A DNA stretch of 64,000 bases, taken from contig NZ_BNJJ01000009.1 of the NCBI RefSeq assembly GCF_016587435.1, positions 248,001-312,000 on the forward strand, written 5' to 3'. The DNA comes from Dictyobacter formicarum (lineage in GTDB: Bacteria; Chloroflexota; Ktedonobacteria; Ktedonobacterales; Ktedonobacteraceae). The notes beneath the pieces are model-generated. The model was not told the DNA's origin, did no database searches, and worked only from the letters and a program-made list of their open reading frames with translations. The position numbers and the translations under genes are program-made. Shown one piece after another: positions 1 through 64,000 of this stretch (the stretch's first letter is position 1; the number at the start of each line of letters is the position of its first letter).

Positions 1-2
1 AA

Positions 3-1424
3 CGCGATCGCGCTATTTTGAATGATGCTCGCCAGCGCGAGGCGCAACTGGCGGCCATTAATAGTGCGTTGCAATCGATTAGTTCAGTGTTGAATGTGAC
101 CGAGCTTCTAAACAACCTGGTTGAGTCCGTGGCCGCGATCACTAAAGTTGAGTTATGTGTCTTTTTTGAGCCGTCGGCCTCCTCCGAAGAACTGATAGCC
201 CATGCGCTCTATGCACCTTCTAGCGTGCAGATGGTGGATGATGGGAGCGGTATGCCGATCATTACACCCCCTAAAAAAGGTGAACCTGACAAGCTGATTA
301 GTCTTATTCAGCTACCTTTTAAGGGCACCTTTCTTGAGCACATGGCTGATGAGGGGTTTTTCTACCTGGATCCACCCAAACTGGAGGAACTGGCCCGTTC
401 AAGTAATGATGGCGGTAAGATCTTCTTGGGCGAAATGGGCATCGAACATATATTGATGGTCCCCATGTCGTATCAAACAGAATTCATTGGCTTTCTGGCG
501 GTCCCAACTCCCAGTGGCAATCGCTTCTTCCGGCCCAAAGATGTCGGGACGGTGTTGGCTATCTGTGCCCAGGCCGCCAGTGCGATCCGTAATGCCCAGT
601 TGTTTGAGCAACGCGAGGAGGCCTATGCCCGATTGGAGCGCATGGACAAGTTGAAAGACGAGTTCCTGGTGACGGCTTCTCATGAGTTGCGTACGCCTCT
701 AACCGCCATTAGCGGCTATTCCAGTCAATTAAAGCGCCAGAGTGCGCGGGCCACCTCGCAAACCGTCCTGCGGTTCGCCACCAAAATATCGGTCGCGGCC
801 CAGCAATTGAGCGATCTGGTCGCCAGCATTACCGAAGCGGCCCAGATTGGTCCTGGTGATCGCAAGATGGACCTTCACATAGAGGCAGTGCAAGTCCTGG
901 CCGCGGCCGAAGTCGCCGTCAATATGCTGACGCACAACTCTGAGCATATGATTTCCCTGAACATTGATCCCCAGCTCTGGATTAATGGCGATGCACCACG
1001 GGTACGTCAGGTCTTAACCAATCTGCTGGAGAATGCCACTAAATACTCACCGCCTGGCACCATGATCCAGGTTACGGCCACCTCCTTATTGCTTTCGGAG
1101 GTTGAGCCCCTTCTCTCTGATGATCAGGCCGATCCAACATTATTATTGGACAACGAAGATATTTCTGTTATATTGGTACGTGTCAAAGACAAGGGTGAAG
1201 GCATTCTGGCCGCTGACCAACAGAAAATCTTTGAAAAATTCGTACGCGCCCCACGTTCATTGACCACGCCGGTCCGTGGTTCCGGGCTGGGATTATACAT
1301 CTGTCGCCGCTTTGTAGAGGCGATGAATGGCAAGCTCTGGCTAGAACAGAGCATCGCCAATGAAGGCTCGACCTTTAGTTTTTATTTGCCTCAGGTAAGT
1401 TCTCCCGTTGATACTGTTGAATAG
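3..1424 (+). CDS. GAF-domain sensor histidine kinase (5' end outside window)
   Basis: The reading frame is open to the left edge, so the true start lies outside; a TTG at 18 is only an internal candidate. About residues 20-195 (counted from 18) read as a GAF sensor domain. They are followed by a short helical linker and a HisKA dimerisation domain with the phospho-acceptor His in SHELRTPL (near residue 222). The HATPase_c domain shows an N box (NLLENATKYS), a G1-like motif (DKGEGI) and a G2 motif (GSGLGLYI). No membrane segment is visible in this part, so the kinase may be cytoplasmic or anchored upstream. The stop is 13 nt before a receiver-domain gene, so the two very likely form a cotranscribed two-component pair. 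The signal sensed cannot be told. Confidence 0.93.
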   Translation, partial: RDRAILNDARQREAQLAAINSALQSISSVLNVTELLNNLVESVAAITKVELCVFFEPSASSEELIAHALYAPSSVQMVDDGSGMPIITPPKKGEPDKLISLIQLPFKGTFLEHMADEGFFYLDPPKLEELARSSNDGGKIFLGEMGIEHILMVPMSYQTEFIGFLAVPTPSGNRFFRPKDVGTVLAICAQAASAIRNAQLFEQREEAYARLERMDKLKDEFLVTASHELRTPLTAISGYSSQLKRQSARATSQTVLRFATKISVAAQQLSDLVASITEAAQIGPGDRKMDLHIEAVQVLAAAEVAVNMLTHNSEHMISLNIDPQLWINGDAPRVRQVLTNLLENATKYSPPGTMIQVTATSLLLSEVEPLLSDDQADPTLLLDNEDISVILVRVKDKGEGILAADQQKIFEKFVRAPRSLTTPVRGSGLGLYICRRFVEAMNGKLWLEQSIANEGSTFSFYLPQVSSPVDTVE

Positions 1425-1437
1425 GTAGAATTGAAGC

Positions 1438-1845
1438 ATGCACGCAAAAGATATGTCCAATACTCCAACTCCACAAAAAATTCTTGTTGTCGACGACGAA
1501 GCCATCATTAGAGATATGATGACCGACATTCTGGACATGGAGGGGTATTCCATTGAGGTTGCCCACAATGGACGCGAAGCCCTTGATATACTGGCTACGG
1601 CCGACGCACAGATGAGCTATTTAATTTTCCTGGACCTCATGATGCCGGTATTGGATGGCTATGAATTTAGCCGCACACTCAGCCAGAACCCTGCTCGCCG
1701 CCAACAACACATCATCGTCCTTATGTCTGCCCTGGATCAACTCGCTAAAGCCACATCGCTCCAGGTCAACCAGACCATGCCCAAACCCTTTACCGTCGAC
1801 GACATCATGCACATCATCCAAACCTACATGCCATCCGATATTTGA
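1438..1845 (+). CDS. single-domain response regulator (CheY-like receiver)
   Basis: At 135 residues this is a lone receiver domain with no output domain. Visible family residues are the acidic pair after VV (DDE, residues 19-21), the phospho-acceptor Asp66 in FLDLMMP, a Ser in LMSALD and the conserved Lys in MPKPF. It lies 13 nt downstream of the histidine kinase gene on the same strand, so that kinase is the likely partner. With no DNA-binding domain it probably acts by protein contact or in a phosphorelay. The start could be ATG 1438 or ATG 1453; neither has a strong Shine-Dalgarno sequence. It is followed by a long palindrome that may end the transcript. Confidence 0.93.
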   Translation: MHAKDMSNTPTPQKILVVDDEAIIRDMMTDILDMEGYSIEVAHNGREALDILATADAQMSYLIFLDLMMPVLDGYEFSRTLSQNPARRQQHIIVLMSALDQLAKATSLQVNQTMPKPFTVDDIMHIIQTYMPSDI

Positions 1846-1868
1846 AATCGGGCGCAAGACCCGGGCCC

Positions 1869-1974
1869 TTTTCATGTGATCGTGCAAAAATCGCGCCCGG
1901 CGCGATTTTTGCACGATCACATGAAAACATGTTGAGCGCCGCAGGCGCGTATCTTCATGGGCCGAAGGCGCGAA
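1869..1974 (-). repeat. palindromic element, copy 1 (palindrome plus core, reverse orientation)
   Basis: 1869-1897 and 1899-1927 are perfect 29-nt inverted repeats around one central base (C1898). 1931-1974 is the conserved core in reverse orientation; its complement reads TTCGCGCCTTCGGCCC, a short spacer, then ACGCGCCTGCGGCGCTCAAC. The core contains two small self-complementary blocks of the CGCC-TTC-GGCG type. The same core lies next to a different palindrome near 5.9, 19.7, 46.1, 53.7 and 63.4 kb. It sits just after the response regulator stop and may terminate transcription. Confidence 0.85.
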
Positions 1975-2109
1975 CCCTCGACATATAAAAAATCGAGCAC
2001 AACGGCATAAAACACGGCCGCACCGTGTTTATTATCTTGTCAGCCAACCTCTGACACGCTATAGTAAGGCTAGGGAAATTCCAATTTCCCCCAAAACTAA
2101 AAGAATAAC

Positions 2110-2134
2110 TTTGATAAGCAACCACCTTATCAAA
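2110..2134 (+). promoter_or_regulatory. small hairpin in 5' leader of the 2156 gene
   Basis: TTTGATAAG (2110-2118) and CTTATCAAA (2126-2134) can pair around a 7-nt loop, just before a GAAGGGG ribosome binding site (2142-2148). Two further short inverted repeats (around TGTCAGCC...CTGACA and GGGAAATTCC...TTTCCC) lie upstream, so the leader may be structured. A regulatory role is only inferred. Confidence 0.35.
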
Positions 2135-2155
2135 AGGTTCTGAAGGGGCAACACA

Positions 2156-2554
2156 GTGGCTGACTTTATCCTTACTTTACACAACTATAACGTCTATTGC
2201 GTCTTCTTATCAGCATTGGTCGCAGGGGTCTGGGGACTCATCGTCTACTTTCAAAAGCGGGAGAACATCAAACCCTGGCGTATTTCATTGCTGGTTGCCT
2301 TTGCTTTCGGAGTGCTACAGGGCCTGCTTGGTCTCTCCATGGTCGCTATGGGCTTAAAACCCGGTGGTGGCACTGGACTCTATTATCTACATTATGTATA
2401 TGGCGGTATTGTTGCACTGGGCATTCCACTGGTCTGGCTGAGCTTCACGACCAATGGAAAGGATAAACGACGAGATGTGCTGATCTATAGCCTGGGCGCT
2501 CTGGTGATTGCTATTGTGGCGGTACGCGCCTGGATGACTGGCCCGGCCGCATAA
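2156..2554 (+). CDS. small four-helix membrane protein, unknown function
   Basis: The 132-residue protein starts at GTG 2156, which has a GAAGGGG Shine-Dalgarno 7 nt upstream. Hydrophobic stretches near residues 13-29, 43-65, 80-97 and 108-126 suggest four membrane helices with short loops. A glycine-rich turn (KPGGGTG) precedes helix three. The HY..GG..ALG pattern of helix three recalls small haem or quinone membrane proteins, but no firm family motif can be named. It lies between the two-component pair and the nuclease gene, and no functional link with either can be shown. Confidence 0.75.
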   Translation: MADFILTLHNYNVYCVFLSALVAGVWGLIVYFQKRENIKPWRISLLVAFAFGVLQGLLGLSMVAMGLKPGGGTGLYYLHYVYGGIVALGIPLVWLSFTTNGKDKRRDVLIYSLGALVIAIVAVRAWMTGPAA

Positions 2555-2623
2555 CTCGTGTAGCCAGGATGCAGTTTGACGGTTCTTGTTGATCGAGTAT
2601 TTTTTTAAGGAACTGGAACAAAA

Positions 2624-3952
2624 ATGCGAGCTTCTTTTATTCATGTGGCCGATACCCATCTCGGATATGAGCAATATGGCGTCCGTGAGCGTTTCAATGA
2701 TTTTAGTCGGGCTTTCTGGGACGTGATTGACGCGGCAATCGAACGCCATGTCGATTTCCTGGTCATTGCAGGTGATCTGTTCAATAAGCGTGCCATTGAT
2801 GCTTTGACGCTGATCCATGCCATTGAAGGTTTAAAGAGGCTGCATGATTTGCAGATTCCGGTGATCGCGATTGAGGGTAACCATGATCGTAGTTATTACC
2901 GGGATGGCGTGTCCTGGCTGCAGTTTTTATGTTATCAAGGCTACATCAAATTGCTGGCCCCGATGATGCAGAATGGGGCACCACAGCTAACGCCCTGGCA
3001 GCCTGATACTATGCTGGGCAGTTATATTGATTTGCTGGATGGCCAGTTGCGTGTCTATGGTCTGCCCTGGCAGGGGGCAGCCACTTCTCGTGTGCTGGAA
3101 GGAATGGCCCAGGCCTTGAAAGAGGCAGAGGCCGCAGAGAATGAGCAGGGGGTTGCCTATCGTCTGCTGATGATGCATACAGGCGTGGACGGCATCGTGC
3201 CGCGCGTGCAAGGTCTGCCAACCCTGGGCCAGTTCCAGGCCCTTTCCAACCAGATCGATTACCTGGCGCTGGGTCATGTCCATAAACCATACGAGTTCGA
3301 TGGCTGGATGTATAATCCTGGTTCCACTGAAACCTGTGGCGCGGAAGAGTCGCAATGGGAGGACCGTGGCTATTATTATGTCGAGATCGATACCGACGAA
3401 CCTGAACGCATCATTGATCCGGAGCGCAAAGAGCGTGTGCATCACGCTGTCCGTTTAGTGAGTCGTCGAAGACCTTTTGTGCGTTATGATTTACGGGTGG
3501 ATGGTCTGGCGGAACCAGAAGTATTATATCAGCGCCTTGAAGATTATTGCCGCCGTGAAGGTCCGGCTTATCGAGGCGTGGAGCCCGTAGTACAGATCCA
3601 TTTGAGCGGCACGCTGGCTTTTGATGCTGGCTCGCTGGATCAACAACGTATGGAAGAAGTGGTACGCCGTTATTTTGAGCCACTACATACCCGCATCGAT
3701 AATGCCACTAACGACCAGGATTATGTTCCTGATGATGGCGATATCGATGGACGTGATCGATCGATGTGGCACGAACTGGAACGACGCATCTTTGAAGAAC
3801 TGGTTGGCCTGGATAGCCGTTATTTACCCGCTAAAGAGCAATGGAGTTCCGTCCTGAGTGAATTGAAGTCTTCCGCCCTTCACAAAGAAGAGCCAGAACA
3901 GATCGCCGAGTTCTTACGGGAGAAGCGGGCATCTTTACTCCCGCCTGTGTAA
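2624..3952 (+). CDS. sbcD-like: SbcD/Mre11-like DNA repair exonuclease
   Basis: This 442-residue calcineurin-type metallophosphoesterase carries the full Mre11/SbcD motif set. The metal ligands visible are D10 and H12 (HVADTHLG), D51 (AGDLFN), N86 and H87 (EGNHDRSYY), H185 (MMHTG), and H218 and H220 (GHVHKPY). About 200 further residues after these motifs would form the capping and DNA-binding part. Family members remove hairpin and protein-blocked ends, usually with an SbcC/Rad50 ATPase, but no Rad50-like gene is present in this window. The start ATG 2624 follows an AAGGAA-like site. The link to hairpin DNA is notable because this region is rich in long palindromes. Confidence 0.9.
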   Translation: MRASFIHVADTHLGYEQYGVRERFNDFSRAFWDVIDAAIERHVDFLVIAGDLFNKRAIDALTLIHAIEGLKRLHDLQIPVIAIEGNHDRSYYRDGVSWLQFLCYQGYIKLLAPMMQNGAPQLTPWQPDTMLGSYIDLLDGQLRVYGLPWQGAATSRVLEGMAQALKEAEAAENEQGVAYRLLMMHTGVDGIVPRVQGLPTLGQFQALSNQIDYLALGHVHKPYEFDGWMYNPGSTETCGAEESQWEDRGYYYVEIDTDEPERIIDPERKERVHHAVRLVSRRRPFVRYDLRVDGLAEPEVLYQRLEDYCRREGPAYRGVEPVVQIHLSGTLAFDAGSLDQQRMEEVVRRYFEPLHTRIDNATNDQDYVPDDGDIDGRDRSMWHELERRIFEELVGLDSRYLPAKEQWSSVLSELKSSALHKEEPEQIAEFLREKRASLLPPV

Positions 3953-4194
3953 GTTGCTACTTGTAGTTGTGTTCGTTATGTTAGTAGACAGAATAAACCT
4001 GTACAAACTCGTGTTTTTCGTGATTAAATAATCTTATAGGCGTTTGTATTTCTGGTTCCTTGTTTCTTTGCTTATGCTTTTGGAGTCGTATAGAAAACTA
4101 ATAGATTGTGTCTCTGTAATCACCCATGGCTCTAAGGATGGATGTCTCTTATAGGCTATGAGGGCGGATTCTTTCGGCGGGGAGTATGATTGTT

Positions 4195-4704
4195 ATGTCT
4201 GATCTGATTTTACGGCTGGCTGCCATCGTGCTGATCGCTGTCTTTGTGCTGGTATTTGTACTTGCTGCTCGTCGTTTCGTGTTTGAATACCGGCGGCACA
4301 CGCACGTTTCTGCACCTGTTGATGCTTTAGCTCCTCTTCCCAGTATTGACGTATCTGCAAGTGAAGATGTGGTTGAGCGCACGAGTAGTACATCCGTAGC
4401 GGTGCGGGTACGTATTCTCGCTTTTGGCAGTGAAGAAGATCAGCAATGTCGTATTTTGCAGGCTCCGGTGTTGCGCCGTGTGGTTGAGGCCAAAGGCAAT
4501 GTGGTGTCGGTCATGAATGTGGATATATCCAGTTCGCCCGAACTGGCGCAACGCTATCATGTATTGACGGTGCCAACCACTGTATTGCTGGATGCAAATG
4601 GCAAGACGTACGCGGTTAATTATGGCTTTACCAATGCACAGAGCTTGATCAAACAAGTCGATGAAATTCTCACTATGGATAATGCACAGGAAGCACTTTC
4701 ATAG
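4195..4704 (+). CDS. membrane-anchored thioredoxin-fold protein lacking CxxC
   Basis: I prefer ATG 4195 because GGGGAG (4179-4184) lies 10 nt upstream; ATG 4186 is too close to it. Residues 4-28 form an N-terminal membrane anchor, followed by a polar linker and a thioredoxin-like domain (about 70-165). The redox site reads CRIL instead of CxxC, with only Cys85, while the cis-Pro loop (LTVPTTVLLD, Pro127) is kept. It therefore cannot form the usual active-site disulphide by itself. It could be a one-cysteine thiol protein, a chaperone-like domain or a binding domain. Its neighbours give no pathway. Confidence 0.72.
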   Translation: MSDLILRLAAIVLIAVFVLVFVLAARRFVFEYRRHTHVSAPVDALAPLPSIDVSASEDVVERTSSTSVAVRVRILAFGSEEDQQCRILQAPVLRRVVEAKGNVVSVMNVDISSSPELAQRYHVLTVPTTVLLDANGKTYAVNYGFTNAQSLIKQVDEILTMDNAQEALS

Positions 4705-5075
4705 CCTGTTGCGGCCTGGCCGCTAGCCATGCAGTGTTCATGCGAGTATTTTTTTGAATTGTTTGAATTATAAGGATTAGCGGCGCAAACGTGTGCCTTT
4801 TCTCACCGGCCCCTTCGGCGCAGGCGTTAGACTATTGTGTCTTTTCTCTCCTCACCTTGAAATAAAGCAATCAGCCAGCGATTGAATGAAAAATTGACTG
4901 CAAGCTTATGATAATGCCCATTGCCTCTTTGATCTAGTTGCATTTAAAAAAGCCGGTGCAGAATTTGGAGGGGGCGGTTATACTGGATGCAAGTATAGGC
5001 TCTTTCCTGTACTGCTCACTCGTATGGGTGGACTTCGTAGTGTCTTCTCTCAATGCTTTGAGAAGGAGAGGATAT
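4705..5075. other. intergenic stretch, no gene seen
   Basis: The stretch holds no convincing reading frame. Around 4815-4835 a GGCCCCTTCGGCGC run recalls part of the palindromic-element core but no adjoining palindrome is present. The open frame of the next gene extends back to 4938 but lacks a ribosome binding site there. Confidence 0.4.
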
Positions 5076-5783
5076 ATGCGACAGACAATGCGTGTAACAC
5101 CCTTTCAACATACCATTTGTCCTCCGGTATGCCGCTTACAAGATGCTGCATGGAATTATGCACATGGTGGTTGGCGCGTACTTCCCCTCTATGGCCTGGT
5201 TGCTGATGGCTCATGCGCCTGCGGCCAGTTACAATGCTCACAGCCAGGACAACATCCGCGCCTGGTGGATGGCGTTCAGCGAGCGACCACCGATTCTGTG
5301 ACACTTCAACGCTGGTGGACGCAAGACGAGCAGGCGAATATTGGTATTGCTACCGGAGATGGTTTAGTGGTGATCGATGTTGATCCTTTGCGAGGTGGAT
5401 TCCTGGAGCATTTCAGACAGCTCTATGCGATACCTGAAACGGCTATGACCCGGACAGAGCAAGGTAACTGGCAGCTTTACTTTACCTATAATCGAACCCT
5501 TACCCTCCGCACTACGAAGAATAAGCTTGGTCCAGGCATAGACACCTACGGCGAAGGCGGTTATGTAGTGGCTCCTCCCAGCCTGCTTACCCAGGGTCGC
5601 GTCAGCTGGATAAATACAGCTACTCCGGCACGACTCCCCGCGGTCATCTTACCTTTTTTACTTGGTTCCCACCTGTATAGCCCGGCCTGGTCCACGAGAG
5701 AGCAGCATCCCTCGCCTGCGGCCCGTGAACTGGCCCGCCTCCTTTTAAGTCGATCCGCTATCCCTGACTGTGAAGTAAATTAG
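5076..5783 (+). CDS. stand-alone bifunctional DNA primase/polymerase (prim-pol) domain protein
   Basis: The frame is open from 4938, but ATG 5076 has a GGAGAG site 5 nt upstream, giving 235 residues. It matches the archaeo-eukaryotic primase fold of the prim-pol family: AWNYAHGGWRVLPL at the N terminus, a catalytic DxD (D101, D103 in VIDVDP), a motif around GNWQLYF, and a third acidic motif with D156 followed by GGYVVAPPS. In most relatives the second motif carries a His (G-x-H-x-Y-F); here the position appears to be Gln133. No helicase or plasmid genes are adjacent, so this may be an orphan of a mobile element or a repair primase. Confidence 0.82.
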   Translation: MRQTMRVTPFQHTICPPVCRLQDAAWNYAHGGWRVLPLYGLVADGSCACGQLQCSQPGQHPRLVDGVQRATTDSVTLQRWWTQDEQANIGIATGDGLVVIDVDPLRGGFLEHFRQLYAIPETAMTRTEQGNWQLYFTYNRTLTLRTTKNKLGPGIDTYGEGGYVVAPPSLLTQGRVSWINTATPARLPAVILPFLLGSHLYSPAWSTREQHPSPAARELARLLLSRSAIPDCEVN

Positions 5784-5803
5784 CCTCCTCAAATTTCTTC
5801 CAT

Positions 5804-5980
5804 ATATTGGTGCGGCAGGTGCGCATGGAGCACCTGCCGCACCAATATGTTAAGAGTGTGTCTGAAAGCTATGCTTTTCGCGCCTGCGGCCCCTGACGCT
5901 ACGCGCCTGCGGCGCTCAACATGTTTTATGTGATTGTGAAAAACGTGCGCCAGGCGCACGTTTTTCACAATCACATAAAA
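5804..5980 (+). repeat. palindromic element, copy 2 (composite: two palindromes around the core)
   Basis: Left palindrome: 19-nt arms 5804-5822 and 5830-5848. Then a linker AAGAGTGTGTCTGAAAGC and the core (5877-5920) with two CGCC-TGC-GGCG-like stem-loops ending in GGCGCTCAAC. Right palindrome: perfect 28-nt arms 5924-5951 and 5953-5980 around one base. The same order of parts, including the linker, recurs at 53648-53830 with different palindrome sequences. Further short GC-rich inverted repeats follow to about 6020. It lies between convergent genes, consistent with a bidirectional terminator role. Confidence 0.88.
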
Positions 5981-6197
5981 TTGGCTCGGGTGCGCATGCA
6001 CCCGCCCGTACGGGGGCACTTAACTTCCTCATAAAAATGGGAATCAGACACTCTGCTAAAAACTAAAGGAGGAGGAGCGAAAGAGGTTTTTCGCTCCTCC
6101 TGCAAGGGAAGGTTGGTAGCCTTAATGCGGAAGATGTTGAGTGCTGTTGGGCTACATCTATATCTATCGGACCCCACAAAGAAAACTTGAATTTTGC

Positions 6198-6233
6198 TAC
6201 CAATAAAATGTACCTTGACCCATTTTATTGGTA
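6198..6233. repeat. 13-bp inverted repeat
   Basis: TACCAATAAAATG (6198-6210) pairs with CATTTTATTGGTA (6221-6233) across a 10-nt loop. It lies between convergent genes, next to the terminator at 6237-6288. Confidence 0.55.
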
Positions 6234-6236
6234 AAA

Positions 6237-6288
6237 AAATATATTGCTGCTGATGCCGCTGGACAGCGGCATCAGCAGCAATATATTT
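6237..6288 (-). terminator. strong hairpin overlapping the end of the DUF2795 gene
   Basis: Arms 6237-6261 and 6264-6288 are 25-nt perfect complements with only 2 bases between them. On the minus strand the arm ends in a T-rich run, as in an intrinsic terminator for the 6287-6499 gene. Confidence 0.7.
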
Positions 6289-6499
6289 AAATCTTCATGC
6301 CACCTAAATTGCCGAAGCCACTCAGGCTACTCTTCAAATCATCGGCTGAATTAAAGGTCTTGTCTGGAAGTTTTTCCATCATGCTGATGATCTGATCATT
6401 GACGCCGCGGCTGCGAGCTTGCTGGATCAGGCTGTCCTTGCTAATGGGATATGGCAGTGAATTCAAAATCTGGTCGATTTGTCCAGCATTGATATTCAT
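6287..6499 (-). CDS. DUF2795 family small protein
   Basis: The start at 6499 (MNINAGQIDQIL) is preceded by AAAGGT at good spacing on the minus strand; the frame is open further upstream but has no site. The 70-residue protein has the DUF2795 pattern: a short helix with LNSLPYPISKDSLI, then a second helical segment with conserved small residues and LPDKTFNSADDL. The family is small, acidic and of unknown function; some members occur beside stress genes. Here it is a single gene pointing away from the sigma factor gene, from which it is separated by about 235 bases. Confidence 0.8.
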   Translation of the reverse strand: MNINAGQIDQILNSLPYPISKDSLIQQARSRGVNDQIISMMEKLPDKTFNSADDLKSSLSGFGNLGGMKI

Positions 6500-6734
6500 G
6501 TGTGTTACCTTTCTGTGCAGTACACGAATTGCGTACACCGTTACGTGTATGATGTCATCCCTGGCAATAAAAATCCTATCACCATGAGTATACTGACAGC
6601 TATCAGGGACCAGTTTAAATATTAAAATTTGTGAGTTTTATCAAATGCATAAAACTATCAATAGTTACGTTTCTTGTAACATATCTTGAGATACCAGCGA
6701 TTGTTTGTTTGAGATCGTTAATAAGCTGAGGTAT

Positions 6735-7313
6735 ATGATGCATCAAACCCGGCATACAGCTTCCTTGAAACAATCGGACGAACCAGAAGAATCGCATCCA
6801 TCATCGGTAGCCCTGCTTTATCAGCGATATGCGGCTAATATCCTGATGTATATTCGTTCACGTGTGGCTACTAAAGAAGATGCAGAGGATATATTGCTGG
6901 AAGTATTTATGGCTGCGTTACAAAATAAAACGCCGCTCCATCTAGGTGAGAATGAGCAGCTGACATGGCTACGACATGTAGCGCGCAACAAGATTGTTGA
7001 TCGCTACCGGCAGCAGAGACGCCGCCCGACGATGGCGTCTCTGGAAGATGTTGCCGAGACGCTTTTTGCCTGCGATGAGGAGGCACCAGAAGCTCTTGCA
7101 TTGAGAAATGCAGATTATGATGAGCTACTCATCCACCTGGCTGATCTTTCTCAAATCCAGCAAGAGATTTTGCATCTCCGTTTTGCCAGGGAGCTGAGCA
7201 CGAAAGAAATTGCTCAGCAACTACAGAAAAGCGATGGAGCTATTCGTACGATGCTTTCGCGCACTCTAAATCATTTGCGAGATATATATGAGCAGTACCG
7301 GGGAGGAAAATAA
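6735..7313 (+). CDS. ECF-type RNA polymerase sigma factor
   Basis: ATG 6735 (or 6738) follows GAGG; an upstream TTG at 6705 has no site. The protein has sigma region 2 (YQRYAANILMYIRSRV, then DAEDILLEVFM and the WLRHVARNKIVDRYR helix) and region 4 with a helix-turn-helix (LSTKEIAQQL...GAIRTMLSRTLNHLR). It lacks regions 1 and 3, as usual for extracytoplasmic-function sigma factors. The stop is 3 nt before a membrane WD40 protein gene, so the two form an operon. That partner is the likely regulator or anti-sigma. Confidence 0.92.
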   Translation: MMHQTRHTASLKQSDEPEESHPSSVALLYQRYAANILMYIRSRVATKEDAEDILLEVFMAALQNKTPLHLGENEQLTWLRHVARNKIVDRYRQQRRRPTMASLEDVAETLFACDEEAPEALALRNADYDELLIHLADLSQIQQEILHLRFARELSTKEIAQQLQKSDGAIRTMLSRTLNHLRDIYEQYRGGK

Positions 7314-7316
7314 TCT

Positions 7317-8750
7317 ATGGAGCCGCATGACGAGTCGAGCCAGCCCTTCCGCCCGGAGTCTATAGATGAACAGATAGAGCAACTTGCCCGCGTGAGAGAT
7401 CAACACGACTCAGGTCGCAATAGAGCTGGAGCGCCTACGGTTGCTGCACTCAGGAATATCTATCAAGAGAATGAGGCTATTCTGGAACGCGTGCGGGCGC
7501 GTATTGGTCAACTGGAAGCAGAGCAGTCAGGAGCCTATATTCCTGACTCTGTTCAGATAGCGGACCACGCACGCAGGCGTAAGCGCCGTGGTTGGCTGAG
7601 CACGATCGCGCTGGTCGCCGCCATCTTGATCGTCCTGCTCAATGTGCTGGCCTTTAAAATGTTTATATCGGGTGGCCATGTCACCACAAAAACGACGCAG
7701 CATGATGCGCCACGCCTGGGTAAACAGCATTGTTCCTTTAACGCCGATCCGGATGCTTTTGGGCTCAGCTGGTCTGCGCAGGGAAAGATTGCTGTTATTA
7801 GCAATAGTGGGCGTATACAAATACTGGATGCCCGTACATGCTCGCCTGTTGCTAACTTTAAGTACCCAGCTTCAGCGAGCTACTGGCCCGCACAACTGGC
7901 AGCTGGCGTCGCCTGGTCGCCCGATGGTCAGCGCCTGCTGTTGGAACGGGTTGGAGTTGGAAGTATTCTGGATGGCAATACGGGTAAGCTGCTAGCCAGC
8001 TACTCTCCTGATCCAGCCAGGGTCAACAATCAGCACGATACTGCCGTGTATAGCTCGGCCTGGTCGCCCGATGGCAAGCAGGTGGTATCCGTTGTGGATA
8101 CTGTGACCTCGGATGGAGCCATGCCGACCCAGAGTGTAAGGATCTGGGATGCCAGGAGCGGGGCTTTCGTGCGCACGCTGATGACTGGCCTGCATAACGC
8201 CACAGAAGCTGATATCGCCTGGTCACCTGATGGCCATTATATCGCCTTTGGCGTGGTCGCTATCAACGCCCCCAAAAATATTGCCTATGTCTGGGATGCC
8301 AGCACCGGGCGCCTGGTCCAACATCTGGATCCCATGGGCTATGGAGGATCAGGTAGCGACCTCGCAGACCAGGAAAAAATCGCCTGGTCTCCCGATAGCA
8401 GGCAACTGGCTACTTATTGCTCTGATTTCTTACAGGTCTGGAATATTCCAACTGGCAAGAGTACTTTTGCCCTGTTAGGTGAACTTCAGCCGCCCAACTC
8501 AGTCCAACTGGCCTGGTCGCCCAATGGAAAACATATCGCCATGGCCAATTTCTTCCATGTAAGCTTACGCCTGCTGGATGTTGCTAGCCGCAAGGTTAGC
8601 TACACCTATCCAGCCCAATTAACTGACAATCATGGTGTCAGGGCTATTGCCTGGTCTCCTGATAGTTCTATGCTCGTCACGGCATCCGATGGTGTCGACC
8701 CAAAAACGCAACGCCTGAGCACCACTATCAGAATCCTGGGTGCGCAATAA
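7317..8750 (+). CDS. membrane WD40-like beta-propeller protein, putative anti-sigma partner
   Basis: The 477 residues comprise a charged N-terminal region (1-91) with a helix likely to form a coiled coil (about 45-72), one membrane helix (92-117), and a large outer domain with at least six repeats marked by AWSPDG-type motifs followed by strands ending in WD or WN. This is a WD40/PD40-like propeller. The gene lies 3 nt after the ECF sigma gene, so a sensor and anti-sigma role is likely: the propeller would sense outside and the short inner tail would bind sigma. No zinc anti-sigma motif is visible in the inner tail, so this role is inferred from context. Confidence 0.82.
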   Translation: MEPHDESSQPFRPESIDEQIEQLARVRDQHDSGRNRAGAPTVAALRNIYQENEAILERVRARIGQLEAEQSGAYIPDSVQIADHARRRKRRGWLSTIALVAAILIVLLNVLAFKMFISGGHVTTKTTQHDAPRLGKQHCSFNADPDAFGLSWSAQGKIAVISNSGRIQILDARTCSPVANFKYPASASYWPAQLAAGVAWSPDGQRLLLERVGVGSILDGNTGKLLASYSPDPARVNNQHDTAVYSSAWSPDGKQVVSVVDTVTSDGAMPTQSVRIWDARSGAFVRTLMTGLHNATEADIAWSPDGHYIAFGVVAINAPKNIAYVWDASTGRLVQHLDPMGYGGSGSDLADQEKIAWSPDSRQLATYCSDFLQVWNIPTGKSTFALLGELQPPNSVQLAWSPNGKHIAMANFFHVSLRLLDVASRKVSYTYPAQLTDNHGVRAIAWSPDSSMLVTASDGVDPKTQRLSTTIRILGAQ

Positions 8751-8849
8751 ACAGAGTAACCTTTTTATCCAAACCTCTGTTGCCAATTTGGCAATGGGCT
8801 TTACATTTTCGTAGGAACCATTTTTTGTTGAAATTTATAAGGAAAGTGT

Positions 8850-9550
8850 ATGCAGAATTATAGATCTATCACTCTGGAAGGCGCGCAGCGTTTCCTGGCT
8901 GATCGCGGCGGAGCTCCAGCCTCAGAAGTTCGTCAGCTTTCTGGTGGAGAGTTTTCACGCGCCTACGCCTATCGGCAGGAGGAGCAAGTCCTGGTGGTGC
9001 GCTTCAGTGCTACGAGTACAGCTTTCGAGAAGGATCGCTCGGAAACACCTTCGACGATGATAGGAGCGGTGCGCTGAAGGGATGGCGTGCCACCTTCGCT
9101 GCCGGAATACTCGACGAAAAACGGTATATGGCACTGCACGCCGAGCTGGTGCGCTATCTTGATTGGTGTCCCGAAGAGCGTTGTCTCCTCCATGGTGACT
9201 TTGGCTTCAGCAACGCGCTCACCAAGGTAGATAGGCTTTCGGGCATCCTGGATTGGGGCCTGAGCCTGTATGGTGATCCGGTCTATGACGTTGCGCGGAT
9301 GAATTTCTGGGCCGAGGCGATGCCCGCGGGCCACATCGATTGGCTCAGTGCCTTCACAGAATATCGGCACACTCACAACCTGCCGCCGTTTGAGAATCTG
9401 TCCCTTCGTTTGCACTGTTATGAGCTGTATCACGGCCTGTGGCACGCCCGGTATTGTGCCCTTACCAACCAGCCGCGTGGTATTGGTTGGGCTCTCCACA
9501 AAGCCGAGGCAGCCGCAGTAGCCCTGCGCGCGGCCACCCGTTCCTTATAA
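8850..9550 (+). pseudogene. broken aminoglycoside phosphotransferase-like gene
   Basis: 8850-9045 encodes the N terminus of an APH-family kinase (LSGGEFSRAYAY loop, then VLVVRFSA). The sequence then shifts frame and resumes in another frame from about 9047, with the catalytic loop HGDFGFSNAL and the metal-binding ILDWG motif, ending at 9550. Compared with the family, about 60-100 residues of the hinge region are missing between the halves. The gene therefore carries both an internal deletion and a frameshift and should make no active kinase. The C-terminal half still has an ATG at 9128 but no ribosome binding site was seen. Confidence 0.8.
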
Positions 9551-9594
9551 ACAGCTCATCACTGTCTGGCAAAACTGTCTGGCAGATATGTAGA

Positions 9595-9636
9595 GTACCG
9601 ATGAAAGTGAATTATAACATCCGCTTTCATCGGTAC
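9595..9636. terminator. hairpin between the APH remnant and the collagen-like gene
   Basis: GTACCGATGAAAG (9595-9607) pairs with CTTTCATCGGTAC (9624-9636). It sits between convergent genes; no clear T-run follows on either side, so the terminator call is moderate. A 10-nt direct repeat (ACTGTCTGGC, twice) lies just upstream at about 9561-9584. Confidence 0.5.
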
Positions 9637-9686
9637 CTACTTGCTAGAGGATGAGCGAGCAGGGGGTTACCATACTGCTCGTTATC

Positions 9687-11372
9687 CTACGGATCGACGC
9701 CGTTTAGAGTGGTCTTTCGGTCAGCCGTTATGGATACCCCGCTGACTACAGCCGTCACAACCGCATTACCACTTGACGTATTACTAATAGTACAGTTAAC
9801 ATCAACTGTTCCAGTAGGAGTGGCCGTGGTGACACGTATCGAATCCGAAAGTGGCAATGTCACATGCGGTGAACTTGCTGTGAATGTTTCGAAGCTTGTT
9901 GTAGCAGGACCACCAGGTGCATCAGATGTGACACCTGTGCCGCCGAAACTGCACACCACCCTCGTATTATTGTCTGTCGCCGTAATCGGAATAGTCGCAT
10001 TCATAATAAACTTGCTCCCTGCCGGTCCCCCTGGCACAGTTATGCTTGCCACTGTTACTGTGTTAGGACACGCGGGGGTAGTACTCCCTGCCGGAGGTGT
10101 ACGCTGGCAGGAGAAAGCCGTAGTTGCTCCGTTCACTACGTCAAACCCCTCAGCCTCTCCCGGAGGGCCTGATGGACCAGTTGGGCCAGTGGGACCAGTT
10201 GGGCCAGTGGGACCAGTTGGGCCTGATGGACCGGTGGGGCCGGTGGGACCAGTCGGGCCGGTGGGACCAGTCGGGCCGGTTGGGCCTGATGGACCTGATG
10301 GACCTGATGGGCCGGTTGGGCCAGTCGGGCCGGTTGGGCCAGTGGGACCAGTTGGGCCAGTAGGACCGGTGGGGCCAGTAGGACCGGTGGGGCCTGATGG
10401 ACCACTAGGACCTGATGGGCCAGTGGGGCCGGTTGGGCCGGTTGGGCCGGTTGGGCCAGTGGGACCGGTGGGGCCAGTCGGGCCGGTTGGGCCTGATGGA
10501 CCACTAGGACCTGATGGGCCAGTGGGGCCGGTTGGGCCGGTTGGGCCAGTAGGACCAGTAGGACCGGTGGGGCCTGATGGACCACTAGGACCTGATGGGC
10601 CAGTAGGACCGGTTGGGCCAGTGGGACCAGTGGGGCCAGTAGGACCGGTTGGGCCAGCAGGACCACTAGGACCTGATGGGCCAGTAGGACCAGTAGGACC
10701 AGTAGGACCAGTAGGACCGGTTGGGCCAGCAGGACCACTAGGACCTGATGGGCCAGTAGGACCGGTTGGGCCAGTGGGACCAGTGGGGCCTGATGGACCT
10801 GATGGACCTGATGGGCCACTAGGACCTGATGGGCCACTAGGACCAGTGGGGCCAGTTGGTCCTCTTACTTTTATGATGATGATTTTCCTCTTGCACTTTT
10901 CGCATTTTTCATGGGAGGGCTGACCTTGGCTGCTAAAGGAGCCCTTGTCTTCATAGCTGTTATCATAGCTACTATGGGAGGCTTTGCCTTTATAGCTACT
11001 ATGGGAGGCTTTGCCTTTATAGCTATTATGGGCGGCTTTGCTCTTATAGCTATTGTGAGAGGCTCTATCCTCATAGCTATTATAGTAGGCTTTGTCCTCA
11101 TAGCTATTAACAGAGGCCTTCTTATGGCTTTTATTGTAAGAGCTCTTATTGCTCTTATTGTTCTTATAAGAAGACCTGTTTTGGCTAGAGGCGTGCCCGA
11201 ACTTATCATTGGTTGAGTGGGACTGCATCGCGTGAGGTTGCATCGAATGAGCATGACCCGAATCAACCTGAACTGAACGAGATTGAGCAAGGGCTCCTGC
11301 CAGCATACTGGCAGAAATTATTGCCAGCACACAAATCAGTAGTGCAGCTCCCATCACGTTTAACTTTTTCAT
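9687..11372 (-). CDS. secreted collagen-like repeat protein
   Basis: The 561-residue product begins with a signal peptide (about residues 1-29). Next comes a Ser/Asn/Tyr/Lys/His-rich region (about 50-155) with tandem [13 protein letters not shown] octa/nonapeptides, then a CEKC segment and an uninterrupted collagen tract of Gly-Pro-Thr and Gly-Pro-Ser triplets (about 172-417). The C-terminal domain of about 140 residues is strand-rich, with four Cys. The layout resembles spore-surface collagen-like glycoproteins such as BclA, in which Thr of GPT triplets carries O-glycans. The next genes are glycosyltransferases, which fits a glycosylated surface filament, but this is inference. The start ATG 11372 has a GGAAGAG site upstream. 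Confidence 0.9.
10140..10862 (-). repeat. collagen triplet repeat tract
   Basis: About 80 nine-base units encode Gly-Pro-Thr or Gly-Pro-Ser. Third positions vary between units, and larger blocks that include the GPSGPSGPS or GPAGP punctuation recur at uneven spacing. This suggests block duplication rather than simple slippage. The tract reads open on the opposite strand too, which is a by-product of codon choice. Confidence 0.9.
10940..11130 (-). repeat. 27-bp-type tandem repeats (NSYKGKASH units)
   Basis: Six or more imperfect units of about 24-27 bp encode Asn/Ser-Ser-Tyr-Lys/Glu-Gly/Asp-Lys-Ala-Ser-His. They give a basic, tyrosine-rich spacer between the signal peptide and the collagen tract. 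Confidence 0.75.
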
Positions 11373-12011
11373 AGGCAGTATTTCTCTTCCTTTTTAATGG
11401 TTAACCAAGAGAGCATATGCCTGTTTCCTTCAAAGATATAAGAACAAGAGATAGAAGCTATCAGCGCAAAAAAGAAGATAATGCTAGTAACCCCATACAA
11501 CATAGGTTATTTCTTGCTCTGATAAATCTCTCCCCTTATTAGAAGAGGCTGCTCTGTTCTTAGTATAGAAGGTAAATATAAGTTACATATTTAAATACGA
11601 ATTGAAAAAAGTAGTATGTTATTTACTTGATAACGTTTAATTATTGGTATACAAAACAGATAACATGATTAAGATGATATATGTGTTCTTAATAATATTC
11701 TTTATATATTTTTTTACTCCCAAAAATTTATACCTTTATTATAAAAATAAATATAAAATTGTAATAATTACGGTACCACCATGTTTGATACTACTATAAA
11801 TATTAATTAAAATATATAATATGAATAATGAGATAAATATTTAAAGATGCATAAAAACATATTTTCTGACAGATTCATTGAATTGCAACCAGAGTTCATA
11901 GGTGGAAAAAGATTTGATGTTATGTACACAAATATGTCCCACATGAAACATGGGTCATCCTTCTGTATTAAATCTGGGATGATCCATGTTTTGTGTGGGA
12001 TGGGCGTAAAA
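11373..12011. other. AT-rich intergenic region
   Basis: About 640 bases, strongly AT-rich between 11570 and 11850, with no gene that I can support. It must hold the promoter of the collagen-like gene (minus strand) and, at its right end, the terminator hairpin of the membrane-protein gene. The composition is unlike the neighbouring genes. Confidence 0.5.
11937..12000 (-). terminator. imperfect 24-bp hairpin after the 12012-13400 gene
   Basis: Arms 11937-11960 and 11976-12000 pair with three mismatches around a 15-nt loop. It lies just beyond the stop of the minus-strand membrane-protein gene. Confidence 0.55.
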
Positions 12012-13400
12012 TCAGAAACGGAGATTCAACCTGGTCCAACCCCTCTCGCGCGCTGTTGTAATGAGCTGGTGTCTTGTCGTGATCAGCAGCGGGATGAGGA
12101 GGTAAATGCCGATAAAGAGGCTATAGAGTAGATAGAGTATTTGACCGGAACTAAGCGGCTGGTAGACCACAAAGGGATACCACAAGGCACTGAACTCAGG
12201 CGCATAGTAGCATAAAAGCTCATTTCCCTGCCAGGTGGGAGCGCAGACATTGCGTAGTGCATCGTCTGCATAGACCGCGCCTTCAATACCAACCCAGATA
12301 GATAGGCAAAGCACCAGGATGATTACAATATTCATCCACAAGGAGGCATCGCGCCATCGCAAGCGCACAGCGAGTGCAAAGGAGGCCGGGATCGACGCAA
12401 AGAGCAGGTAACGCGGCCCCCAGAACCAGCCACCGTGCCAGGACCAATAGCACGAGTAGATCAGTAGCAGGCCAACGAGGAATCCTATCCATAGGGTATA
12501 GATAGCAAACAGATCCACCTTTGTCGCGCTCTTAACCTTACGTAGGGTCTGGCGAATAGGGAGCAGCAAGCCCGGAGCAAAGAAGAAGATGCCTTTCCCA
12601 AAGGAAAGGAGTAATGAACTCAGACCAAAAAAGATGGGATAGCTGAAGCCTGGCCTTCCGGAGTAGGGCATAATGGTGCGCGCTACCTGTTCACCGGCGT
12701 AGCCACTGGCAAACGGACTACCACGCCGGATCCAGGCTTCAAGCATGATTAGAGCTGCCCCAATAATGATCACCAGAGCATAACGCATACGTTTGTTGGC
12801 GAGCATATGTTTGGTGCCCAGCAGGATCAAACCGATGATCGTGGCAGGGGTATTGACTACACCCAGGATAATGGCACACCAGCCCACTGTAACGGGGCCA
12901 ACAACAATTGCTATACAGCCGACAGCAACAAAGATGGCAGTAAATACCTCTCCAAAGTAGAACAAGAGGTGGTGAGAGAACATCGAGGCCACGGTGAGGA
13001 GCAAGAAAAACTTGCGCAGCAGGCCGCGATCGATGTGATCCTTTAGTAGCCGGTAGGTAACAAGCAGACCTGCGCCAAAGACGAAGACGTTATAATGTGT
13101 GGTCCACCAGAACGTTTGACCGACCTTGTCCAGCGTCCAGAAAGGGATTGAGAAGAGAGGCATAACGAGCGAATACTTCGTGTCAGGTATCTTGCCCCGG
13201 GTTATTAGCTCTGACAGAGCTTCGAATCTGAACCCGCCATCAGGCCACCACATAACATGCTGCAAAAGAAAAAAATTCCCCAGCAGGCCCAGCCCTATCA
13301 AGGCAATTTCAAACCAGGCAATGAGCGTTCCAGGGCGTAGCCTCCTTTGCTCAAGGGATTGGTTCAGGTGTGTCTCTACTTTTACATACTCTTTAAGCAT
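12012..13400 (-). CDS. polytopic membrane protein, probable GT-C-type glycosyltransferase
   Basis: The 462 residues contain about 10 hydrophobic helices and a first outer loop with acidic residues (WWPDGGFRFEALSEL), the general plan of GT-C glycosyltransferases that use polyprenyl-linked sugars. No strict family motif such as the PMT DE pair is clear. It lies 42 nt after the GT2 polyprenyl-phosphate sugar synthase gene on the same strand, so the synthase may supply its donor. The start at 13400 is preceded by GAAGGA. An O-antigen ligase or other lipid-linked sugar enzyme cannot be ruled out. Confidence 0.7.
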   Translation of the reverse strand: MLKEYVKVETHLNQSLEQRRLRPGTLIAWFEIALIGLGLLGNFFLLQHVMWWPDGGFRFEALSELITRGKIPDTKYSLVMPLFSIPFWTLDKVGQTFWWTTHYNVFVFGAGLLVTYRLLKDHIDRGLLRKFFLLLTVASMFSHHLLFYFGEVFTAIFVAVGCIAIVVGPVTVGWCAIILGVVNTPATIIGLILLGTKHMLANKRMRYALVIIIGAALIMLEAWIRRGSPFASGYAGEQVARTIMPYSGRPGFSYPIFFGLSSLLLSFGKGIFFFAPGLLLPIRQTLRKVKSATKVDLFAIYTLWIGFLVGLLLIYSCYWSWHGGWFWGPRYLLFASIPASFALAVRLRWRDASLWMNIVIILVLCLSIWVGIEGAVYADDALRNVCAPTWQGNELLCYYAPEFSALWYPFVVYQPLSSGQILYLLYSLFIGIYLLIPLLITTRHQLITTARERGWTRLNLRF

Positions 13401-13442
13401 AAAGTATCCTTCTATCTCTTTTGTCTTGTGGAATGAGCGCGA

Positions 13443-14264
13443 TCAAACGATTTTTTTCCGTCGGCTACCCACCAATTGTGATGCGGGTTGCTCAGAAACT
13501 GGCGCATCATGCGGCGTGCCCTGGTCGGTCAAGCTCTGCTTAAGTTGACCCTGGTGAGTGCGGTACTGGTTCGATAGGTTCCATCTTTGGAGTCGCTTTA
13601 AAAATAAGTGCGAGATATTGCCAATGCCATCCTTGATAGTATGCAGCTTTTCTTTTCCCACTCGTGTCCGATACAAAATGGGAACCTCCGCGCAATTAAA
13701 ACCTCTTACATATGCCTCGATTTTCAATTCTTGTGAAAAAGGCATACCAGATGATCGCACATCCAGGCTTGGCCAGATCTCTCTTTTAAATACCCACATC
13801 CCTGATTGTGAGTCCTTGAATGGCCATCTGAAAAGCATTCTGATAGCGTGTGTCAACATCCAGTTACCAAGTTGATGAGAGAAACGCATAGCCTCTTTAT
13901 CAAGGTAGGTTAAGCGGTCGGTATTTATAAACTCTAAATTTTCTTCCTCCATTTTCTTAATAAGTTGAGGTAGTATTGAAAATGGATAGGTCAAATCGGC
14001 ATCTCCAGTGGCGATAATCTCCCCCGAAGCGTTTGCAAAGCCTGCAAGATACGCATTACCATACCCTCGAATTGGTTGTACTATCACTATTGCCCCATGC
14101 TCGCGCGCAATCTGAGCCGTTCTATCTGTTGATCCGTTGTCTATGACTAAAATTTCGGTTCCATATCCCATTTGCTTCAGGGCAGAAATGGGAATCTCTT
14201 GAAGGACCAGGCCAATACCTTTTTCTTCGTTTAAAGCAGGTATTACTATGCTGATTTTTGTCAT
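13443..14264 (-). CDS. GT2 family glycosyltransferase, polyprenyl-phosphate sugar synthase type
   Basis: The 273-residue GT-A fold protein shows VIPALNEEKGI at the N terminus, IDNGSTDRT, GYGNAYLAG and the metal-binding GDADLTYP motif (residues 87-94). It closely resembles dolichol-phosphate mannose/glucose synthases (DPM1/DPG-like) and has no C-terminal membrane helices. It would load a sugar onto a polyprenyl phosphate at the inner face of the membrane. The downstream partner is the polytopic gene at 12012, and several further GT-C-like genes follow on the other side, so it probably feeds the local surface-glycan system. A GGAGG site precedes the start. Confidence 0.9.
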   Translation of the reverse strand: MTKISIVIPALNEEKGIGLVLQEIPISALKQMGYGTEILVIDNGSTDRTAQIAREHGAIVIVQPIRGYGNAYLAGFANASGEIIATGDADLTYPFSILPQLIKKMEEENLEFINTDRLTYLDKEAMRFSHQLGNWMLTHAIRMLFRWPFKDSQSGMWVFKREIWPSLDVRSSGMPFSQELKIEAYVRGFNCAEVPILYRTRVGKEKLHTIKDGIGNISHLFLKRLQRWNLSNQYRTHQGQLKQSLTDQGTPHDAPVSEQPASQLVGSRRKKIV

Positions 14265-14610
14265 CTATTTACCTCCACCTTTTATTCACCGCTGGCAACG
14301 CTTCTGATGACATGATAACTAGCGACACCAAATTATTCGGGATAAACATAAAGAATACGTATAATATTGATATAGGAGTAAAAGAAAGTAAAAAGATAAA
14401 CTTGCATTTTCGGGGAGGTTGCGGGCTATTGCCTATGAACTGGTGAACTGTGAGATCTCACCAGCCTTCTACTTTACTGTAGCAAATCTGCAAGTATTTT
14501 GGGGGATATGGGTAGAATGAAATTAAACAATCACTATTCAGCAGGGGTTCCAGCAGGCCTCAAGGCTTATTAACGATGTGGAAAAGAAAATAAGCCAGAG
14601 AGGGGTATAA

Positions 14611-14674
14611 AAGTTCCCCACAAATTCCCCTCACATTCCGCCTGACAAAGCGGACACAGAGACGCAGGGAACTT
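14611..14674 (+). promoter_or_regulatory. structured leader of GT-C gene A
   Basis: AAGTTCCC (14611-14618) can pair with GGGAACTT (14667-14674), enclosing a second stem TCCGC...GCGGA (14637-14654). Both stems are preserved in the second copy (16388-16447) although the sequence between them differs. The leader is about 50 nt before the start codon. It may control expression; no known riboswitch class was recognised. Confidence 0.4.
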
Positions 14675-14719
14675 GAATAGTGACATTAAAAGCGAAGGGT
14701 TGCAGAGGAGAACAGAATC

Positions 14720-16105
14720 ATGAATGATATTCAGGTAAAAAGCAAAGAAATACAATTAGAAACAATTGAGCATGAATTAAATGTAGAAGAAGATATAGAA
14801 GCAAAGTATTTCTATATCATAAAAAACATCATACAAAAAGGGAAAAAAGTAGAATATCTTTTGATCGTGGCTAGTTTTCTATTAGCCTTGATGTTAAGAA
14901 TAACTGTGATACCGTTTGAAAGTGCGGACTATCACACTTATCTTATCGTGTGGTATAATTTTATCCACACATATGGCGGATTTGCCGCATTAAAATACAC
15001 TGTTGGTAACTATACCCCCTTCTATCTCTATTTTATTGCGCTGATAACATATATTCCGCTTTCACCACTTGTGTTGTTCAAAGCGCTCTCTATCTTCTTT
15101 GATTTTGTGCTGGCCTTTGGGGTCTATCTCATCGTCAAACTCAAATACCAGAGCAGCTACGTACCGCTTATTGCCTCACTGCTCGTGTTATTTGCCCCAA
15201 CCATTTTTCTGAACAGCGCTCTGTGGGGTCAGTGTGACGTGATCTATACCGCGTTCGCTGTAATGGGCTTGTACTTCTTCTTGAGGAAACGCCCTGGATT
15301 CGCCTGTTTATTTTTCGGCCTCTCACTCTCATTTAAGCCACAAGCAGCCTTTCTGCTTCCATTGTTGCTCTTTTTATGGATGAAAAGGGAGGTTTATCTC
15401 AAGCATCTGGTTATAATACCAGCCTCTTACCTGGTGATGATTTTTCCTGCTTTCCTCCTTGGTAGGCCATTTACGGATTTATTAACCATATACCTGACAG
15501 CTGCCGGGGATGTGCCATATATAACCCTCAATGCTCCCAACTTCTGGCAGTGGTTCCCGAACTCTCAGTTTTCGATCCTTCATGATGCAGCTTTGGTCTT
15601 GACTATGGCATGCATCGCTATGCTGTATTTTGTTGTGTATGCGCGTCAGCAAAAAGTTTCGTCCCACCTGCTGATCCTGCTGGCGTTGATTTTTGTGCTC
15701 TGTGTTCCGTTTTTCATGCCACAGATGCATGAAAGATATTTCTACATGGCAGATGTCATATCTATTATTTACGCCTTCTATGTACCCAGGCAATTCTATC
15801 TTGCCATTGCTGTACAACTGGCGTCACTGTTCGCTTATCTGCCTTTTCTGTTTGTTATGACAGTGATCAACCTATCCTGGTTACCCTTCCTCATTTTAGG
15901 GGCCATGATCATTACGATCGGCACATTAATCAAAGCCCTCTATTTTGCAGACCATCAGCACATAGCCACGCAAGTAGAGAATGAGGCACCCTTGGAAAAT
16001 ATACCGATAGCCACGCAAGTAGAGAATGAGGCACCCTTGGAAAATATACCGATAGCCACGCAAGTAGAGAATGAGGCACCCTTGGAAAATATATCCATTC
16101 CTTAA
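14720..16105 (+). CDS. GT-C-type polytopic glycosyltransferase, paralogue A
   Basis: The 461 residues start at ATG 14720 after AGGAG. A charged, hydrophilic N-terminal segment of about 45 residues precedes roughly 10-11 membrane helices. The first outer loop carries an acidic motif (FESADYHTYL), and W-G-Q-CD in a later loop fits GT-C mannosyl/glucosyltransferases of the ALG6/8 or DUF2029 type. The C terminus has three copies of a 15-residue unit (IATQVENEAPLENIP); the sister gene has one. The downstream paralogue differs mainly in two outer-loop regions, which suggests different acceptors or sugars. The substrate is unknown. Confidence 0.83.
   Translation: MNDIQVKSKEIQLETIEHELNVEEDIEAKYFYIIKNIIQKGKKVEYLLIVASFLLALMLRITVIPFESADYHTYLIVWYNFIHTYGGFAALKYTVGNYTPFYLYFIALITYIPLSPLVLFKALSIFFDFVLAFGVYLIVKLKYQSSYVPLIASLLVLFAPTIFLNSALWGQCDVIYTAFAVMGLYFFLRKRPGFACLFFGLSLSFKPQAAFLLPLLLFLWMKREVYLKHLVIIPASYLVMIFPAFLLGRPFTDLLTIYLTAAGDVPYITLNAPNFWQWFPNSQFSILHDAALVLTMACIAMLYFVVYARQQKVSSHLLILLALIFVLCVPFFMPQMHERYFYMADVISIIYAFYVPRQFYLAIAVQLASLFAYLPFLFVMTVINLSWLPFLILGAMIITIGTLIKALYFADHQHIATQVENEAPLENIPIATQVENEAPLENIPIATQVENEAPLENISIP
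15959..16095 (+). repeat. three in-frame 45-bp tandem repeats
   Basis: Three nearly identical 45-bp units at the 3' end of the gene each encode IATQVENEAPLENIP. The paralogue at 16494 has a single unit, so the expansion happened after the duplication. It adds an acidic cytoplasmic tail of variable length. Confidence 0.9.
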
Positions 16106-16143
16106 AGAAGCCATCACAGTCTCTATTCCTTTTTTACCAAAGA

Positions 16144-16188
16144 CGAGCGAGAAAGCCTCACTCATTCATGGTGGGGCTTTCTCGCTCG
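16144..16188 (+). terminator. intrinsic terminator of GT-C gene A
   Basis: Arms 16144-16161 and 16171-16188 form an 18-bp stem with one G-U pair, followed by a T-rich run (GTTTTTTGTTT). The homologous terminator of the sister gene (17833-17871) has a different stem sequence that pairs equally well. Confidence 0.85.
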
Positions 16189-16493
16189 CTGTTTTTTGTT
16201 TGAGGCATGTGATAGGTCAGTTGGTCGGTTGAGCCGTAGTTGTCCACTTTACCGGTGAGAACCTGCAAGTATTTTGGCGGATATGGGTAAACTGAAATTA
16301 AAAGCTCACTATTCAGCAGGAGTTCCAACAGGCCTGCAAGGCTCATTGGTGGTGTGAGAAAGGGAGCAAACTGGAGGGGGGCATGAAAGTTCCCTTCACA
16401 TCTCCCATATTCCGCCTGATAAAGCGGACACAGAGACGCGGGGAACTCGAATAGTGACATTAAAAGCGAAGGGTTGCAGAGGAGAACAGAATC

Positions 16494-17792
16494 ATGAACG
16501 ACATTCAAGTAAAAAGCAAAGAAACGAAAGTAGAACCAATTGAGTATCAGTTAAACACAGAGCGTGAAAATATAGAAGCAAAGTCTTTCTATATCATAAA
16601 AAACATCATACAAAAAGGGAAAAAAGTAGAATATCTTTTGATCGTGGCTATCTTGCTATTAGCCTTGATGTTAAGGATATCTTTAATACCGTTTGAAAGT
16701 GGTGACTATTGGAATGGTCTTATGGTATGGTATAACTTTATTCAAGCCCATGACGGATTTGCCGCATTAAAATACATTGCTAGTGACTATACCCCCTTCT
16801 ATCTCTATTTTGTCGCGCTGATAACATATATTCCGCTTTCACCACTTGTGTTGTTCAAAGCGCTCTCTATCTTCTTTGATTTTGTGCTGGCCTTTGGGGT
16901 CTATCTCATCATCAAACTCAAATACCAGAGCAGCTACGTACCGCTTATTGCCTCACTGCTCGTGTTATTTGCCCCAACCATTTTTCTGAACAGCGCTCTG
17001 TGGGGTCAGTGTGACGTGATCTATACCGCGTTCGCTGTAATGGGCTTGTACTTCCTCTTGAGGAAACGCCCTGGATTCGCCTGTTTATTTTTCGGCCTCT
17101 CACTCTCATTTAAGCCACAAGCAGTCTTTCTGCTTCCATTGTTGCTCTTTTTATGGATGAAAAGGGAGGTTTATCTCAAGCATCTGGTTATAATACCAGC
17201 CTCTTACCTGGTGATGATTTTTCCTGCTTTCCTCCTTGGTAGACCACTTGTGGATCTATTAACCATATACGTGAGAGTGTCTGGGGAGTATCCCTCTTTA
17301 ACCCTTAGTGCTCCCACTTTCTGGCAGTGGTTCCCGAACTCTCAGTTTTCAGTGTTTTGTTATTCAGGCTTGATATTGGCTATAGCATGCATCCTTATGC
17401 TGTGTTTTGTTGTGTATGTGCGTCAGCAAAAAGTTTCGTCCCACCTGCTGATCCTGCTGGCATTTATCTTTGTGCTCAGTGTTCCGTTCTTTTTGCCGGA
17501 AATGCATGAAAGATATTTCTACATGGCAGATGTCATATCTATTATTTACGCCTTCTATGTACCCAGGCAATTCTATCTTGCCATTGCTGTACAACTGGCG
17601 TCACTGTTCGCTTATATGCCTTTTCTATTTAACATGACAGTGATCAACCTATCCTGGTTACCCTTCCTCATTTTAGGGACTATGATCATTACGATCGGCA
17701 CGTTAATCAAAGCCCTCTATTTTGCAGATCATCAGCACATAGCCACGCAAGTTGAGAATGAGGCACCCTTGGAAAATATACCCATTCCTTAG
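16494..17792 (+). CDS. GT-C-type polytopic glycosyltransferase, paralogue B
   Basis: The 432 residues have the same topology as the preceding gene and start after the same AGAGGAG leader. The membrane core from about residue 110 to 240 is almost identical to paralogue A. In contrast, the first outer loop (ESGDYWNGLMVW here) and the stretch around 255-310 (between TIY and ACI) have changed at many positions. The change pattern suggests exchange or selection on substrate-facing loops. It carries a single copy of the C-terminal 15-residue unit. It probably transfers a polyprenyl-linked sugar outside the membrane; the sugar is unknown. Confidence 0.83.
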   Translation: MNDIQVKSKETKVEPIEYQLNTERENIEAKSFYIIKNIIQKGKKVEYLLIVAILLLALMLRISLIPFESGDYWNGLMVWYNFIQAHDGFAALKYIASDYTPFYLYFVALITYIPLSPLVLFKALSIFFDFVLAFGVYLIIKLKYQSSYVPLIASLLVLFAPTIFLNSALWGQCDVIYTAFAVMGLYFLLRKRPGFACLFFGLSLSFKPQAVFLLPLLLFLWMKREVYLKHLVIIPASYLVMIFPAFLLGRPLVDLLTIYVRVSGEYPSLTLSAPTFWQWFPNSQFSVFCYSGLILAIACILMLCFVVYVRQQKVSSHLLILLAFIFVLSVPFFLPEMHERYFYMADVISIIYAFYVPRQFYLAIAVQLASLFAYMPFLFNMTVINLSWLPFLILGTMIITIGTLIKALYFADHQHIATQVENEAPLENIPIP

Positions 17793-17832
17793 GAGGCCAT
17801 CACAGTCTCTATTCCTTTTTTACCAAAGACAA

Positions 17833-17871
17833 GCGAGTCATCCCTACCCATTCATGGTGGGGATGACTCGC
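17833..17871 (+). terminator. intrinsic terminator of GT-C gene B
   Basis: Arms 17833-17848 and 17856-17871 pair with one G-U, then a T-rich run. Compared with the sister terminator, five or more stem positions changed on both arms so that pairing was kept. 17872-18115 holds no gene. Confidence 0.8.
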
Positions 17872-18115
17872 CGTTTCTTGTTTGGGATATGGGATGGGCC
17901 GGTCAGGAGGTTGGGTCAACCCATACTATGTATGCATCTCAAGCCTGCCTGATGATTTCCTGCCATAGTTACGTCGTTGCTAAATTCTATCGATGAATAC
18001 AATTTCGTGCCGGGCGCATACTGGTTGTGAAAGCAGATCCTGATCAAATCTGGTATCAGGTGAATATCTGCGGATGTCAGTAGCAATGATACAAAAGTGA
18101 GGAGCAGTAACAACC

Positions 18116-19570
18116 ATGCAAAAAGTAAGTGTTCAACCCCATATTTCTGAATCTACAAGTACCAGACCGAAGGAATCAAAAAACCTTCTACTTCGCTACG
18201 GATTGGATCTGCTGGTTATGATAGCCATGGGAGTCCTTTTGTATCAGGGGTTGTTCGGGCAAAGGTTTAGTGATGTTCCAGTATATCAGTGTTATGCTAC
18301 AGCTTTTTGGGGAGGATTACCTGCGCTTAAAACGCTCCCCTGGGAGCAATGTTCTTTCTTGACCCAACCTCAGGACTCATTTATTTCTACCGCCACTCTC
18401 GTACATTGGATGCAGGCAAATCACTTCCCTGCTGGTATTATCCACTTTGTAGCCAGTCAAACACCCAATCTCCCCCTGCATTCATTACCTCGAGAATATC
18501 CGCTCCCATCAATCATTCCATTCACAATTCCTTTGCTTGTCTCACCTTACTGGTACCAGGTAGCCTTCGCGATTTCGATGTCTGTGGTGGCCATTATTAT
18601 TTATGGGCTATTGAGATGCTTCAGATCCAGGTGGGCAGCATGCACTTGTGCTCTCTATCTGGTGATTGGCGGCTGGGCAACGGCTGACGGACGCTTCGAT
18701 CTGGTGCCCTCGGTACTTACATTAGTCGCTATCATCTTCGGGGTACGCAAACGTTGGAATTGGGCCTTTGCTTTTCTGGCATTGTCGGTTGTCTTCAAGT
18801 TCTATTCACTTCCTCTGCTTATCCCTTTTCTGTTAGCTCAACAGCTGGCATCCGGTGAGAAGTGGACGAGTTGGCGCAGATTTACCCCACTTGTTGTGTT
18901 TGTTGTGGTATGTGTGGCAATAATGGTATTCTCGCTTTGCTTGAGTATCGAGGGTACCCTCGCCCCGTTGAGCTACTATGGAAATCGTCCGTTTCAAGTT
19001 GAGTCAGCAGCAGCATCGATCCTATGGTTGTCTCACTTCCTGGGATATTCGTTGGATCTTAGGTACACGTATGGATCTCTCAGTGTCGTAAGCCCCCTTA
19101 CTTCCCTGGTATCTCTTATAAATTCTATTCTATTAGGCGCAGGCCTGATATATATCTGGTGGTTACAATTGCGTAACAAAATCGATCTGGCTGCTTCTTG
19201 CTTATTAACGCTCCTGATTGTTATCTTCACTGGAAAAGTGTTCAGCCCACAATACGTCCTCTGGTTCATGCCTCTAGTTGCCTATGTTGGGGAGCGGAAG
19301 CCGAAGTGGGTTGTGGCGTGGTGTCTGTTTGGAGTGTTGACGACGTATATCTTTCCCTATCTTTACATGCTCTTCATGGACAATTTTACCTCCATCTCAG
19401 CTACTCCATTCTTCTACGCTATCATCGCCCTTCGTAATCTTTGCTTTTTCTGCATAATTGCTTCACTTCTCTTCTCTTACTCCTATTCCTACTTGCGCAA
19501 AAAAACCGCTCTCGTAAATGCACAAAATAAAGAAGTAAAGGGAAATGGGAAAAGAAAAGGGAAGGGATGA
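18116..19570 (+). CDS. GT87/DUF2029-like polytopic mannosyltransferase
   Basis: The 484 residues start at ATG 18116 after GAGGAG. An N-terminal helix is followed by an outer loop with FSDVPVYQCYA, in which the Asp fits the GT-C catalytic loop. About ten further helices follow, and a conserved-looking DGRFDLVPS and VVFKFYSLPL pattern as in DUF2029/GT87 polyprenyl-phosphate-mannose-dependent transferases. The last 25 residues are very Lys-rich and cytoplasmic. It follows the GT-C duplicates on the same strand and ends next to a palindromic element that separates it from a convergent GT39 gene. Confidence 0.78.
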   Translation: MQKVSVQPHISESTSTRPKESKNLLLRYGLDLLVMIAMGVLLYQGLFGQRFSDVPVYQCYATAFWGGLPALKTLPWEQCSFLTQPQDSFISTATLVHWMQANHFPAGIIHFVASQTPNLPLHSLPREYPLPSIIPFTIPLLVSPYWYQVAFAISMSVVAIIIYGLLRCFRSRWAACTCALYLVIGGWATADGRFDLVPSVLTLVAIIFGVRKRWNWAFAFLALSVVFKFYSLPLLIPFLLAQQLASGEKWTSWRRFTPLVVFVVVCVAIMVFSLCLSIEGTLAPLSYYGNRPFQVESAAASILWLSHFLGYSLDLRYTYGSLSVVSPLTSLVSLINSILLGAGLIYIWWLQLRNKIDLAASCLLTLLIVIFTGKVFSPQYVLWFMPLVAYVGERKPKWVVAWCLFGVLTTYIFPYLYMLFMDNFTSISATPFFYAIIALRNLCFFCIIASLLFSYSYSYLRKKTALVNAQNKEVKGNGKRKGKG

Positions 19571-19574
19571 AGAG

Positions 19575-19720
19575 ACAACCTGCGCATGGGGAACGCAGGC
19601 GTCCCCACTCTCTTCATGGTTAGTGCAGCAGGTGCGCAAATGCGCACCTGCTGCACTAACCATGAAGAGACCTTTTGAGCGCCGAAGGCGCGTAGCGTCA
19701 TAGGTGCTGACGAGCATGCC
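19575..19720 (-). repeat. palindromic element, copy 3 (reverse orientation)
   Basis: Palindrome arms 19609-19638 and 19641-19670 are perfect 30-nt complements with two bases between. The core lies at 19677-19720 in reverse (complement: TGACGCTACGCGCCTTCGGCGCTCAAAA and variants upstream). On the other side is a GGGGACGCCTGCGTTCCCC-type inverted block that also flanks the copy near 53.8 kb. It separates convergent genes. Confidence 0.85.
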
Positions 19721-19852
19721 GGGGCATGATCTCCTTCTCCTCCTCCTTGCCTCAGCTTGAAGGTGCGAACCTTCTGGCTTTCTGGCATGCTCTTATAAGG
19801 GTCTGTAGCCGAACGATCACATGTGCAGGCTACAAACGTTCGGGTTTGGATT

Positions 19853-21805
19853 TCACGAATGGCCACTGCAGTCATACAAGGTTAGTGCATCCACAGAAAA
19901 TTTTGTGTTGATACGTGATTGCCATTGCTTAGTCGGGACTTTTCTGCAATGGGAGAATACCCAACTCGCGGTCTGATCGTTGCTCTCTGGTAGCAAGAAA
20001 AAACGCACCAGGCCATGGTCGATGCGCTGAATGAGTTGTTCGCGCGTCAGGAAACTGGTGATACCAGAGTAGCCGCCCAGTGCCATGACGGGCAGGCTCG
20101 TATCTACGATAAATGGAGATGCTGCCTCTGTATTCATTGTTGCCAGCAGGAACTGTGCCTTACCCTTATGGTCTAGCAGGTAGTTTAATAGTACAGGGTC
20201 GGCGATGAGTGGAGGAATGTGTGTTTGTGGCACTGGTGGCCCTGCCATCGGTATGACCCTGCTTTGCGGATTGAGAGGAATGGCAGCCCAGGCTGTTGGA
20301 GCTAGCAAGAGGCTCAGCACTCCCAGGGTGACAATGGTCATGGCCGCTTGCTGCAAGCGCTGTTCAACTGTTATTGTGCTGTTGCTATCAACAGTGTGCT
20401 GATTGGCTTTTTTGTATTGTTTGACGCGGCTGGCTTCCTTGCGGCTAAATTGCTGCCTGGCTCTTGAATGCGGGAAGCGCTGCCATCGCATAAGCGCTAA
20501 TACAACACTGCAAGCAGTAATGACCATGGCAAGCATATTGCTCCACATCGGAAAAGCAGTGAGAAAGAGAGCTTGCGTGATTCCCGTCAGCAGCAGAGAG
20601 CAGGGAAGTAGCCAGCCACGCCACCCGTAACGGCAATAGTCATGCCACATCATTACTATGCCCGCTCCAACCAGAGCCGCGATAGCCGGGGCTAGCATGG
20701 AGAGGTAGTACAGATGGAAGAAATGGGCGCTGCTAAAGAAGGCAAGCAATGTGAATAGCCATGTCCCCCAGAGCACGAGCGCCTGATCCTGTCTGTTTAA
20801 TGGCAGGCGCCTCTGTTTGGACTTATTTAGGGCTAGAAGGCTGAACAAAGCCAGTGGCAAAAGCCAGCTACACTGTCCTGCGACCGGTTGTCCAAAGAAG
20901 CGTGCAATCCCTGGTCTTCCTATTTCCCAAGCCCAGTTGTTGACAACGTTATCGTCGGCATTTAAGCGGAATGCGCCATTATAACCAAAGGCTAGATCTA
21001 GCTCCGATTGGGTGGTAATTGAATCAATATAGGGGCGCTGATTGGTCGGCGTCAGGTCGACGATCGTTACCCAGCAGAGGGAGATCAGCAACAAGATTCC
21101 CAGTGCCACCGCGCAATGATAAAGCTTTGTTCTTATAGGTAGCGGTGATCCGAGCCAGTAAGCCAGGCCAAATGCCGGTAGCACCATATAAGCCTGCAGA
21201 TATTTGATGTTGAAGCCAAGCCCGAGCAGGATGGCACAGAGACATAACCAGCGTAAGTGGCCAGTCTCAGTGGCTTTGTTCACCAACCATGTTGCCAGCA
21301 GCACGGCCAGGACCAGCAGGCTGTCTATGATATTGGTACGATTGGTGGCTATGCTGATTGGAGAGAGAGCCAGCGCCAGGGCTGCAATCAAGCCGGAGAG
21401 AGGCCCGAAGACGCGGCGCACAAGATGAAACATCACCGCGACCGCAAGCACCCCGGCCAGAGCTTCCGGCAACAATATAGTGAATACCGAGAAGCCGAAG
21501 AGCCTGACGCTCAGCATCTGAATCCAGAATCCTAGTGGTGGTTTATCCAGAGCCAGGAAGCCAGCCGGATCAAACGCTGCAAAGAACAGATTATGCCAGC
21601 TTAACAGCATGCTTTTAATCGACGCCGCATAGTAGTACTCGAAAAAGTCCTGTTTGTCCAGAGCAAAAAAATTGAAAAAGACAGAGATAGCAAGCACAGT
21701 ACCCAGCGCGAGTTTATGCCATAATAGCATTGGTTGGTGAGAGTCTTCGAGTTGCTGCGTCTGTTTCTGTACCTGCGCAGGCGACGTAATCATCGTCCTC
21801 GACAT
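19853..21805 (-). CDS. GT39/PMT-family membrane glycosyltransferase
   Basis: ATG 21805 (MSRTMITS) is preceded by AAAGGAG and AAAGGA; the frame is open 31 codons further up without a better site. About 650 residues include roughly 12 helices. The first outer loop carries acidic residues (LDKQDFFEYYYAASIKSML) followed by LDKPPLGFW, a hallmark of PMT/ArnT-like enzymes. A C-terminal outer domain of about 170 residues ends the protein. Such enzymes transfer a sugar from a polyprenyl carrier to protein or lipid. Together with the GT2 synthase and the collagen-like protein nearby, it is the best candidate for protein O-glycosylation here. Confidence 0.87.
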   Translation of the reverse strand: MSRTMITSPAQVQKQTQQLEDSHQPMLLWHKLALGTVLAISVFFNFFALDKQDFFEYYYAASIKSMLLSWHNLFFAAFDPAGFLALDKPPLGFWIQMLSVRLFGFSVFTILLPEALAGVLAVAVMFHLVRRVFGPLSGLIAALALALSPISIATNRTNIIDSLLVLAVLLATWLVNKATETGHLRWLCLCAILLGLGFNIKYLQAYMVLPAFGLAYWLGSPLPIRTKLYHCAVALGILLLISLCWVTIVDLTPTNQRPYIDSITTQSELDLAFGYNGAFRLNADDNVVNNWAWEIGRPGIARFFGQPVAGQCSWLLPLALFSLLALNKSKQRRLPLNRQDQALVLWGTWLFTLLAFFSSAHFFHLYYLSMLAPAIAALVGAGIVMMWHDYCRYGWRGWLLPCSLLLTGITQALFLTAFPMWSNMLAMVITACSVVLALMRWQRFPHSRARQQFSRKEASRVKQYKKANQHTVDSNSTITVEQRLQQAAMTIVTLGVLSLLLAPTAWAAIPLNPQSRVIPMAGPPVPQTHIPPLIADPVLLNYLLDHKGKAQFLLATMNTEAASPFIVDTSLPVMALGGYSGITSFLTREQLIQRIDHGLVRFFLLPESNDQTASWVFSHCRKVPTKQWQSRINTKFSVDALTLYDCSGHS

Positions 21806-22158
21806 ATCCTTTATATCTCCTTTTAGCGAAGTCTTAGCAGTTTTTTTACAAACAAGTGAAGTTGCAGACGCTTGCAAGCAAAAAACCGTCTTTACCACCA
21901 GTATGCATTTGAAATGAAATTGTTCCCATCAATAGAATTTTTAGTGCTGGAGGAACCAGAAGGGCGTAGTGTTCTCTAACAAGCTATTTTTGCTCTGTTT
22001 ATCAAATTCACCACAAATCTGGTGCGAGTAGAGTCTTGCTGCGCATGCCAACTTTTCAGCAGGCATTAACCAGCTAAATCATGCCAGTTTGAAAAAAGCG
22101 TCAACATGCTATGACCTCAAACGTGTCTACATCATAGAGAGAAGCGAGGTTATATATT
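21806..22158. other. divergent intergenic region, promoters expected
   Basis: 353 bases between the divergent GT39 and exonuclease genes. It should carry both promoters, but no box could be assigned with confidence and no small gene was seen. Confidence 0.35.
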
Positions 22159-22965
22159 ATGATGACGAATGCTTTGATTCCCCAAACATTAAGTGATCTG
22201 CTCGCTCAAGAGCGAGGCCTGGGGCCCGTTCGCCATATGGATGATCTCCAGGCACGGCTGCAGCGGCGGAGCGCGATCGCCCGGCAGATTCAGCAATGGG
22301 AGGAAGCGCTTCGGCTGGTGCAGAAACAGAGCCGTATGCTTACCCCGTTGCCGCCGCTCAAAGTTATCCACTGGGCCCGGGCGGTTCAAGCGATGCCAAA
22401 CCTGGTATTCCTTGAAGTGGATACGACTGGACTACATGAGGATGCCGAAATTGTGCGCCTAGTCGTGCTGAACCTCCGTGAGGAGACGCTGTTGGATTGC
22501 CTGGTGACGCCAACACAGCAGCTATCTCGTCAGATGGTTACGATTACCGGAATCACTAACGTAGAGATCAAGGCAAAAGGCGTACCTGTTGCGCAGGCGC
22601 TTGCTCAATTGAGGCGGGTCATCCACGGTGCCTATGTGCTCTCCTACAACCTGGAGTTCGATGTCAGCAAGTTAAGGGAGTCCGTCCATCGCCACCATCT
22701 GGATGAAATCACCATCATCGGCGAGGATTTAATGGAGCGAGCCATGAGCTACCTGCACCTGTCCTCGTATCCCAAACTGGAAGGACTCTGCCAGCAGCTG
22801 GGCCAGCCACTTCCCCCACAGCCGCACCAGACCGCGCTTGACCGCGCTCGTGGACAAATCGCCGTTCTGAATGCGATAGCTGATGTCGCGTTTGCATCAC
22901 CCGCCAGCTCAGCTCTGCAGGCCACAGACCCCGATCACGAAGTAGCCGATGATCGCTCACTTTAG
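22159..22965 (+). CDS. DnaQ-like DEDDh 3'-5' exonuclease with swapped D/E in motif I
   Basis: 268 residues, with an N-terminal helical region (1-75) and an exonuclease fold (80-240). Exo I usually reads D-x-E-T-T-G; here it is E86-V-D88-T-T-G, with the two acids exchanged. Exo II is present (YNLEFDV, D168), and Exo III has the DEDDh His and Asp (HQTALDRA, H223, D228). All four acid positions are therefore still acidic and activity is plausible. Such proteins are proofreading, repair or RNA-trimming nucleases. There is no polymerase or BRCT domain. The start ATG 22159 (or 22162) follows GCGAGG, and a terminator follows the stop. Confidence 0.83.
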   Translation: MMTNALIPQTLSDLLAQERGLGPVRHMDDLQARLQRRSAIARQIQQWEEALRLVQKQSRMLTPLPPLKVIHWARAVQAMPNLVFLEVDTTGLHEDAEIVRLVVLNLREETLLDCLVTPTQQLSRQMVTITGITNVEIKAKGVPVAQALAQLRRVIHGAYVLSYNLEFDVSKLRESVHRHHLDEITIIGEDLMERAMSYLHLSSYPKLEGLCQQLGQPLPPQPHQTALDRARGQIAVLNAIADVAFASPASSALQATDPDHEVADDRSL

Positions 22966-22978
22966 CCCCAACTGATAC

Positions 22979-23013
22979 AAAACGCTCCCGACCACTGGTC
23001 TCAGGAGCGTTTT
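22979..23013 (+). terminator. intrinsic terminator after the exonuclease gene
   Basis: AAAACGCTCC (22979-22988) pairs with GGAGCGTTTT (23004-23013), with a further inner stem GACC...GGTC, and is followed by T residues. Confidence 0.82.
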
Positions 23014-23256
23014 TGTTATGTAGCTCGGCCTCTGGAAGACTTGCTTGTATAAAAGCAAGATCAGAGAAGTTTTTCTGTGTCAGCTATGCTATGCTGATGT
23101 GGTAGGCGTCGTCCGTTGACGCGCTCATGCGGGTGCGCGCAAAGCTTTAGGAAGAGCGAACCGCACATAACGACTGCACACGTGGCTCGTGGACCTCTTG
23201 TCGAGGCATGTGAGATACTTGAGAAGTTTTCTGGCAAGATGCGAAAGGAGATAAGC

Positions 23257-23730
23257 ATGGCAAGTAGCGAGCATACACAGCCGATGGACGTATCCCAGCC
23301 TGATCCTGCGCTCAAGCGTCTGGAAAAATTAGTTGGCAAATGGGAATTAAAGGGTCGCACACTGACCTCTGATGAGGATAATATAACTGGCTGGACGACT
23401 TTTGAGTGGATGCCAGGGGGATTTTTTCTGAAAGTGGTCGGCGAGATGAACTTTAAGGGCTTTGTTATGCAGAGCTTAGAAATCATCGGCTATGATCCTG
23501 AGAGAAAGAAGTTTTCCGCAAACGTCTATTCAAGCATGTCGGGAGATGTCCTTTCATACGAATGGGATGTCCAGGGCAATACCGTCATTCATTCGGGATC
23601 AGGGGCGACATATACGGGTACGTTGAGCGAGGATGGCCAAATACTTTCGGGTGGCTGGCGGCCGGACGCTGGAACTGCAAGCACCGATGGAGCCGCATAC
23701 GACGCGATCATGACCCGCGTGAATGAATAA
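23257..23730 (+). CDS. DUF1579-like protein
   Basis: ATG 23257 has a clear AAAGGAG site; the frame extends upstream without one. The 157-residue protein starts with a polar tail and then LEKLVGKWELKGR, a GKW motif typical of the lipocalin-like DUF1579 family. GGFFL, EIIGYDPE and repeated strand pairs fit an eight-strand barrel. No signal peptide or membrane helix is present, so it is probably cytoplasmic. Its ligand and role are unknown, and it stands as a single gene. Confidence 0.75.
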   Translation: MASSEHTQPMDVSQPDPALKRLEKLVGKWELKGRTLTSDEDNITGWTTFEWMPGGFFLKVVGEMNFKGFVMQSLEIIGYDPERKKFSANVYSSMSGDVLSYEWDVQGNTVIHSGSGATYTGTLSEDGQILSGGWRPDAGTASTDGAAYDAIMTRVNE

Positions 23731-23926
23731 CTTACACAACAGTGCATGCTGCGTTTCAAATTCTCCAGTTTGATTATATCGTTTTGAAATTAAGGACCAG
23801 CCTGCGATCTCTTTACACAGCAGAAACCGCAGGCCTCTTCTGTGAACTGACTCATTGTACTGCTTTCCCTTCTCTACTATCCTTTCTAATTCAAGGAAAA
23901 GTATCTATTAGTGGAGGGAATCACAA

Positions 23927-24526
23927 ATGGCTCGTTTGCCTTTTATACGCATTAGTGGTTTACTGATCATTGGTTTGCTGGGTATTGTGAGTCTCAGCTT
24001 GCAGATTACCGGGGTGTTTTTGCCTTTTGATCTCGTTATGCACAACTGGACCACTACGCCAACGATCAGCCATGCAGGCTCTTACTGGACATTTACTGCT
24101 AACACGATTGATAGACTGCTAACCACCAATCCAGCTACATATAAGGATTGGTTCTGGACGATTACGCTCCAACTTGTGACCCTGCTCTTTATCATAGCAT
24201 TCCCGCTCACGATATTAGTTCCGGCATTCACAACCATCATGGGATTGTTGAACCGGTGGAGATTGATCTTCCTCATACCCGGTCTCATGCTGGCACTCCT
24301 TGGCCTGCTAGAAGTGGGCCTAGGAGTGTTCTTCACTGAGTTTTTGAATGGCTTCTGCCCTGGCGCAGAGACCGATGCCGAATGTTACGCTATAGTGACC
24401 GTTCCTGGTCCTGGCCTCGCGCCCCTCCTCTGGGGGTACTCGCTTTCTATTTTATGCGTGATAGCTTCTATTATCCATTACAAACACTATAAAAATAAGC
24501 CAAATATACTCAAATACAATATGTAA
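23927..24526 (+). CDS. membrane protein of unknown function, four helices
   Basis: 199 residues, started at ATG 23927 after GGAGGG. Hydrophobic stretches lie near residues 9-31, 73-98, 107-131 and 162-184. A large first loop (32-72) has many Thr, Trp and Asn residues and would face outside. The loop between helices three and four has a CPGAETDAEC pair of cysteines that could form a disulphide outside the cell. No family could be recognised. The lanthipeptide precursor gene follows after about 200 bases on the same strand, but a link is not shown. Confidence 0.7.
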   Translation: MARLPFIRISGLLIIGLLGIVSLSLQITGVFLPFDLVMHNWTTTPTISHAGSYWTFTANTIDRLLTTNPATYKDWFWTITLQLVTLLFIIAFPLTILVPAFTTIMGLLNRWRLIFLIPGLMLALLGLLEVGLGVFFTEFLNGFCPGAETDAECYAIVTVPGPGLAPLLWGYSLSILCVIASIIHYKHYKNKPNILKYNM

Positions 24527-24727
24527 GGGATGCTATACAGGAGACGGCTCTTTTCAAGAGAGGTTTAGCTTTGGCGGACGCAGAGGACGGCAGTTGAAAA
24601 GTCATCTTGAAAAATGCAAGTTTTTCAGCGTTTCTATAGCAGCGAGAACAGTAAGAGGAAGGACCGTATGGAAAAGGCTATATAGCATTCCTCTGAACGA
24701 AGTAATGGAAGAAAGGCAAAAAGCAAC

Positions 24728-25060
24728 ATGTTCGATAAGGCAAGCTATGAGCAGAACAAGAAAAAACTTTTCGCTAGAACCATGAAAGACGCGGCTCTCC
24801 GCCGGGAGATGCTGAACAATCCCAGGGCCGTCCTTGAGCGTGAGCTCGGCATCAAGCTTCCCGCCGGGACGAACGTGCAGGTGCACGTGAATTCGCCTGA
24901 TACTCTGCATATTGTTTTGCCCGCGGAGAGCGATGCAGCAGCTGTGCAGGAGCTCTCCGACGCCGATCTTGAAGCGGTCTCTGGAGGATTACCATGTTCG
25001 GGACATGGCAGCAATAGTGTGACGACGTGGGGTGGAGGATTGTGTACTCCCTGCATGTAA
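24728..25060 (+). CDS. lanthipeptide precursor with NHLP-type leader
   Basis: The 110-residue peptide has a long nitrile-hydratase-like (NHLP) leader (residues 1-87): a helix with KKLFARTMKDAALRREML, then NPRAVLERELGIKLPAG and VHVNSPDTLHIVLP. The leader ends in ELSDADLEAVSGG, a double-Gly cleavage site. The 23-residue core after GG contains three Cys (90, 106, 109) and six Ser/Thr (91, 95, 97, 99, 100, 107), so up to three thioether rings are possible. A CTPC end and a GGG segment are notable. The LanM gene follows at once. A dedicated transporter/protease (LanT) was not found in this window. Confidence 0.9.
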   Translation: MFDKASYEQNKKKLFARTMKDAALRREMLNNPRAVLERELGIKLPAGTNVQVHVNSPDTLHIVLPAESDAAAVQELSDADLEAVSGGLPCSGHGSNSVTTWGGGLCTPCM

Positions 25061-25234
25061 AAGTATAGCGCGGCGGGTCGTGTGAAGGGCAGCGTCAATT
25101 GGTTGGGAAACTGCTCATCGTGTGATGGATGGAGGATAGGATTTCCTCGTAGTTGCTCAAGCCTTTTCACACGGCTTTCAAATAATTCATGCTGCAAAGT
25201 ATTTCTTAAAGACACCCCAGGAGCAGTGAAGCCA

Positions 25235-28200
25235 GTGTCAGCATTTCCCCTTACAGAACAAGACCTGCGTCGTATTGTCGCGGCAGCCAGCAATCTTGAC
25301 GAGCGCCAGAGCGACGTATTCCTGCCAGATACTCCTTCTATAGATGATGAAACGATCACTGATCGGCTCAACGAATGGTGCCGCACGCTCGCCAGGGGAG
25401 AACAAGCGCAGTTCCTACAACGCCTGGCCTGGGCAGGACTCGATCTCTCGAGCGCACGGTGCGTTCTGGGAGGCGTGCGCCTGCGCGAGGATGCATCTCT
25501 ACCGTCGTGGGTGGCTACTTTACAGCAGGCCTTGAGTATGCTTGCTGCCAGTCCAGATACGCAACAAGCAGGTGAGAAGGAAGAGCCAGGCAGCCTTTTC
25601 CTGGACCTTCAAGAACCCCTGCCTTTTGAAGAGATTATTGCCCCATTTGTGAATGTGGCCCAAAAGCAGGTAGAGACTCAGGCTGGCGCCGCCTATCACC
25701 TGCTCTGTGACCAGGCGCACATCGCGCTCCAACGCGACTTGCTGCGAAACCTGACCACTTTTTCCGCCCGCGCGCTCCACCTGGAGTTTTCTGTTCGCTG
25801 CCTGGAGGAACAATTACCCCTTGAGTTTCAGGTGGCGACTGTTCAGGATCATGCTGAGCGTACCTATTATCACGAGTTCATTGCGTACATGGGTAGTGGG
25901 GGACTACTGACCTTTTTTCAAGAATATGCTGTCCTGGCCCGGCTACTTGCTACCACCACGGATCTCTGGATCGAGGCCACAGTCGAGTTCCTGTGCAGGC
26001 TGGAGGCCGACTTACCTGAGATACAACGTCTTTTTGGCGGCACGAACAAACTGGGAAGAGTGGTGAACATTCAGACGTCGCTCTCTGATCCACACCGGGG
26101 CCGACGCAGCGTCCTTTCCCTCACCTTTGCCTCTGGTTGCAAAATTATCTATAAACCGAAAGATCTTGGCACAGAGGAAGCCTATCAGCATTTGCTGGCG
26201 TGGTTAAATGAACATAGTGTTCCCCTCCCTTTCAAGGTTTTCACCGTTCTCAATCGTTCCACGCACGGCTGGGTTGAATACGTAGAACAGAAGCCGTGCG
26301 AGAGCCGTATGGAAGCGCGCGACTACTACCGGCGCGCGGGTATCTTGCTCTGCCTGCTCTACGTGCTTGAGGCAACCGACTGCCACTACGAAAACCTCAT
26401 CGCTTGTGGAGCATATCCCGTCCTGGTGGATATGGAAACGCTCATGCATCACCAGCCGCGTTTTGAAGAGGAAGGGCACGATATCGATGCAGAAATGTGC
26501 GCCCTCCAGCAACTCACCCACTCAGTGTTGCGGTCTGGCCTTCTCCCTAGCTGGCAGGTGGGCTACGATAAACAAAGCGCTTACGATCTCAGCGGCCTGG
26601 GCAGTTTTAACGAGCAAGATATTCCAGTGGAAGCCGTGTGGGAGCATGTCAACACTGACCACATGCGGCTCGTACGACGAACTATCACGCTCTCCATCCT
26701 GGGCAATCAGCCCTGTCTGGACGGAGTTCCCTTGCGTGTTGAGGAGTACGCTGAAGATGTCATCGCGGGCTTCCAACAGATGTATCGCTTTCTGAGCAAT
26801 CACCGCGCCTTGCTTCTAGTGCCCGGGAGCCCGCTCCAGGAACTGGCGCGGCAACAGGTCCGTTTTCTCTACCGTCCTACTAAAGTCTACAGTGCCCTTC
26901 TCAAACGGCTTCTGACTCCCAGATATCTGCGCGATGGCGCTGATCGCAGCATTCAACTGGAGATGTTAGGCCGGGGCGTACTCTGGATAGATGAGACTAT
27001 CCGAGACACAGAGATGAAGCCGCTGCGCTGGCGCGTCTTTCTGGCCGAACGACAGGCTATGGAACAGGGTGATATTCCTTTCTTTACCGCGCCCGCCAAC
27101 CGCAAGTCCCTGTTTGTTGCCCCTGACCAGGAGATCAAGGATTGCCTCGCGGAGCCAGGTTCCGACATGGTTATGGCTCGGCTCAGAGCTTTAAATGACC
27201 AGGACTGTGGGGTGCAAGTCAATCTCATCCAGGCTGCTCTATATACACGCGTCGCACGCGACGTCACCAGCCAGCCGAGAACACCTGTGGATACGACGCT
27301 GGTGGATAAAATACACGCCACGTTGCCAGAGGTTTCCCAGGCAGAACTGACCGCTCAGGCCCTGGTCATAGCCGAGCAGATTGCCTCACGAGCCATTCGC
27401 GCGGCTGATGGCAGCGCGGCCTGGATCGCGCCAAAGTTTCTGGCTCAGACCGAGCGCTACCAACTCCATACCATCGGTTATGATCTCTATGACGGTACCG
27501 GCGGCGTGGCCCTATTTCTGGCGGCGGTCGCACGGGTCACCGGTCGCGCGGATTATGGTGAACTTGCTCGCATGGCAGTGCAGCCGCTGCTGCGAACAGT
27601 GCGGCGCTTTGGATCGCGCCTGACCAGGGACATTGGGATTGGTGGAACTTCAGGTATAGGCTCAATTGTTTACGCTCTGACACGCATGAGCCATCTTCTG
27701 GATGAGCCAGACCTGCTCGATGGTGCCAGCCAGGCCGCTTGCCTCATCACTGCCGATCATATCTACGCGGACCAGGTGCTCGATATTTCGGGTGGCGCGG
27801 CGGGCGCTTTGCTGGGGTTGTTGGCGCTCTACAATGCATCGTCCGACCCGGCCATCTTAGATCAGGCTGTTCTCTGTGGTCAGCATTTGCTCCAGGAGCA
27901 GGTGCCCTCTCAAACGGGGCAGCGAACCTGGAAAACTATTGGCGGAAGATTGCTTACGGGCTTTTCTCATGGCGCGGCTGGCATTGCCTACGCGCTTCTT
28001 CGTCTGTACGCGGTAACGCAGCAAACTCACTTTTTGGCAGCAGCCAGCGAAGGGATCGGCTATGAGAGCAGTCTTTTTGTGCCAGAGGCAAACAACTGGC
28101 CCGATCTGCGACAGGAGCCACAACCATCCTTCATGACCACCTGGTGTCATGGCGCGCCGGGTATTGGCCTGGCCCGCATCGGTGGCCTTCCGATGCTCGA

Positions 28201-28540
28201 TACCTCCCAGATACGTACTGATATCGAGCTTGCCCTCCAGACTACCCGGCGTCTGGGCTTGCAAAGTCTAGATTATCTCTGCTGCGGTAATGTCGGTAGA
28301 GTGGAGGTTTTACTGGCCGCTGCTGACCGGCTCTCCCGACCGGAACTGGCTGAAGATGCCAGATGCCAGGTCGGGCAGATTGTCACTCAAGCAAGACAGA
28401 CAGGTGCGTTTTTGTTGCATCCTCTCTTGCCCAAACAGATCTATTGCCCCGGTTTCTTTACGGGAACAGCAGGTATCGGGTATGAACTGCTACGCGTTGC
28501 ATACCCCACTGTGTTGCCATCCGTCCTGTTATGGGAATGA
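25235..28540 (+). CDS. lanM: class II lanthipeptide synthetase LanM, CCG-type cyclase
   Basis: The start is uncertain: GTG 25235 (AGGAG 11 nt upstream) fits the family N terminus best; GTG 25226 and GTG 25082 are also in frame. The N-terminal two-thirds form the dehydratase, with the kinase-like IIYKPKDLG strand and the ATDCHYENLIACG and LVDMETLMH motifs used to phosphorylate and eliminate Ser/Thr. The C-terminal LanC-like cyclase has GTGGVALF, SHGAAGIAYAL, the first zinc Cys in TWCHGAPG (C971), and C1016/C1017 in CCGNVG. Most LanC domains have CHG there; the CCG form is known from ProcM-like enzymes with three Cys zinc ligands and relaxed substrate choice. It modifies the 24728 precursor. 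Confidence 0.93.
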   Translation: MSAFPLTEQDLRRIVAAASNLDERQSDVFLPDTPSIDDETITDRLNEWCRTLARGEQAQFLQRLAWAGLDLSSARCVLGGVRLREDASLPSWVATLQQALSMLAASPDTQQAGEKEEPGSLFLDLQEPLPFEEIIAPFVNVAQKQVETQAGAAYHLLCDQAHIALQRDLLRNLTTFSARALHLEFSVRCLEEQLPLEFQVATVQDHAERTYYHEFIAYMGSGGLLTFFQEYAVLARLLATTTDLWIEATVEFLCRLEADLPEIQRLFGGTNKLGRVVNIQTSLSDPHRGRRSVLSLTFASGCKIIYKPKDLGTEEAYQHLLAWLNEHSVPLPFKVFTVLNRSTHGWVEYVEQKPCESRMEARDYYRRAGILLCLLYVLEATDCHYENLIACGAYPVLVDMETLMHHQPRFEEEGHDIDAEMCALQQLTHSVLRSGLLPSWQVGYDKQSAYDLSGLGSFNEQDIPVEAVWEHVNTDHMRLVRRTITLSILGNQPCLDGVPLRVEEYAEDVIAGFQQMYRFLSNHRALLLVPGSPLQELARQQVRFLYRPTKVYSALLKRLLTPRYLRDGADRSIQLEMLGRGVLWIDETIRDTEMKPLRWRVFLAERQAMEQGDIPFFTAPANRKSLFVAPDQEIKDCLAEPGSDMVMARLRALNDQDCGVQVNLIQAALYTRVARDVTSQPRTPVDTTLVDKIHATLPEVSQAELTAQALVIAEQIASRAIRAADGSAAWIAPKFLAQTERYQLHTIGYDLYDGTGGVALFLAAVARVTGRADYGELARMAVQPLLRTVRRFGSRLTRDIGIGGTSGIGSIVYALTRMSHLLDEPDLLDGASQAACLITADHIYADQVLDISGGAAGALLGLLALYNASSDPAILDQAVLCGQHLLQEQVPSQTGQRTWKTIGGRLLTGFSHGAAGIAYALLRLYAVTQQTHFLAAASEGIGYESSLFVPEANNWPDLRQEPQPSFMTTWCHGAPGIGLARIGGLPMLDTSQIRTDIELALQTTRRLGLQSLDYLCCGNVGRVEVLLAAADRLSRPELAEDARCQVGQIVTQARQTGAFLLHPLLPKQIYCPGFFTGTAGIGYELLRVAYPTVLPSVLLWE

Positions 28541-28650
28541 GGCTGTACAGCTGTCTGTGTTGCAAATATATGCTATCCTTAAGAGGCCGGATAGGGTGCT
28601 CAATTGAATAGGAGTGGATCTTTTGTCATAACGCACAAGGAGAGCATCAT

Positions 28651-29052
28651 ATGTCAGTAGAAAATCAACACATCTCCGAACAAGATATAGGATTGGTGAG
28701 CTCCATTGGCTCCGTTGAGATCGATTGGCCACGGACGATTGGCTATTATGGAGGTATTGGTTTGGCTGTGGCCCTGGAACTCATTGATCTACCGTTAGCT
28801 ATCTTTATTGGTGCGATTCCTTTCTTCAAAATGCTCAATCGCCCTCAAGCGTCGCGCCCAACTCGCTTCATGTCTCAGCTTCTCGAAGGAGCTGCAAAAC
28901 CGGTTGGCGGTGATGCTGAGGCCACCTTGCAACTTCTCACGGATGATGGGGCTCACCCTCGCCATCCGACGATCCTACAGGAAGCTCGCCAGCTTGCCAA
29001 CCGTAGGTGGGAGCAGAGCAAAGCCCTCCCTACCCGTCAGACAATTAGCTAG
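28651..29052 (+). CDS. small hydrophobic protein downstream of lanM, unknown
   Basis: 133 residues, ATG 28651 after AAGGAGAG. Residues 1-30 are polar, followed by a region rich in Gly and hydrophobic residues (about 33-65: YYGGIGLAVALELIDLPLA, then AIFIGAIPFFKML) that could form one or two membrane helices. The C-terminal half is polar and helical. Similar small proteins occur widely in Chloroflexota and actinobacteria beside many kinds of gene. It follows lanM by 110 bases on the same strand, so immunity or export is possible but unproven. Confidence 0.65.
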   Translation: MSVENQHISEQDIGLVSSIGSVEIDWPRTIGYYGGIGLAVALELIDLPLAIFIGAIPFFKMLNRPQASRPTRFMSQLLEGAAKPVGGDAEATLQLLTDDGAHPRHPTILQEARQLANRRWEQSKALPTRQTIS

Positions 29053-29429
29053 CCAGTACAGGAGACAAAGAAAAGTCGAGGTTTCTCTGAGCTCGGAGAG
29101 GGAAAAAATCATCTGCGCCCAATGGGCGCAGATGGAATGGGCCATCTCGAGGGCCGGAGAGCCTGCATTGCCATAGAACCTATGATCCGAGCAAAGGCGA
29201 AGCCTCAGCCTCAAGCAGCAGCCCCTCGTTCCCTCGCAGGCGTCTCTCTGATAATGGGATGAATCCTTCACGATCCATGTGTGTAGAGAGGATTACAGTA
29301 AATTTTTATTATACATGTATAATAACTTTGTACTGTAGAATTAAGATTTTGAGCAGAATACTTTGTGTGCCTGCAACAGAAAAATAAGTAAACATGCTAC
29401 GAGCGTGTTATCGGGGAAGTATCACTGCT
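29053..29429. other. intergenic region with one hairpin
   Basis: No gene seen. CATCTGCGCCC (29110-29120) and GGGCGCAGATG (29124-29134) form an 11-bp stem with a 3-nt loop, probably the end of the lanthipeptide transcript, although no T-run follows. The stretch 29290-29360 is AT-rich and may hold the promoter of the next gene. Confidence 0.45.
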
Positions 29430-30908
29430 ATGCACGAATTTCTGCAACGCCGCTTGCATGATTGCATATTTTTCGCCATTCTAATGGTTCTTCTTGGTGG
29501 ATTGGCAGTTTTGTTGTACATCGATCCGACATATCCATCTAATGCTGAACATTTTATCTTACAGGCGCAAGCCTGGCTGCATGGTCACTTAGATATCGGA
29601 GTACATCTGAATGACACCGTTATTATTAATGGTAAGGTGTATATCGTCTATCCGCCGTTACCGGCGTTGATGATGGTACCATTCGTTGCTGTCTTGGGCG
29701 ATAAATTCAGTGACGTCTGGTTTACATGGGTATTCGCGTCATTGAATATCATTTTGCTGTTTCGAACCCTTGAGGTAATGCGTGTTCGCTGTATCACCAA
29801 TCGTACGCCAATTGAAAATCTTATCATTGCTATCACCTTTGGTTTTGGCACAATAGCCTTATGGCTCTGCCTGGGAGGCCGGATATGGTTCACTGCTCAA
29901 ACTATTAGCGTCTTTGGTATTATGTTCACACTCCATAGTACCCTAAGCAGACGTTGGCCGTTGGCGACACTGGGTGTGGGGATGGTGATGCTTACTCGTG
30001 TACCCGAGGCGTTGATCGGCATTGTTCCCCTTGTCGTCTATCTGCACGATTTAGGGATTGGACGCCGCGTTCAGCAACAATGGCACTTTCTACCACGCCG
30101 TTGGCCATCAATACATGAATTGGCCATAACACTCACACCATTCGTTATTGCATTGCTCATACACCTGGTTCATAACCAACTCTACTTTGGTAATCCCCTG
30201 AGCATAGCCTATGATATTCAGAACCAGCAAAATTACACCGCTATCAAATATGGTGTAGTAAGCTGGCATTATATCTGGCCCAATTTCGTCGTGGATTTCC
30301 TACGCTGGCCGAGCTTTTCTTATACTGACCTCTTCGATCTGAATCCACAACTTAACTTGTTCATCGATGGTATCGGAACAAGCATGTTCTTCAGCACACC
30401 GCTATTGGCGATCTTTATCTTCGCTCCGCAAGGTAAAACACCACAAACCTGGTTACGGACTACTTTTTGGGTGACGACCGCTATCATGCTCCTAACTGTA
30501 TTGGTCTACTGTACGACGGGATGGATCCAGGTTGGTGCCCGCTATGTATGCGCACTCTACCCACTGCTCTTTCTGCTGTTGGCGCAACGGGCTGCTCCAT
30601 TAGATACGCGCTGGATAAGTTTAGCAGGCATGAGTATATTCAGCAATCTCTTACTGGCACAGAGATTCTGGCAAGGGAAATCTTCAATAGAATTCATAGC
30701 AGGAAGCGCAGGTATCGTCCTGGTAGCCTGTCTGGTTGCCATCATCATGCTCCGAAGGCAGGAGCATCAGCATGAAGAGATCGCGCCGCTTGTTCCGGCA
30801 ATGATCTCCGTCGGGTCTGCCTATAGCAGTAAATCACCCCCACAGCGAGCAGTACCCAAGCAGGAAAGGGTTATGCCATATCAACCAGGTGAACACAATC
30901 CTCAATGA
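29430..30908 (+). CDS. polytopic membrane protein, GT39-like
   Basis: I prefer ATG 29430 (GGGGA upstream) over ATG 29394. About 492 residues with 10-11 hydrophobic helices. The first outer loop has DPTYPSNAEHFILQAQAWLHGHLDI and, after a strand pair, VYPPLPALMMVPF; both patterns are seen in GT39-like membrane proteins of Chloroflexota, though the first-loop acidic pair is weak. The C-terminal 50 residues are polar and cytoplasmic. It probably transfers a lipid-linked sugar; substrate unknown. It follows the lanthipeptide locus but is separated by 377 bases, so a joint role is not implied. Confidence 0.68.
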   Translation: MHEFLQRRLHDCIFFAILMVLLGGLAVLLYIDPTYPSNAEHFILQAQAWLHGHLDIGVHLNDTVIINGKVYIVYPPLPALMMVPFVAVLGDKFSDVWFTWVFASLNIILLFRTLEVMRVRCITNRTPIENLIIAITFGFGTIALWLCLGGRIWFTAQTISVFGIMFTLHSTLSRRWPLATLGVGMVMLTRVPEALIGIVPLVVYLHDLGIGRRVQQQWHFLPRRWPSIHELAITLTPFVIALLIHLVHNQLYFGNPLSIAYDIQNQQNYTAIKYGVVSWHYIWPNFVVDFLRWPSFSYTDLFDLNPQLNLFIDGIGTSMFFSTPLLAIFIFAPQGKTPQTWLRTTFWVTTAIMLLTVLVYCTTGWIQVGARYVCALYPLLFLLLAQRAAPLDTRWISLAGMSIFSNLLLAQRFWQGKSSIEFIAGSAGIVLVACLVAIIMLRRQEHQHEEIAPLVPAMISVGSAYSSKSPPQRAVPKQERVMPYQPGEHNPQ

Positions 30909-31338
30909 GACCCCAAATCTCTATCTCATGTACATGACGTTTCTGCTCAGATCGGGGATCTGGCTCAGGATAGCCAGGGCAAGCATACAACTGTTGTATA
31001 CTGCCAGATCCCTGAAGAATTTTGCTGTTTTCTAGCTAATCACTGACCTGCTTTTCTCACACTATGTCTACCAAAATGTGACAGAAAACGTTCAAGCAAT
31101 AATGAATGGACCTTCAGCGTAATAGTTCAGGTAGGCTACCAGCGGTCAGTGACTCGGTTTGCCAGGTTTTCTAAATGACCTTTTTGGACACTAATAACAC
31201 CGGTATACCAGTTACAGATTACTGACAATCAAAAACAAAATGATCACAGTTGAGAAGGCTTACTCCCCTGGTTTTGGAGAAAAATCATGTGAGTGTCTTT
31301 TCCATAATTGTGAGAAGCACAGTAAGGAGCACATCCGT
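30909..31338. other. intergenic region with a branched hairpin
   Basis: TCGGGGATCTGGC (30952-30964) pairs with GCCAGATCCCTGA (31003-31015) at 11 of 13 positions and encloses two smaller stems (TGGCT...AGCCA and ATACAA...TTGTAT). A T-rich stretch follows, so it is likely the terminator of the 29430 gene. No gene seen in the rest. Confidence 0.5.
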
Positions 31339-32121
31339 ATGCCAACTGTTGAACAAAACCGAGCAAATTGGACTGAGCATACCTGGGCTGGACAGGGGGA
31401 TGAGTGGTCGGGATTGTGGGGAGGAACCGAGTCGCTATGGTGGGGAAGCCTCTTGCCTCGTCTTCATGCCTTTGTTCCAACAGAGACCATCTTAGAAATT
31501 GCCCCAGGATTTGGGAGAGCGACGCAATACTTAAAAGACTTATGCCAGCACTTGACCGTGGTTGATGTCACTGAGCGCTGTATTGACGCCTGCAAACAAC
31601 GTTTCTCCTCAAGCTCCAACATCACTTATTACGTCAATGATGGAAAATCTCTCAACATGATTTCCGATCACTCTATTGACGTTGTGTTCAGCTTTGACTC
31701 GCTGGTTCATGCCGAACCAGACGTGATTAAGGCCTACCTGAGTCAAATGAGGCGTATCCTCAAGCCCAATGGGATGGGCTTTATCCATCACTCCAATGTC
31801 GGAGGCATTCCGCCCTTCATCAAAAAGATCCCTTTTATTCGACGTGCATTAGATCAAGGCTGGCGGTCCGAGGGCATGACGGCCCGCTTGTTTCAGCGGT
31901 ATTGTGAACAGGCGGAATTGCAATGCGTGGGTCAAGAAATCATCAATCGCATTACCAGATATCCACTGCCCCATGATTGCTTTTCACTCTTCACGTTGCC
32001 ATACTCTCCATGGGCCCGACGTTATAGAGCTTTTACCAACCTGGGCTTCGCCTACGAGGCTGCCTACCTGGCCAAACAGACTCGTCTCTACTCAAAATCA
32101 TCCTTTAGAACAGAGATTTAA
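31339..32121 (+). CDS. class I SAM-dependent methyltransferase
   Basis: ATG 31339 has AAGGAG upstream; the frame begins 33 codons earlier without a site. The 260-residue protein has the Rossmann-fold motif I ILEIAPGFGRATQYL, the acidic end of strand two (LTVVDVTERCID), and a motif with VVFSFDSLVHAEPDVI, followed by LKPNGMGFIHHSN. The C-terminal part may bind the substrate. A W-rich start (WTEHTWAGQGDEWS) recalls methyltransferases acting on sugars or O-antigen. The substrate is unknown. It stands alone, with a strong terminator after it. Confidence 0.85.
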   Translation: MPTVEQNRANWTEHTWAGQGDEWSGLWGGTESLWWGSLLPRLHAFVPTETILEIAPGFGRATQYLKDLCQHLTVVDVTERCIDACKQRFSSSSNITYYVNDGKSLNMISDHSIDVVFSFDSLVHAEPDVIKAYLSQMRRILKPNGMGFIHHSNVGGIPPFIKKIPFIRRALDQGWRSEGMTARLFQRYCEQAELQCVGQEIINRITRYPLPHDCFSLFTLPYSPWARRYRAFTNLGFAYEAAYLAKQTRLYSKSSFRTEI

Positions 32122-32170
32122 CTCGACTTTTGAACTGATCGGTCACTAAGCCATTTTGACCAAAACATAA

Positions 32171-32216
32171 AAACAGTCAGTTCTCAGGCGTATCCATGTC
32201 TGAGAACTGACTGTTT
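32171..32216 (+). terminator. intrinsic terminator after the methyltransferase gene
   Basis: AAACAGTCAGTTCTCAG (32171-32187) pairs perfectly with CTGAGAACTGACTGTTT (32200-32216), followed by T residues. Confidence 0.88.
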
Positions 32217-32313
32217 TTGTCCAGTCTGAAAATGTGGAAGGTCAACTGGAATGGCAAAGATTTAGATACGACGAAGCTGGCAATGTGCTCCCACCGGCGT
32301 AGGTAAGAGTTTC

Positions 32314-33576
32314 TTAATGAGACTTGACCTCGATCCGCGCAGTCTTTATGCGGTCTACCGCTTTGGTGAGGTCACCTAGTTCGACATAGCCTTTCCTGTA
32401 GCGCGCCGCCCTTACCGCTGCATCAATGACTGCATTTCTGATCTCGCGACCACTGATATCGTCGGCATAAGTTGCAAGTTGATCGGTGGAGATGTCATTT
32501 GCCAATGGTAATTGCGGCACAAGGTGTTTGCGCCAGATTTCGCGCCGGCATTGTTCATCTGGCAATGGGAAGTGGAGATGGCGTACCCGTGTCTCAAACG
32601 CTTTGTCATAGCTCTCGATCAGGTTCGTTGCGAAGATCACCACACCACGAAACTCCTGGATACAGATGAACAACTGGCTGCGCATCGAGTTAATGGCTTG
32701 CTCTGATCCCTGTGTGACCTCGGTGAGCCGCTTGGAGAGCAACGAATCAGCCTCATCGATAAAAAGGATCGCCCGCTCTTTCTCTGCTGCATGGAATATA
32801 GCTTTGATATTTTTAGGCCCTTCCCCATGAAACTTGCTCTCAATCTCCGCATAACTGGCAATCAGGATAGGTCGATTGAGGCGGTGGGCGATGGCATGAG
32901 CCGCCAGCGTTTTTCCTGTTCCCGGTGGTCCATGAAAATTCAGAGCAGTGTGCGCAAAGGGTTGAATTTTTCTGAGCCCCCACGTTTCGAAAACCTGATG
33001 CTCTACCTGTATGACTTCAACAGCGGAGAGCAAATCTTCCATGAGAGCGTCAGGGACAACCAACTGCTCGAATGTAAAGAACGGCTGTTGCGCTCTATAT
33101 TGGAGCGCACGTATCTCAATGGGAGGATCGTCAAGCGACCTCGTTTGAGCTGCGGTTTCACCTTCTGGGTAGGGGCCTGTAGGCACGTCAAGCGGGGTAG
33201 CCGTCGCAATTGTGATCTTAAGATCCTTTTGACGTGTTTTGTTGAGTAGTTCTGTGACTGCGCGGAAGAGTCGGGAGCGGCAGAGAGCATCCACAGGTAT
33301 CGCTACATCATTGGGTATTCCTTGAATGAGAAGATCAACAGGAGCATTCATTGCCTGCTCATCCTCCGCATCGTCGCGGGAGAGGTGTTCAGTCACTGCA
33401 TACTGACCGGCATTTATCCGGTAGATGATAGCGCCCGCATCCTTCATCATCACAAAAAATTTATGCGTGTAGCTGGACTGCTCTTCCTGATCAAGCTGGA
33501 GTTCCATCAGGTCCGGATTAAAGTATTGCAGTGCTACCTGGAGGCACTCTTGTCGTATTTGTTCTTGATCGTCCAT
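32314..33576 (-). CDS. AAA+ ATPase
   Basis: 420 residues; the start at 33576 has AAGGAG upstream. The first 150 residues form a family-specific region without known motifs. The AAA core has Walker A GPPGTGKT (216-223), Walker B LFIDEAD (271-277), sensor 1 FATN (Asn318) and a likely arginine finger at ETR (Arg330); GREIRNAV fits sensor 2. It belongs with single-domain, FtsH/spastin-like AAA proteins rather than with Clp or MoxR. Partners cannot be named. The N-terminal region may bind a substrate or adaptor. A 121-bp repeat shared with another locus lies 130 bases upstream. Confidence 0.88.
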   Translation of the reverse strand: MDDQEQIRQECLQVALQYFNPDLMELQLDQEEQSSYTHKFFVMMKDAGAIIYRINAGQYAVTEHLSRDDAEDEQAMNAPVDLLIQGIPNDVAIPVDALCRSRLFRAVTELLNKTRQKDLKITIATATPLDVPTGPYPEGETAAQTRSLDDPPIEIRALQYRAQQPFFTFEQLVVPDALMEDLLSAVEVIQVEHQVFETWGLRKIQPFAHTALNFHGPPGTGKTLAAHAIAHRLNRPILIASYAEIESKFHGEGPKNIKAIFHAAEKERAILFIDEADSLLSKRLTEVTQGSEQAINSMRSQLFICIQEFRGVVIFATNLIESYDKAFETRVRHLHFPLPDEQCRREIWRKHLVPQLPLANDISTDQLATYADDISGREIRNAVIDAAVRAARYRKGYVELGDLTKAVDRIKTARIEVKSH

Positions 33577-33708
33577 TGTAGCGCACTCCTTCTTTTTCAG
33601 AAGAACGTGTAATAGGAGATATCTACAACGCCTTAAGACCTGGAAGCAACCTTTTCTTTCGCTATATTATACCAGCTTTATATTCCTTGATGTTTGCTGC
33701 AAATAAAA

Positions 33709-33829
33709 TTAATCATCGAGATACAATTTGATACAGCTATATTGAGGGAATCTGGCAAGCTTCAAATAAATAGTCGTGCTAAAAATACTATCATCCACAA
33801 AATATAGTAGAAGGTTGGCACACAGAGAA
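33709..33829. repeat. 121-bp dispersed repeat, copy 1
   Basis: The stretch matches 40991-41111 with about 11 differences in 121 positions and no gaps. Both copies lie upstream of a minus-strand gene (130 and 270 bases before the starts at 33576 and 40720) in the same orientation. Read on the minus strand, the repeat contains TTGAAG and TATAGCT about 17-18 bases apart, so it may carry a shared promoter. Confidence 0.85.
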
Positions 33830-34136
33830 AGCAACACCCTTTTTTCGCTTCAATGTCCCTTTATCCTCGTTCAGGCGCAAATGATATGTTAAAATAGCGA
33901 CAGAGAAAACGTATTCCTCTACCTCCAGACGGGAACGCCTCATTTACACGGTCATTTGCCGTGATGGCCGTCATTTCGTTTTCCAAAACCTTTCTGAGAT
34001 TGGGGAACTTGTCGAGATCATCAACGTCCAGGTTGCGCGTGCAAAACAATCGTGAGAGGACATTCCTCTCTCTCATTTTGCATCAGGCTACAATCCTCTT
34101 CTCTTTGTTTTTCTATCATGCTTGTGTGTTCACTGT

Positions 34137-34256
34137 TTGCAAAAACGTGTGCCGCACCCTTGGCCAGTCAAATCTGTTACGGTAGCAATGAAGGAGGAAA
34201 AAACATTCGTAACGCATCGCGGCAGGTGACCATGGGTGTGCCACAGATTTTTGCAA
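34137..34256. mobile_element. MITE-like 120-bp element with 23-bp inverted ends
   Basis: TTGCAAAAACGTGTG... (34137-34159) and the inverted ...CAGATTTTTGCAA (34234-34256) match at 19 of 23 positions. The left end and inside (GAGGAAAAA, CGTAACG.ATCG) match 35123-35190 in the same orientation with a gap. No transposase is encoded. No target duplication could be fixed. Confidence 0.5.
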
Positions 34257-34421
34257 GGCTCCCGAGGTGAGTATGAGGCTCTGTCAAATAGCGGGCATAC
34301 GAGCATACAACAAGAATATAACCTGGCAGAGCCTCGCATTTGCCTTTCCCCACGGGAAGCACAACAAGATGTACACATCAATGTATGGGGGTGTGCGTAA
34401 GTCGCTCTAACCGATCAGTGA

Positions 34422-34937
34422 CTAAAATGCATAGGAGAATACCTCATCTTTAACATCTCCGCAGTTTAAAAAATGTAACCCATCGGTCTTGCGTAATAGG
34501 CTCATGCAATCAAGGAGACGAACCGTCGTTCCTCTTGCCACAGAACTCACACGGATTTCCGTTGAGAGGGAACACGAGCCAAGATTATTCGCGGTATAAA
34601 AGGTTTGTTTAGACCCTCCTGATGGATCCGTTGAGAGCATGAACATGGTCGCAGCTCGACAGTGTTGGTGTGCTTGGACAAAACAGGTCGCTGCTTTGAT
34701 AGCAGTTGGGTCGCCTTTTGGATACAATCTGGCGACTTCTAGCTGCTCTGGGCCTCCGCAATTGAGTGCGTGAGCATGGGTAATGGTGAAATAAGCAGGC
34801 CGCGCCATAATCCCTAGAAGAACGAGAGTGATGACCAGGCTCATCGTCAGCACTACCCACCGATGTCGCCGCAACCACAAGCAGAACCCGTTTTTCCCTC
34901 TTCCTGATGAGTTCCTCTTTTGTATATCTGTACGCAT
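34422..34937 (-). CDS. secreted or membrane-anchored protein of unknown function
   Basis: 171 residues; the start at 34937 follows AGGAG. A basic N terminus (1-27) precedes one hydrophobic helix (about 28-50), which may be an anchor or an uncleaved signal. The outer part has six Cys (in LNCGG, TCFV, HCRA, GSCS, LDCM and LNCGD), an even number that fits disulphides. No family motif was recognised. It follows the DUF6585-like pseudogene on the same strand. The composition is not unusual. Confidence 0.65.
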   Translation of the reverse strand: MRTDIQKRNSSGRGKNGFCLWLRRHRWVVLTMSLVITLVLLGIMARPAYFTITHAHALNCGGPEQLEVARLYPKGDPTAIKAATCFVQAHQHCRAATMFMLSTDPSGGSKQTFYTANNLGSCSLSTEIRVSSVARGTTVRLLDCMSLLRKTDGLHFLNCGDVKDEVFSYAF

Positions 34938-35081
34938 CTTTGTCTCCTGATTTGCTTGATAGATATCTCAAAAATATGATCCTTCGTACCAACGAGGGCC
35001 ATGATCAGAAAGTTCCCCAAGCCAATCCAAAGTACCCAATGGTCAGTGTAATCGTTGTCATTTCCCCTGTTCCCATAAGTG

Positions 35082-35815
35082 CTAATCCACACCTCGTTGC
35101 ACATTTGATGGGCTTTCCCCTGTTGCAAAAATATGTGGTGTACCCATTGCAAAGGAGAGAGGAAAAACAATCGTAACGTATCGTGACAGCCGGTCAGGCG
35201 TTACGATTGGAGGATCATTCAGAAGGGCACGCGCTACCGCGTTTTCCTTTTTCTCTTGTTCTCTAGCCGCCTGGCTGCTTGCCATGTGTTCAAATTGATC
35301 CTCCAAGGCTTCCCGTCCCTCAAGACGCTTGAGCAAGCGTGATTTTAGCTCGATTTCCTGAGCGAGTGCTTCCAGGTGGCCAATCAATTGGCCCAATATC
35401 ACCTGTTTTTTATTTGCCAGGTAGACGATGCAGCGCTCATTGTTCGATGAAACCCATTCAATATTTTCCCAACGCACGATCTGATATGTGTTTTTGTGAT
35501 GGAAGATAAAACCGGAAGAGCAAATAAAAACTGTTGCTCTACGCATCAATAGAAGTGGAATAAAAAAAGAAGCGCAACACCAAACATGATTGATGCAGCA
35601 ATACTGTAGGCAAAAATGGTCTCTTGAGTGAAATGAAAAGGAGAAGGAGTGTGAGTGAGTACAACAATGATGAAGAAGAGATAGGTAATACCCATAGCCC
35701 ATCCAAAACGTTTAAACTGTGGTCGTTTCATTGTGCGATACACCCTGATCGGCTCGCCCAGTTCATATTTTTCCGCCAATTGATAGGCTTCATTCGGCAA
35801 GTGCATCGATCTCAT
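35082..35815 (-). pseudogene. frameshifted DUF6585-like membrane protein
   Basis: The 5' part (start about 35815, ATG 11 nt after GGAGGG) encodes LPNEAYQLAEKYELGEPIRVY and two membrane helices, then stops at 35546. The continuation is in another frame (from about 35565 downwards): MRRATVFICSSGF, then YQIVRWENIEWV and a helical tail. The shift lies at a run of seven A (35556-35562), so it could be a real mutation, slippage or a sequencing error. The C-terminal 40 residues read through a repeat that also occurs at 34137, so the original end was probably replaced. Intact relatives are common in Ktedonobacteria; their function is unknown. Confidence 0.72.
35123..35209. repeat. partial copy of the MITE-like element
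   Basis: 35123-35190 resembles 34137-34225 with an internal gap. CAATCGTAACG (35168-35178) and CGTTACGATTG (35200-35210) form a further inverted repeat. It overlaps the 3' end of the DUF6585-like gene. Confidence 0.45.
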
Positions 35816-35917
35816 CTGTATGGGATCCCTCCACAAATTATCTCAGCAATGATAACACATTGGCATAGCGCTCTACTCAGCGCACGATGAAATTATCTTA
35901 TACGAGAGGGAAATGTT

Positions 35918-36825
35918 ATGGCAATTACATCCTATCTTCCCAATTATATTGACCTTTTTGTAGGCCGCCGGGATGACTATGCCCTCCAGTTGAAAAGCGG
36001 CCGCTATCGCCGGGCTGGCAAGCCGCTGACCACGTCAGATGTCTATGATCACCTGGCCGGGCGGCGCACCTATGGCACCTATATTATAGATGCCAACGGC
36101 CACTGCCGCTTCGCCGTCATCGATGCCGATAGCGAGGATGGACTTGACCGGCTCTGGCTGATCCAGGACCAGCTGCTCACCCAGGAGATAGCATCCTACG
36201 TCGAGCGCTCCAGGCGCGGCGGCCATCTCTGGATATTCTTCAGCCGTCCCGCTCCAGCGTCCTGGGTGCGTGCCTGGCTCTTGCCCTATTGTCCATCGGA
36301 TATGGAGTTCTAGCCCAAACAGGATGAAGGCCAGGGCTACGGCTCGCTGATCCGGTTGCCCCTGGGGATCCATCGCAAGAGTGGCCAGCGCTATCACTTC
36401 ATTGAGCGTCAACCAACTGGCCTGGCCACACTCACCCAGACCGATGAGCAGCGAGCGACCTGGCTAGCTTCGATCACACGCATGGACGTACCGCAGCCAG
36501 TCAAACTGCAACCAACACTACCGGCACAACCCAACACCACATCGTTTTCCCTTCCCAAGCCACGCGCAACGAATGGACCATCACCTATTCGCCAGTGGAA
36601 CGCTGAACAGGATCACTACCAGGTGATTGGCCGCTATGTCGATCTCAATGCCAATGGCGTGGGAAAATGCCCTTTGGTGACCATCATGCTGGTGGCGAAG
36701 ATAGCCAGGCGTCGTTCAAAGTCTATGCAACACGCTCAAAAAACCTCTGCACAACCGATGCTCATGAATGTTACCCAGGTTGCCCAGGCATTGGGGGGTT
36801 AGCCGTGGTACAGTCTATCAAATGA
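35918..36825 (+). pseudogene. degraded TOTE-type primase with zinc-finger tail
   Basis: The first 131 codons read as an archaeo-eukaryotic primase domain of the TOTE conflict-system type: VGRRDDYALQ, FAVIDADSEDG with the catalytic DxD, and RRGGHLWIFFSRP. A TAG at 36311-36313 falls where relatives have an aromatic residue before PKQDEG. The same frame then continues with SLIRLPLGIHRKSG. Near 36668 a one-base loss shifts the frame; in the +1 frame it continues as a CHC2-like zinc finger (C-PFGDHH, later CYPGC) to a stop at 36825. So a single gene carries one nonsense and one frameshift mutation. No TOTE helicase or nuclease is adjacent. ATG 35918 follows GAGGG. Confidence 0.82.
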
Positions 36826-36849
36826 TTCTGACTACCTTTGTCACTTCTT

Positions 36850-37494
36850 CTATGAAACGGAGGGTTTGGCTCCGAACACGGCGATGTGTTTGAACTGACG
36901 GGAGATAGGACCTAGTCTAAACGATATTGCCGTAAACCCAATGATTTTCATCAATGCAAGTACTTGGTCTTCGATGAATGTTTGATTGTAGTAGTCTCTC
37001 TCCTCTCCTATTTTCCCATGCGCAAATGTGAAAAGAAGCGTACCACCTGGTTTGAGGACCCGAAACACTTCTGTGAGGAAGATGTGGGGATCTTCTGACC
37101 ACCAATAGAAGGTATGAATGCTAACCACTTTGTCAAAGTGATGCTCTTCATAAGGAAGATGTGCGGCCTCCCCTTGCTGTAACGTGACCCGGCCAGCTCT
37201 GACGGCGTGCGCATTTCGCTCTTTGGCACGTTTGACCATCGTGGCAGAGAGATCAATTCCATACACGAAGCCATGCGTTGTTTTTTTCTCTAACAGTTGG
37301 ATGGCTTTTCCTGCTCCAAAGCCAATCTCTAATACACGATCGGTTGGTTGTACATCCGCTATCGAGACCGTCCAGGTCGTCTCTTTTTCATGCTGACACA
37401 CCATCAGTTCACCCACAAAGCGTCCTATCACTCCTTGTGGACACCCATAGTGTTTGTTCAGGACAGTCTCGAAGACACGGTTGATCTGGATCAT
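36850..37494 (-). CDS. class I SAM-dependent methyltransferase (UbiE-like)
   Basis: 214 residues; the start at 37494 has AAAGGAAG upstream. Motif I is RVLEIGFGAGKAIQLL, motif II FVYGIDLSATMV, then HFDKVVSIHTFYWW and LKPGGTLLFTF. This is the Methyltransf_11/UbiE-like type, often annotated as acting on small molecules. The neighbours give no pathway. It points toward the primase remnant and ends 25 bases from it. Confidence 0.88.
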   Translation of the reverse strand: MIQINRVFETVLNKHYGCPQGVIGRFVGELMVCQHEKETTWTVSIADVQPTDRVLEIGFGAGKAIQLLEKKTTHGFVYGIDLSATMVKRAKERNAHAVRAGRVTLQQGEAAHLPYEEHHFDKVVSIHTFYWWSEDPHIFLTEVFRVLKPGGTLLFTFAHGKIGEERDYYNQTFIEDQVLALMKIIGFTAISFRLGPISRQFKHIAVFGAKPSVS

Positions 37495-38066
37495 GAGTTC
37501 TTCCTTTCTTCTTGTGAAGCTCCTCTGAGAGTATCAGTCCCTTTGCTGTAAAACAAGCACATAAAGGCTATACTCATTATTAAGATTTTTTATGAGAGAG
37601 GCGCATTGCTGCTCTGGATCTTCCCTGCACCCGTTCTCCTGGCAATCATCACAGAAGTATCCCGGTGAACCGCACCATAAATAAGCTCGTTCACCAGCAT
37701 ACTTGGTGTTAAAACGACCAGTTGCAAGTTTGTATTTATATACAAGGAGGTGATTGGGATAAGATGAATATGATACATGGTTTAAAGTAGACAAGCAGCA
37801 CTATTATGAACAGTGGAAGCATATTGTTCAATTGGCGAGGGATGTTCCTGCTGAGTATTAACCATAAGACAAGACGACCAGCGCCTTTTGATGTCAGTTA
37901 TGATGTCTGACATCAAAATTTAGCCCTCATACTTTTGCTATCGTTACCCTTCTTCATAGAAACACTGGGGCCAAGCAAAAGGGCAAAGTCATATACAGAG
38001 ACAAAAAGTAGTCGGTTAGAGAAGACAACACAGACAACAACGACAACCTTGCAATTGAAAGTATGT
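37495..38066. other. non-coding or decayed stretch
   Basis: No gene that I can support. A short plus-strand frame at about 37765-37861 encodes a plausible protein tail (EYDTWFKVDKQHYYEQWKH and a few more residues) but has no start, so it may be a gene remnant. A minus-strand frame at 37534-37794 is Cys-rich but shows no motif or ribosome binding site. Confidence 0.35.
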
Positions 38067-38114
38067 AAAAATAGATCGGAGCCACTTCATACAAAGTGGC
38101 TCCGATCTATTTTT
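38067..38114 (-). terminator. 21-bp terminator hairpin after the 38132 gene
   Basis: Arms 38067-38087 and 38094-38114 are perfect 21-nt complements with a 6-nt loop and A/T runs at both ends, so it can act in both directions. Confidence 0.85.
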
Positions 38115-38131
38115 ACCAGATTAGCATACAA

Positions 38132-40720
38132 CTACTTGAAAGCATACGAGAAGATATGGAATCCGCCAAACTCAGGTAGTGTAATGCTCTGCACCGTTTT
38201 CGTGGGGTCCAGAGTAACTTCCTGATAGTAAATGTAGTTTTTCAACGTCTGTCGACCAGTATGGGTGTTTCGGTAGCTCATCGTCGCTACAATATTAGAT
38301 GTGACATTAGGATAATATGAATTACACCAATCCAAAAAGATCAGCTGTTCCTGCTGCATCGTACCATCTGTGTATCTAATAAATACAGGGCCTCCAGAAA
38401 GACCATTGCTTGATGAGCCTAGGAAACCAAGTGACGTAGCCCCGGCAGGAGGAGTGTCTGCCAGCGTCTGGCCGTCGGCAATAGAATTGTCAAGTGTTCC
38501 GGCTGCTGGCCAGGGGAAACTGTAGCCATTATAACTAAAGTTTTGGCCCGCTACCAAACCTGCACTTTGCAGGGCTTGAGCTGAATAGCTGTTCCCATTG
38601 TTCCCGTCAAAGGCACCAACAGAGGTGGCATTGTCATTGGTAATACCCACATTGTTTAAGTTACCGGCATGCTCGGCAGCCGCGAAAATATGCATTTTCC
38701 CATAATAGGCGGCAGGTGATGGTAATTGGACACTAGAAACCGTCTTGCCAGCTTGCAGAGGTACCTCTACTTCGTAGAGATAATTCTTGGTATTTTGTCT
38801 ACCGTACACAGTATTGCGATATGGCATGCTTGCTACTATGTAATTATATGTAGATTGAGTAAAAGAGCACCAATCACTAAATGCCAACATGTAGGTCTGT
38901 GAAGTGCCATCACTGTAGTAAATAGTACCATTACCACTTGAAAGTCCACCGGTCGCTGAGCCAAGGAAAGCCAGGGCGGTCGCATTTGCTACATTGTTCA
39001 CAGGGATAACCTGTCCATTCGCTACCCAGTTATCGGGGTTCGCACCACCGCCATATTTGATAGTAAAACTGGTGCCGTTGATCGTGAATGGATGCAGATT
39101 ATTGGGCGAACTAAAGGGAATGCCCGCATTCTGTAATGCCTGACCGGAATAACTATGTCCACCACCATCCAGATTGCCGAAGAGCGGCCCATTATCGTCG
39201 GAAACACCAACATTATCGAAGAAACCTTGCTGACCCTCAGCAATCGTATAGACATGCAATTGACCCTTATTCACGGAAGAAGGGAGGGTAACACTGACAA
39301 CAGTTTTCGTAGGGTCTATATCCGTTTCTGCATAGAACAAGAACGTGCTGACATTCTGCCGACCATTGGGTGTATTACGGCCATTCATACCAGCAAACAG
39401 GCGATTATTGAACGAAGGTGGCTGTGTATAGCCATTGAGTGTCCAGTCGCTAAAGCCGAGTTTGAATATCAGTTGAGAACCATCGGAATAATTAACATAG
39501 GCCGTACCATAGGAAGGACCGCCGGTTGCCGCTCCGATAAAGCCAAGCTTCGTCGCATTTGCAACCTGACCGACGGAGACCTGCTGTCCCTGTGCTATAT
39601 AGTTATCTTGATCGCCCGGAAGGACGTTCGGCCATTTAAAGGTCATACCGTAGTTACCGGCAAGATCCTTATTGTAGAGAAGCGAGTAGCCGATGCCCCA
39701 GGGAAGCAAAGAACTGGAGTAGCTATTATGAGAACCATCAAAATTACCAACACTCATATAGGCATCATTGCTTAAGCCCGTGCTATTGTAAGGGCTGGTA
39801 TAGCTGGCGGGACCCGCACCATACGCGAAGATATGGAGTTGTGCCTTCGTTGTGACCTTTGGCAAGGTCACGCTGAGGACCGTTTTTGTCGCATCCGTGC
39901 TTATCGATGTATAAAACAAATATGTTTTGACATTCTGAGAGCCACTCTTGCTATTGCGTGTCATCTGGGCAGATACGATCTTGTTACCGGTAGCAACTTG
40001 ACTTAAATTACCGCCGCCCAGTGTCCAGTCGCTGAGAGTCAGGGTGTACGTCCCCGTTGTGCCATCACTATACGTTACCGTGCCAGTTCCGGTTGCCGTA
40101 CCATTGGAAGCCGCGCCGATAAAGCCGATCGTTGCCGTACTTCGACCTGAAATCGGCAACACCTGTCCACTGGCTTGCCAGTTATCAGCCTGGGTAGGAT
40201 AGGTCTGATTATTGATGTTTGGCCATTGAAATGGAATGCCCTTATAGGTAAAGGGAATACCAGGCTCAATACTTGTTGCAAGCAACGCATCGAAAGAATA
40301 GCTATATCCGCCACCATCAAAATTACCGGCCGCTGTATTGGCTTTCGCGCTAATTCCTACGTTATTAAAAGCCGGGAGCGGAGTAGTATTCGTCGTCGCT
40401 GCACGTGAATGCAACTGTGTCTGTTGTGGAGGCACTGCACGAACACCCTGAGCAAGTTGTGTCTTACTTTGATAGGTGGCAACATCACCAACAATACCGG
40501 GAGCCGCAGCCTTTGATATATGAGGCTGTGATAACACGCTGGCAATCGAGAAGACCGTACCAGCGATGACAATAAGAGAGAGGACAGAAGAGAGCAGCAG
40601 TTTGCTGCGCCGGCGGAAGAAGGTTGGCTGCGATCCCTCGGCCACCTCTTGCCCATGATCCGGATTCATAATATATTGTTCTCCTGATTCTGTGAATCGG
40701 TGTCTACATAAAAAGTTCAT
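38132..40720 (-). CDS. secreted protein made of four large beta repeats
   Basis: 862 residues. The start at 40720 gives a basic N terminus; a hydrophobic segment (about 48-70) forms a signal or anchor. From about 115 the rest is four repeats of 170-190 residues. Each begins with NVGIS-like plus GNFDGGGYSYS, then a WP segment, DNW or DN, ATxLGFxGA, VxYSDGT, a conserved xxxSDW, YRN or similar, and a strand ending LHIF. The repeat is a beta-sandwich module found in actinobacterial secreted glycosidases, where it probably binds carbohydrate. Here it occurs with no catalytic domain, so adhesion or glycan binding is likely. No sorting motif is present. Confidence 0.8.
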   Translation of the reverse strand: MNFLCRHRFTESGEQYIMNPDHGQEVAEGSQPTFFRRRSKLLLSSVLSLIVIAGTVFSIASVLSQPHISKAAAPGIVGDVATYQSKTQLAQGVRAVPPQQTQLHSRAATTNTTPLPAFNNVGISAKANTAAGNFDGGGYSYSFDALLATSIEPGIPFTYKGIPFQWPNINNQTYPTQADNWQASGQVLPISGRSTATIGFIGAASNGTATGTGTVTYSDGTTGTYTLTLSDWTLGGGNLSQVATGNKIVSAQMTRNSKSGSQNVKTYLFYTSISTDATKTVLSVTLPKVTTKAQLHIFAYGAGPASYTSPYNSTGLSNDAYMSVGNFDGSHNSYSSSLLPWGIGYSLLYNKDLAGNYGMTFKWPNVLPGDQDNYIAQGQQVSVGQVANATKLGFIGAATGGPSYGTAYVNYSDGSQLIFKLGFSDWTLNGYTQPPSFNNRLFAGMNGRNTPNGRQNVSTFLFYAETDIDPTKTVVSVTLPSSVNKGQLHVYTIAEGQQGFFDNVGVSDDNGPLFGNLDGGGHSYSGQALQNAGIPFSSPNNLHPFTINGTSFTIKYGGGANPDNWVANGQVIPVNNVANATALAFLGSATGGLSSGNGTIYYSDGTSQTYMLAFSDWCSFTQSTYNYIVASMPYRNTVYGRQNTKNYLYEVEVPLQAGKTVSSVQLPSPAAYYGKMHIFAAAEHAGNLNNVGITNDNATSVGAFDGNNGNSYSAQALQSAGLVAGQNFSYNGYSFPWPAAGTLDNSIADGQTLADTPPAGATSLGFLGSSSNGLSGGPVFIRYTDGTMQQEQLIFLDWCNSYYPNVTSNIVATMSYRNTHTGRQTLKNYIYYQEVTLDPTKTVQSITLPEFGGFHIFSYAFK

Positions 40721-40990
40721 AGTGTTTCAAGATCAATAAACATATAAATGCATATATGTAAATCCCAGATGGGAAGTACAAGCGCCATTCGAAGGGCAAA
40801 AAACGCAAAAACAGTATTTTTCGGAAGATAGAATATTATCGACTGCCATTTTGATGCGAGTCGAATCACCGGACCTTTTTTACTTGAGAAACGCTCTATG
40901 ATTTATGAATTTTAAGTGCATTAGACAATATAACTAATATACAGATAGCATGTCAATAGTTCGTCAATTCATAAATTTGTACATTTAAGA

Positions 40991-41111
40991 TTAATCATCT
41001 GGATGCAATTTGACACAGCTATAATGAGGGAATCTGGCAAGCTTCAAATAAATAGTCATGCTAAAAGTACTATTATCCACAAAATATAGTAGAAGGTTGG
41101 CGCACACTGAA
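40991..41111. repeat. 121-bp dispersed repeat, copy 2
   Basis: Matches 33709-33829 (about 110 of 121 identical). A small hairpin (AACGAGAGATTG 41113-41124 with CAATCTCACGTT 41136-41147) follows at once. The rest of 40721-41257 contains no gene. Confidence 0.85.
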
Positions 41112-41257
41112 AAACGAGAGATTGCAGCAGTTATACAATCTCACGTTACTGGAGGAAAAAAAGCGAGGAAAATTAACTGCTAAGAGCAGAAGCTAAGCAT
41201 AGAAGCTTCTGTTTATGAGCTCCCAAGTGGTACAGGGTAGCAAGATAGGAGGCTATT

Positions 41258-41347
41258 ATGGATCAGCCTATTGCATTTCAACCTGTAGAAACTCGGAACC
41301 ACTTGCGTATTCCAGCGATCATCTTCAGTATCTTGGCTTTTATATAA
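41258..41347 (+). CDS. 29-residue peptide, possible truncated membrane-protein start
   Basis: ATG 41258 has AGGAGG 6 nt upstream and encodes MDQPIAFQPVETRNHLRIPA and nine more, mostly hydrophobic, residues before TAA. The beginning of a membrane helix at the end suggests the first 30 codons of a small membrane protein cut short. It could be a real small protein or a remnant. A hairpin with CAGAAGCT and AGCTTCTG lies 50 bases upstream. Confidence 0.35.
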   Translation: MDQPIAFQPVETRNHLRIPAIIFSILAFI

Positions 41348-41394
41348 AGCATATTCTTTAGCTCTTTGGAAACTAAAACTTTCATTTCCCCTTA

Positions 41395-43131
41395 TTATTC
41401 TGGATCTGATATTGAAGAAGAAAGATTGTTATTATCTGGATTAGATGTTAATGATTTCACTTGAATTGGCGGAGTCTGAATTGCGTCATTTTGTGAGGAG
41501 GTAGAATGTAAGTCTGTTGTTTGGGAGAGGCAGGTCGTTTCATCTTCATCAATGATAGCACCCTTTGCTTTACAGATCACCAACTGTTCTTTGGTTAGCC
41601 CTTTGACATCACGTAAGTTAGAATTTTCCCAGGATAAAGCCTCTTCAATATTGGTTCCATTGAGGCGAGCACCACTGAGGTCAACACTGATGAACTCAGC
41701 TGAGTTGAACCTGGCATCACTGAGATCGGCATTCCGAAGATCAGTTCTAATTAGCCTGGCTCCAGTGAGATCGGCCCCTTTCATATGGGCACCAGAGAGC
41801 TTAACTCTAAGGACCTCGATTCCCCGAAACCTGGCCTTACCGGCCTTTAATTTGGCTTCGCTTACATCATTTGTTATAGTTTGTAACTCCCCTTTGAAAA
41901 ACATAGCCAGACAGAATTGAGCCTTGATGAGTTTGCAAGCACTAAGTGTGGCTCCGCTTAGATCAGCTCCGCTCAAATCAGCCTCACTCAGATCAGCTTC
42001 ACTGAGATCGGCATCGCTTAGATCAGCATTCCGAAGATCGGCATTTTTGTAGGAATCTTTACTTAAACTACCTTCACTTTGATCACCCATATGTGAAGAA
42101 GCTTTACTTAGATTAGCCTTGCTCAAATTAGCGCGTGGGCAAAAGGCATGACGAAGATCTGCACCTCGCAGATCAGCCTCGCTCAAATTAGCCTCAAGAA
42201 GATCAGCTTCCCTTAATTTCACTTGGAAGAGAGTGGCTCTACTTAGGTTAGCCAATGCGAGACGGGCCTCGCTAAGGTCACTATTCTGAATATCGGCTCC
42301 GCTCAGATTAGCTTTGAATAGAATAGCTTGGTTCAATGTAGCAAAATAAAGCTTTATATTTCGCATGGATGCTTGTTGAAGCAAGGCCCGCTGCAGATCA
42401 GCAGCACCGAGATTAGCATTATCTAATTGAATGTAACTTGCATCTAGAAGCTTATTCTCCCCTTCCATTTGACTTCGGGCAAGAGGGTATGCTTCTTTGA
42501 AGACCATGATTAGTGCCTGACTCAACGTAGTCAGTGGAGGAGTATCTATGTTTTGTTGTGGATTAGATGTTCTCTGAAGACGCAAATGAGCGACCGCAAG
42601 ATCAAAAGTCTGCACATAAAATTGCTCGTAACCTTTACGTAGAAACGTTCGAAGGAGAATCGCTGCACCAATTTGAGCACCTTCTTTTTCGTCACCCAAT
42701 CCAATCACAGCAGACTGAAATCTTTCTTCTGCCCTCTTTTCACGGTCTGCTTTGCGATCTTCTAGGTCTTTGTCCTGAGCTTCTTTTCGGTCGGCCCTCC
42801 ACCGCCAGAGACCGACGAGGCCACCGATGACCACAACAAAGGTGGAAAGGAATATGGAGGCGTTTGTTCGAACCCAACTCAGAGAATCTGGCTCATTCTG
42901 GTTCTCAAGTTGTTTGACTTCCTGAGCTAGTTTTTCTTTATTTAATGCTGTCACAGTTGGATCTTCCGTTGGTGTTGCCTGTACCGTAGCCGTTCCTAAT
43001 TCTATGAAGCTTGATTTTTTATCTTGTGCATGAACGGGGGATCCCTGGGTACACACTATGAAGATCAGGAGCAGCCACACACCAATAATGATGGTACTAA
43101 TTCTCCACTGCTTGCTCTTATACCAGTGCAT
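41395..43131 (-). CDS. membrane-anchored pentapeptide-repeat protein
   Basis: ATG 43131 has GGAGG 8 nt upstream; the frame extends to a TTG at 43173 without a site. The 578 residues comprise a signal or anchor (about 10-35), a second membrane helix (SIFLSTFVVVIGGLVGLW), then a charged helical segment (KEAQDKDLEDRKADREKRAEE). A long series of A(D/N)Lxx pentapeptides follows, broken by two less regular stretches. Pentapeptide repeats fold as a right-handed quadrilateral helix. The two helices and the inner charged segment recall membrane-tethered members of unknown function. A polar, low-complexity tail ends the protein. Confidence 0.85.
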   Translation of the reverse strand: MHWYKSKQWRISTIIIGVWLLLIFIVCTQGSPVHAQDKKSSFIELGTATVQATPTEDPTVTALNKEKLAQEVKQLENQNEPDSLSWVRTNASIFLSTFVVVIGGLVGLWRWRADRKEAQDKDLEDRKADREKRAEERFQSAVIGLGDEKEGAQIGAAILLRTFLRKGYEQFYVQTFDLAVAHLRLQRTSNPQQNIDTPPLTTLSQALIMVFKEAYPLARSQMEGENKLLDASYIQLDNANLGAADLQRALLQQASMRNIKLYFATLNQAILFKANLSGADIQNSDLSEARLALANLSRATLFQVKLREADLLEANLSEADLRGADLRHAFCPRANLSKANLSKASSHMGDQSEGSLSKDSYKNADLRNADLSDADLSEADLSEADLSGADLSGATLSACKLIKAQFCLAMFFKGELQTITNDVSEAKLKAGKARFRGIEVLRVKLSGAHMKGADLTGARLIRTDLRNADLSDARFNSAEFISVDLSGARLNGTNIEEALSWENSNLRDVKGLTKEQLVICKAKGAIIDEDETTCLSQTTDLHSTSSQNDAIQTPPIQVKSLTSNPDNNNLSSSISDPE

Positions 43132-43393
43132 AAACACAGCCTCCGTCCTACAAATAGCTAAAATATTACCCAAAAGGAAGGTATTGATTTTTTACTCTGC
43201 TGCAAGTTGCGCCCTGCATTCGCCTCATTTACTTAAACGCAATTTATTTCATCTTAACCAATATATGTAACTATACGATTTTCGCAAGCTGAGGAGCTGT
43301 CAGCTCTTGAATTTTTGTGAAGCCTAGCTGTACACACTAATATCTATCAATAGTGCTAACTAGGTGTCCCACACAAAATCCCCCAAAAACTGT

Positions 43394-43417
43394 GTTTTGG
43401 TATCAGTTTTGGTATCA
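43394..43417. repeat. 12-bp tandem duplication next to tRNA-Phe
   Basis: GTTTTGGTATCA occurs twice in a row at 43394-43405 and 43406-43417. It lies 80 bases beyond the 3' end of the tRNA gene. No match to the tRNA end was seen, so an attachment-site role is not supported. Confidence 0.4.
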
Positions 43418-43441
43418 AACACGACTTTTCACCAAAAAGAA

Positions 43442-43480
43442 ACCCGCGCCCATCAGCCAGTAAAGCTGATGGGCGCGGGT
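43442..43480 (-). terminator. terminator of tRNA-Phe
   Basis: ACCCGCGCCCATCAGC (43442-43457) pairs perfectly with GCTGATGGGCGCGGGT (43465-43480). On the minus strand it follows the tRNA 3' end and is followed by a T-rich run (TTTCTTTTT). Confidence 0.88.
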
Positions 43481-43496
43481 CTCAAAAATGAAAGGG

Positions 43497-43569
43497 TGCC
43501 AAGAGACGGAATCGAACCGTCGACACTAGCATTTTCAGTGCTATGCTCTACCAACTGAGCTATCTTGGC
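43497..43569 (-). tRNA. trnF: tRNA-Phe (GAA)
   Basis: 73 nt on the minus strand from 43569 to 43497. Acceptor arms GCCAAGA and TCTTGGC, D arm GCTC...GAGC with AGTTGGTA in the loop, anticodon stem TAGCA...TGCTA with loop CTGAAAA (anticodon GAA), variable GTGTC, and T arm GACGG-TTCGATT-CCGTC. The discriminator is A and CCA is not encoded. A terminator hairpin follows. Confidence 0.97.
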
Positions 43570-43952
43570 GCGTGGCAATAATATAGCATGTTCTTCGGTT
43601 TTCGTCAACCCTTTTTTTGACGGCTTTTTTGGCGGTGGCATAATTTTTGTGGCGAATTTGTTTTAAAAAAACCTCATCATATAAACCCCACAATTGTCTA
43701 CTTTTTGGTGTGAGCTTTATGCCCGATGCTACTTTAAATACTTTTTGTATATAGATCGTGAATTCAATTTATATAACTTTTTGGTGAATGGTGCTGCTCT
43801 TTGTTCCATTATGTTTATTACTTTTCTCCTATATTTCATGATGTATCATAGCATTTCATCTATGGATGCGCTAATATCAATACAACCAGTCAATACTTCT
43901 GGATCATCACAGTAGTGATCCTGGAAGTCGTAGCTAAAGGAGACTCATATTT
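43570..43952. other. intergenic region between tRNA-Phe and the first LysM-CHAP gene
   Basis: No credible gene. A plus-strand frame at 43694-43915 is composed mainly of hydrophobic residues from AT-rich DNA, with no ribosome binding site. The promoter of the tRNA should lie just above 43570. Confidence 0.4.
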
Positions 43953-44669
43953 ATGCCGAAATCACTTAGCATTTCGCAGTTTGGATCCAGACATCAGTTT
44001 GTCAGGACTGTCGCAAGACTAGTTGTAATACTAACTGCTTTTGTTTTCATGCTGCTTGGCAGTGTTTTCTTTACTGATGTACATGGAGCTTTCGCTGCAA
44101 CTGCTTGTGCTAAAGGAGACAAATCGTATACTGTTCAATCTGGCGATACATTGGATGCTATTGCTCAGAGTAATCACACGACCTGGCAGAATCTGGTTGC
44201 GCACAATAAATTGACGGATGGGAATGTTATTTTTGTTAACCAGACTATTTGCATCCCGGTCAAAGCTGCTACCAAGCCTGGAGCTCCAGTAACCAAGCCT
44301 GTTTCCCAGGCCGTACATGGCACAGCTAACATTTTCCCTGCAGGTCAGTGCACCTGGTGGGCGGATAATCGTTATCACCAGTTGACCGGTATTTATGTTC
44401 CCTGGATGACCAACTCGGATGCTAAGATGTGGGTTACGAGGGCTCATCAGTACCATTGGAAAGTTTCGACCACTCCTCGCGTTGGCGCTATTATGCAGCT
44501 CAATGCTTGGGTGCAAGGTGCTGGTTCGTATGGTCACGTAGGGGTTGTTGAGAGTATACAGGGTAAAGGACGTTTCACAGTCAGTCAGATGAACTGGGTT
44601 AGCCTTGGTGTGGAGTCTCGATCTCAGTTTTCTGTGGGCCCTGGTGTATTCTTCATCACTGCCAACTAG
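43953..44669 (+). CDS. secreted LysM-CHAP peptidoglycan hydrolase, paralogue 1
   Basis: 238 residues. A signal peptide or anchor (about 20-50, ending in AFAATA) is followed by one LysM domain (CAKGDKSYTVQSGDTLDAIA ... NVIFVNQTIC, 52-100), a Pro/Thr-rich linker, and a CHAP domain (125-238). The CHAP catalytic Cys133 (GQCTWWA) and His195 (GHVGVVE) are visible. Such enzymes cut amide bonds in peptidoglycan during growth or cell separation. It is paired with a paralogue 250 bases downstream. ATG 43953 follows AAGGAG. Confidence 0.9.
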   Translation: MPKSLSISQFGSRHQFVRTVARLVVILTAFVFMLLGSVFFTDVHGAFAATACAKGDKSYTVQSGDTLDAIAQSNHTTWQNLVAHNKLTDGNVIFVNQTICIPVKAATKPGAPVTKPVSQAVHGTANIFPAGQCTWWADNRYHQLTGIYVPWMTNSDAKMWVTRAHQYHWKVSTTPRVGAIMQLNAWVQGAGSYGHVGVVESIQGKGRFTVSQMNWVSLGVESRSQFSVGPGVFFITAN

Positions 44670-44925
44670 TCTAATTGATGCAATTGGGGCTGGACTATGT
44701 CTGGCCTCTTTTTTTATGCCCTTTTTTCTGGCTGTTTACTTTTATATTAAATTCTTATAAAAAGATTTAGCTGGATCTTAACTTTGTATCTCCCTTTTTT
44801 CCTATGTTTCATCATATTTCATGACGATTCGCCGTAATTACTCTAATATATGCATTGACATACATTTATTTATGGTAGCAGGTAATGGAGCCTGTGTTGT
44901 TTTGAGGAAAAGAGGAGAAGTCCAT

Positions 44926-45663
44926 TTGTTATCTACTAAGAATCATCAGCGTATCTGGACGTATTTGAATCAGCATCGTGCAGTGAGTATTATTGCTGGT
45001 CATGTGGTGGTGGTGACGGTTCTGGGGCTGGTCTGGTTGAGCACTGCTTTTGCGCCGGCTTTATTTAGTGCGCTGGCCCAGGCTCCCTGCGCTAAGAGTG
45101 ATCAGACTTATATGGTGCGAGGAGGCGATACTCTGGGATCGATTGCCGCCGCGCATGCTACGACCTGGCAGAGCCTGGCTTCTTATAACCATCTGGCTAA
45201 TCCAAATATCATTTTTGTGAATCAGCGTATTTGCATTCAGTCCCATGGCGTTGTTAAAGGGAATCCAACGGGTAACCAGCCTATTGTACCCGTGGGGCTG
45301 GCCGCCGTGCGAGGTCGAGTTAATCCATTTGCTTATGGACAGTGTACCTGGTGGGCCAGTCAGCGCTATTTTCAGCTACATGGTTTTTATGTTCCCTGGG
45401 CCACCAACGCTAATGCCTGGCAGTGGCAGAATCGGGCGCTGGAGTTTCACTGGCATGTGTCATCTCTCCCATCGGTGGGATCCATTATGAATCTGCAGCC
45501 AGGGGTGCAGGGGGCTCAAGGGTTGGGCCATGTGGCGGTAGTCGAGATGGTGATGAGCAATGGGCATGTGCTTGCCAGTAGTATGAACTGGGGCCCGAAT
45601 TATTCACAGGTAACCAATTTCGAGTTCTATCCTGGCCCTGGAGTCTCCTTTATCTCAGCTTAA
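44926..45663 (+). CDS. secreted LysM-CHAP peptidoglycan hydrolase, paralogue 2
   Basis: I prefer TTG 44926 (GAGGAG upstream), which gives 245 residues with an N terminus like the sister protein; the frame runs back to ATG 44821. A membrane or signal segment (about 20-48), one LysM domain with two Cys at its ends (55-103), a Gly/Pro linker and a CHAP domain are visible. The catalytic residues Cys140 (GQCTWWA) and His202 (GHVAVVE) are present. The two paralogues share domain order and about half of their residues by eye. A terminator hairpin follows, so the downstream sigma-RNAP operon is separately expressed. Confidence 0.88.
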   Translation: MLSTKNHQRIWTYLNQHRAVSIIAGHVVVVTVLGLVWLSTAFAPALFSALAQAPCAKSDQTYMVRGGDTLGSIAAAHATTWQSLASYNHLANPNIIFVNQRICIQSHGVVKGNPTGNQPIVPVGLAAVRGRVNPFAYGQCTWWASQRYFQLHGFYVPWATNANAWQWQNRALEFHWHVSSLPSVGSIMNLQPGVQGAQGLGHVAVVEMVMSNGHVLASSMNWGPNYSQVTNFEFYPGPGVSFISA

Positions 45664-45706
45664 GTGTGGCCGATACTGGTATGTAATCACCAGCTATATG
45701 GCAACC

Positions 45707-45739
45707 GCCCGTGCGCTATGAGCGCCCATGCGCACGGGC
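45707..45739 (+). terminator. hairpin after the second LysM-CHAP gene
   Basis: GCCCGTGCGC (45707-45716) pairs with GCGCACGGGC (45730-45739) around a 13-nt loop, followed by TTTCC. 45740-46039 holds no credible gene. Confidence 0.7.
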
Positions 45740-46036
45740 TTTCCTATATGTTGTTCGCATTTCCTATAGCTATATACGTTTCACGTGAAACGTGGTGAGG
45801 CCTGCTTTTCTAAACGTTAGAATATACATAAATTGGGCTGTATCATATTTATTTTGCTCGCTTCTAGGTCGTGCTACACTAAGAACAGAGATGCTCCTAA
45901 TTTCTCTTCTAGTAGGGAAAAACGGCTTTGCGAGGATAATAAAGATAGTGGATCCATCTTGGAGCATCTTCTCTTTCCATTTTTGGAAGTATATTCCAGT
46001 TATCTTCTTCCCCCTCCCTCTGATATAAAAGCATGT

Positions 46037-46138
46037 GCATCGTGCCTTCGACCCCTGATAGTTCGTGCTTTCGGCGCTCAAAATTATTTATAATGAGTTG
46101 CCAGCGTACTGTTGGCAACTCATTATAAATAATTTTGA
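46037..46138 (+). repeat. palindromic element, copy 4
   Basis: A core variant (about 46040-46080: CGTGCCTTCGACCCCTGA, then TTCGTGCTTTCGGCGCTCAA) is followed by palindrome arms 46078-46103 and 46113-46138, 26 nt each, perfect. The element lies about 75 bases before the ECF sigma/RNAP operon. Confidence 0.82.
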
Positions 46139-46214
46139 TAAATCCTCTTTTTTGTGAACTTTTAGCTGCCACATGGTGTCTATTGAGCGAATAGGCTGAT
46201 AAAGACTAAAGGAG

Positions 46215-46799
46215 TTGCTGGAACGGGTGCGTGCCCATGATACGGCAGCCTTTGAGATGTTGTCGAGTCGTTATCGAACATCGGTGTATTGGCATGTCTT
46301 TGCATGCGTTCATGATGCGGACGCGGCGGAGGATGTGGTGCAGGAGGTTTTTTTATTGCTCTGGCTACGGGCGGAGCAGTGGCAGGGGCATGGCGCGCTG
46401 CACAGTTGGCTCTTGCGCATCGCCCATAATCAGGCTTTAAACTATCTGCGCTCGGTGCGCAGGCGTCGCCAGTTGCCTCTGGATGTACCTGTAGAGGTTA
46501 CGGAGGATGGAAATGAGCATGAGTGTATCCCTGATTGGATGGTGGATCAGCAGGCCCTTGAACCTGGTCTGTTACTGGTGCAATGGGAGCATCAGCAATT
46601 GTTGCAGGGGCTGATTGAGGGTTTGCCAGCGGAGAAGCGTGAGGTTTTTCGCCTGGTCCACGATGGAGATATGGGTTTGCAGCAGGTCGCTGACATACTC
46701 TCGATTCCAACTGGTACGGTGAAGTCGCGTTTGCACTATGCTACTAAACGACTTGCTCGCCAATGGTCTGATCTGAATAAGGATGAGGAGGATCTATAA
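46215..46799 (+). CDS. ECF-type sigma factor coupled to the fused RNA polymerase
   Basis: 194 residues. The family match begins at LLERVRAHDTAAFEML, so TTG 46215 or GTG 46227 is the start; AAAGGAG lies directly before TTG. Region 2 shows YRTSVYWHVFACV, DAEDVVQEVFLLLW and the helix GALHSWLLRIAHNQALNYLR; region 4 shows LPAEKREVFRLVHDGDMGLQQVADIL and GTVKSRLHYATKRL. The stop TAA (46797-46799) overlaps the ATG of the next gene by one base (TAATG), so translation is coupled. A sigma factor co-made with its own polymerase core is the simplest reading. Confidence 0.92.
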   Translation: MLERVRAHDTAAFEMLSSRYRTSVYWHVFACVHDADAAEDVVQEVFLLLWLRAEQWQGHGALHSWLLRIAHNQALNYLRSVRRRRQLPLDVPVEVTEDGNEHECIPDWMVDQQALEPGLLLVQWEHQQLLQGLIEGLPAEKREVFRLVHDGDMGLQQVADILSIPTGTVKSRLHYATKRLARQWSDLNKDEEDL

Positions 46800-49700
46800 T
46801 GAGCCGTGAGCTGTTGGCTGATTGGCACAAAGCTACTTTTGAGCAGTGTATCCATGAGTGGTTACCCGCGTTGCTGGCTGAGCGTTTGCCGCTGGTGGGC
46901 TACCAGGTTAATTCGACCGGTACTTATACCTATCAGATGCATCTGACATTGTCTTCTGGGCATGAGGAAGTGACGGTCACGTATCAGGATTTGCCGCAGT
47001 CAGATGCTGAGGGGGTGTTTGTATTGGATGGAGAGCGCTATGTGGTGGTCCCCTATGCTTCAGGCGATGATCTGGCTGAGGCTGATATCTTTTGTGTAGG
47101 CGAGCAACTACTACACTATTGCCAGCAACTCCTGAGTTACCATGTGCCGGATGCTGTGCCGTGGAGTGAAGCTCTGGTGCGGGCATGGCTGCCGATAGAG
47201 CGCTGGATGCGCGAGTTCTTTGGGGTCGATAAACGCCAGTTGTCCGATCTGCCATCGACAGCGCAGCGTTTGGATGAGACTAACTGGCTGGCGACCCGGC
47301 AGCATCTGTTTCGTCTGTATGTCAAGGATCGTACCCGGCTCTTTACTCCAGCCCACTTTGGGCGTGTCTGTCCGTTCGAGACTCCAGAGGGTCCAAATAT
47401 TGGGCGCATCTTCCCTCTGGTCCTTGGGGCGGCTATTCGGTCCGGTAAACTTGTGGTGCTGGATGATCGACCCGCTGCAATGCTGGGACCAGAGGCATCC
47501 ATGATTCCTTTGCTGGAGCATGATCATCCACGTAGCCTGCTGATGGGCGCAAATATGCTGCGCCAGTGGTTGCAGCCACCGCAGCCTGAGGTGGCCCTGG
47601 TGCAGAGCGGCAATGAGCCGGTGGCACCAGATTTCTGGTGCGGTCGTAATTTTTTGACGGCTTTGACTTCCTGGGGTGTGGATACCTTTGATGATGGGAT
47701 TCTCTTGAGCGCTTCGGCGGCCAGGCGGCTGGATTATCCACGCGCTGTTGAGCCGGGCGATAAGTTGAGCAATCGCCATGGTATTAAGGGGGTGGTGAGC
47801 CGCATTGTGCCGGATGAGCAGATGCCGCACCTGGCGGATGGGACACCGGTCGAGCTGGTTTATAATGTTGCTAGTCTGCATGTGCATCAGTCGTTCGGTG
47901 TGGTGTGGGAGGCTGTGCTGGGGCGTATCGCGCATGCACAGGGTATACCGACTGTGGTTCCTCCTTTTGCGTCTCCGGATGAGCAGTCAATACGGGCCGC
48001 GCTGGCTGCCAGTGGGTTGCCGAAAGATGGTATGGAAACGCTGACTGTCGGTTCGGCCGGCGAGCCTGTGCAGCAGCGCTGTACCGTAGGTTGGATCTAT
48101 TGGGGGCGCCTGACACATATGGCACAGGAAAAGTTGCAGGCAGGATTGAATCCTCAACGCGGGCAGCGGCGCGGTGAGCTTGAGTACTTTGCCTTGCGTA
48201 ATGGTGGCGCGTTTGAGAATATTCGTGAGCAGTTCCATTCCTGCGCACTGGCTCCGCAGGAGCTTGCTGATGATTCTGGTTCTGAGGTGGGACAACAAGC
48301 GCCCGCGCTGGCTCCACAGTTTATGTCTGTGGCGCGACGTCTGGCGGCCATTGGCATCCATGCCGAACTGACGGCTGAACGGCGACTGGTGTTCAGGCTG
48401 GCCCCTCCCACCGGTGAGGTGCTGCAACTGGCCCGGCCTGTTGCTCATCCCTGGTTGAAGAACCAGCAGTTGACGAGCATTGGTGCGTATCGCGTCTGCC
48501 ATGAGTTGGCGGAATATCCAGCGTTGGTGGCAGCCAATACGCGCTTACAACGCATCCTTGCCAGTCAGGCGCCGGAAAGTCTGGCTCGCCAGGCGCTGGA
48601 CCAGTTGACCATGCATGTCCATGCCTTCTGTCGGGCTCTGATCACGCCCACTCAACTGCGCTTTAATGCCTTTACCTCGTCCTCGTCGCGCGCGGTAGTC
48701 GTGCCTACGCTGGATATACACTATGACCAGGTTGGCATACCGGAGGAGATGGCCTGGTTCCTCTTTGCTCCGCAGTTGAAGCGCGAGCTGGATGCTGCGG
48801 AGGTTGAACAGCGTAGCGAGCGTGCCAGCCAGCTGCTGGATCGTCTGATGGAGGTTGCCTGGGTTATACTCAATCGTGCACCCGTTTTTGATCTACGCAC
48901 CTTTGTGGCTTGTCACCCGGTGCGTTATCCTGATGCTGCGTTACATGTCCATCCCCTGGTGAGCCGCCAGATACAGGCCGATTTTGATGGCGATCAGGTG
49001 GCGGTCTTCTTGCCGCTGAGCGCAGGCGCGCAGCAAGAGGCCGGCGCGCGCCTGTCGGTCGTTGCCCAGCTGAGTCATAATCCTGCCTTAATAAAGGCTC
49101 TGCTGCCCTCACACGAGATCATGTGGGGGCTGGCTCACATGAGCCAGACATCCGAAGGTAGATCCGAACTGGTTACCTTGCTCAATCCATCCCTGGCCAA
49201 TGTATTGTCTGATATCATCCTGACCCAGGCCATGCTGCTGGAACAGTTGCAAATGTTGCTCCAACAGCATGGTTCTGAGCGGGTGGTACAGACGCTTGAG
49301 CGCGTCTGGCGGCGCGGCTTTGAGCAGGCTCGGCTCGCTGGCGTCTCGATCAATCCTTTTATTGGTAGCGATGTACGACAGCATCGACCCCCCACTGATG
49401 TTCGTGCCAAGGATTGGTCACACTGGCTGGCTGAGCAAGCCGAATACCTGGGGGCCAGTGTCGATTATGCAGATCCCGATCAGGGTACGCAGCTATTGAC
49501 GGTGAAGAGCGGCGCCCTGGGCGATATTCCTCACCTGCTAGCCCTCTACGCTGGCCAGGAGACCGTCTCAGATGTCCATGGAACGCCGGTGGCAATTACA
49601 CATGGTTATTGCGATGGTCTGACCGCTCAGGAGCTGTATGCCCAGGCCGTGGGGGCCCGGCAATCTTTTGCCGATGTGTTACAGGAATGGGACATGATTG

Positions 49701-49858
49701 GCAAGCAGATTCAGGCGCAAAATAGAACAAAAAGCTACCATGTGCTTGGACGCGCCATGTGCTCCTCCGAGCCCGGCATGGTCTTTGCCCATGCCGCTTT
49801 GCAGCGCGAGGTCGATCCCCTCATCGACACCGATAGCCGGCTCTTCGTTGGCCTATAA
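46799..49858 (+). CDS. single-chain beta-beta' fused RNA polymerase-like protein
   Basis: 1019 residues, about 40 % of normal beta plus beta'. The beta half (1-480) has GVFVLDGER...VVPY, REFFGVDKRQLSD, CPFETPEGPNIG (191-202), GDKLSNRHGIKGV with the two catalytic-site lysines K322 and K330, and GWIYWGRL plus RRGELEYFALRNGGAF (457-472). The beta' half (about 500-1019) has RAVVVPTLDIHYDQVGIP, ILNRAP (690-695), HVHPL and QADFDGDQVAVF with metal-binding D728, D730 and D732, then VKSGALGDI and a bridge-helix-like GARQSFADVL (952-961). Beta lobes and flap, the beta' zinc ribbon and clamp, and most of the trigger loop are missing or unrecognisable. The gene is coupled to an ECF sigma gene. It probably transcribes specific targets; an inactive role is less likely because all catalytic acids and lysines remain. 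Confidence 0.92.
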   Translation: MSRELLADWHKATFEQCIHEWLPALLAERLPLVGYQVNSTGTYTYQMHLTLSSGHEEVTVTYQDLPQSDAEGVFVLDGERYVVVPYASGDDLAEADIFCVGEQLLHYCQQLLSYHVPDAVPWSEALVRAWLPIERWMREFFGVDKRQLSDLPSTAQRLDETNWLATRQHLFRLYVKDRTRLFTPAHFGRVCPFETPEGPNIGRIFPLVLGAAIRSGKLVVLDDRPAAMLGPEASMIPLLEHDHPRSLLMGANMLRQWLQPPQPEVALVQSGNEPVAPDFWCGRNFLTALTSWGVDTFDDGILLSASAARRLDYPRAVEPGDKLSNRHGIKGVVSRIVPDEQMPHLADGTPVELVYNVASLHVHQSFGVVWEAVLGRIAHAQGIPTVVPPFASPDEQSIRAALAASGLPKDGMETLTVGSAGEPVQQRCTVGWIYWGRLTHMAQEKLQAGLNPQRGQRRGELEYFALRNGGAFENIREQFHSCALAPQELADDSGSEVGQQAPALAPQFMSVARRLAAIGIHAELTAERRLVFRLAPPTGEVLQLARPVAHPWLKNQQLTSIGAYRVCHELAEYPALVAANTRLQRILASQAPESLARQALDQLTMHVHAFCRALITPTQLRFNAFTSSSSRAVVVPTLDIHYDQVGIPEEMAWFLFAPQLKRELDAAEVEQRSERASQLLDRLMEVAWVILNRAPVFDLRTFVACHPVRYPDAALHVHPLVSRQIQADFDGDQVAVFLPLSAGAQQEAGARLSVVAQLSHNPALIKALLPSHEIMWGLAHMSQTSEGRSELVTLLNPSLANVLSDIILTQAMLLEQLQMLLQQHGSERVVQTLERVWRRGFEQARLAGVSINPFIGSDVRQHRPPTDVRAKDWSHWLAEQAEYLGASVDYADPDQGTQLLTVKSGALGDIPHLLALYAGQETVSDVHGTPVAITHGYCDGLTAQELYAQAVGARQSFADVLQEWDMIGKQIQAQNRTKSYHVLGRAMCSSEPGMVFAHAALQREVDPLIDTDSRLFVGL

Positions 49859-49936
49859 TTCCCATCACAATGGGGATCAAAGCGCCCCGCGCGAGCGGGT
49901 GCGCCAGCGCCCCCAGGCTGACGCACCGACCCTCTG

Positions 49937-50001
49937 TTTAATATAGTCAATAGTGCAAAAAGTGCGCTCAGCGCACTTTTTGCACTATTGACTATATTAA
50001 A
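49937..50001. repeat. long palindrome, 32-nt arms with 1-nt spacer (no core)
   Basis: 49937-49968 and 49970-50001 are perfect complements around C49969. It directly follows the fused-polymerase gene. The usual core is absent, but a GC-rich block with GCGGGTGCG... lies between the gene and the palindrome. Confidence 0.85.
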
Positions 50002-50041
50002 GCGGCGACAAATAGGACCCTCGTGTCCATTTGTCGCCGCT
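50001..50041 (+). terminator. intrinsic terminator
   Basis: AGCGGCGACAAAT (50001-50013) pairs with ATTTGTCGCCGCT (50029-50041), with GGAC...GTCC inside, then ATTTTA. It should end the sigma-RNAP transcript. No gene lies between here and 50345. Confidence 0.72.
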
Positions 50042-50345
50042 ATTTTAACCTCAATCACTCTAGGGGGGCTTGGGAGCTACCCTCGCGTACTAGTACTATC
50101 TGACTTATTGGGGATATATTTGCGTCTTTTATGCTTTTGCGCTATTATTAAGACCTGTTCTAGGCAGACAGGATAGTCCTCACCTGGGCCATATATGGTA
50201 TCTACCGCATATATATCTGCTTGTCCTACCAGGTTCACCAGAGCGTGAGTAGTTACATCCCACCGCTTGACGAGAATATCTATTCTGTTATACTTATGCA
50301 TAAGAACAAATGTTCTAAAAAATCTAACTAGAAGGAGGAATCGTA

Positions 50346-51086
50346 ATGGGAACGACTTATACCCGCCGGCAGCCCGCCTATTACGATGTGGAGGATCGTG
50401 ACGATCTCTACGTGACGCGTATGCCGAGTAGCGCCCGTCGCTATAAGCCATACGAGACAATAGATGATCCTCTGGTCTTAAAAAACCAGAACACGTCTTC
50501 CATTCAACGTCGTCGTTCAAGTGGCAATACAACCACGAAAAATCAGGGTGTATATACCACACGGCAACCAGGTAGTGCTGCTTCCAGTGCTGTCCGACCA
50601 TCCAGAACGGTAGATGTTCGCCTGGATGATCATGATCGCGATCGCAATCGCAATGGTAAAAACCCACGCAAGCAGCCACGGCGCTTTGTACCAACATTAA
50701 TTGTTGGCATGATCGTTGCTGTGGTGCTTCTGTTCGGTCTGACATCACTGGTTTCATGGTGGCAGGGCTTTCAACAAGATATGACCTATGGTTATCCGCG
50801 CACTGCTCAGATTGATGCAGTGGTCGGTCATAACGATAGCAAAGATCACCTCACCCACTTTCTTTTTATTAATCTCCATGGACATATCCAAGTTATTGAA
50901 ATCCCAGGTGGTGATACTTCGAAAACTCGTATCTTTAACGGCCCTGTTCTTGATGGTTCTGGCCAGGATCTCATTCCCGTAACCGGGAACGTGGTCAACC
51001 AGCAGGGAAAAATCAATCTGATTGTCCATGTCGGTAGCCAGGATTTCACCTTCGTCAATGATGGAAAGATGTTCCATCCGCGCTGA
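50346..51086 (+). CDS. single-pass membrane protein of unknown function
   Basis: 246 residues; ATG 50346 after AAGGAGG. The first 113 residues are disordered, Arg/Asp/Thr-rich and cytoplasmic. One membrane helix (114-138) follows, then an outer domain of about 105 residues with alternating strands (FLFINLHGHIQVIEIPGGD, IFNGPVLDGSG, VHVGSQDFTF). No catalytic motif was recognised. Proteins with this plan are common in Ktedonobacteria. It lies 490 bases after the polymerase gene and is probably separate from it. Confidence 0.75.
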   Translation: MGTTYTRRQPAYYDVEDRDDLYVTRMPSSARRYKPYETIDDPLVLKNQNTSSIQRRRSSGNTTTKNQGVYTTRQPGSAASSAVRPSRTVDVRLDDHDRDRNRNGKNPRKQPRRFVPTLIVGMIVAVVLLFGLTSLVSWWQGFQQDMTYGYPRTAQIDAVVGHNDSKDHLTHFLFINLHGHIQVIEIPGGDTSKTRIFNGPVLDGSGQDLIPVTGNVVNQQGKINLIVHVGSQDFTFVNDGKMFHPR

Positions 51087-51130
51087 TTATGTTTTAGATA
51101 GAATTTTTTATGTATTGTATAGAAATTTAT

Positions 51131-52195
51131 CTATGAATCAGCTTTCTCCTGCGCAAGGAGGCGGCGTTTGCGCTCGATGCCCCAGCGGTATCCCCCGGCG
51201 GCGCCGTCTTCTCTTACCACCCGGTGACAGGGTATGATCAGGGCCACTGGATTGGTGGCACAAGCATTGGCGACCGCGCGTGCCTTCTTCTTGTCTCCCA
51301 GACTGCGGGCAACTTCTCCATACGAGCGCGTTTCCCCTTGTGGTATGTTGCGCAAGACGTTCCAGACGCGCCATTGAAAGGCTGTGGCCTGGATATCGAT
51401 GGGGAGATTTAACTGGGACCAGCTGTGCTCTCCCTGCAAAAACTGAAGGAGCTCTCTGACCCATGTTTCTAGCTGACTGTTATCCTGCTGGATCTCGGCG
51501 GCTGGATATTCTTTGCGCAATTCACGCTCCAGTTCCGTATCTTGATCTCCCAGGCTGACTGCGCAGACGCCTTTCTCAGTGGCTCCAACCAGCAGGCGGC
51601 CCAGAGGACTGTCGACGATGGTATAGGCGATCTGCATGCCCTGGCCGCCGCGACGATAGGTGTTGGGTGTCATGCCCATATGGGTCGGGACGCGTTCGTA
51701 CAGGCGGCTGATCGAGCCATAGCCAACATCGTAGAGGGCGGCCGTGACGGCTTCTCCTTCGCGCAGGCGGTTCTTGAGTTGTTTGAGCCTCTGAGACTCT
51801 ACGTATTGTCGCGGTGTGATGCCTGTGGCCTGTTTGAAGATGCGCTGCAGGTAAAAGGGACTGAGATGGGCCTCCTGGCTTAACTGAGCAAGGGTCAGGC
51901 GCTCCTCTAAATGTTCTTCTATGTAAGTACACATGCGCTGGATAATCTCCTCATTGGTCGTACTGGTGCCTGATTGCCGTTGCGGTTGGCAGCGCAGGCA
52001 GGGACGATAGCCCGCTTCTTCGGCAGCTTGCGTGTCACTGAAAAACATCACATTCTCTCGTAATGGCTTGCGTGATGGACAGGATGGCTTACAATAGATG
52101 CCCGTAGAGCGCACTCCATAGACAGAAGCACCATCCGCATGATTATCTCTCCCCATCACTGCAAGCCAGCGTTGTTCTTCCTGCGTTGTGTTCAT
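51131..52195 (-). CDS. ada: Ada: methylphosphotriester-DNA and O6-methylguanine repair protein/activator
   Basis: ATG 52195 (MNTTQEEQRW) has CAGGAG upstream; the frame begins 12 codons earlier. The N-terminal Ada domain has the zinc/acceptor cysteines in GIYCKPSC and CLRCQ. An AraC-type helix-turn-helix region follows (LTLAQLSQEAHLSPFYLQRI and YVESQRLKQLK). The C-terminal Ogt domain has the acceptor PCHRVV with a preceding NPVALII. The three parts are those of E. coli Ada. It repairs alkylated DNA and, after self-methylation, activates its regulon. The gene is single and ends close to the convergent membrane-protein gene at 51086. Confidence 0.95.
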   Translation of the reverse strand: MNTTQEEQRWLAVMGRDNHADGASVYGVRSTGIYCKPSCPSRKPLRENVMFFSDTQAAEEAGYRPCLRCQPQRQSGTSTTNEEIIQRMCTYIEEHLEERLTLAQLSQEAHLSPFYLQRIFKQATGITPRQYVESQRLKQLKNRLREGEAVTAALYDVGYGSISRLYERVPTHMGMTPNTYRRGGQGMQIAYTIVDSPLGRLLVGATEKGVCAVSLGDQDTELERELRKEYPAAEIQQDNSQLETWVRELLQFLQGEHSWSQLNLPIDIQATAFQWRVWNVLRNIPQGETRSYGEVARSLGDKKKARAVANACATNPVALIIPCHRVVREDGAAGGYRWGIERKRRLLAQEKADS

Positions 52196-52400
52196 GTGTA
52201 CTCCTGATTGAGCGCTGGTAGCCGCTCGCAAAATTCAGATGTTCTAGGAATTTTCTCGTTTGGTATGTTACGATGATAATATAAAATTCCCTCAGAATCT
52301 ATCTGTTTCTTGTTTTTTAATATCGCTGGCGTCGCCACGGCTTCCTTTTTTGCGTAAAGAAGCTGGAGGCGAGCATTGACCAGGAAGGAAGAAGGTCTTT

Positions 52401-53597
52401 ATGCAGCAGGTATCTCAACCCGATAGCTTGAAATTAGAGATTGATGAACGCGTGCCCGATCTGGTGGCCATGCGGCGCGATCTCCATGAGCACCCCGAAA
52501 CGGCTTTTGAGGAGGTCCGCACTGCCAGTATTGCCGAGCAGCGCCTGCGCGCCCTGGGCCTTGAGGTTCAGACAGGGATTGCTAAGACTGGTGTGGTTGG
52601 CCTCTTACGTGGCGGTGCCGCTGGCCCTGATGCCAGAACGCTGGCTATTCGCGCGGATATGGATGCCTTGCCTATTCAGGAATTGAATACTATTGATTAT
52701 CGCTCACAGGTCGACGGCAAAATGCATGCCTGCGGTCATGATGGTCATACCTCAATTGGGCTCACTGTAGCCGATATTTTGAGCCGTCGACGCTCTGAAT
52801 TGAAGGGGAACATCAAGTTTATTTTTCAGCCGGCTGAAGAGGTTGTTGGCGGAGCCAAACCGATGGTGGAGGCAGGCGTGATGGATGATGTGGATGGCGT
52901 AATTGGCCTGCATTTGTTCAGTGTCTATCCGATTGGTCGTGTGGGCGTGCGCGCTGGTACTACCTTTGCCAGTGCCGATAAGTTGACTCTGACCGTCCAT
53001 GGTAAGGGTGGTCATGGCGGTATCCCGGATGGTGCGGTGGATCCAATTATGATCTCGGCCCATGTGATTACAGCGTTGCAGACCCTGATTAGCCGTGAGA
53101 CCTCGCCTTTTAGTCCAGCCGTGATTACCATCGGTACGATTAATGCCGGTACCGCTTTCAATATTATCCCCGAAAAAGTTGAGATGGGTGGAACTTTACG
53201 CGCTTTCTCAGAAGAGCACCGCGCTTATCTGACCCGGCGTATCGAGGAAGTGGCTAATGGCGTAGCCACCGCCATGGGAGGTTCCTGCACGGTTAATGTA
53301 TTTGATGGCTGCCCACCCTGCGTGAACAATGCCGCCATGACGCAAATGGTTCAGGGAGCCGCCGTTGCTACTGTTGGTCAGGAGTTCGTCGATACCGGCG
53401 ATGACATCCGCACGACCGGTGCCGACGACATGGCTTATTTCCTGAATGCGGTCCCTGGCTGCTACTTTATTGTGGGCGCTAATAATGAAGAGAAAGGTGC
53501 TCGCTATCCACATCATCATCCCCGCTTCAACGTTGATGAGGATGCGCTGCCGATTGCTGTTGAGGTATTAGTGCGCTCCGCTCTTGCCTTTTTTTAA
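52401..53597 (+). CDS. M20 family metallo-amidohydrolase
   Basis: 398 residues; ATG 52401 after AAGGAAG. It has the M20D pattern of N-acyl-amino-acid/IAA-amino-acid hydrolases: ETAFEEVRT, RADMDALPI, the zinc ligands in HACGHDGHTS, FQPAEEVVGGA with the catalytic Glu, GLHLFS, a dimerisation domain (about 180-295) with GKGGHGGIPDGAVD, and the last ligand in PHHHPRFN. It should cleave an acyl or amide bond of a small substrate such as N-acetyl-amino acids. It has no signal peptide. It stands alone, with a palindromic element after it. Confidence 0.93.
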   Translation: MQQVSQPDSLKLEIDERVPDLVAMRRDLHEHPETAFEEVRTASIAEQRLRALGLEVQTGIAKTGVVGLLRGGAAGPDARTLAIRADMDALPIQELNTIDYRSQVDGKMHACGHDGHTSIGLTVADILSRRRSELKGNIKFIFQPAEEVVGGAKPMVEAGVMDDVDGVIGLHLFSVYPIGRVGVRAGTTFASADKLTLTVHGKGGHGGIPDGAVDPIMISAHVITALQTLISRETSPFSPAVITIGTINAGTAFNIIPEKVEMGGTLRAFSEEHRAYLTRRIEEVANGVATAMGGSCTVNVFDGCPPCVNNAAMTQMVQGAAVATVGQEFVDTGDDIRTTGADDMAYFLNAVPGCYFIVGANNEEKGARYPHHHPRFNVDEDALPIAVEVLVRSALAFF

Positions 53598-53647
53598 TCT
53601 TCCATTTTGTGCAACAGCCTGGGAGTGCTGACGCCCCCATATCTTTT

Positions 53648-53830
53648 TTATACAGTTTTGCCGAAAGCGCGCTGTGCGCGCTTTCGGCAAAACTGTATAA
53701 GAGCACGTCTGAAAGCCATGCTGTTCGCGCCTTCTGCCCCTGACGCTACGCGCCTTCGGCGCTCAAAAGATTTTTCATGGGTGGTGCAGCAGATGCGTAT
53801 TCGCGCACCTGCTGCACCACCCATGAAAAA
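53648..53830 (+). repeat. palindromic element, copy 5 (composite)
   Basis: Left palindrome: 25-nt arms 53648-53672 and 53676-53700 (3-nt centre). Linker AAGAGCACGTCTGAAAGC, then the core 53726-53768 ending GGCGCTCAAAAG. Right palindrome: 27-nt arms 53771-53797 and 53804-53830 with one mismatch. The order of parts equals that at 5804-5980. A GGGGACGCCTGCGTTCCCC block follows, as at 19.6 kb. The element lies between convergent genes. Confidence 0.9.
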
Positions 53831-53869
53831 AAGAGAGTGGGGACGCCTGCGTTCCCCAGGCCCAGGAGC

Positions 53870-53901
53870 GCTCTGATTCCCAACATACTGGGAATCAGAG
53901 C
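53870..53901 (+). terminator. 12-bp hairpin with T-run
   Basis: GCTCTGATTCCC (53870-53881) pairs with GGGAATCAGAGC (53890-53901), then CGTTCTTTT. It can end transcripts from the amidohydrolase side. Confidence 0.75.
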
Positions 53902-53914
53902 CGTTCTTTTGTCA

Positions 53915-54784
53915 CTATTTCTCGTTTAATGCCTGTTGCATATATTCGCGTAATGCAGGGGCGATATCTGGATTACGCAAAGCCCAGGCAATCGAGGTCG
54001 TCAAAAGCCCCAGTGGCGTGCCCATGTCATAGCGGTTGCCTGTATAATGCAAACCATGGCAGCGCCCGGCGCGAGCCTGTTCGAGCAACGCATCCGTCAA
54101 CTGGATTTCACCACCTCGGCCGGGTTTTGTTTTCTCAAGAATAGTGAAAATATCTGGCGTCAGAACGTAGCGACCCGCGACCGCCAGATCGGAAGGAGCC
54201 TCTTCAATGGCTGGTTTTTCCACCAGATCTTTCACCTGATAGGTATACGATCCTTTTTCCTCGACCGAAGCGATACCATAAGATGGGATCAGCTCACGAG
54301 GCGTCGAAAAGAGAGAAAGCACCGTTGTCTGATACGTTTCATAGATCTCTATCAAGCGTGGAAGACAGGGGGTTTCGGGCGCGAAAATCTCATCGCCCAG
54401 CATGACCACGAATGGCTCATCGCCAACCGCCTCTTTAGCGCACAGTACCGCGTGTCCTAGCCCGAGCGGTTCTGCCTGGCGTACCGACACATACTTTGCC
54501 ATCTCCTGAATGTGCCGTACGGCAGCTAGCTCTTTCTCCTTCCCCTTCCGCTCCAGGGCCTGTTCTAGCTCTGGAAAAGCATCAAAGTGATCTTCAATTG
54601 CGCGCTTACTGCGGCTTGTCACAAAAATGATCTCCTCGATGCCGGCCTCCACCGCCTCTTCCACAATGTATTGTACGGTTGGTTTATCTACAATAGGCAA
54701 AAGCTCTTTTGGCACAACCTTAGTAGCAGGGAGTACCCGTGTGCCTAGACCGGCCACCGGCAGTACTGCTTTACGAATGCGCAT
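53915..54784 (-). CDS. galU: UTP-glucose-1-phosphate uridylyltransferase
   Basis: 289 residues, the usual GalU length; the start at 54784 follows GGAGG. Clear motifs are the nucleotide-binding AGLGTRVLPATKVVPKELLPI, the KPTVQYIVEEA segment, VMLGDEIF with the metal-binding Asp, and VEKP and GEIQLTDAL. It makes UDP-glucose, the activated sugar for cell-surface polymers and for polyprenyl-phosphate glucose. It could supply donors to the glycosyltransferase genes at 12-22 kb, though it is far away and singly transcribed. Confidence 0.96.
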   Translation of the reverse strand: MRIRKAVLPVAGLGTRVLPATKVVPKELLPIVDKPTVQYIVEEAVEAGIEEIIFVTSRSKRAIEDHFDAFPELEQALERKGKEKELAAVRHIQEMAKYVSVRQAEPLGLGHAVLCAKEAVGDEPFVVMLGDEIFAPETPCLPRLIEIYETYQTTVLSLFSTPRELIPSYGIASVEEKGSYTYQVKDLVEKPAIEEAPSDLAVAGRYVLTPDIFTILEKTKPGRGGEIQLTDALLEQARAGRCHGLHYTGNRYDMGTPLGLLTTSIAWALRNPDIAPALREYMQQALNEK

Positions 54785-55028
54785 CTATCCTCCTTATAAT
54801 AAGCACAGGCAATCAAACTGACATGCCTGCTATCTATAACATTCATGATCCGTATCGTATTGTATTGTATTTTATTGCATTGCTGAGGTCAATCTGAACA
54901 ACGTGACTGACAGCGAAAACGCAGAACGCAACCAACCAACCCTCTGCCAGAAGACAGATGGTGGTTTTGTGAAGGCTCTTCTTTTCCTCATCGCCGCCGG
55001 TGGCACCCGAAAGTGCCTCTCAACAATA

Positions 55029-55076
55029 TATAAAAAGAAGATGGAGGTGCATCGCACATTCCATCTTCTTTTTATA
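55029..55076 (-). terminator. 16-bp hairpin, bidirectional
   Basis: TATAAAAAGAAGATGG (55029-55044) pairs with CCATCTTCTTTTTATA (55061-55076), with GGTGC...GCAC inside. It follows the small minus-strand gene at 55082. No gene was found in 54785-55028. Confidence 0.78.
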
Positions 55077-55081
55077 GCTCA

Positions 55082-55189
55082 TCATTTTCGGCGCAGTAAA
55101 GAAAGAACAATAATGATAACCACAATAATGATGAGGTAAGGCAACTCAATACTGAGGTAAAGGGTATTGTTCGCCACGTTCAGGTTCAT
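55082..55189 (-). CDS. 35-residue single-pass membrane peptide
   Basis: ATG 55189 to TGA 55082 encodes MNLNVANNTLYLSIELPYL, then a very Ile/Val-rich helix and the basic end SLLRRK. One membrane helix with a positive inner end fits a small membrane protein. AAAGGA lies about 16 bases upstream, which is somewhat far. A strong terminator follows the stop, supporting a real transcript. Confidence 0.5.
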   Translation of the reverse strand: MNLNVANNTLYLSIELPYLIIIVVIIIVLSLLRRK

Positions 55190-55321
55190 AGCAAATGCAC
55201 TCTTTCCTTTAAAGTTTGTCGTATTGGCCTATTAAGTTACTCTTCCTATGTTATATCACATCTTTCGTGGTTAAAGAGTTTTACATTATGTAAATTATTG
55301 TAGGCTTGAAAAGCTGGAAAA

Positions 55322-55825
55322 CTATTCTTCTGCCCCCAACTGGTGTAAAAGCTTATCGGCCAGTACGCCAGTAACCCCGCCCCAGATAAGATGAGCTATA
55401 ATCATAAGAATATTACGTTGTTGCGTCTCATTAGTTCCAGCTGCCGCGAATTTTCCCGCAGGCAGCCAACCCATGTAGCTCCCTGCCCAGATGCCCAGGC
55501 CAAAAAGACTTCCTTTGAGCAAAGGAGGAAAAGCCCACTTGCTGGTAAAGGTCATATAGAGCGATCCCATAGTGGCTCCATAGCCTAGATGAGCCGCCAG
55601 ACTGCCTCCCAGCAACTGTGGTTTATCTACTGAGACATTGGCCCGCTCAGTCATCTCTGCCGTAATTTTCTCGGGTGGCAATGCATCCTTCTGCCAGCGT
55701 GGCAAAAATTTATGCGCAGCCAGCATAAAAAGTGTCATAGGAATGGTCGCAGTCGCGCCGGCCGCTGCCCCGATCAATGACGGAAGAGTAAACGCTGGTG
55801 CTGGTACCGTGAGTTCGTGTGCCAT
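55322..55825 (-). CDS. DUF1440/DUF6789-like membrane protein
   Basis: ATG 55825 (MAHELTVP) has AAGGAG upstream; the frame starts 19 codons earlier without a site. The 167 residues have helices near 14-34, 78-97, 101-121 and 137-157. A Pro-rich, charged loop (LPRWQKDALPPEKITAEMTER) follows helix one. The LGYGATMGSLYM and IWAGSYMGWLPA segments recall the YagU/DUF1440 family of inner-membrane proteins of unclear role. It lies downstream of the VIT-type transporter gene on the same strand, but with a terminator between them. Confidence 0.68.
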   Translation of the reverse strand: MAHELTVPAPAFTLPSLIGAAAGATATIPMTLFMLAAHKFLPRWQKDALPPEKITAEMTERANVSVDKPQLLGGSLAAHLGYGATMGSLYMTFTSKWAFPPLLKGSLFGLGIWAGSYMGWLPAGKFAAAGTNETQQRNILMIIAHLIWGGVTGVLADKLLHQLGAEE

Positions 55826-55921
55826 ATAATCAGTACTCCTTATATTAGTATAAGGTATGTTTATGTGTAACACGCGGCCCATACTACAAGCGGTTTCGAC
55901 TGGATACTATAGAATAATAAA

Positions 55922-55947
55922 AATGGGGATGTAAAGACATCCCCATT
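55922..55947 (-). terminator. terminator of the VIT-type transporter gene
   Basis: AATGGGGATGT (55922-55932) pairs with ACATCCCCATT (55937-55947) around AAAG. On the minus strand a T-run follows. Confidence 0.82.
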
Positions 55948-55990
55948 CATATGCTATCATATATTGGCCTTTTTTGGCATCTTCTGGCGC

Positions 55991-56578
55991 TTAAGCATTA
56001 CCAAAGATCATAGCTGCAATAAAGACCAGAATACCGCTGCCCACAACCTGAATGACTGATTTTAGCCACTGGGTCTTGAAATAGCGGTGGCGAATCGCGG
56101 CAATAAGTACCAGTTCAATGGCTACGACCACGTAAGCCAGCACCAGGGCGAAATGAAGATCTTTTACCAGGAAAGGCAAAGTATGTAGCGCACCCCCGAG
56201 GAACGTCATGATACCGGTGATCCCACCACGTACCACTGGACTACCACGCCCGGTTAAGGTACCGTCATCCGAAAGTCCTTCTGAGAAGGCCATACTGATG
56301 CCCGCGCCTGTAGCTGAGGCAATACCAACCAGAAAAGCAGTAAAAGGATTATGCGTCGCGAAAGCGGTAGCGAAGATAGGTGCGAGCGTCGACACTGAGC
56401 CGTCCATCAACCCTGCCAAACCAGGCTGCACTACACGCAGCAAGAAATCATGTGAGGTATCGTCATTATTACGCAGGGCGCTAATGATGGCAGCAATTTC
56501 CTGACGGACCGTTACCTTCTCGGTCTGCTGCTCTATTTTTACTTCCGGTCGATCTAAGTTATTTTTCTCTTGCACCAT
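55991..56578 (-). CDS. VIT1/CCC1-family iron/manganese transporter
   Basis: 195 residues. A polar N terminus (1-42) is followed by five hydrophobic helices. The first helix region has RVVQPGLAGLMDGSVSTLAP, and the second GIASATGAGISMAFSEGLSD, both typical of VIT1/CCC1 proteins that move Fe2+ or Mn2+. The long cytoplasmic metal-binding loop of yeast and plant members is short here. It lies 100 bases downstream of a Fur-type regulator gene on the same strand, which supports a role in iron handling. The start at 56578 follows GGAGAC. Confidence 0.86.
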   Translation of the reverse strand: MVQEKNNLDRPEVKIEQQTEKVTVRQEIAAIISALRNNDDTSHDFLLRVVQPGLAGLMDGSVSTLAPIFATAFATHNPFTAFLVGIASATGAGISMAFSEGLSDDGTLTGRGSPVVRGGITGIMTFLGGALHTLPFLVKDLHFALVLAYVVVAIELVLIAAIRHRYFKTQWLKSVIQVVGSGILVFIAAMIFGNA

Positions 56579-56678
56579 TAAACAGTCTCCTTATTACTCT
56601 GACTGCGCTACTTACTTTGCTATCTATCGGGATGGATGTACCCTACTTATACATGGACAATGGCGGTGGAACGCGTCT

Positions 56679-57083
56679 TTATTGTGCTGCCGCCTGTTTT
56701 TTACTGCACTCCGGACAGCGTCCATAGAGCCGCAACTCGTGAGAGCTCAACTCAATGCCAGTCGCCCTGGCCGCCTGCTCCAATACTTCCTGGGTAAGAG
56801 GAATATCTATCGGGACATCCAGTAATGCTCCGCACTCGGTACAAATTGCATGATCGTGCCGTGATACATGACCATCATAGCGGCAGATATCGTCACTATG
56901 CCTGAGCTCCTTAATGTACTCGTGTTCAACCAGGTGATGGAGGATACGATATACACTCGCCAGCCCAATCTGGGGACGAACCTGTTTAACTGCATCATAC
57001 ACTTCAGAGGCCGTAGGATGATTATGGGCTGCACGTACCATCTCTAAAACTGCTCGGGCATTAGTGTTCAGCTTCTCTCTCAT
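56679..57083 (-). CDS. fur: Fur-family metalloregulator
   Basis: 134 residues; the N terminus has a winged helix (TASEVYDAVKQVRPQIGLASVYRILHHL). The C-terminal domain has HDHAICTECGALLDVP and CPECSKK, two CxxC zinc sites, and His residues of the regulatory metal site (RHDH). It may be Fur, PerR or Zur; the operator just upstream matches the Fur box best. The 57119-57137 site implies autoregulation, and the VIT-type gene downstream may belong to the same regulon. ATG 57083 has a weak site. Confidence 0.92.
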   Translation of the reverse strand: MREKLNTNARAVLEMVRAAHNHPTASEVYDAVKQVRPQIGLASVYRILHHLVEHEYIKELRHSDDICRYDGHVSRHDHAICTECGALLDVPIDIPLTQEVLEQAARATGIELSSHELRLYGRCPECSKKQAAAQ

Positions 57084-57118
57084 ATACAGCCTCCAATTTC
57101 TATCTATTAGGGCACCCT

Positions 57119-57137
57119 AATAATGATAATCATTCTC
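57119..57137. promoter_or_regulatory. Fur box
   Basis: AATAATGATAATCATTCTC matches the 19-bp Fur consensus (GATAATGATAATCATTATC) at 17 of 19 positions. It lies 36 bases before the fur start codon, so Fur is likely to repress its own gene. Confidence 0.88.
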
Positions 57138-57300
57138 ACTTTTTCTGACACCAGAACTATACCATCCCCATTAGCCTATGTCAAGGCTAATTACAAATCT
57201 GAAAAAAACTGGTTGGCAGGTGATATTGAGGGAAACCGAGAGGTCAGGGTGGATGGACGGGACGGGAAGGCTGTTTTCTATAATGGCTTCCCGTCTATGA

Positions 57301-57750
57301 CTAATGTAATAATGCGATAATTGTATAGATAATTCCTAATACGATGATAAAAAAGTGTAGCCAGACCCAGATCAGGTAGAGGCGGACGCCCCTCAAGAAA
57401 GGAAAATCTCGCTGTTGCTCTTTCCGGGTGAGATCTAGTAATGATTGAAGTTGGATATCAGGATGCAGTTCTTCTAGACGCTGACGGATCTTGAATTTTA
57501 GTCGTACATGGCGTCTGAACCGTTCATAGAGCTTGATACTGGCCAGCATTCCGAAGGCACCAATAGCCATGAGCATCAGCGTAAGCGGGAGTGCACTCTT
57601 TGTCAGACCCGTCTGGGTCAGTCCCCCCTGGATGGCCGAAGCTACAACCACCACCAATCCTGTAATACTCGCCCGCTGATCCTCTGACTGTTTGGCCTGC
57701 GCGAATTCCTGCTCAGCCACACTAATTAAAATATCTGTTGTCTCCGACAT
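57301..57750 (-). CDS. small membrane protein with three helices, unknown
   Basis: 149 residues; the start at 57750 follows GGGAG. Hydrophobic helices lie near 29-46, 53-70 and 124-147. Between the second and third is a basic, helical cytoplasmic segment (YERFRRHVRLKFKIRQRLEEL) and a loop with DIQLQSLLDLTRKEQQ. The plan (two close helices, a cytoplasmic arm) recalls small 2TM proteins such as SLATT-like ones, but no motif supports that. It is not in an operon with the Fur gene as far as can be seen. Confidence 0.7.
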   Translation of the reverse strand: MSETTDILISVAEQEFAQAKQSEDQRASITGLVVVVASAIQGGLTQTGLTKSALPLTLMLMAIGAFGMLASIKLYERFRRHVRLKFKIRQRLEELHPDIQLQSLLDLTRKEQQRDFPFLRGVRLYLIWVWLHFFIIVLGIIYTIIALLH

Positions 57751-57849
57751 ATAATCTCCCTGAAGATTTTAATTGTCATTTCATATGTATAAACGCATGA
57801 ATTCGATAATCTCCAAGCAGCCTCCTCGCCTCTTTTTCCCTTTCCAAAT

Positions 57850-57918
57850 CAAAGAATATATTTACATTTACTGTTTATTTTCCTGGAAAATAAACAGTAA
57901 ATGTAAATATATTCTTTG
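57850..57918. repeat. long palindrome, 34-nt arms with 1-nt spacer
   Basis: 57850-57883 and 57885-57918 are perfect complements around T57884. It is AT-rich, without the core element. It is the longest perfect palindrome in the window. The remainder of 57751-58101 holds no gene. Confidence 0.9.
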
Positions 57919-58101
57919 TGCTATATGTACTCTGAAATTCTTTTTTTTTGGAGGTTGTCTGTATACTTGATTTGAACCTAGCATGATGGGTAGCTGCTGC
58001 TTTATAGATATAGATGCAGTGTAATAAGGTATGTGTGAATTCGTGCTAGTCATCACTTTCTTTGGTAAAAAATTAGTATAGTGGAAGAAGGGTTCTTAGT
58101 G

Positions 58102-61086
58102 ATGCATCAACCTCATCGTGTTAGAAAGGATCTAACACCAATCTCGTCAATTCGAGTTGTCCTTCTTTGCTTACTACTCTTAGGTAGTCAGCTTTCTATA
58201 GGCGCTGGCTTATTGGCTAGCGTCAAAGCTGCTGGTGATTCTCATGGTAGAGGCATCGTTCATTCATTAATCACGCCTCATATGAGGACAACAAAGCCTC
58301 AAATTATAAAGAAAAAAGGCTTAGCAGCTGTTGGCCCCGACTTGAGGGTGAGCATATCGCAGAGTTCGTCAGCATTGAAGATTGGTCAGCCCGTAACCTT
58401 TACGGCAGCCATCGTCAACTCGGCAAGCGCAAGTAACGCTCTTGCTGCTCCAACTGCATTGATTACGTTGCCTGCTGGCTTTACGAACATCTCTGCAGCC
58501 TCAGTTGGTGGTTGGTCTTTTGTGACCAATGGCCCGGTCATTTCTGCGATCTATACGGGCGCATTACCAATTCTACCCGGACAGGCGTTGCCGAGTATCT
58601 CTATCTCTGCAATTCCTACCGCAACTCATATTGGCAATCTGACCAGGTCGCAGGCAGTTAGTATTGAGGTGTCTGAGGTTGGCGATATCAACCTGGCTGA
58701 TAATTCAGCTAGTGTTCAGACAACTATTGCCGACGAAGGAACACCAACCGTTGGTGCTCCGCCGACAGCTAGTAGCACTTCTGCCGCTGTTAATGCACCA
58801 GTAGCTAGTAGTACTCCTTCCCAGCCATCTGATGCAACGGTAACCGCAACGGCAACCGTTGGCTCATCAGGTGTTGATCTGTCGATCAATAAAGCGGCTT
58901 CTGCTGCAAGCCTTGCAACTGGACAGACCGTAACTTACACATTGACAGTGTCCTCGACGGGTACGAGCCAGATTACGACCGGGACGCCGCTCGCTGTCAC
59001 TGATACGTTGCCGCTTGGTTTAAACAACGTAAGTGTGAGCAGCAATTCCGATTGGAGCGTGAGCTCAACTTCACTGACTAGCCCATGCGTAATCTCAGCA
59101 AGTTATAATGGTACTTATCCAGTCGCATCTGGTGCTGTCTTGTCACCCATTACTGTTACGGGTACAGTAGCCCCAACCGCTAATAATCCATTTACCACTT
59201 CTGCCCAGGTGTTAGTCCCTGGCGATACCAATCCTGCTAACAACTTTTCAACTTCCAGCGTCTCGATTCTGTCTGTTGCACCATTAGCCGCTACAGAATC
59301 ATCGCCGACAGCGACAAGCACAGATACACCGGTAGCGTCATCGCCAACAGCGACGAGTACAGATACATCAGTAGTATCATCGCCGACAGCGACGAGTACA
59401 GATACATCAGTAGCATCATCGCCAACAGCGACGAGCACGGAGACACCGGTAGCGTCATCGCCGACAGCGACGAGCACGGATACATCAGTAGTATCATCGC
59501 CGACAGCGACGAGCACGGATACATCAGTAGTATCATCGCCGACAGCGACGAGCACGGATACATCAGTAGCATCATCGCCGACAGCGACGAGCACAGAGAC
59601 ACCGGTAGCGTCATCGCCGATAGCGACGGGCACAGATACATCAGTAGTATCATCGCCGATAGCGACGGGCACGAATATACCGGTAGCATCATTGCCGACA
59701 ACGACGAGCACAGTGATCTCGGTAGGATCACCAACAACTGTAGCGACCTCAGTGTCAACTTCTGACAAGCCTTCGTTGTACATTAAAAATTCGCATCTGG
59801 GCGCGTCACAGGCTTACTCGATCGGAGACACTGTCTCTTATGTTCTGACTGTCAGCAACCTGGCAGGTGCAGCATCAGAGAGCCAGCCGATTACGCTGTT
59901 TGACCTGGTTCCTGTTGGCTTAACCAACGTAACTGCTTCAGGTGCGAACTGGAATGTAAATCTGGTAAATACCACCAGTCCAGCGGCAATTCTGGCAACG
60001 TATACCGGTACATATCCAGTTGCTGCTGGCTCAGTCCTGCCATCATTGACGATTAGCGGTGCATTAACCAGTGCTGCTGTACCATCATTTACTAATACGG
60101 CGGTTGTCAACTCGTCTGATGTTCCGAATCAGCCTAACAATTCGAGCTATGATACTGTCAGTGTTGCAGCTACCGCAGGTGCTCCAGGTGGATCACCAAC
60201 TCCAGTAGAAGGCCAGAGTGGATCGCCAGTCCCAGTAGGCCTAAGCAACCCAGGCGGACCAAGTAGCCCAGAAGGCCTGAACAACCCAGGCGGACCAAGT
60301 AGCCCAGAAGGCCTGAACAACCCAGGCGGACCAAGTAGCCCAGAAGACCTGAACAACCCAGGCGGACCAAGTAGCCCAGAAGGCCTGAACAACCCAGAAG
60401 GCCCAAGCTTTTCAGGAGGTACGGGTGAGCCAGTTGATCAAAGTGGCCAGGGTAGCAAGGATGACAGTTCTGACAAGGGTCCAGATCTGCAAATTATTAA
60501 GAGCAGTCTGGATGGTAATCACTTCCGCGTAGGCGATGATGTAACTTTCGTTATTGCAGTCTCGAATGTGTCTAAGTCCGAGAGCGTGAACGATTCATCC
60601 ACAATTTCAGTTGAGGACGTCATCCCGATTGGACTCGAAAACATTCACGCTGATGGTCAACATTGGCACTTTAAGGTGAGTGATCATACAAGTCCTTCGG
60701 TGATTGATGCTAGCTTTACTGGTAGTGATCAACTCAAGCCTGGCGAGACCCTGCCGGTGATTACCATCACTGGTCGGCTGACCAGTGATGCCGTTCCATC
60801 ACTAACCGATACTGCTACTGTAGACGTTGAAGGCGACAGCAATACCAACAACAATACAGTGATGTATACGATCTTTGTGAAAAAACATCATCACCAGCAG
60901 CATCAAGAGGAACAGCAACAGGAACAGGAACATCATCAGCATCACGAGAATCAGCAAAATAACCACTTTAACGTCCATGGCGCTGTTGGCGCCGTTGGCG
61001 CTGTTGGTGCTGTTGGTGCCGGTGCCGGTGGTTTCCCTGGCCTGCCTCCAACAGGATCTGATCCAGATCCTCGATTGAGGCGCTAG
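58102..61086 (+). CDS. large surface protein with DUF11 domains and repeat stalk
   Basis: ATG 58102 has GAAGAAGGG 10 nt upstream; a GTG at 58081 is in frame. About 994 residues. A signal peptide (about 18-45) is followed by four DUF11-type Ig-like domains (near 75-190, 255-390, 555-680 and 785-910), each starting like DLxVxxxSS and ending in DxNxxNNS. Between domains two and three is a Ser/Thr stalk of about eleven 13-residue repeats (SPTATSTDTSVVS); between three and four are 12-residue NNPGGPSSPEGL repeats. The end has a His/Gln-rich segment, Gly/Ala/Val repeats and LPPTGSDPDPRLRR. The LPPTG is a sortase-like motif, but no membrane helix follows it. Two sortase genes lie downstream. Confidence 0.87.
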   Translation: MHQPHRVRKDLTPISSIRVVLLCLLLLGSQLSIGAGLLASVKAAGDSHGRGIVHSLITPHMRTTKPQIIKKKGLAAVGPDLRVSISQSSSALKIGQPVTFTAAIVNSASASNALAAPTALITLPAGFTNISAASVGGWSFVTNGPVISAIYTGALPILPGQALPSISISAIPTATHIGNLTRSQAVSIEVSEVGDINLADNSASVQTTIADEGTPTVGAPPTASSTSAAVNAPVASSTPSQPSDATVTATATVGSSGVDLSINKAASAASLATGQTVTYTLTVSSTGTSQITTGTPLAVTDTLPLGLNNVSVSSNSDWSVSSTSLTSPCVISASYNGTYPVASGAVLSPITVTGTVAPTANNPFTTSAQVLVPGDTNPANNFSTSSVSILSVAPLAATESSPTATSTDTPVASSPTATSTDTSVVSSPTATSTDTSVASSPTATSTETPVASSPTATSTDTSVVSSPTATSTDTSVVSSPTATSTDTSVASSPTATSTETPVASSPIATGTDTSVVSSPIATGTNIPVASLPTTTSTVISVGSPTTVATSVSTSDKPSLYIKNSHLGASQAYSIGDTVSYVLTVSNLAGAASESQPITLFDLVPVGLTNVTASGANWNVNLVNTTSPAAILATYTGTYPVAAGSVLPSLTISGALTSAAVPSFTNTAVVNSSDVPNQPNNSSYDTVSVAATAGAPGGSPTPVEGQSGSPVPVGLSNPGGPSSPEGLNNPGGPSSPEGLNNPGGPSSPEDLNNPGGPSSPEGLNNPEGPSFSGGTGEPVDQSGQGSKDDSSDKGPDLQIIKSSLDGNHFRVGDDVTFVIAVSNVSKSESVNDSSTISVEDVIPIGLENIHADGQHWHFKVSDHTSPSVIDASFTGSDQLKPGETLPVITITGRLTSDAVPSLTDTATVDVEGDSNTNNNTVMYTIFVKKHHHQQHQEEQQQEQEHHQHHENQQNNHFNVHGAVGAVGAVGAVGAGAGGFPGLPPTGSDPDPRLRR
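59292..59715 (+). repeat. 39-bp tandem repeats (about eleven units)
   Basis: Units encode SPTATSTDTSVVS with small changes (T/P and V/A swaps). Unit order is mixed, as expected from unequal crossover. It forms the Thr/Ser-rich stalk of the surface protein. Confidence 0.9.
60240..60400 (+). repeat. 36-bp tandem repeats
   Basis: Four to five units encode NNPGGPSSPEGL (with one E to D and one G to E change). The repeat is Pro/Gly-rich and probably extended. Confidence 0.88.
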
Positions 61087-61205
61087 GATCGGCTGGTATT
61101 CGTGTTGTTCTGAGATAAAGGGAAGGCCAGGAAAACAATGAGCGTAAGCATGTTTGTTCTACTGACTTCCCTTTTGATCCCGGTTGTTCAATAGGATCTG
61201 TTTTA

Positions 61206-61245
61206 TCATCATCACTCCTGGTTTACTTCACAGGAGTGATGATGA
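61206..61245 (+). terminator. hairpin after the DUF11 protein gene
   Basis: TCATCATCACTCCTG (61206-61220) pairs with CAGGAGTGATGATGA (61231-61245). No strong T-run follows, so transcription may partly continue into the sortase gene. Confidence 0.65.
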
Positions 61246-61297
61246 GTTGTTCTGTGTAATGTGTCTGGTACATGCTCATGGAAGGAGTTGATATACG

Positions 61298-61933
61298 ATG
61301 CATACAAAACAGCGTTTTTGGTTTTTTCTGGCTATCCTGTTTGTAATGCTAAGTATTGCTTTGGGGGGCTGGGTTTGGAGTAATATCCTTTCCTCGCAAA
61401 AAACAGTGAAGCAGCCGACTACAGCGAATCATCCTGTGGCAACTGCTACTGCTACGCCCGACTTGAGTAATGGCGTCAATGTGGCGTCGGGGGGGCGCTT
61501 GATTATTCCTGCTATCAAGGTGAATGCTCCCATTGAAACCGTGGGTAAGACCTCGGCTGGTTATCTGGATGTGCCAACACGTAATCAGTGGACTGGCGTG
61601 GGTTGGTATAAAGAGGGGCCGCTTCCCGGTCAGAAGGGAACAGCTGTGATTGATGGACATCTGGATCGTCCAGGATGGCTGCCAGCTGTGTTCTGGGACT
61701 TGAAGAAATTGCGCGTCGGTGACACTGTAATCGTTCAGGCAAAAAATGGTGATACGGCGCAATTTAAGGTTATCAAGGTAGCCAATTATAAGCCCGCTCA
61801 GGCGCCAATTAAATTAATATTTGGCCGCCAGGATGGTACGTTCTTGAACCTGATTACTTGTGCTGGCGTGTGGGTACCTGAAGAGAACCAGACTTCTGAA
61901 CGCCTGGTTGTTTATACACAGAGAGTTGCATAG
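61298..61933 (+). CDS. class F-like sortase
   Basis: 211 residues; ATG 61298 has AAGGAG. An N-terminal membrane anchor (6-29) and a Thr-rich linker precede the sortase barrel (65-211). The catalytic triad is complete: H121 (IDGHLDRPG), C188 (LITCAG) and R202 (SERLVVYT). The IPAIKVNAPIE and GVGWYKEGP segments are typical of short class F/E enzymes of actinobacteria and Chloroflexota. It would join surface proteins to the wall, and the gene before it ends in LPPTG. The pair of sortases after one surface protein suggests a dedicated display set. Confidence 0.9.
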   Translation: MHTKQRFWFFLAILFVMLSIALGGWVWSNILSSQKTVKQPTTANHPVATATATPDLSNGVNVASGGRLIIPAIKVNAPIETVGKTSAGYLDVPTRNQWTGVGWYKEGPLPGQKGTAVIDGHLDRPGWLPAVFWDLKKLRVGDTVIVQAKNGDTAQFKVIKVANYKPAQAPIKLIFGRQDGTFLNLITCAGVWVPEENQTSERLVVYTQRVA

Positions 61934-62161
61934 CTCTGGCATTTTTTTCACTTGTTTTCCTTCATATATTACATATCCTTTTTGTTTTGTGCGGGGCCTT
62001 ATTATGTATGTGTATGGTAAGGCCTGGCAATGACTTCTCATATTGATCGCTATACGCTGGCATCTCTGGCTATACTTGATCTGTACCGAGCGTTATACAT
62101 TTTCAGAGTTTAACCATGATCTATGTATGGTCAGAATGCTATTGAGAGGAGAAGATATTTC

Positions 62162-62983
62162 ATGCAACCGCCTTTCAGGCCTTCACGATCAGCCAACAAC
62201 ACACCATATGCGAAGACGAATTTGTTATTTGCTCTGGCCTTATTATTACTACTAGGCGGGGTCATTACAGGCTGGGGAATGTGCAACATTTCTTCTGGCT
62301 CTACGCTGGCGTATCAAGTTACCCATCCAGATGTAGTATTTACTCCAGACGTTGCCCATTCTACCCCCAAGAAGGTCGACAATAGTGGCGATCAGATCTC
62401 GACCAATTTTGATCATGAGACCGCTCGATTATTGATTCAGCCAGCCAACAACGCGCCATTGAACGATAGTGACAACGGTTCGCTACCCACTCCTATTCCA
62501 ACCCCGACTATTGATCCTGCTCTATCGATGCAAAATCCGGATGTCGGCGCGCATTTGCAGATTCCCGCCATTAAAGTCGATGCACCGGTCGAAGCCGTCG
62601 GTTTAAATATGAATAACCGTATGGATGTGCCGTCGCTACATGGCGCGAATGGTGTGGGCTGGTTCATAAATGGCCCGCGACTGGGTGGTATGGGGAGCGC
62701 CGTTATTGATGGTTATGCCAGTCAGCCAGATGGTACGCCGGGTGTTTTTGGTAACCTGGCTAATTTACACAAGGGCGATGTCATCTTGATTGTTAATCAG
62801 AATGGCAATGTGCAGCATTTTAGTGTTCTGACTGTGCGCAGTTATCCACCTGATCAGACACCCGCGACCGCTATTTTTGGCAATGGAAGTGGCACCTATC
62901 TTAATCTGATTACCTGTGATGATAACTGGATACCCACATTGTCAGGGGCACCCCAGATCGTGGTGCATGCTATCTCGAGTTGA
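62162..62983 (+). CDS. sortase-fold protein lacking catalytic His and Arg
   Basis: ATG 62162 (MQPPFRPS) has GGAGAAG; the frame begins 13 codons earlier. 273 residues with one membrane anchor (about 20-45), a long linker, then a sortase barrel. Compared with the upstream enzyme, IDGH became IDGY (Y185), and the Arg region reads APQIVVHA (Gln at the place of Arg). The Cys is kept (LITCDD, C252). An active sortase needs all three, so this one is likely inactive or altered and may act as a binding subunit or scaffold. It is a paralogue from a local duplication. Confidence 0.84.
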   Translation: MQPPFRPSRSANNTPYAKTNLLFALALLLLLGGVITGWGMCNISSGSTLAYQVTHPDVVFTPDVAHSTPKKVDNSGDQISTNFDHETARLLIQPANNAPLNDSDNGSLPTPIPTPTIDPALSMQNPDVGAHLQIPAIKVDAPVEAVGLNMNNRMDVPSLHGANGVGWFINGPRLGGMGSAVIDGYASQPDGTPGVFGNLANLHKGDVILIVNQNGNVQHFSVLTVRSYPPDQTPATAIFGNGSGTYLNLITCDDNWIPTLSGAPQIVVHAISS

Positions 62984-63109
62984 CTTAGCTTCGATCACCC
63001 TCAATAGGTGCGCCCCTTGCGAGCGCTTTCATTCTTCCCCGGATCTTCCCTCTTCTACTTTTCAGATGCGTTTTCGAATGGGAAGGACAAAAGCGCCCAG
63101 CCGCAAGGG

Positions 63110-63397
63110 ACGGCACCTACGGGTCTCCCCTCTCCCACTGTCCACTCACGATAAACTGTTGCAACTGACTGCAGTGTTTCTCGATCTCAATTTTGTTCTC
63201 CTGTCTCCATTGTCGATAGCAGGAATCCAGGGCGCGCTTTTAGCCGCGAGTACCTGTTGCAGGAGCTGTGGGGCTATGATTATGATAGCTTTGATCGTAC
63301 GGTTGATACCCATATCACCCGCCTGCGCAAAAAAATGGGGCCGCTTGGCGAAAAGATTATGACGGTCTGGGGGGTTGGCTATCGCTTCGTGGTTTAA
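63110..63397 (+). pseudogene. remnant of an OmpR/PhoB-type response regulator
   Basis: From 63224 to the stop at 63395-63397 the frame reads NPGRAFSREYLLQELWGY, then DRTVDTHITRLRKKMG and WGVGYRF, the C-terminal winged helix of OmpR-family regulators. Upstream, bits of the same domain (LLSP) lie in another frame, and the receiver domain is absent. So the gene has lost its 5' part and is frameshifted. The right-edge GAF protein may be the remains of its partner, but is in the other direction. Confidence 0.75.
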
Positions 63398-63398
63398 T

Positions 63399-63503
63399 GC
63401 CTGCGGCCCTGACGATTCGCACCTTCAGTGCTCAAAACAGTTTTTATGTAGTGGTGCAAACCGTGCGCACTGCGCACGGTTTGCACCACTACATAAAAAC
63501 TGT
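63399..63503 (+). repeat. palindromic element, copy 6
   Basis: A core variant (63399-63436: CTGCGGCCCTGACGATTCGC, then ACCTTCAGTGCTCAAAAC) is followed by perfect 33-nt arms 63437-63469 and 63471-63503 around C63470. It follows the response-regulator remnant. Confidence 0.87.
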
Positions 63504-63571
63504 GCGGCCGCGCATGCGGACGCCCGCAAAGGGTCGATACGCTTCCCAGTGCACTGGGAAGCATATCCATT

Positions 63572-64000
63572 CTATGACGCCAGTTTTTCGCGCAAAAGTG
63601 AGCGTTCGATTAGCGAAGAGATTTGATCCAGGAAGGTACGGAAAAATTCGGCAGGTTGATATGCATTGCTCAGAGCACTGGCCATCACTACTTCATCCTC
63701 TAACCAGGGCACTCCGTTGAGCACGCGCAGGTAGAGAACACAGAAAACATGAGAGCTGGATTTCAAAGGGATATAATGGACCAGCGAATGTGGCACATTT
63801 ACATCTTTGATGACAGCATGTACTCCGCTTTTATATACCTGTGTGACATGACGTATTTCCTCTGGCGTTGGTAGAAACTCATCGATGCAGATTGGAGCAT
63901 CAGCCCGTACCTGTATCTGGCCCGTTTGATCTGGCGAGAGCAGGACGCATTCTGTCACACCCAGTGACGAGAAAATGCGTAACGTTGATAGCGCGATAAT
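63572..64000 (-). CDS. GAF-domain protein (5' end outside window)
   Basis: The frame is open to the right edge. The visible 142 residues look like the second half of a GAF domain: TECVLLSPDQTGQ, then SLVHYIPLKSSSHVFCVLYLRV, ending in a long helix FFRTFLDQISSLIERSLLREKL. That last helix normally leads into a HisKA domain in sensor kinases, but here the protein stops after LAS. It may be a sensor cut short. A palindromic element lies beyond the stop. Confidence 0.7.
   Translation of the reverse strand: MIALSTLRIFSSLGVTECVLLSPDQTGQIQVRADAPICIDEFLPTPEEIRHVTQVYKSGVHAVIKDVNVPHSLVHYIPLKSSSHVFCVLYLRVLNGVPWLEDEVVMASALSNAYQPAEFFRTFLDQISSLIERSLLREKLAS

Follow-up and report, generated by a model that had tools for sequence, protein, structure and literature searches.

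The usual rule is that a bacterium has one RNA polymerase core; unusual bacterial polymerases were reportedly surveyed by Iyer and Aravind in J Struct Biol in 2012. In the sections available of PMC11515920, natural beta-beta' fusions are described from Wolinella succinogenes and Candidatus Adlerbacteria. YonO, according to excerpts of PMC5467207, is a processive DNA-dependent polymerase that is active without a detectable trigger loop and has only a few residues in common with msRNAP, and the crAss-like phage polymerase, in the available portion of PMC7481178, is a fused beta-beta' protein that escapes the COG0085 and COG0086 models. As for sigma factors, the accessible part of PMC6411747 gives 17 bp as the best spacing for M. 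tuberculosis sigma H on the ordinary core, with sigma region 4 enfolding the flap tip. The family considered here pairs an ECF sigma gene with a gene for a single-chain beta-beta' polymerase; a description of it was not found among the listed titles and abstract openings of open-licence papers, and an earlier mention is possible.

The locus and its polymerase chain

In the window (the whole stretch of 64,000 nucleotides analysed), the sigma ORF lies at 46215-46799 and the polymerase ORF, 1019 aa from an ATG, at 46799-49858; both are on the + strand, as are all features given below except a palindrome. The window's ORF list bears out the overlap noted in the preliminary description, as both ORFs are present and one base is common to the stop and the start within TAATG. 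The sigma product has Sigma70_r2 and Sigma70_r4_2 above the Pfam cut-offs, scores 82.3 bits against NCBIfam sigma70-ECF (cut-off 42.9) and has the architecture of an ECF sigma factor, with regions 2 and 4 and without regions 1.1 and 3. Its true start is uncertain: the ORF proposed earlier, 194 aa counted from TTG, is there, but TTG at 46215 is a doubtful start, since AAGGAG immediately adjoins it and 26 bp that carry the ATG and first codons in the close relative L155 are absent from the window sigma. Because of that absent stretch, the window copy of the module may be decaying. Between an upstream LysM-CHAP gene and the promoter described below lies a long palindrome (46078..46138, no strand; 26-nt arms, 9-nt loop), which is probably a terminator and outside the module proper.

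The polymerase product has Rpb2_3, Rpb2_6 and Rpb1_2, in that order, above the Pfam cut-offs, and Pfam, NCBIfam, hhalign and the predicted structure support both double-psi barrels, one beta-type and one beta'-type. The beta motifs noticed at the outset (GDK/HGIKG, RGELEYFAL) and the beta' motifs that follow them (ILNRAP, ADFDGDQ, GARQSFADVL) fall at positions that agree with beta and beta' homology, and neither a lack of double-psi barrels nor disrupted catalytic residues, either of which had been named as fatal to the proposal, is found in the sequence or the predicted models. With its barrels, DFDGD and two beta lysines, the chain falls within the two-barrel, multisubunit-type RNA polymerase superfamily; what marks a canonical core is missing from it, namely the beta flap and full-length scores above the curated rpoB and rpoC cut-offs (145.6 bits against 801 and 86.3 against 963.5, respectively).

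By beta homology, the active-site lysines are K322 and K330 in GDKLSNRHGIKG (residues 320-331, 47756..47791), the former kept in 39 of 47 family members (six have R, one A and one T) and the latter in 46. The catalytic Mg-binding aspartates of DFDGD (residues 728-732, 48980..48994) are conserved in the family, D728 in 45/47 and D730 and D732 in 47/47, and purifying selection acts along the ~1000-residue chain. Profile alignment, together with one long helix in the predicted model, places the bridge helix at residues 943-974 (49625..49720), where R954 is kept in 33 of the 47 members and lost in 14 and G952 is kept in 23; the NRAP arginine, R693, is lost in 11. Rifampicin-pocket positions are variable among family members.

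The flap is the dock of sigma region 4 and the beta' coiled coil that of sigma region 2; the chain is without the flap and the trigger loop and keeps the coiled coil. Where canonical beta carries the flap there are 16 residues here (304-319, 47708..47755), and the site spans 16-30 residues in 47/47 family members, whereas 55 canonical beta subunits have 144-276. The coiled coil (residues 571-613, 48509..48637) matches B. subtilis beta' 256-298 by profile alignment, with an E value of 1.3e-4. The bridge helix is present, and throughout the family (47/47) the trigger loop is absent and only 65-88 residues follow R954, a stretch that structure assigns to the beta' C-terminus. In the window's protein, predicted-structure alignment places a C-terminal segment, residues 982-1019 (49742..49855), on E. 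coli beta', ending near residue 1354; by sequence, the last 40 residues score 18.2 as a beta' C-terminus, a weak signal equalled by 3 of 100 column shuffles. With 982-1019 as the C-terminal end of beta', there is no space for a trigger loop after the bridge helix. The host cell could supply alpha and omega to such a core, and its working without them, as proposed in the preliminary description, is conjectural.

Occurrence, pairing and promoter

Among the matches listed, from 2994 at E <= 1e-5, 116 of the 119 other proteins align over 97-100% of the 1019-aa query, which excludes chance. The search for the same sigma-polymerase pair in other genomes, proposed in the preliminary description, finds, among 61 distinct loci, 59 in which a sigma gene precedes the polymerase gene. 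In 10/10 genomes the sigma profile has its best match in the paired sigma, and a separate rpoB match exists in 13 of 14 carrier genomes. Sigma and polymerase co-diverge tightly, to which shared descent contributes. Occurrence is patchy, the module being present in several phyla, with the polymerases clustering by phylum in a quick tree; six genomes have in-frame stops within the polymerase gene.

Besides sigma, three neighbour families occur, each in 3 of 17 loci, and with no family in more than three there is no conserved operon partner other than sigma among these loci. One Latescibacterota clade has an extra gene between sigma and polymerase; its 597-aa product is presumably an ABC exporter, and two other intervening Latescibacterota products have no Pfam match above cut-off. 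At L005 the second gene ahead of sigma encodes a DksA/TraR zinc-finger protein (Pfam assignment at this locus), and relatives of it occur in L007 and L014. A defence system was considered and dropped, the three proteins submitted to PADLOC giving no match. A phage or plasmid origin was likewise set aside, as a pattern-based search of viral contigs gave no confirmed relative and phage and plasmid records held no place covering 80% of the polymerase query; viral-model structure searches gave, among the matches listed, mainly viral polymerases at low identity.

New here is a conserved ECF-type promoter before the sigma gene, TGAAC-N15-GGYGTC, which is found with the same spacing in 46 of 59 loci, window included, and the exact motif is absent from 12 of the 59. 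In the window, TGAAC-N15-GGTGTC matches exactly at 46155..46180, ahead of the sigma-polymerase operon; no other site in the window matches at up to one mismatch, although a match of this quality turns up one or more times in 61 of 100 shuffles. Elsewhere in carrier genomes the strict promoter has 10 non-self matches against 7 for the reversed control, and the one-mismatch form 27 against 26; since these show no clear excess over control, no regulon is evident. Eight of the ten strict matches fall within ORFs of at least 267 aa. The other two, in the related G027 and G028, precede tandem ABC-2 permease genes (Pfam assignment for the G027 pair); the ORF begins 96 bp past the motif in G027, and in G028 a mechanical ORF start lies just 5' of the motif. 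Most of the 23 one-mismatch matches inspected (the other four being without a locus) lie within ORFs, and a site shared by three Latescibacterota genomes belongs to the 5' end of a coding region. G635 and G637 have a recurring one-mismatch site 58 bp upstream of a further ECF sigma gene, and G002 has one 41 bp upstream of an ORF; these are possibly extra targets or lookalike ECF promoters.

What the two genes may do

The claim first made for this locus, a compact second polymerase with its own ECF sigma factor, gains strong support by comparison, from the pairing (59/61), the standing of the paired sigma as best match (10/10), the separate rpoB (13/14), the fold and the aspartates. Taking pairing, co-divergence, promoter, fold, aspartates and purifying selection together, we think it probable on sequence grounds that the two genes form a second transcription module that is dedicated and activates itself. 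In it, the ECF sigma would recognise TGAAC-N15-GGTGTC directly 5' of its own gene and drive the sigma-polymerase operon in positive feedback, and the second gene would yield a minimal single-chain core, with two double-psi barrels, a bridge helix, the beta' coiled coil and the beta' C-terminal segment, that binds sigma through the coiled coil and transcribes DNA as a second polymerase, alongside the host enzyme. Since the chain has no flap and yet the promoter shows the -35/-10 spacing usual for ECF sigma factors, sigma on the host core may perhaps fire the initial round of transcription. Against the module reading stand the missing trigger loop and flap (47/47), the losses of R693, K322 and R954 (11, 8 and 14 of 47), the lack of promoter excess elsewhere, the 12 of 59 loci without the exact motif, the six genomes with in-frame stops and the doubtful sigma start in the window.

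The missing flap also bears on a reading that we consider unlikely, in which sigma uses the host core only and the single-chain protein is sigma's main target, an active polymerase that does not itself use sigma, being for instance sigma-independent or RNA-templated. The flap is missing in 47/47, yet the TGAACY-17-GTC spacing is the best one for M. tuberculosis sigma H on the ordinary core (available part of PMC6411747), and the promoter is scarce elsewhere in carrier genomes. What this reading leaves unexplained is the retention of the beta' coiled coil, the sigma-2 dock, and the tight co-divergence of the two proteins, though shared descent adds to it. ECF operons often carry an anti-sigma gene next to sigma, at the position of the polymerase gene here. 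This gene order, the kept coiled coil and the missing trigger loop would suit a decoy that holds sigma, an anti-sigma factor built from a polymerase; we regard it as very improbable, for a decoy would need neither the catalytic aspartates that 45-47 of the 47 members retain nor purifying selection along 1000 residues. Still harder to credit is the idea that chromosomes retain a polymerase module of selfish or phage origin: phages do have single-chain polymerases (PMC5467207 and PMC7481178, in the parts available), and the patchy occurrence and an own promoter with few other copies would fit, but the searches of viral contigs and of phage and plasmid records, the lack of a non-sigma neighbour family in more than 3 of 17 loci and the clustering by phylum all speak against it.

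If the two genes do form a second transcription module, the one-core rule would be broken by an additional, chromosomally encoded core that is conserved in several phyla and has a sigma and a promoter of its own. Such a natural minimal polymerase would offer a direct test bed for the need of flap, trigger loop and alpha and, its promoter being known, a candidate system for orthogonal expression; it would also show how small a multisubunit polymerase can become.

Comparison with known polymerases and sigma factors

The chain resembles RpoB/RpoC in domain order, both barrels, catalytic motifs, bridge helix and beta' coiled coil, and differs in its length of ~1000 residues, against roughly 2400 for B. 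subtilis beta and beta' (1193 + 1199), in the absence of flap and trigger loop and in coexisting with a separate rpoB. Like the YonO-like polymerases of PMC5467207, as far as the available text describes them, it is one chain of ~100 kDa with catalytic aspartates and no trigger loop detected; unlike YonO, compared by that description only, the family here aligns to beta/beta' over most of its length and is accompanied by a dedicated sigma gene and promoter. With the crAss-like phage polymerase (PMC7481178, available portion) it has in common beta and beta' motifs within one chain, whereas Pfam and NCBIfam rpoB/rpoC models do recognise the family here, of which the pattern-based search of viral contigs gave no confirmed member. 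The sigma factor is like M. tuberculosis sigma H, in the accessible part of PMC6411747, in having regions 2 and 4 only and, before its gene, a putative promoter with a GAAC-type -35, a GTC-type -10 and 17 bp between them, and unlike such ECF sigma factors in that a polymerase gene is its partner in 59 of 61 loci and the strict promoter has no above-background regulon. Set beside these systems, the pair may, we suggest tentatively and with some doubt, be a complete cell-encoded two-gene system whose core dispenses with flap and trigger loop as well as with alpha and omega, and which with its own sigma and a cross-phylum promoter would sustain itself in a loop apart from the main polymerase.

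The gene pair, its relatives and their descent

The preliminary description placed an ECF sigma factor gene (46215..46799, + strand) ahead of a single frame encoding both beta and beta' (46799..49858, + strand; 1019 aa), and both open reading frames are indeed present there, with the arrangement borne out by Pfam and NCBIfam. Among the matches listed, the closest named relatives of the pair belong to Dictyobacter: in Dictyobacter sp. S3.2.2.5 the polymerase is 80% and the sigma factor 90% identical, the two being encoded at adjoining locus tags (KDH_48730 and KDH_48740), and query coverage is 97–100% in 116 of the 119 polymerase relatives listed. Directly upstream of the module, the window encodes two consecutive LysM-CHAP proteins by Pfam (43953-44669 and 44821-45663), the second having a relative with 74% identity at the equivalent place in L155, the 5' region of a broken relative (L095, genome G121).

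For a census of pairing, 76 locus records were pooled and 15 duplicates, recognized by identical last 400 residues, were removed to leave 61. The search for the same sigma-polymerase pair in other genomes, as had been suggested earlier, recovered it with a same-strand sigma gene no more than 350 bp upstream of the polymerase gene, often overlapping it, in 53 of the 61 loci, and with the sigma gene 1.2–2.1 kb upstream and one gene intervening in six more (L007, L016, L128, L129, L133 and L135), the sigma frame of L016 being split in two pieces. No sigma gene was found upstream of L092, an N-truncated polymerase with a stop (upstream DNA examined as L148), or for L138, a contig-end fragment. The distances between polymerases track those between sigma factors (r 0.93 over 47 full pairs including the window; 0 of 2000 permutations reached this value, the maximum being 0.20), a correlation that owes part of its strength to common species history. 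In each of 10 genomes searched, the paired factor scores highest against the sigma profile, and many other ECF genes match as well. Among close pairs, dN/dS is 0.11–0.20 for the polymerase (13 of 13) and 0.08–0.45 for the sigma factor. In one Latescibacterota clade, L005 encodes a DksA/TraR zinc-finger protein two genes before the sigma gene (L005:7217-8251; Pfam, L005 only), and related proteins are present in L007 and L014.

When bacterial genome contigs were scanned and 80 loci among the matches listed were examined, at least 17 proved to hold family members, their ORFs being confirmed; the other 63 are apparently ordinary rpoB/rpoC, judged on partial matches. Whole-genome searches (threshold E 1e-60) found the polymerase gene in 11 of 84 genomes in the phylum of G001 (titled Poribacteria), 22 of 64 in that of G004 (titled Gemmatimonadaceae; the phylum also includes G003, titled Latescibacterota), 17 of 201 in that of G006 (Armatimonadetes), 4 of 301 in that of G005 (Anaerolineales), 1 of 294 in that of G009 (Phycisphaerales), 1 of 235 in that of G007 (Myxococcales) and 2 of 47 in the class of G010 (Ktedonobacteraceae), prevalences that are rough because carriers were chosen as search centres, there is overlap between the sets for Ktedonobacteria and Chloroflexota, and the larger searches scored only 2–4 candidates per genome. 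These searches met in-frame stops in the polymerase gene in six genomes; one genome (G014) holds two fused-polymerase copies (C217 and C279), one broken off by the contig end. A distinct rpoB-type match lies on another contig in 13 of 14 carrier genomes (open frames 829–1494 aa), and none was found in the other, G013, a possibly incomplete genome.

On a quick tree of the polymerases, the Poribacteria rows form one side of a branch with support 99 and the Latescibacterota rows one side of a branch with support 91; Armatimonadota take three changes, Chloroflexota two, and all groups together nine, against a minimum of eight and a shuffled mean of 26.3. Because the tree clusters by group, with few changes, it speaks for a putative old residence of the module with losses over frequent transfer, though its deep branches are weak.

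A protein of 1979 aa in G656 (L147:416-6355, - strand; recorded as a hypothetical protein of Candidatus Latescibacteria) joins an alpha N-terminal domain to beta and beta', with trigger-loop-like and bridge-helix-like motifs by eye, and is predicted to be a single-chain polymerase of a second, distinct type. When its alpha part served as the query, eight further clusters were recovered (P0242-P0249; 1913–2015 aa); they carry RpoA, RpoB and RpoC domains and lie on contigs of up to 680 kb. The viral contig IMGVR_UViG_3300037277_000065 encodes a 2298-aa beta-then-beta' fusion (L150:6996-13892, + strand) that is 32% identical to the L147 protein and has no alpha domain by Pfam.

A promoter before the sigma genes

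When the DNA upstream of the sigma genes was aligned within four groups, one common block emerged, TGAAC followed by GGTGTC or GGCGTC. It was counted in 59 loci, window included, with the sigma start set by profile; L016, L128 and L135 (partial sigma) were left out, L143 was dropped as a copy of L007, and loci with an intervening gene were represented by L007, L142 and L144-L146. TGAAC-N15-GGYGTC is exact in 46 of the 59 and occurs with N14 in one more, no exact motif being found among them at other spacers within 10–20; a relaxed form (YGAAC, SSYGTC) is present in 54, 52 of these at N15. The exact motif is absent from L009, L107-L109, L111-L116, L124 and L127. It never arose in 200 rounds of mononucleotide shuffling, and it is found in loci titled Poribacteria, Latescibacterota, Ktedonobacteraceae, Armatimonadetes, Myxococcales, Phycisphaerales and Hydrogenedentota, although the related ones among these loci do not count as independent. 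The window copy (46155-46180, + strand) is the sole window match with at most one mismatch, a number often reached by chance alone, and therefore the weight rests on the other loci.

Elsewhere in the carriers, TGAACYT-N13-GGTGTC has 30 matches in 26 genomes, 20 of them the operon's own and the remaining 10 to be set against 7 for a reversed-pattern control; with one mismatch allowed, TGAACYTT-N12-GGTGTC has 35 matches in eight genomes, eight of them own, and 27 others against 26 for the control. Because non-own matches stay close to control counts, the strict promoter would mainly serve the module itself, though degenerate targets would escape such pattern counts. A few sites that recur may be genuine additional targets: the operon promoter has another copy ahead of two tandem ABC-2 permease genes in the related genomes G027 (L181:2099-5166) and G028 (L182:1380-4555; Pfam on L181 only), and a one-mismatch copy lies 58 bp before what we read from the sequence as another ECF sigma gene in G635 (L190) and G637 (L197).

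Relative to L155, the window has a 26-bp gap after AAGGAG and before the sigma codons TTG CTG GAA, and because in L155 this stretch contains the ATG and first sigma codons, the window sigma gene may rely on a weak start codon or go unexpressed. The window polymerase frame is open, that of L095 has three in-frame stops, and P0004 of Dictyobacter kobayashii is just 663 aa; Ktedonobacterial copies may be decaying, and there are intact copies. Long near-perfect palindromes also dot the window (1869-1927, 5924-5980, 19609-19670, 46078-46138, 49937-50001, 53648-53700, 53771-53830, 57850-57918 and 63437-63503), unusually long with arms of 25–34 nt and loops of 1–9 nt, several with a common inner core like GTGCA...GTGCGC; they may be dispersed palindromic repeats or long terminators. 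By eye, a different palindrome lies directly before the sigma promoter of L095.

Promoter recognition and known single-chain polymerases

Sigma region 2 docks on the beta' coiled coil and region 4 on the flap-tip helix (PMC6411747). The central puzzle is that the family has kept the region-2 dock and lost the region-4 dock, yet its promoter geometry is standard. Either the single-chain holoenzyme would position sigma region 4 differently, or an ordinary core, not the single-chain holoenzyme, fires the promoter. The best explanation, and one we regard as fairly probable, is a two-gene self-activating sigma-polymerase module; that it amounts to a cell-encoded second transcription system complete in two genes, without flap, trigger loop, alpha or omega, is a more tentative proposition that we find somewhat doubtful. 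Our confidence in both is lowered because secondary active-site residues vary and there are possible extra promoter sites.

Phages are known to encode fused or single-chain two-barrel polymerases (PMC5467207, PMC7481178), YonO-like genes occur also in the main genomes of firmicutes and cyanobacteria (PMC5467207), and there are natural RpoB-RpoC fusions (PMC11515920). Within the open-licence literature, itself partially covered, we came across no description of a single-chain polymerase that is encoded in the chromosome and has a sigma factor and promoter of its own. Counted from TGAACY to GTC, the family promoter has a spacing of 17 bp, equal to the reported optimum for M. tuberculosis sigma H (PMC6411747). 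In YonO, as in the family, no trigger loop has been detected, and because YonO is nonetheless reported to be processive (PMC5467207), the missing trigger loop is compatible with activity.
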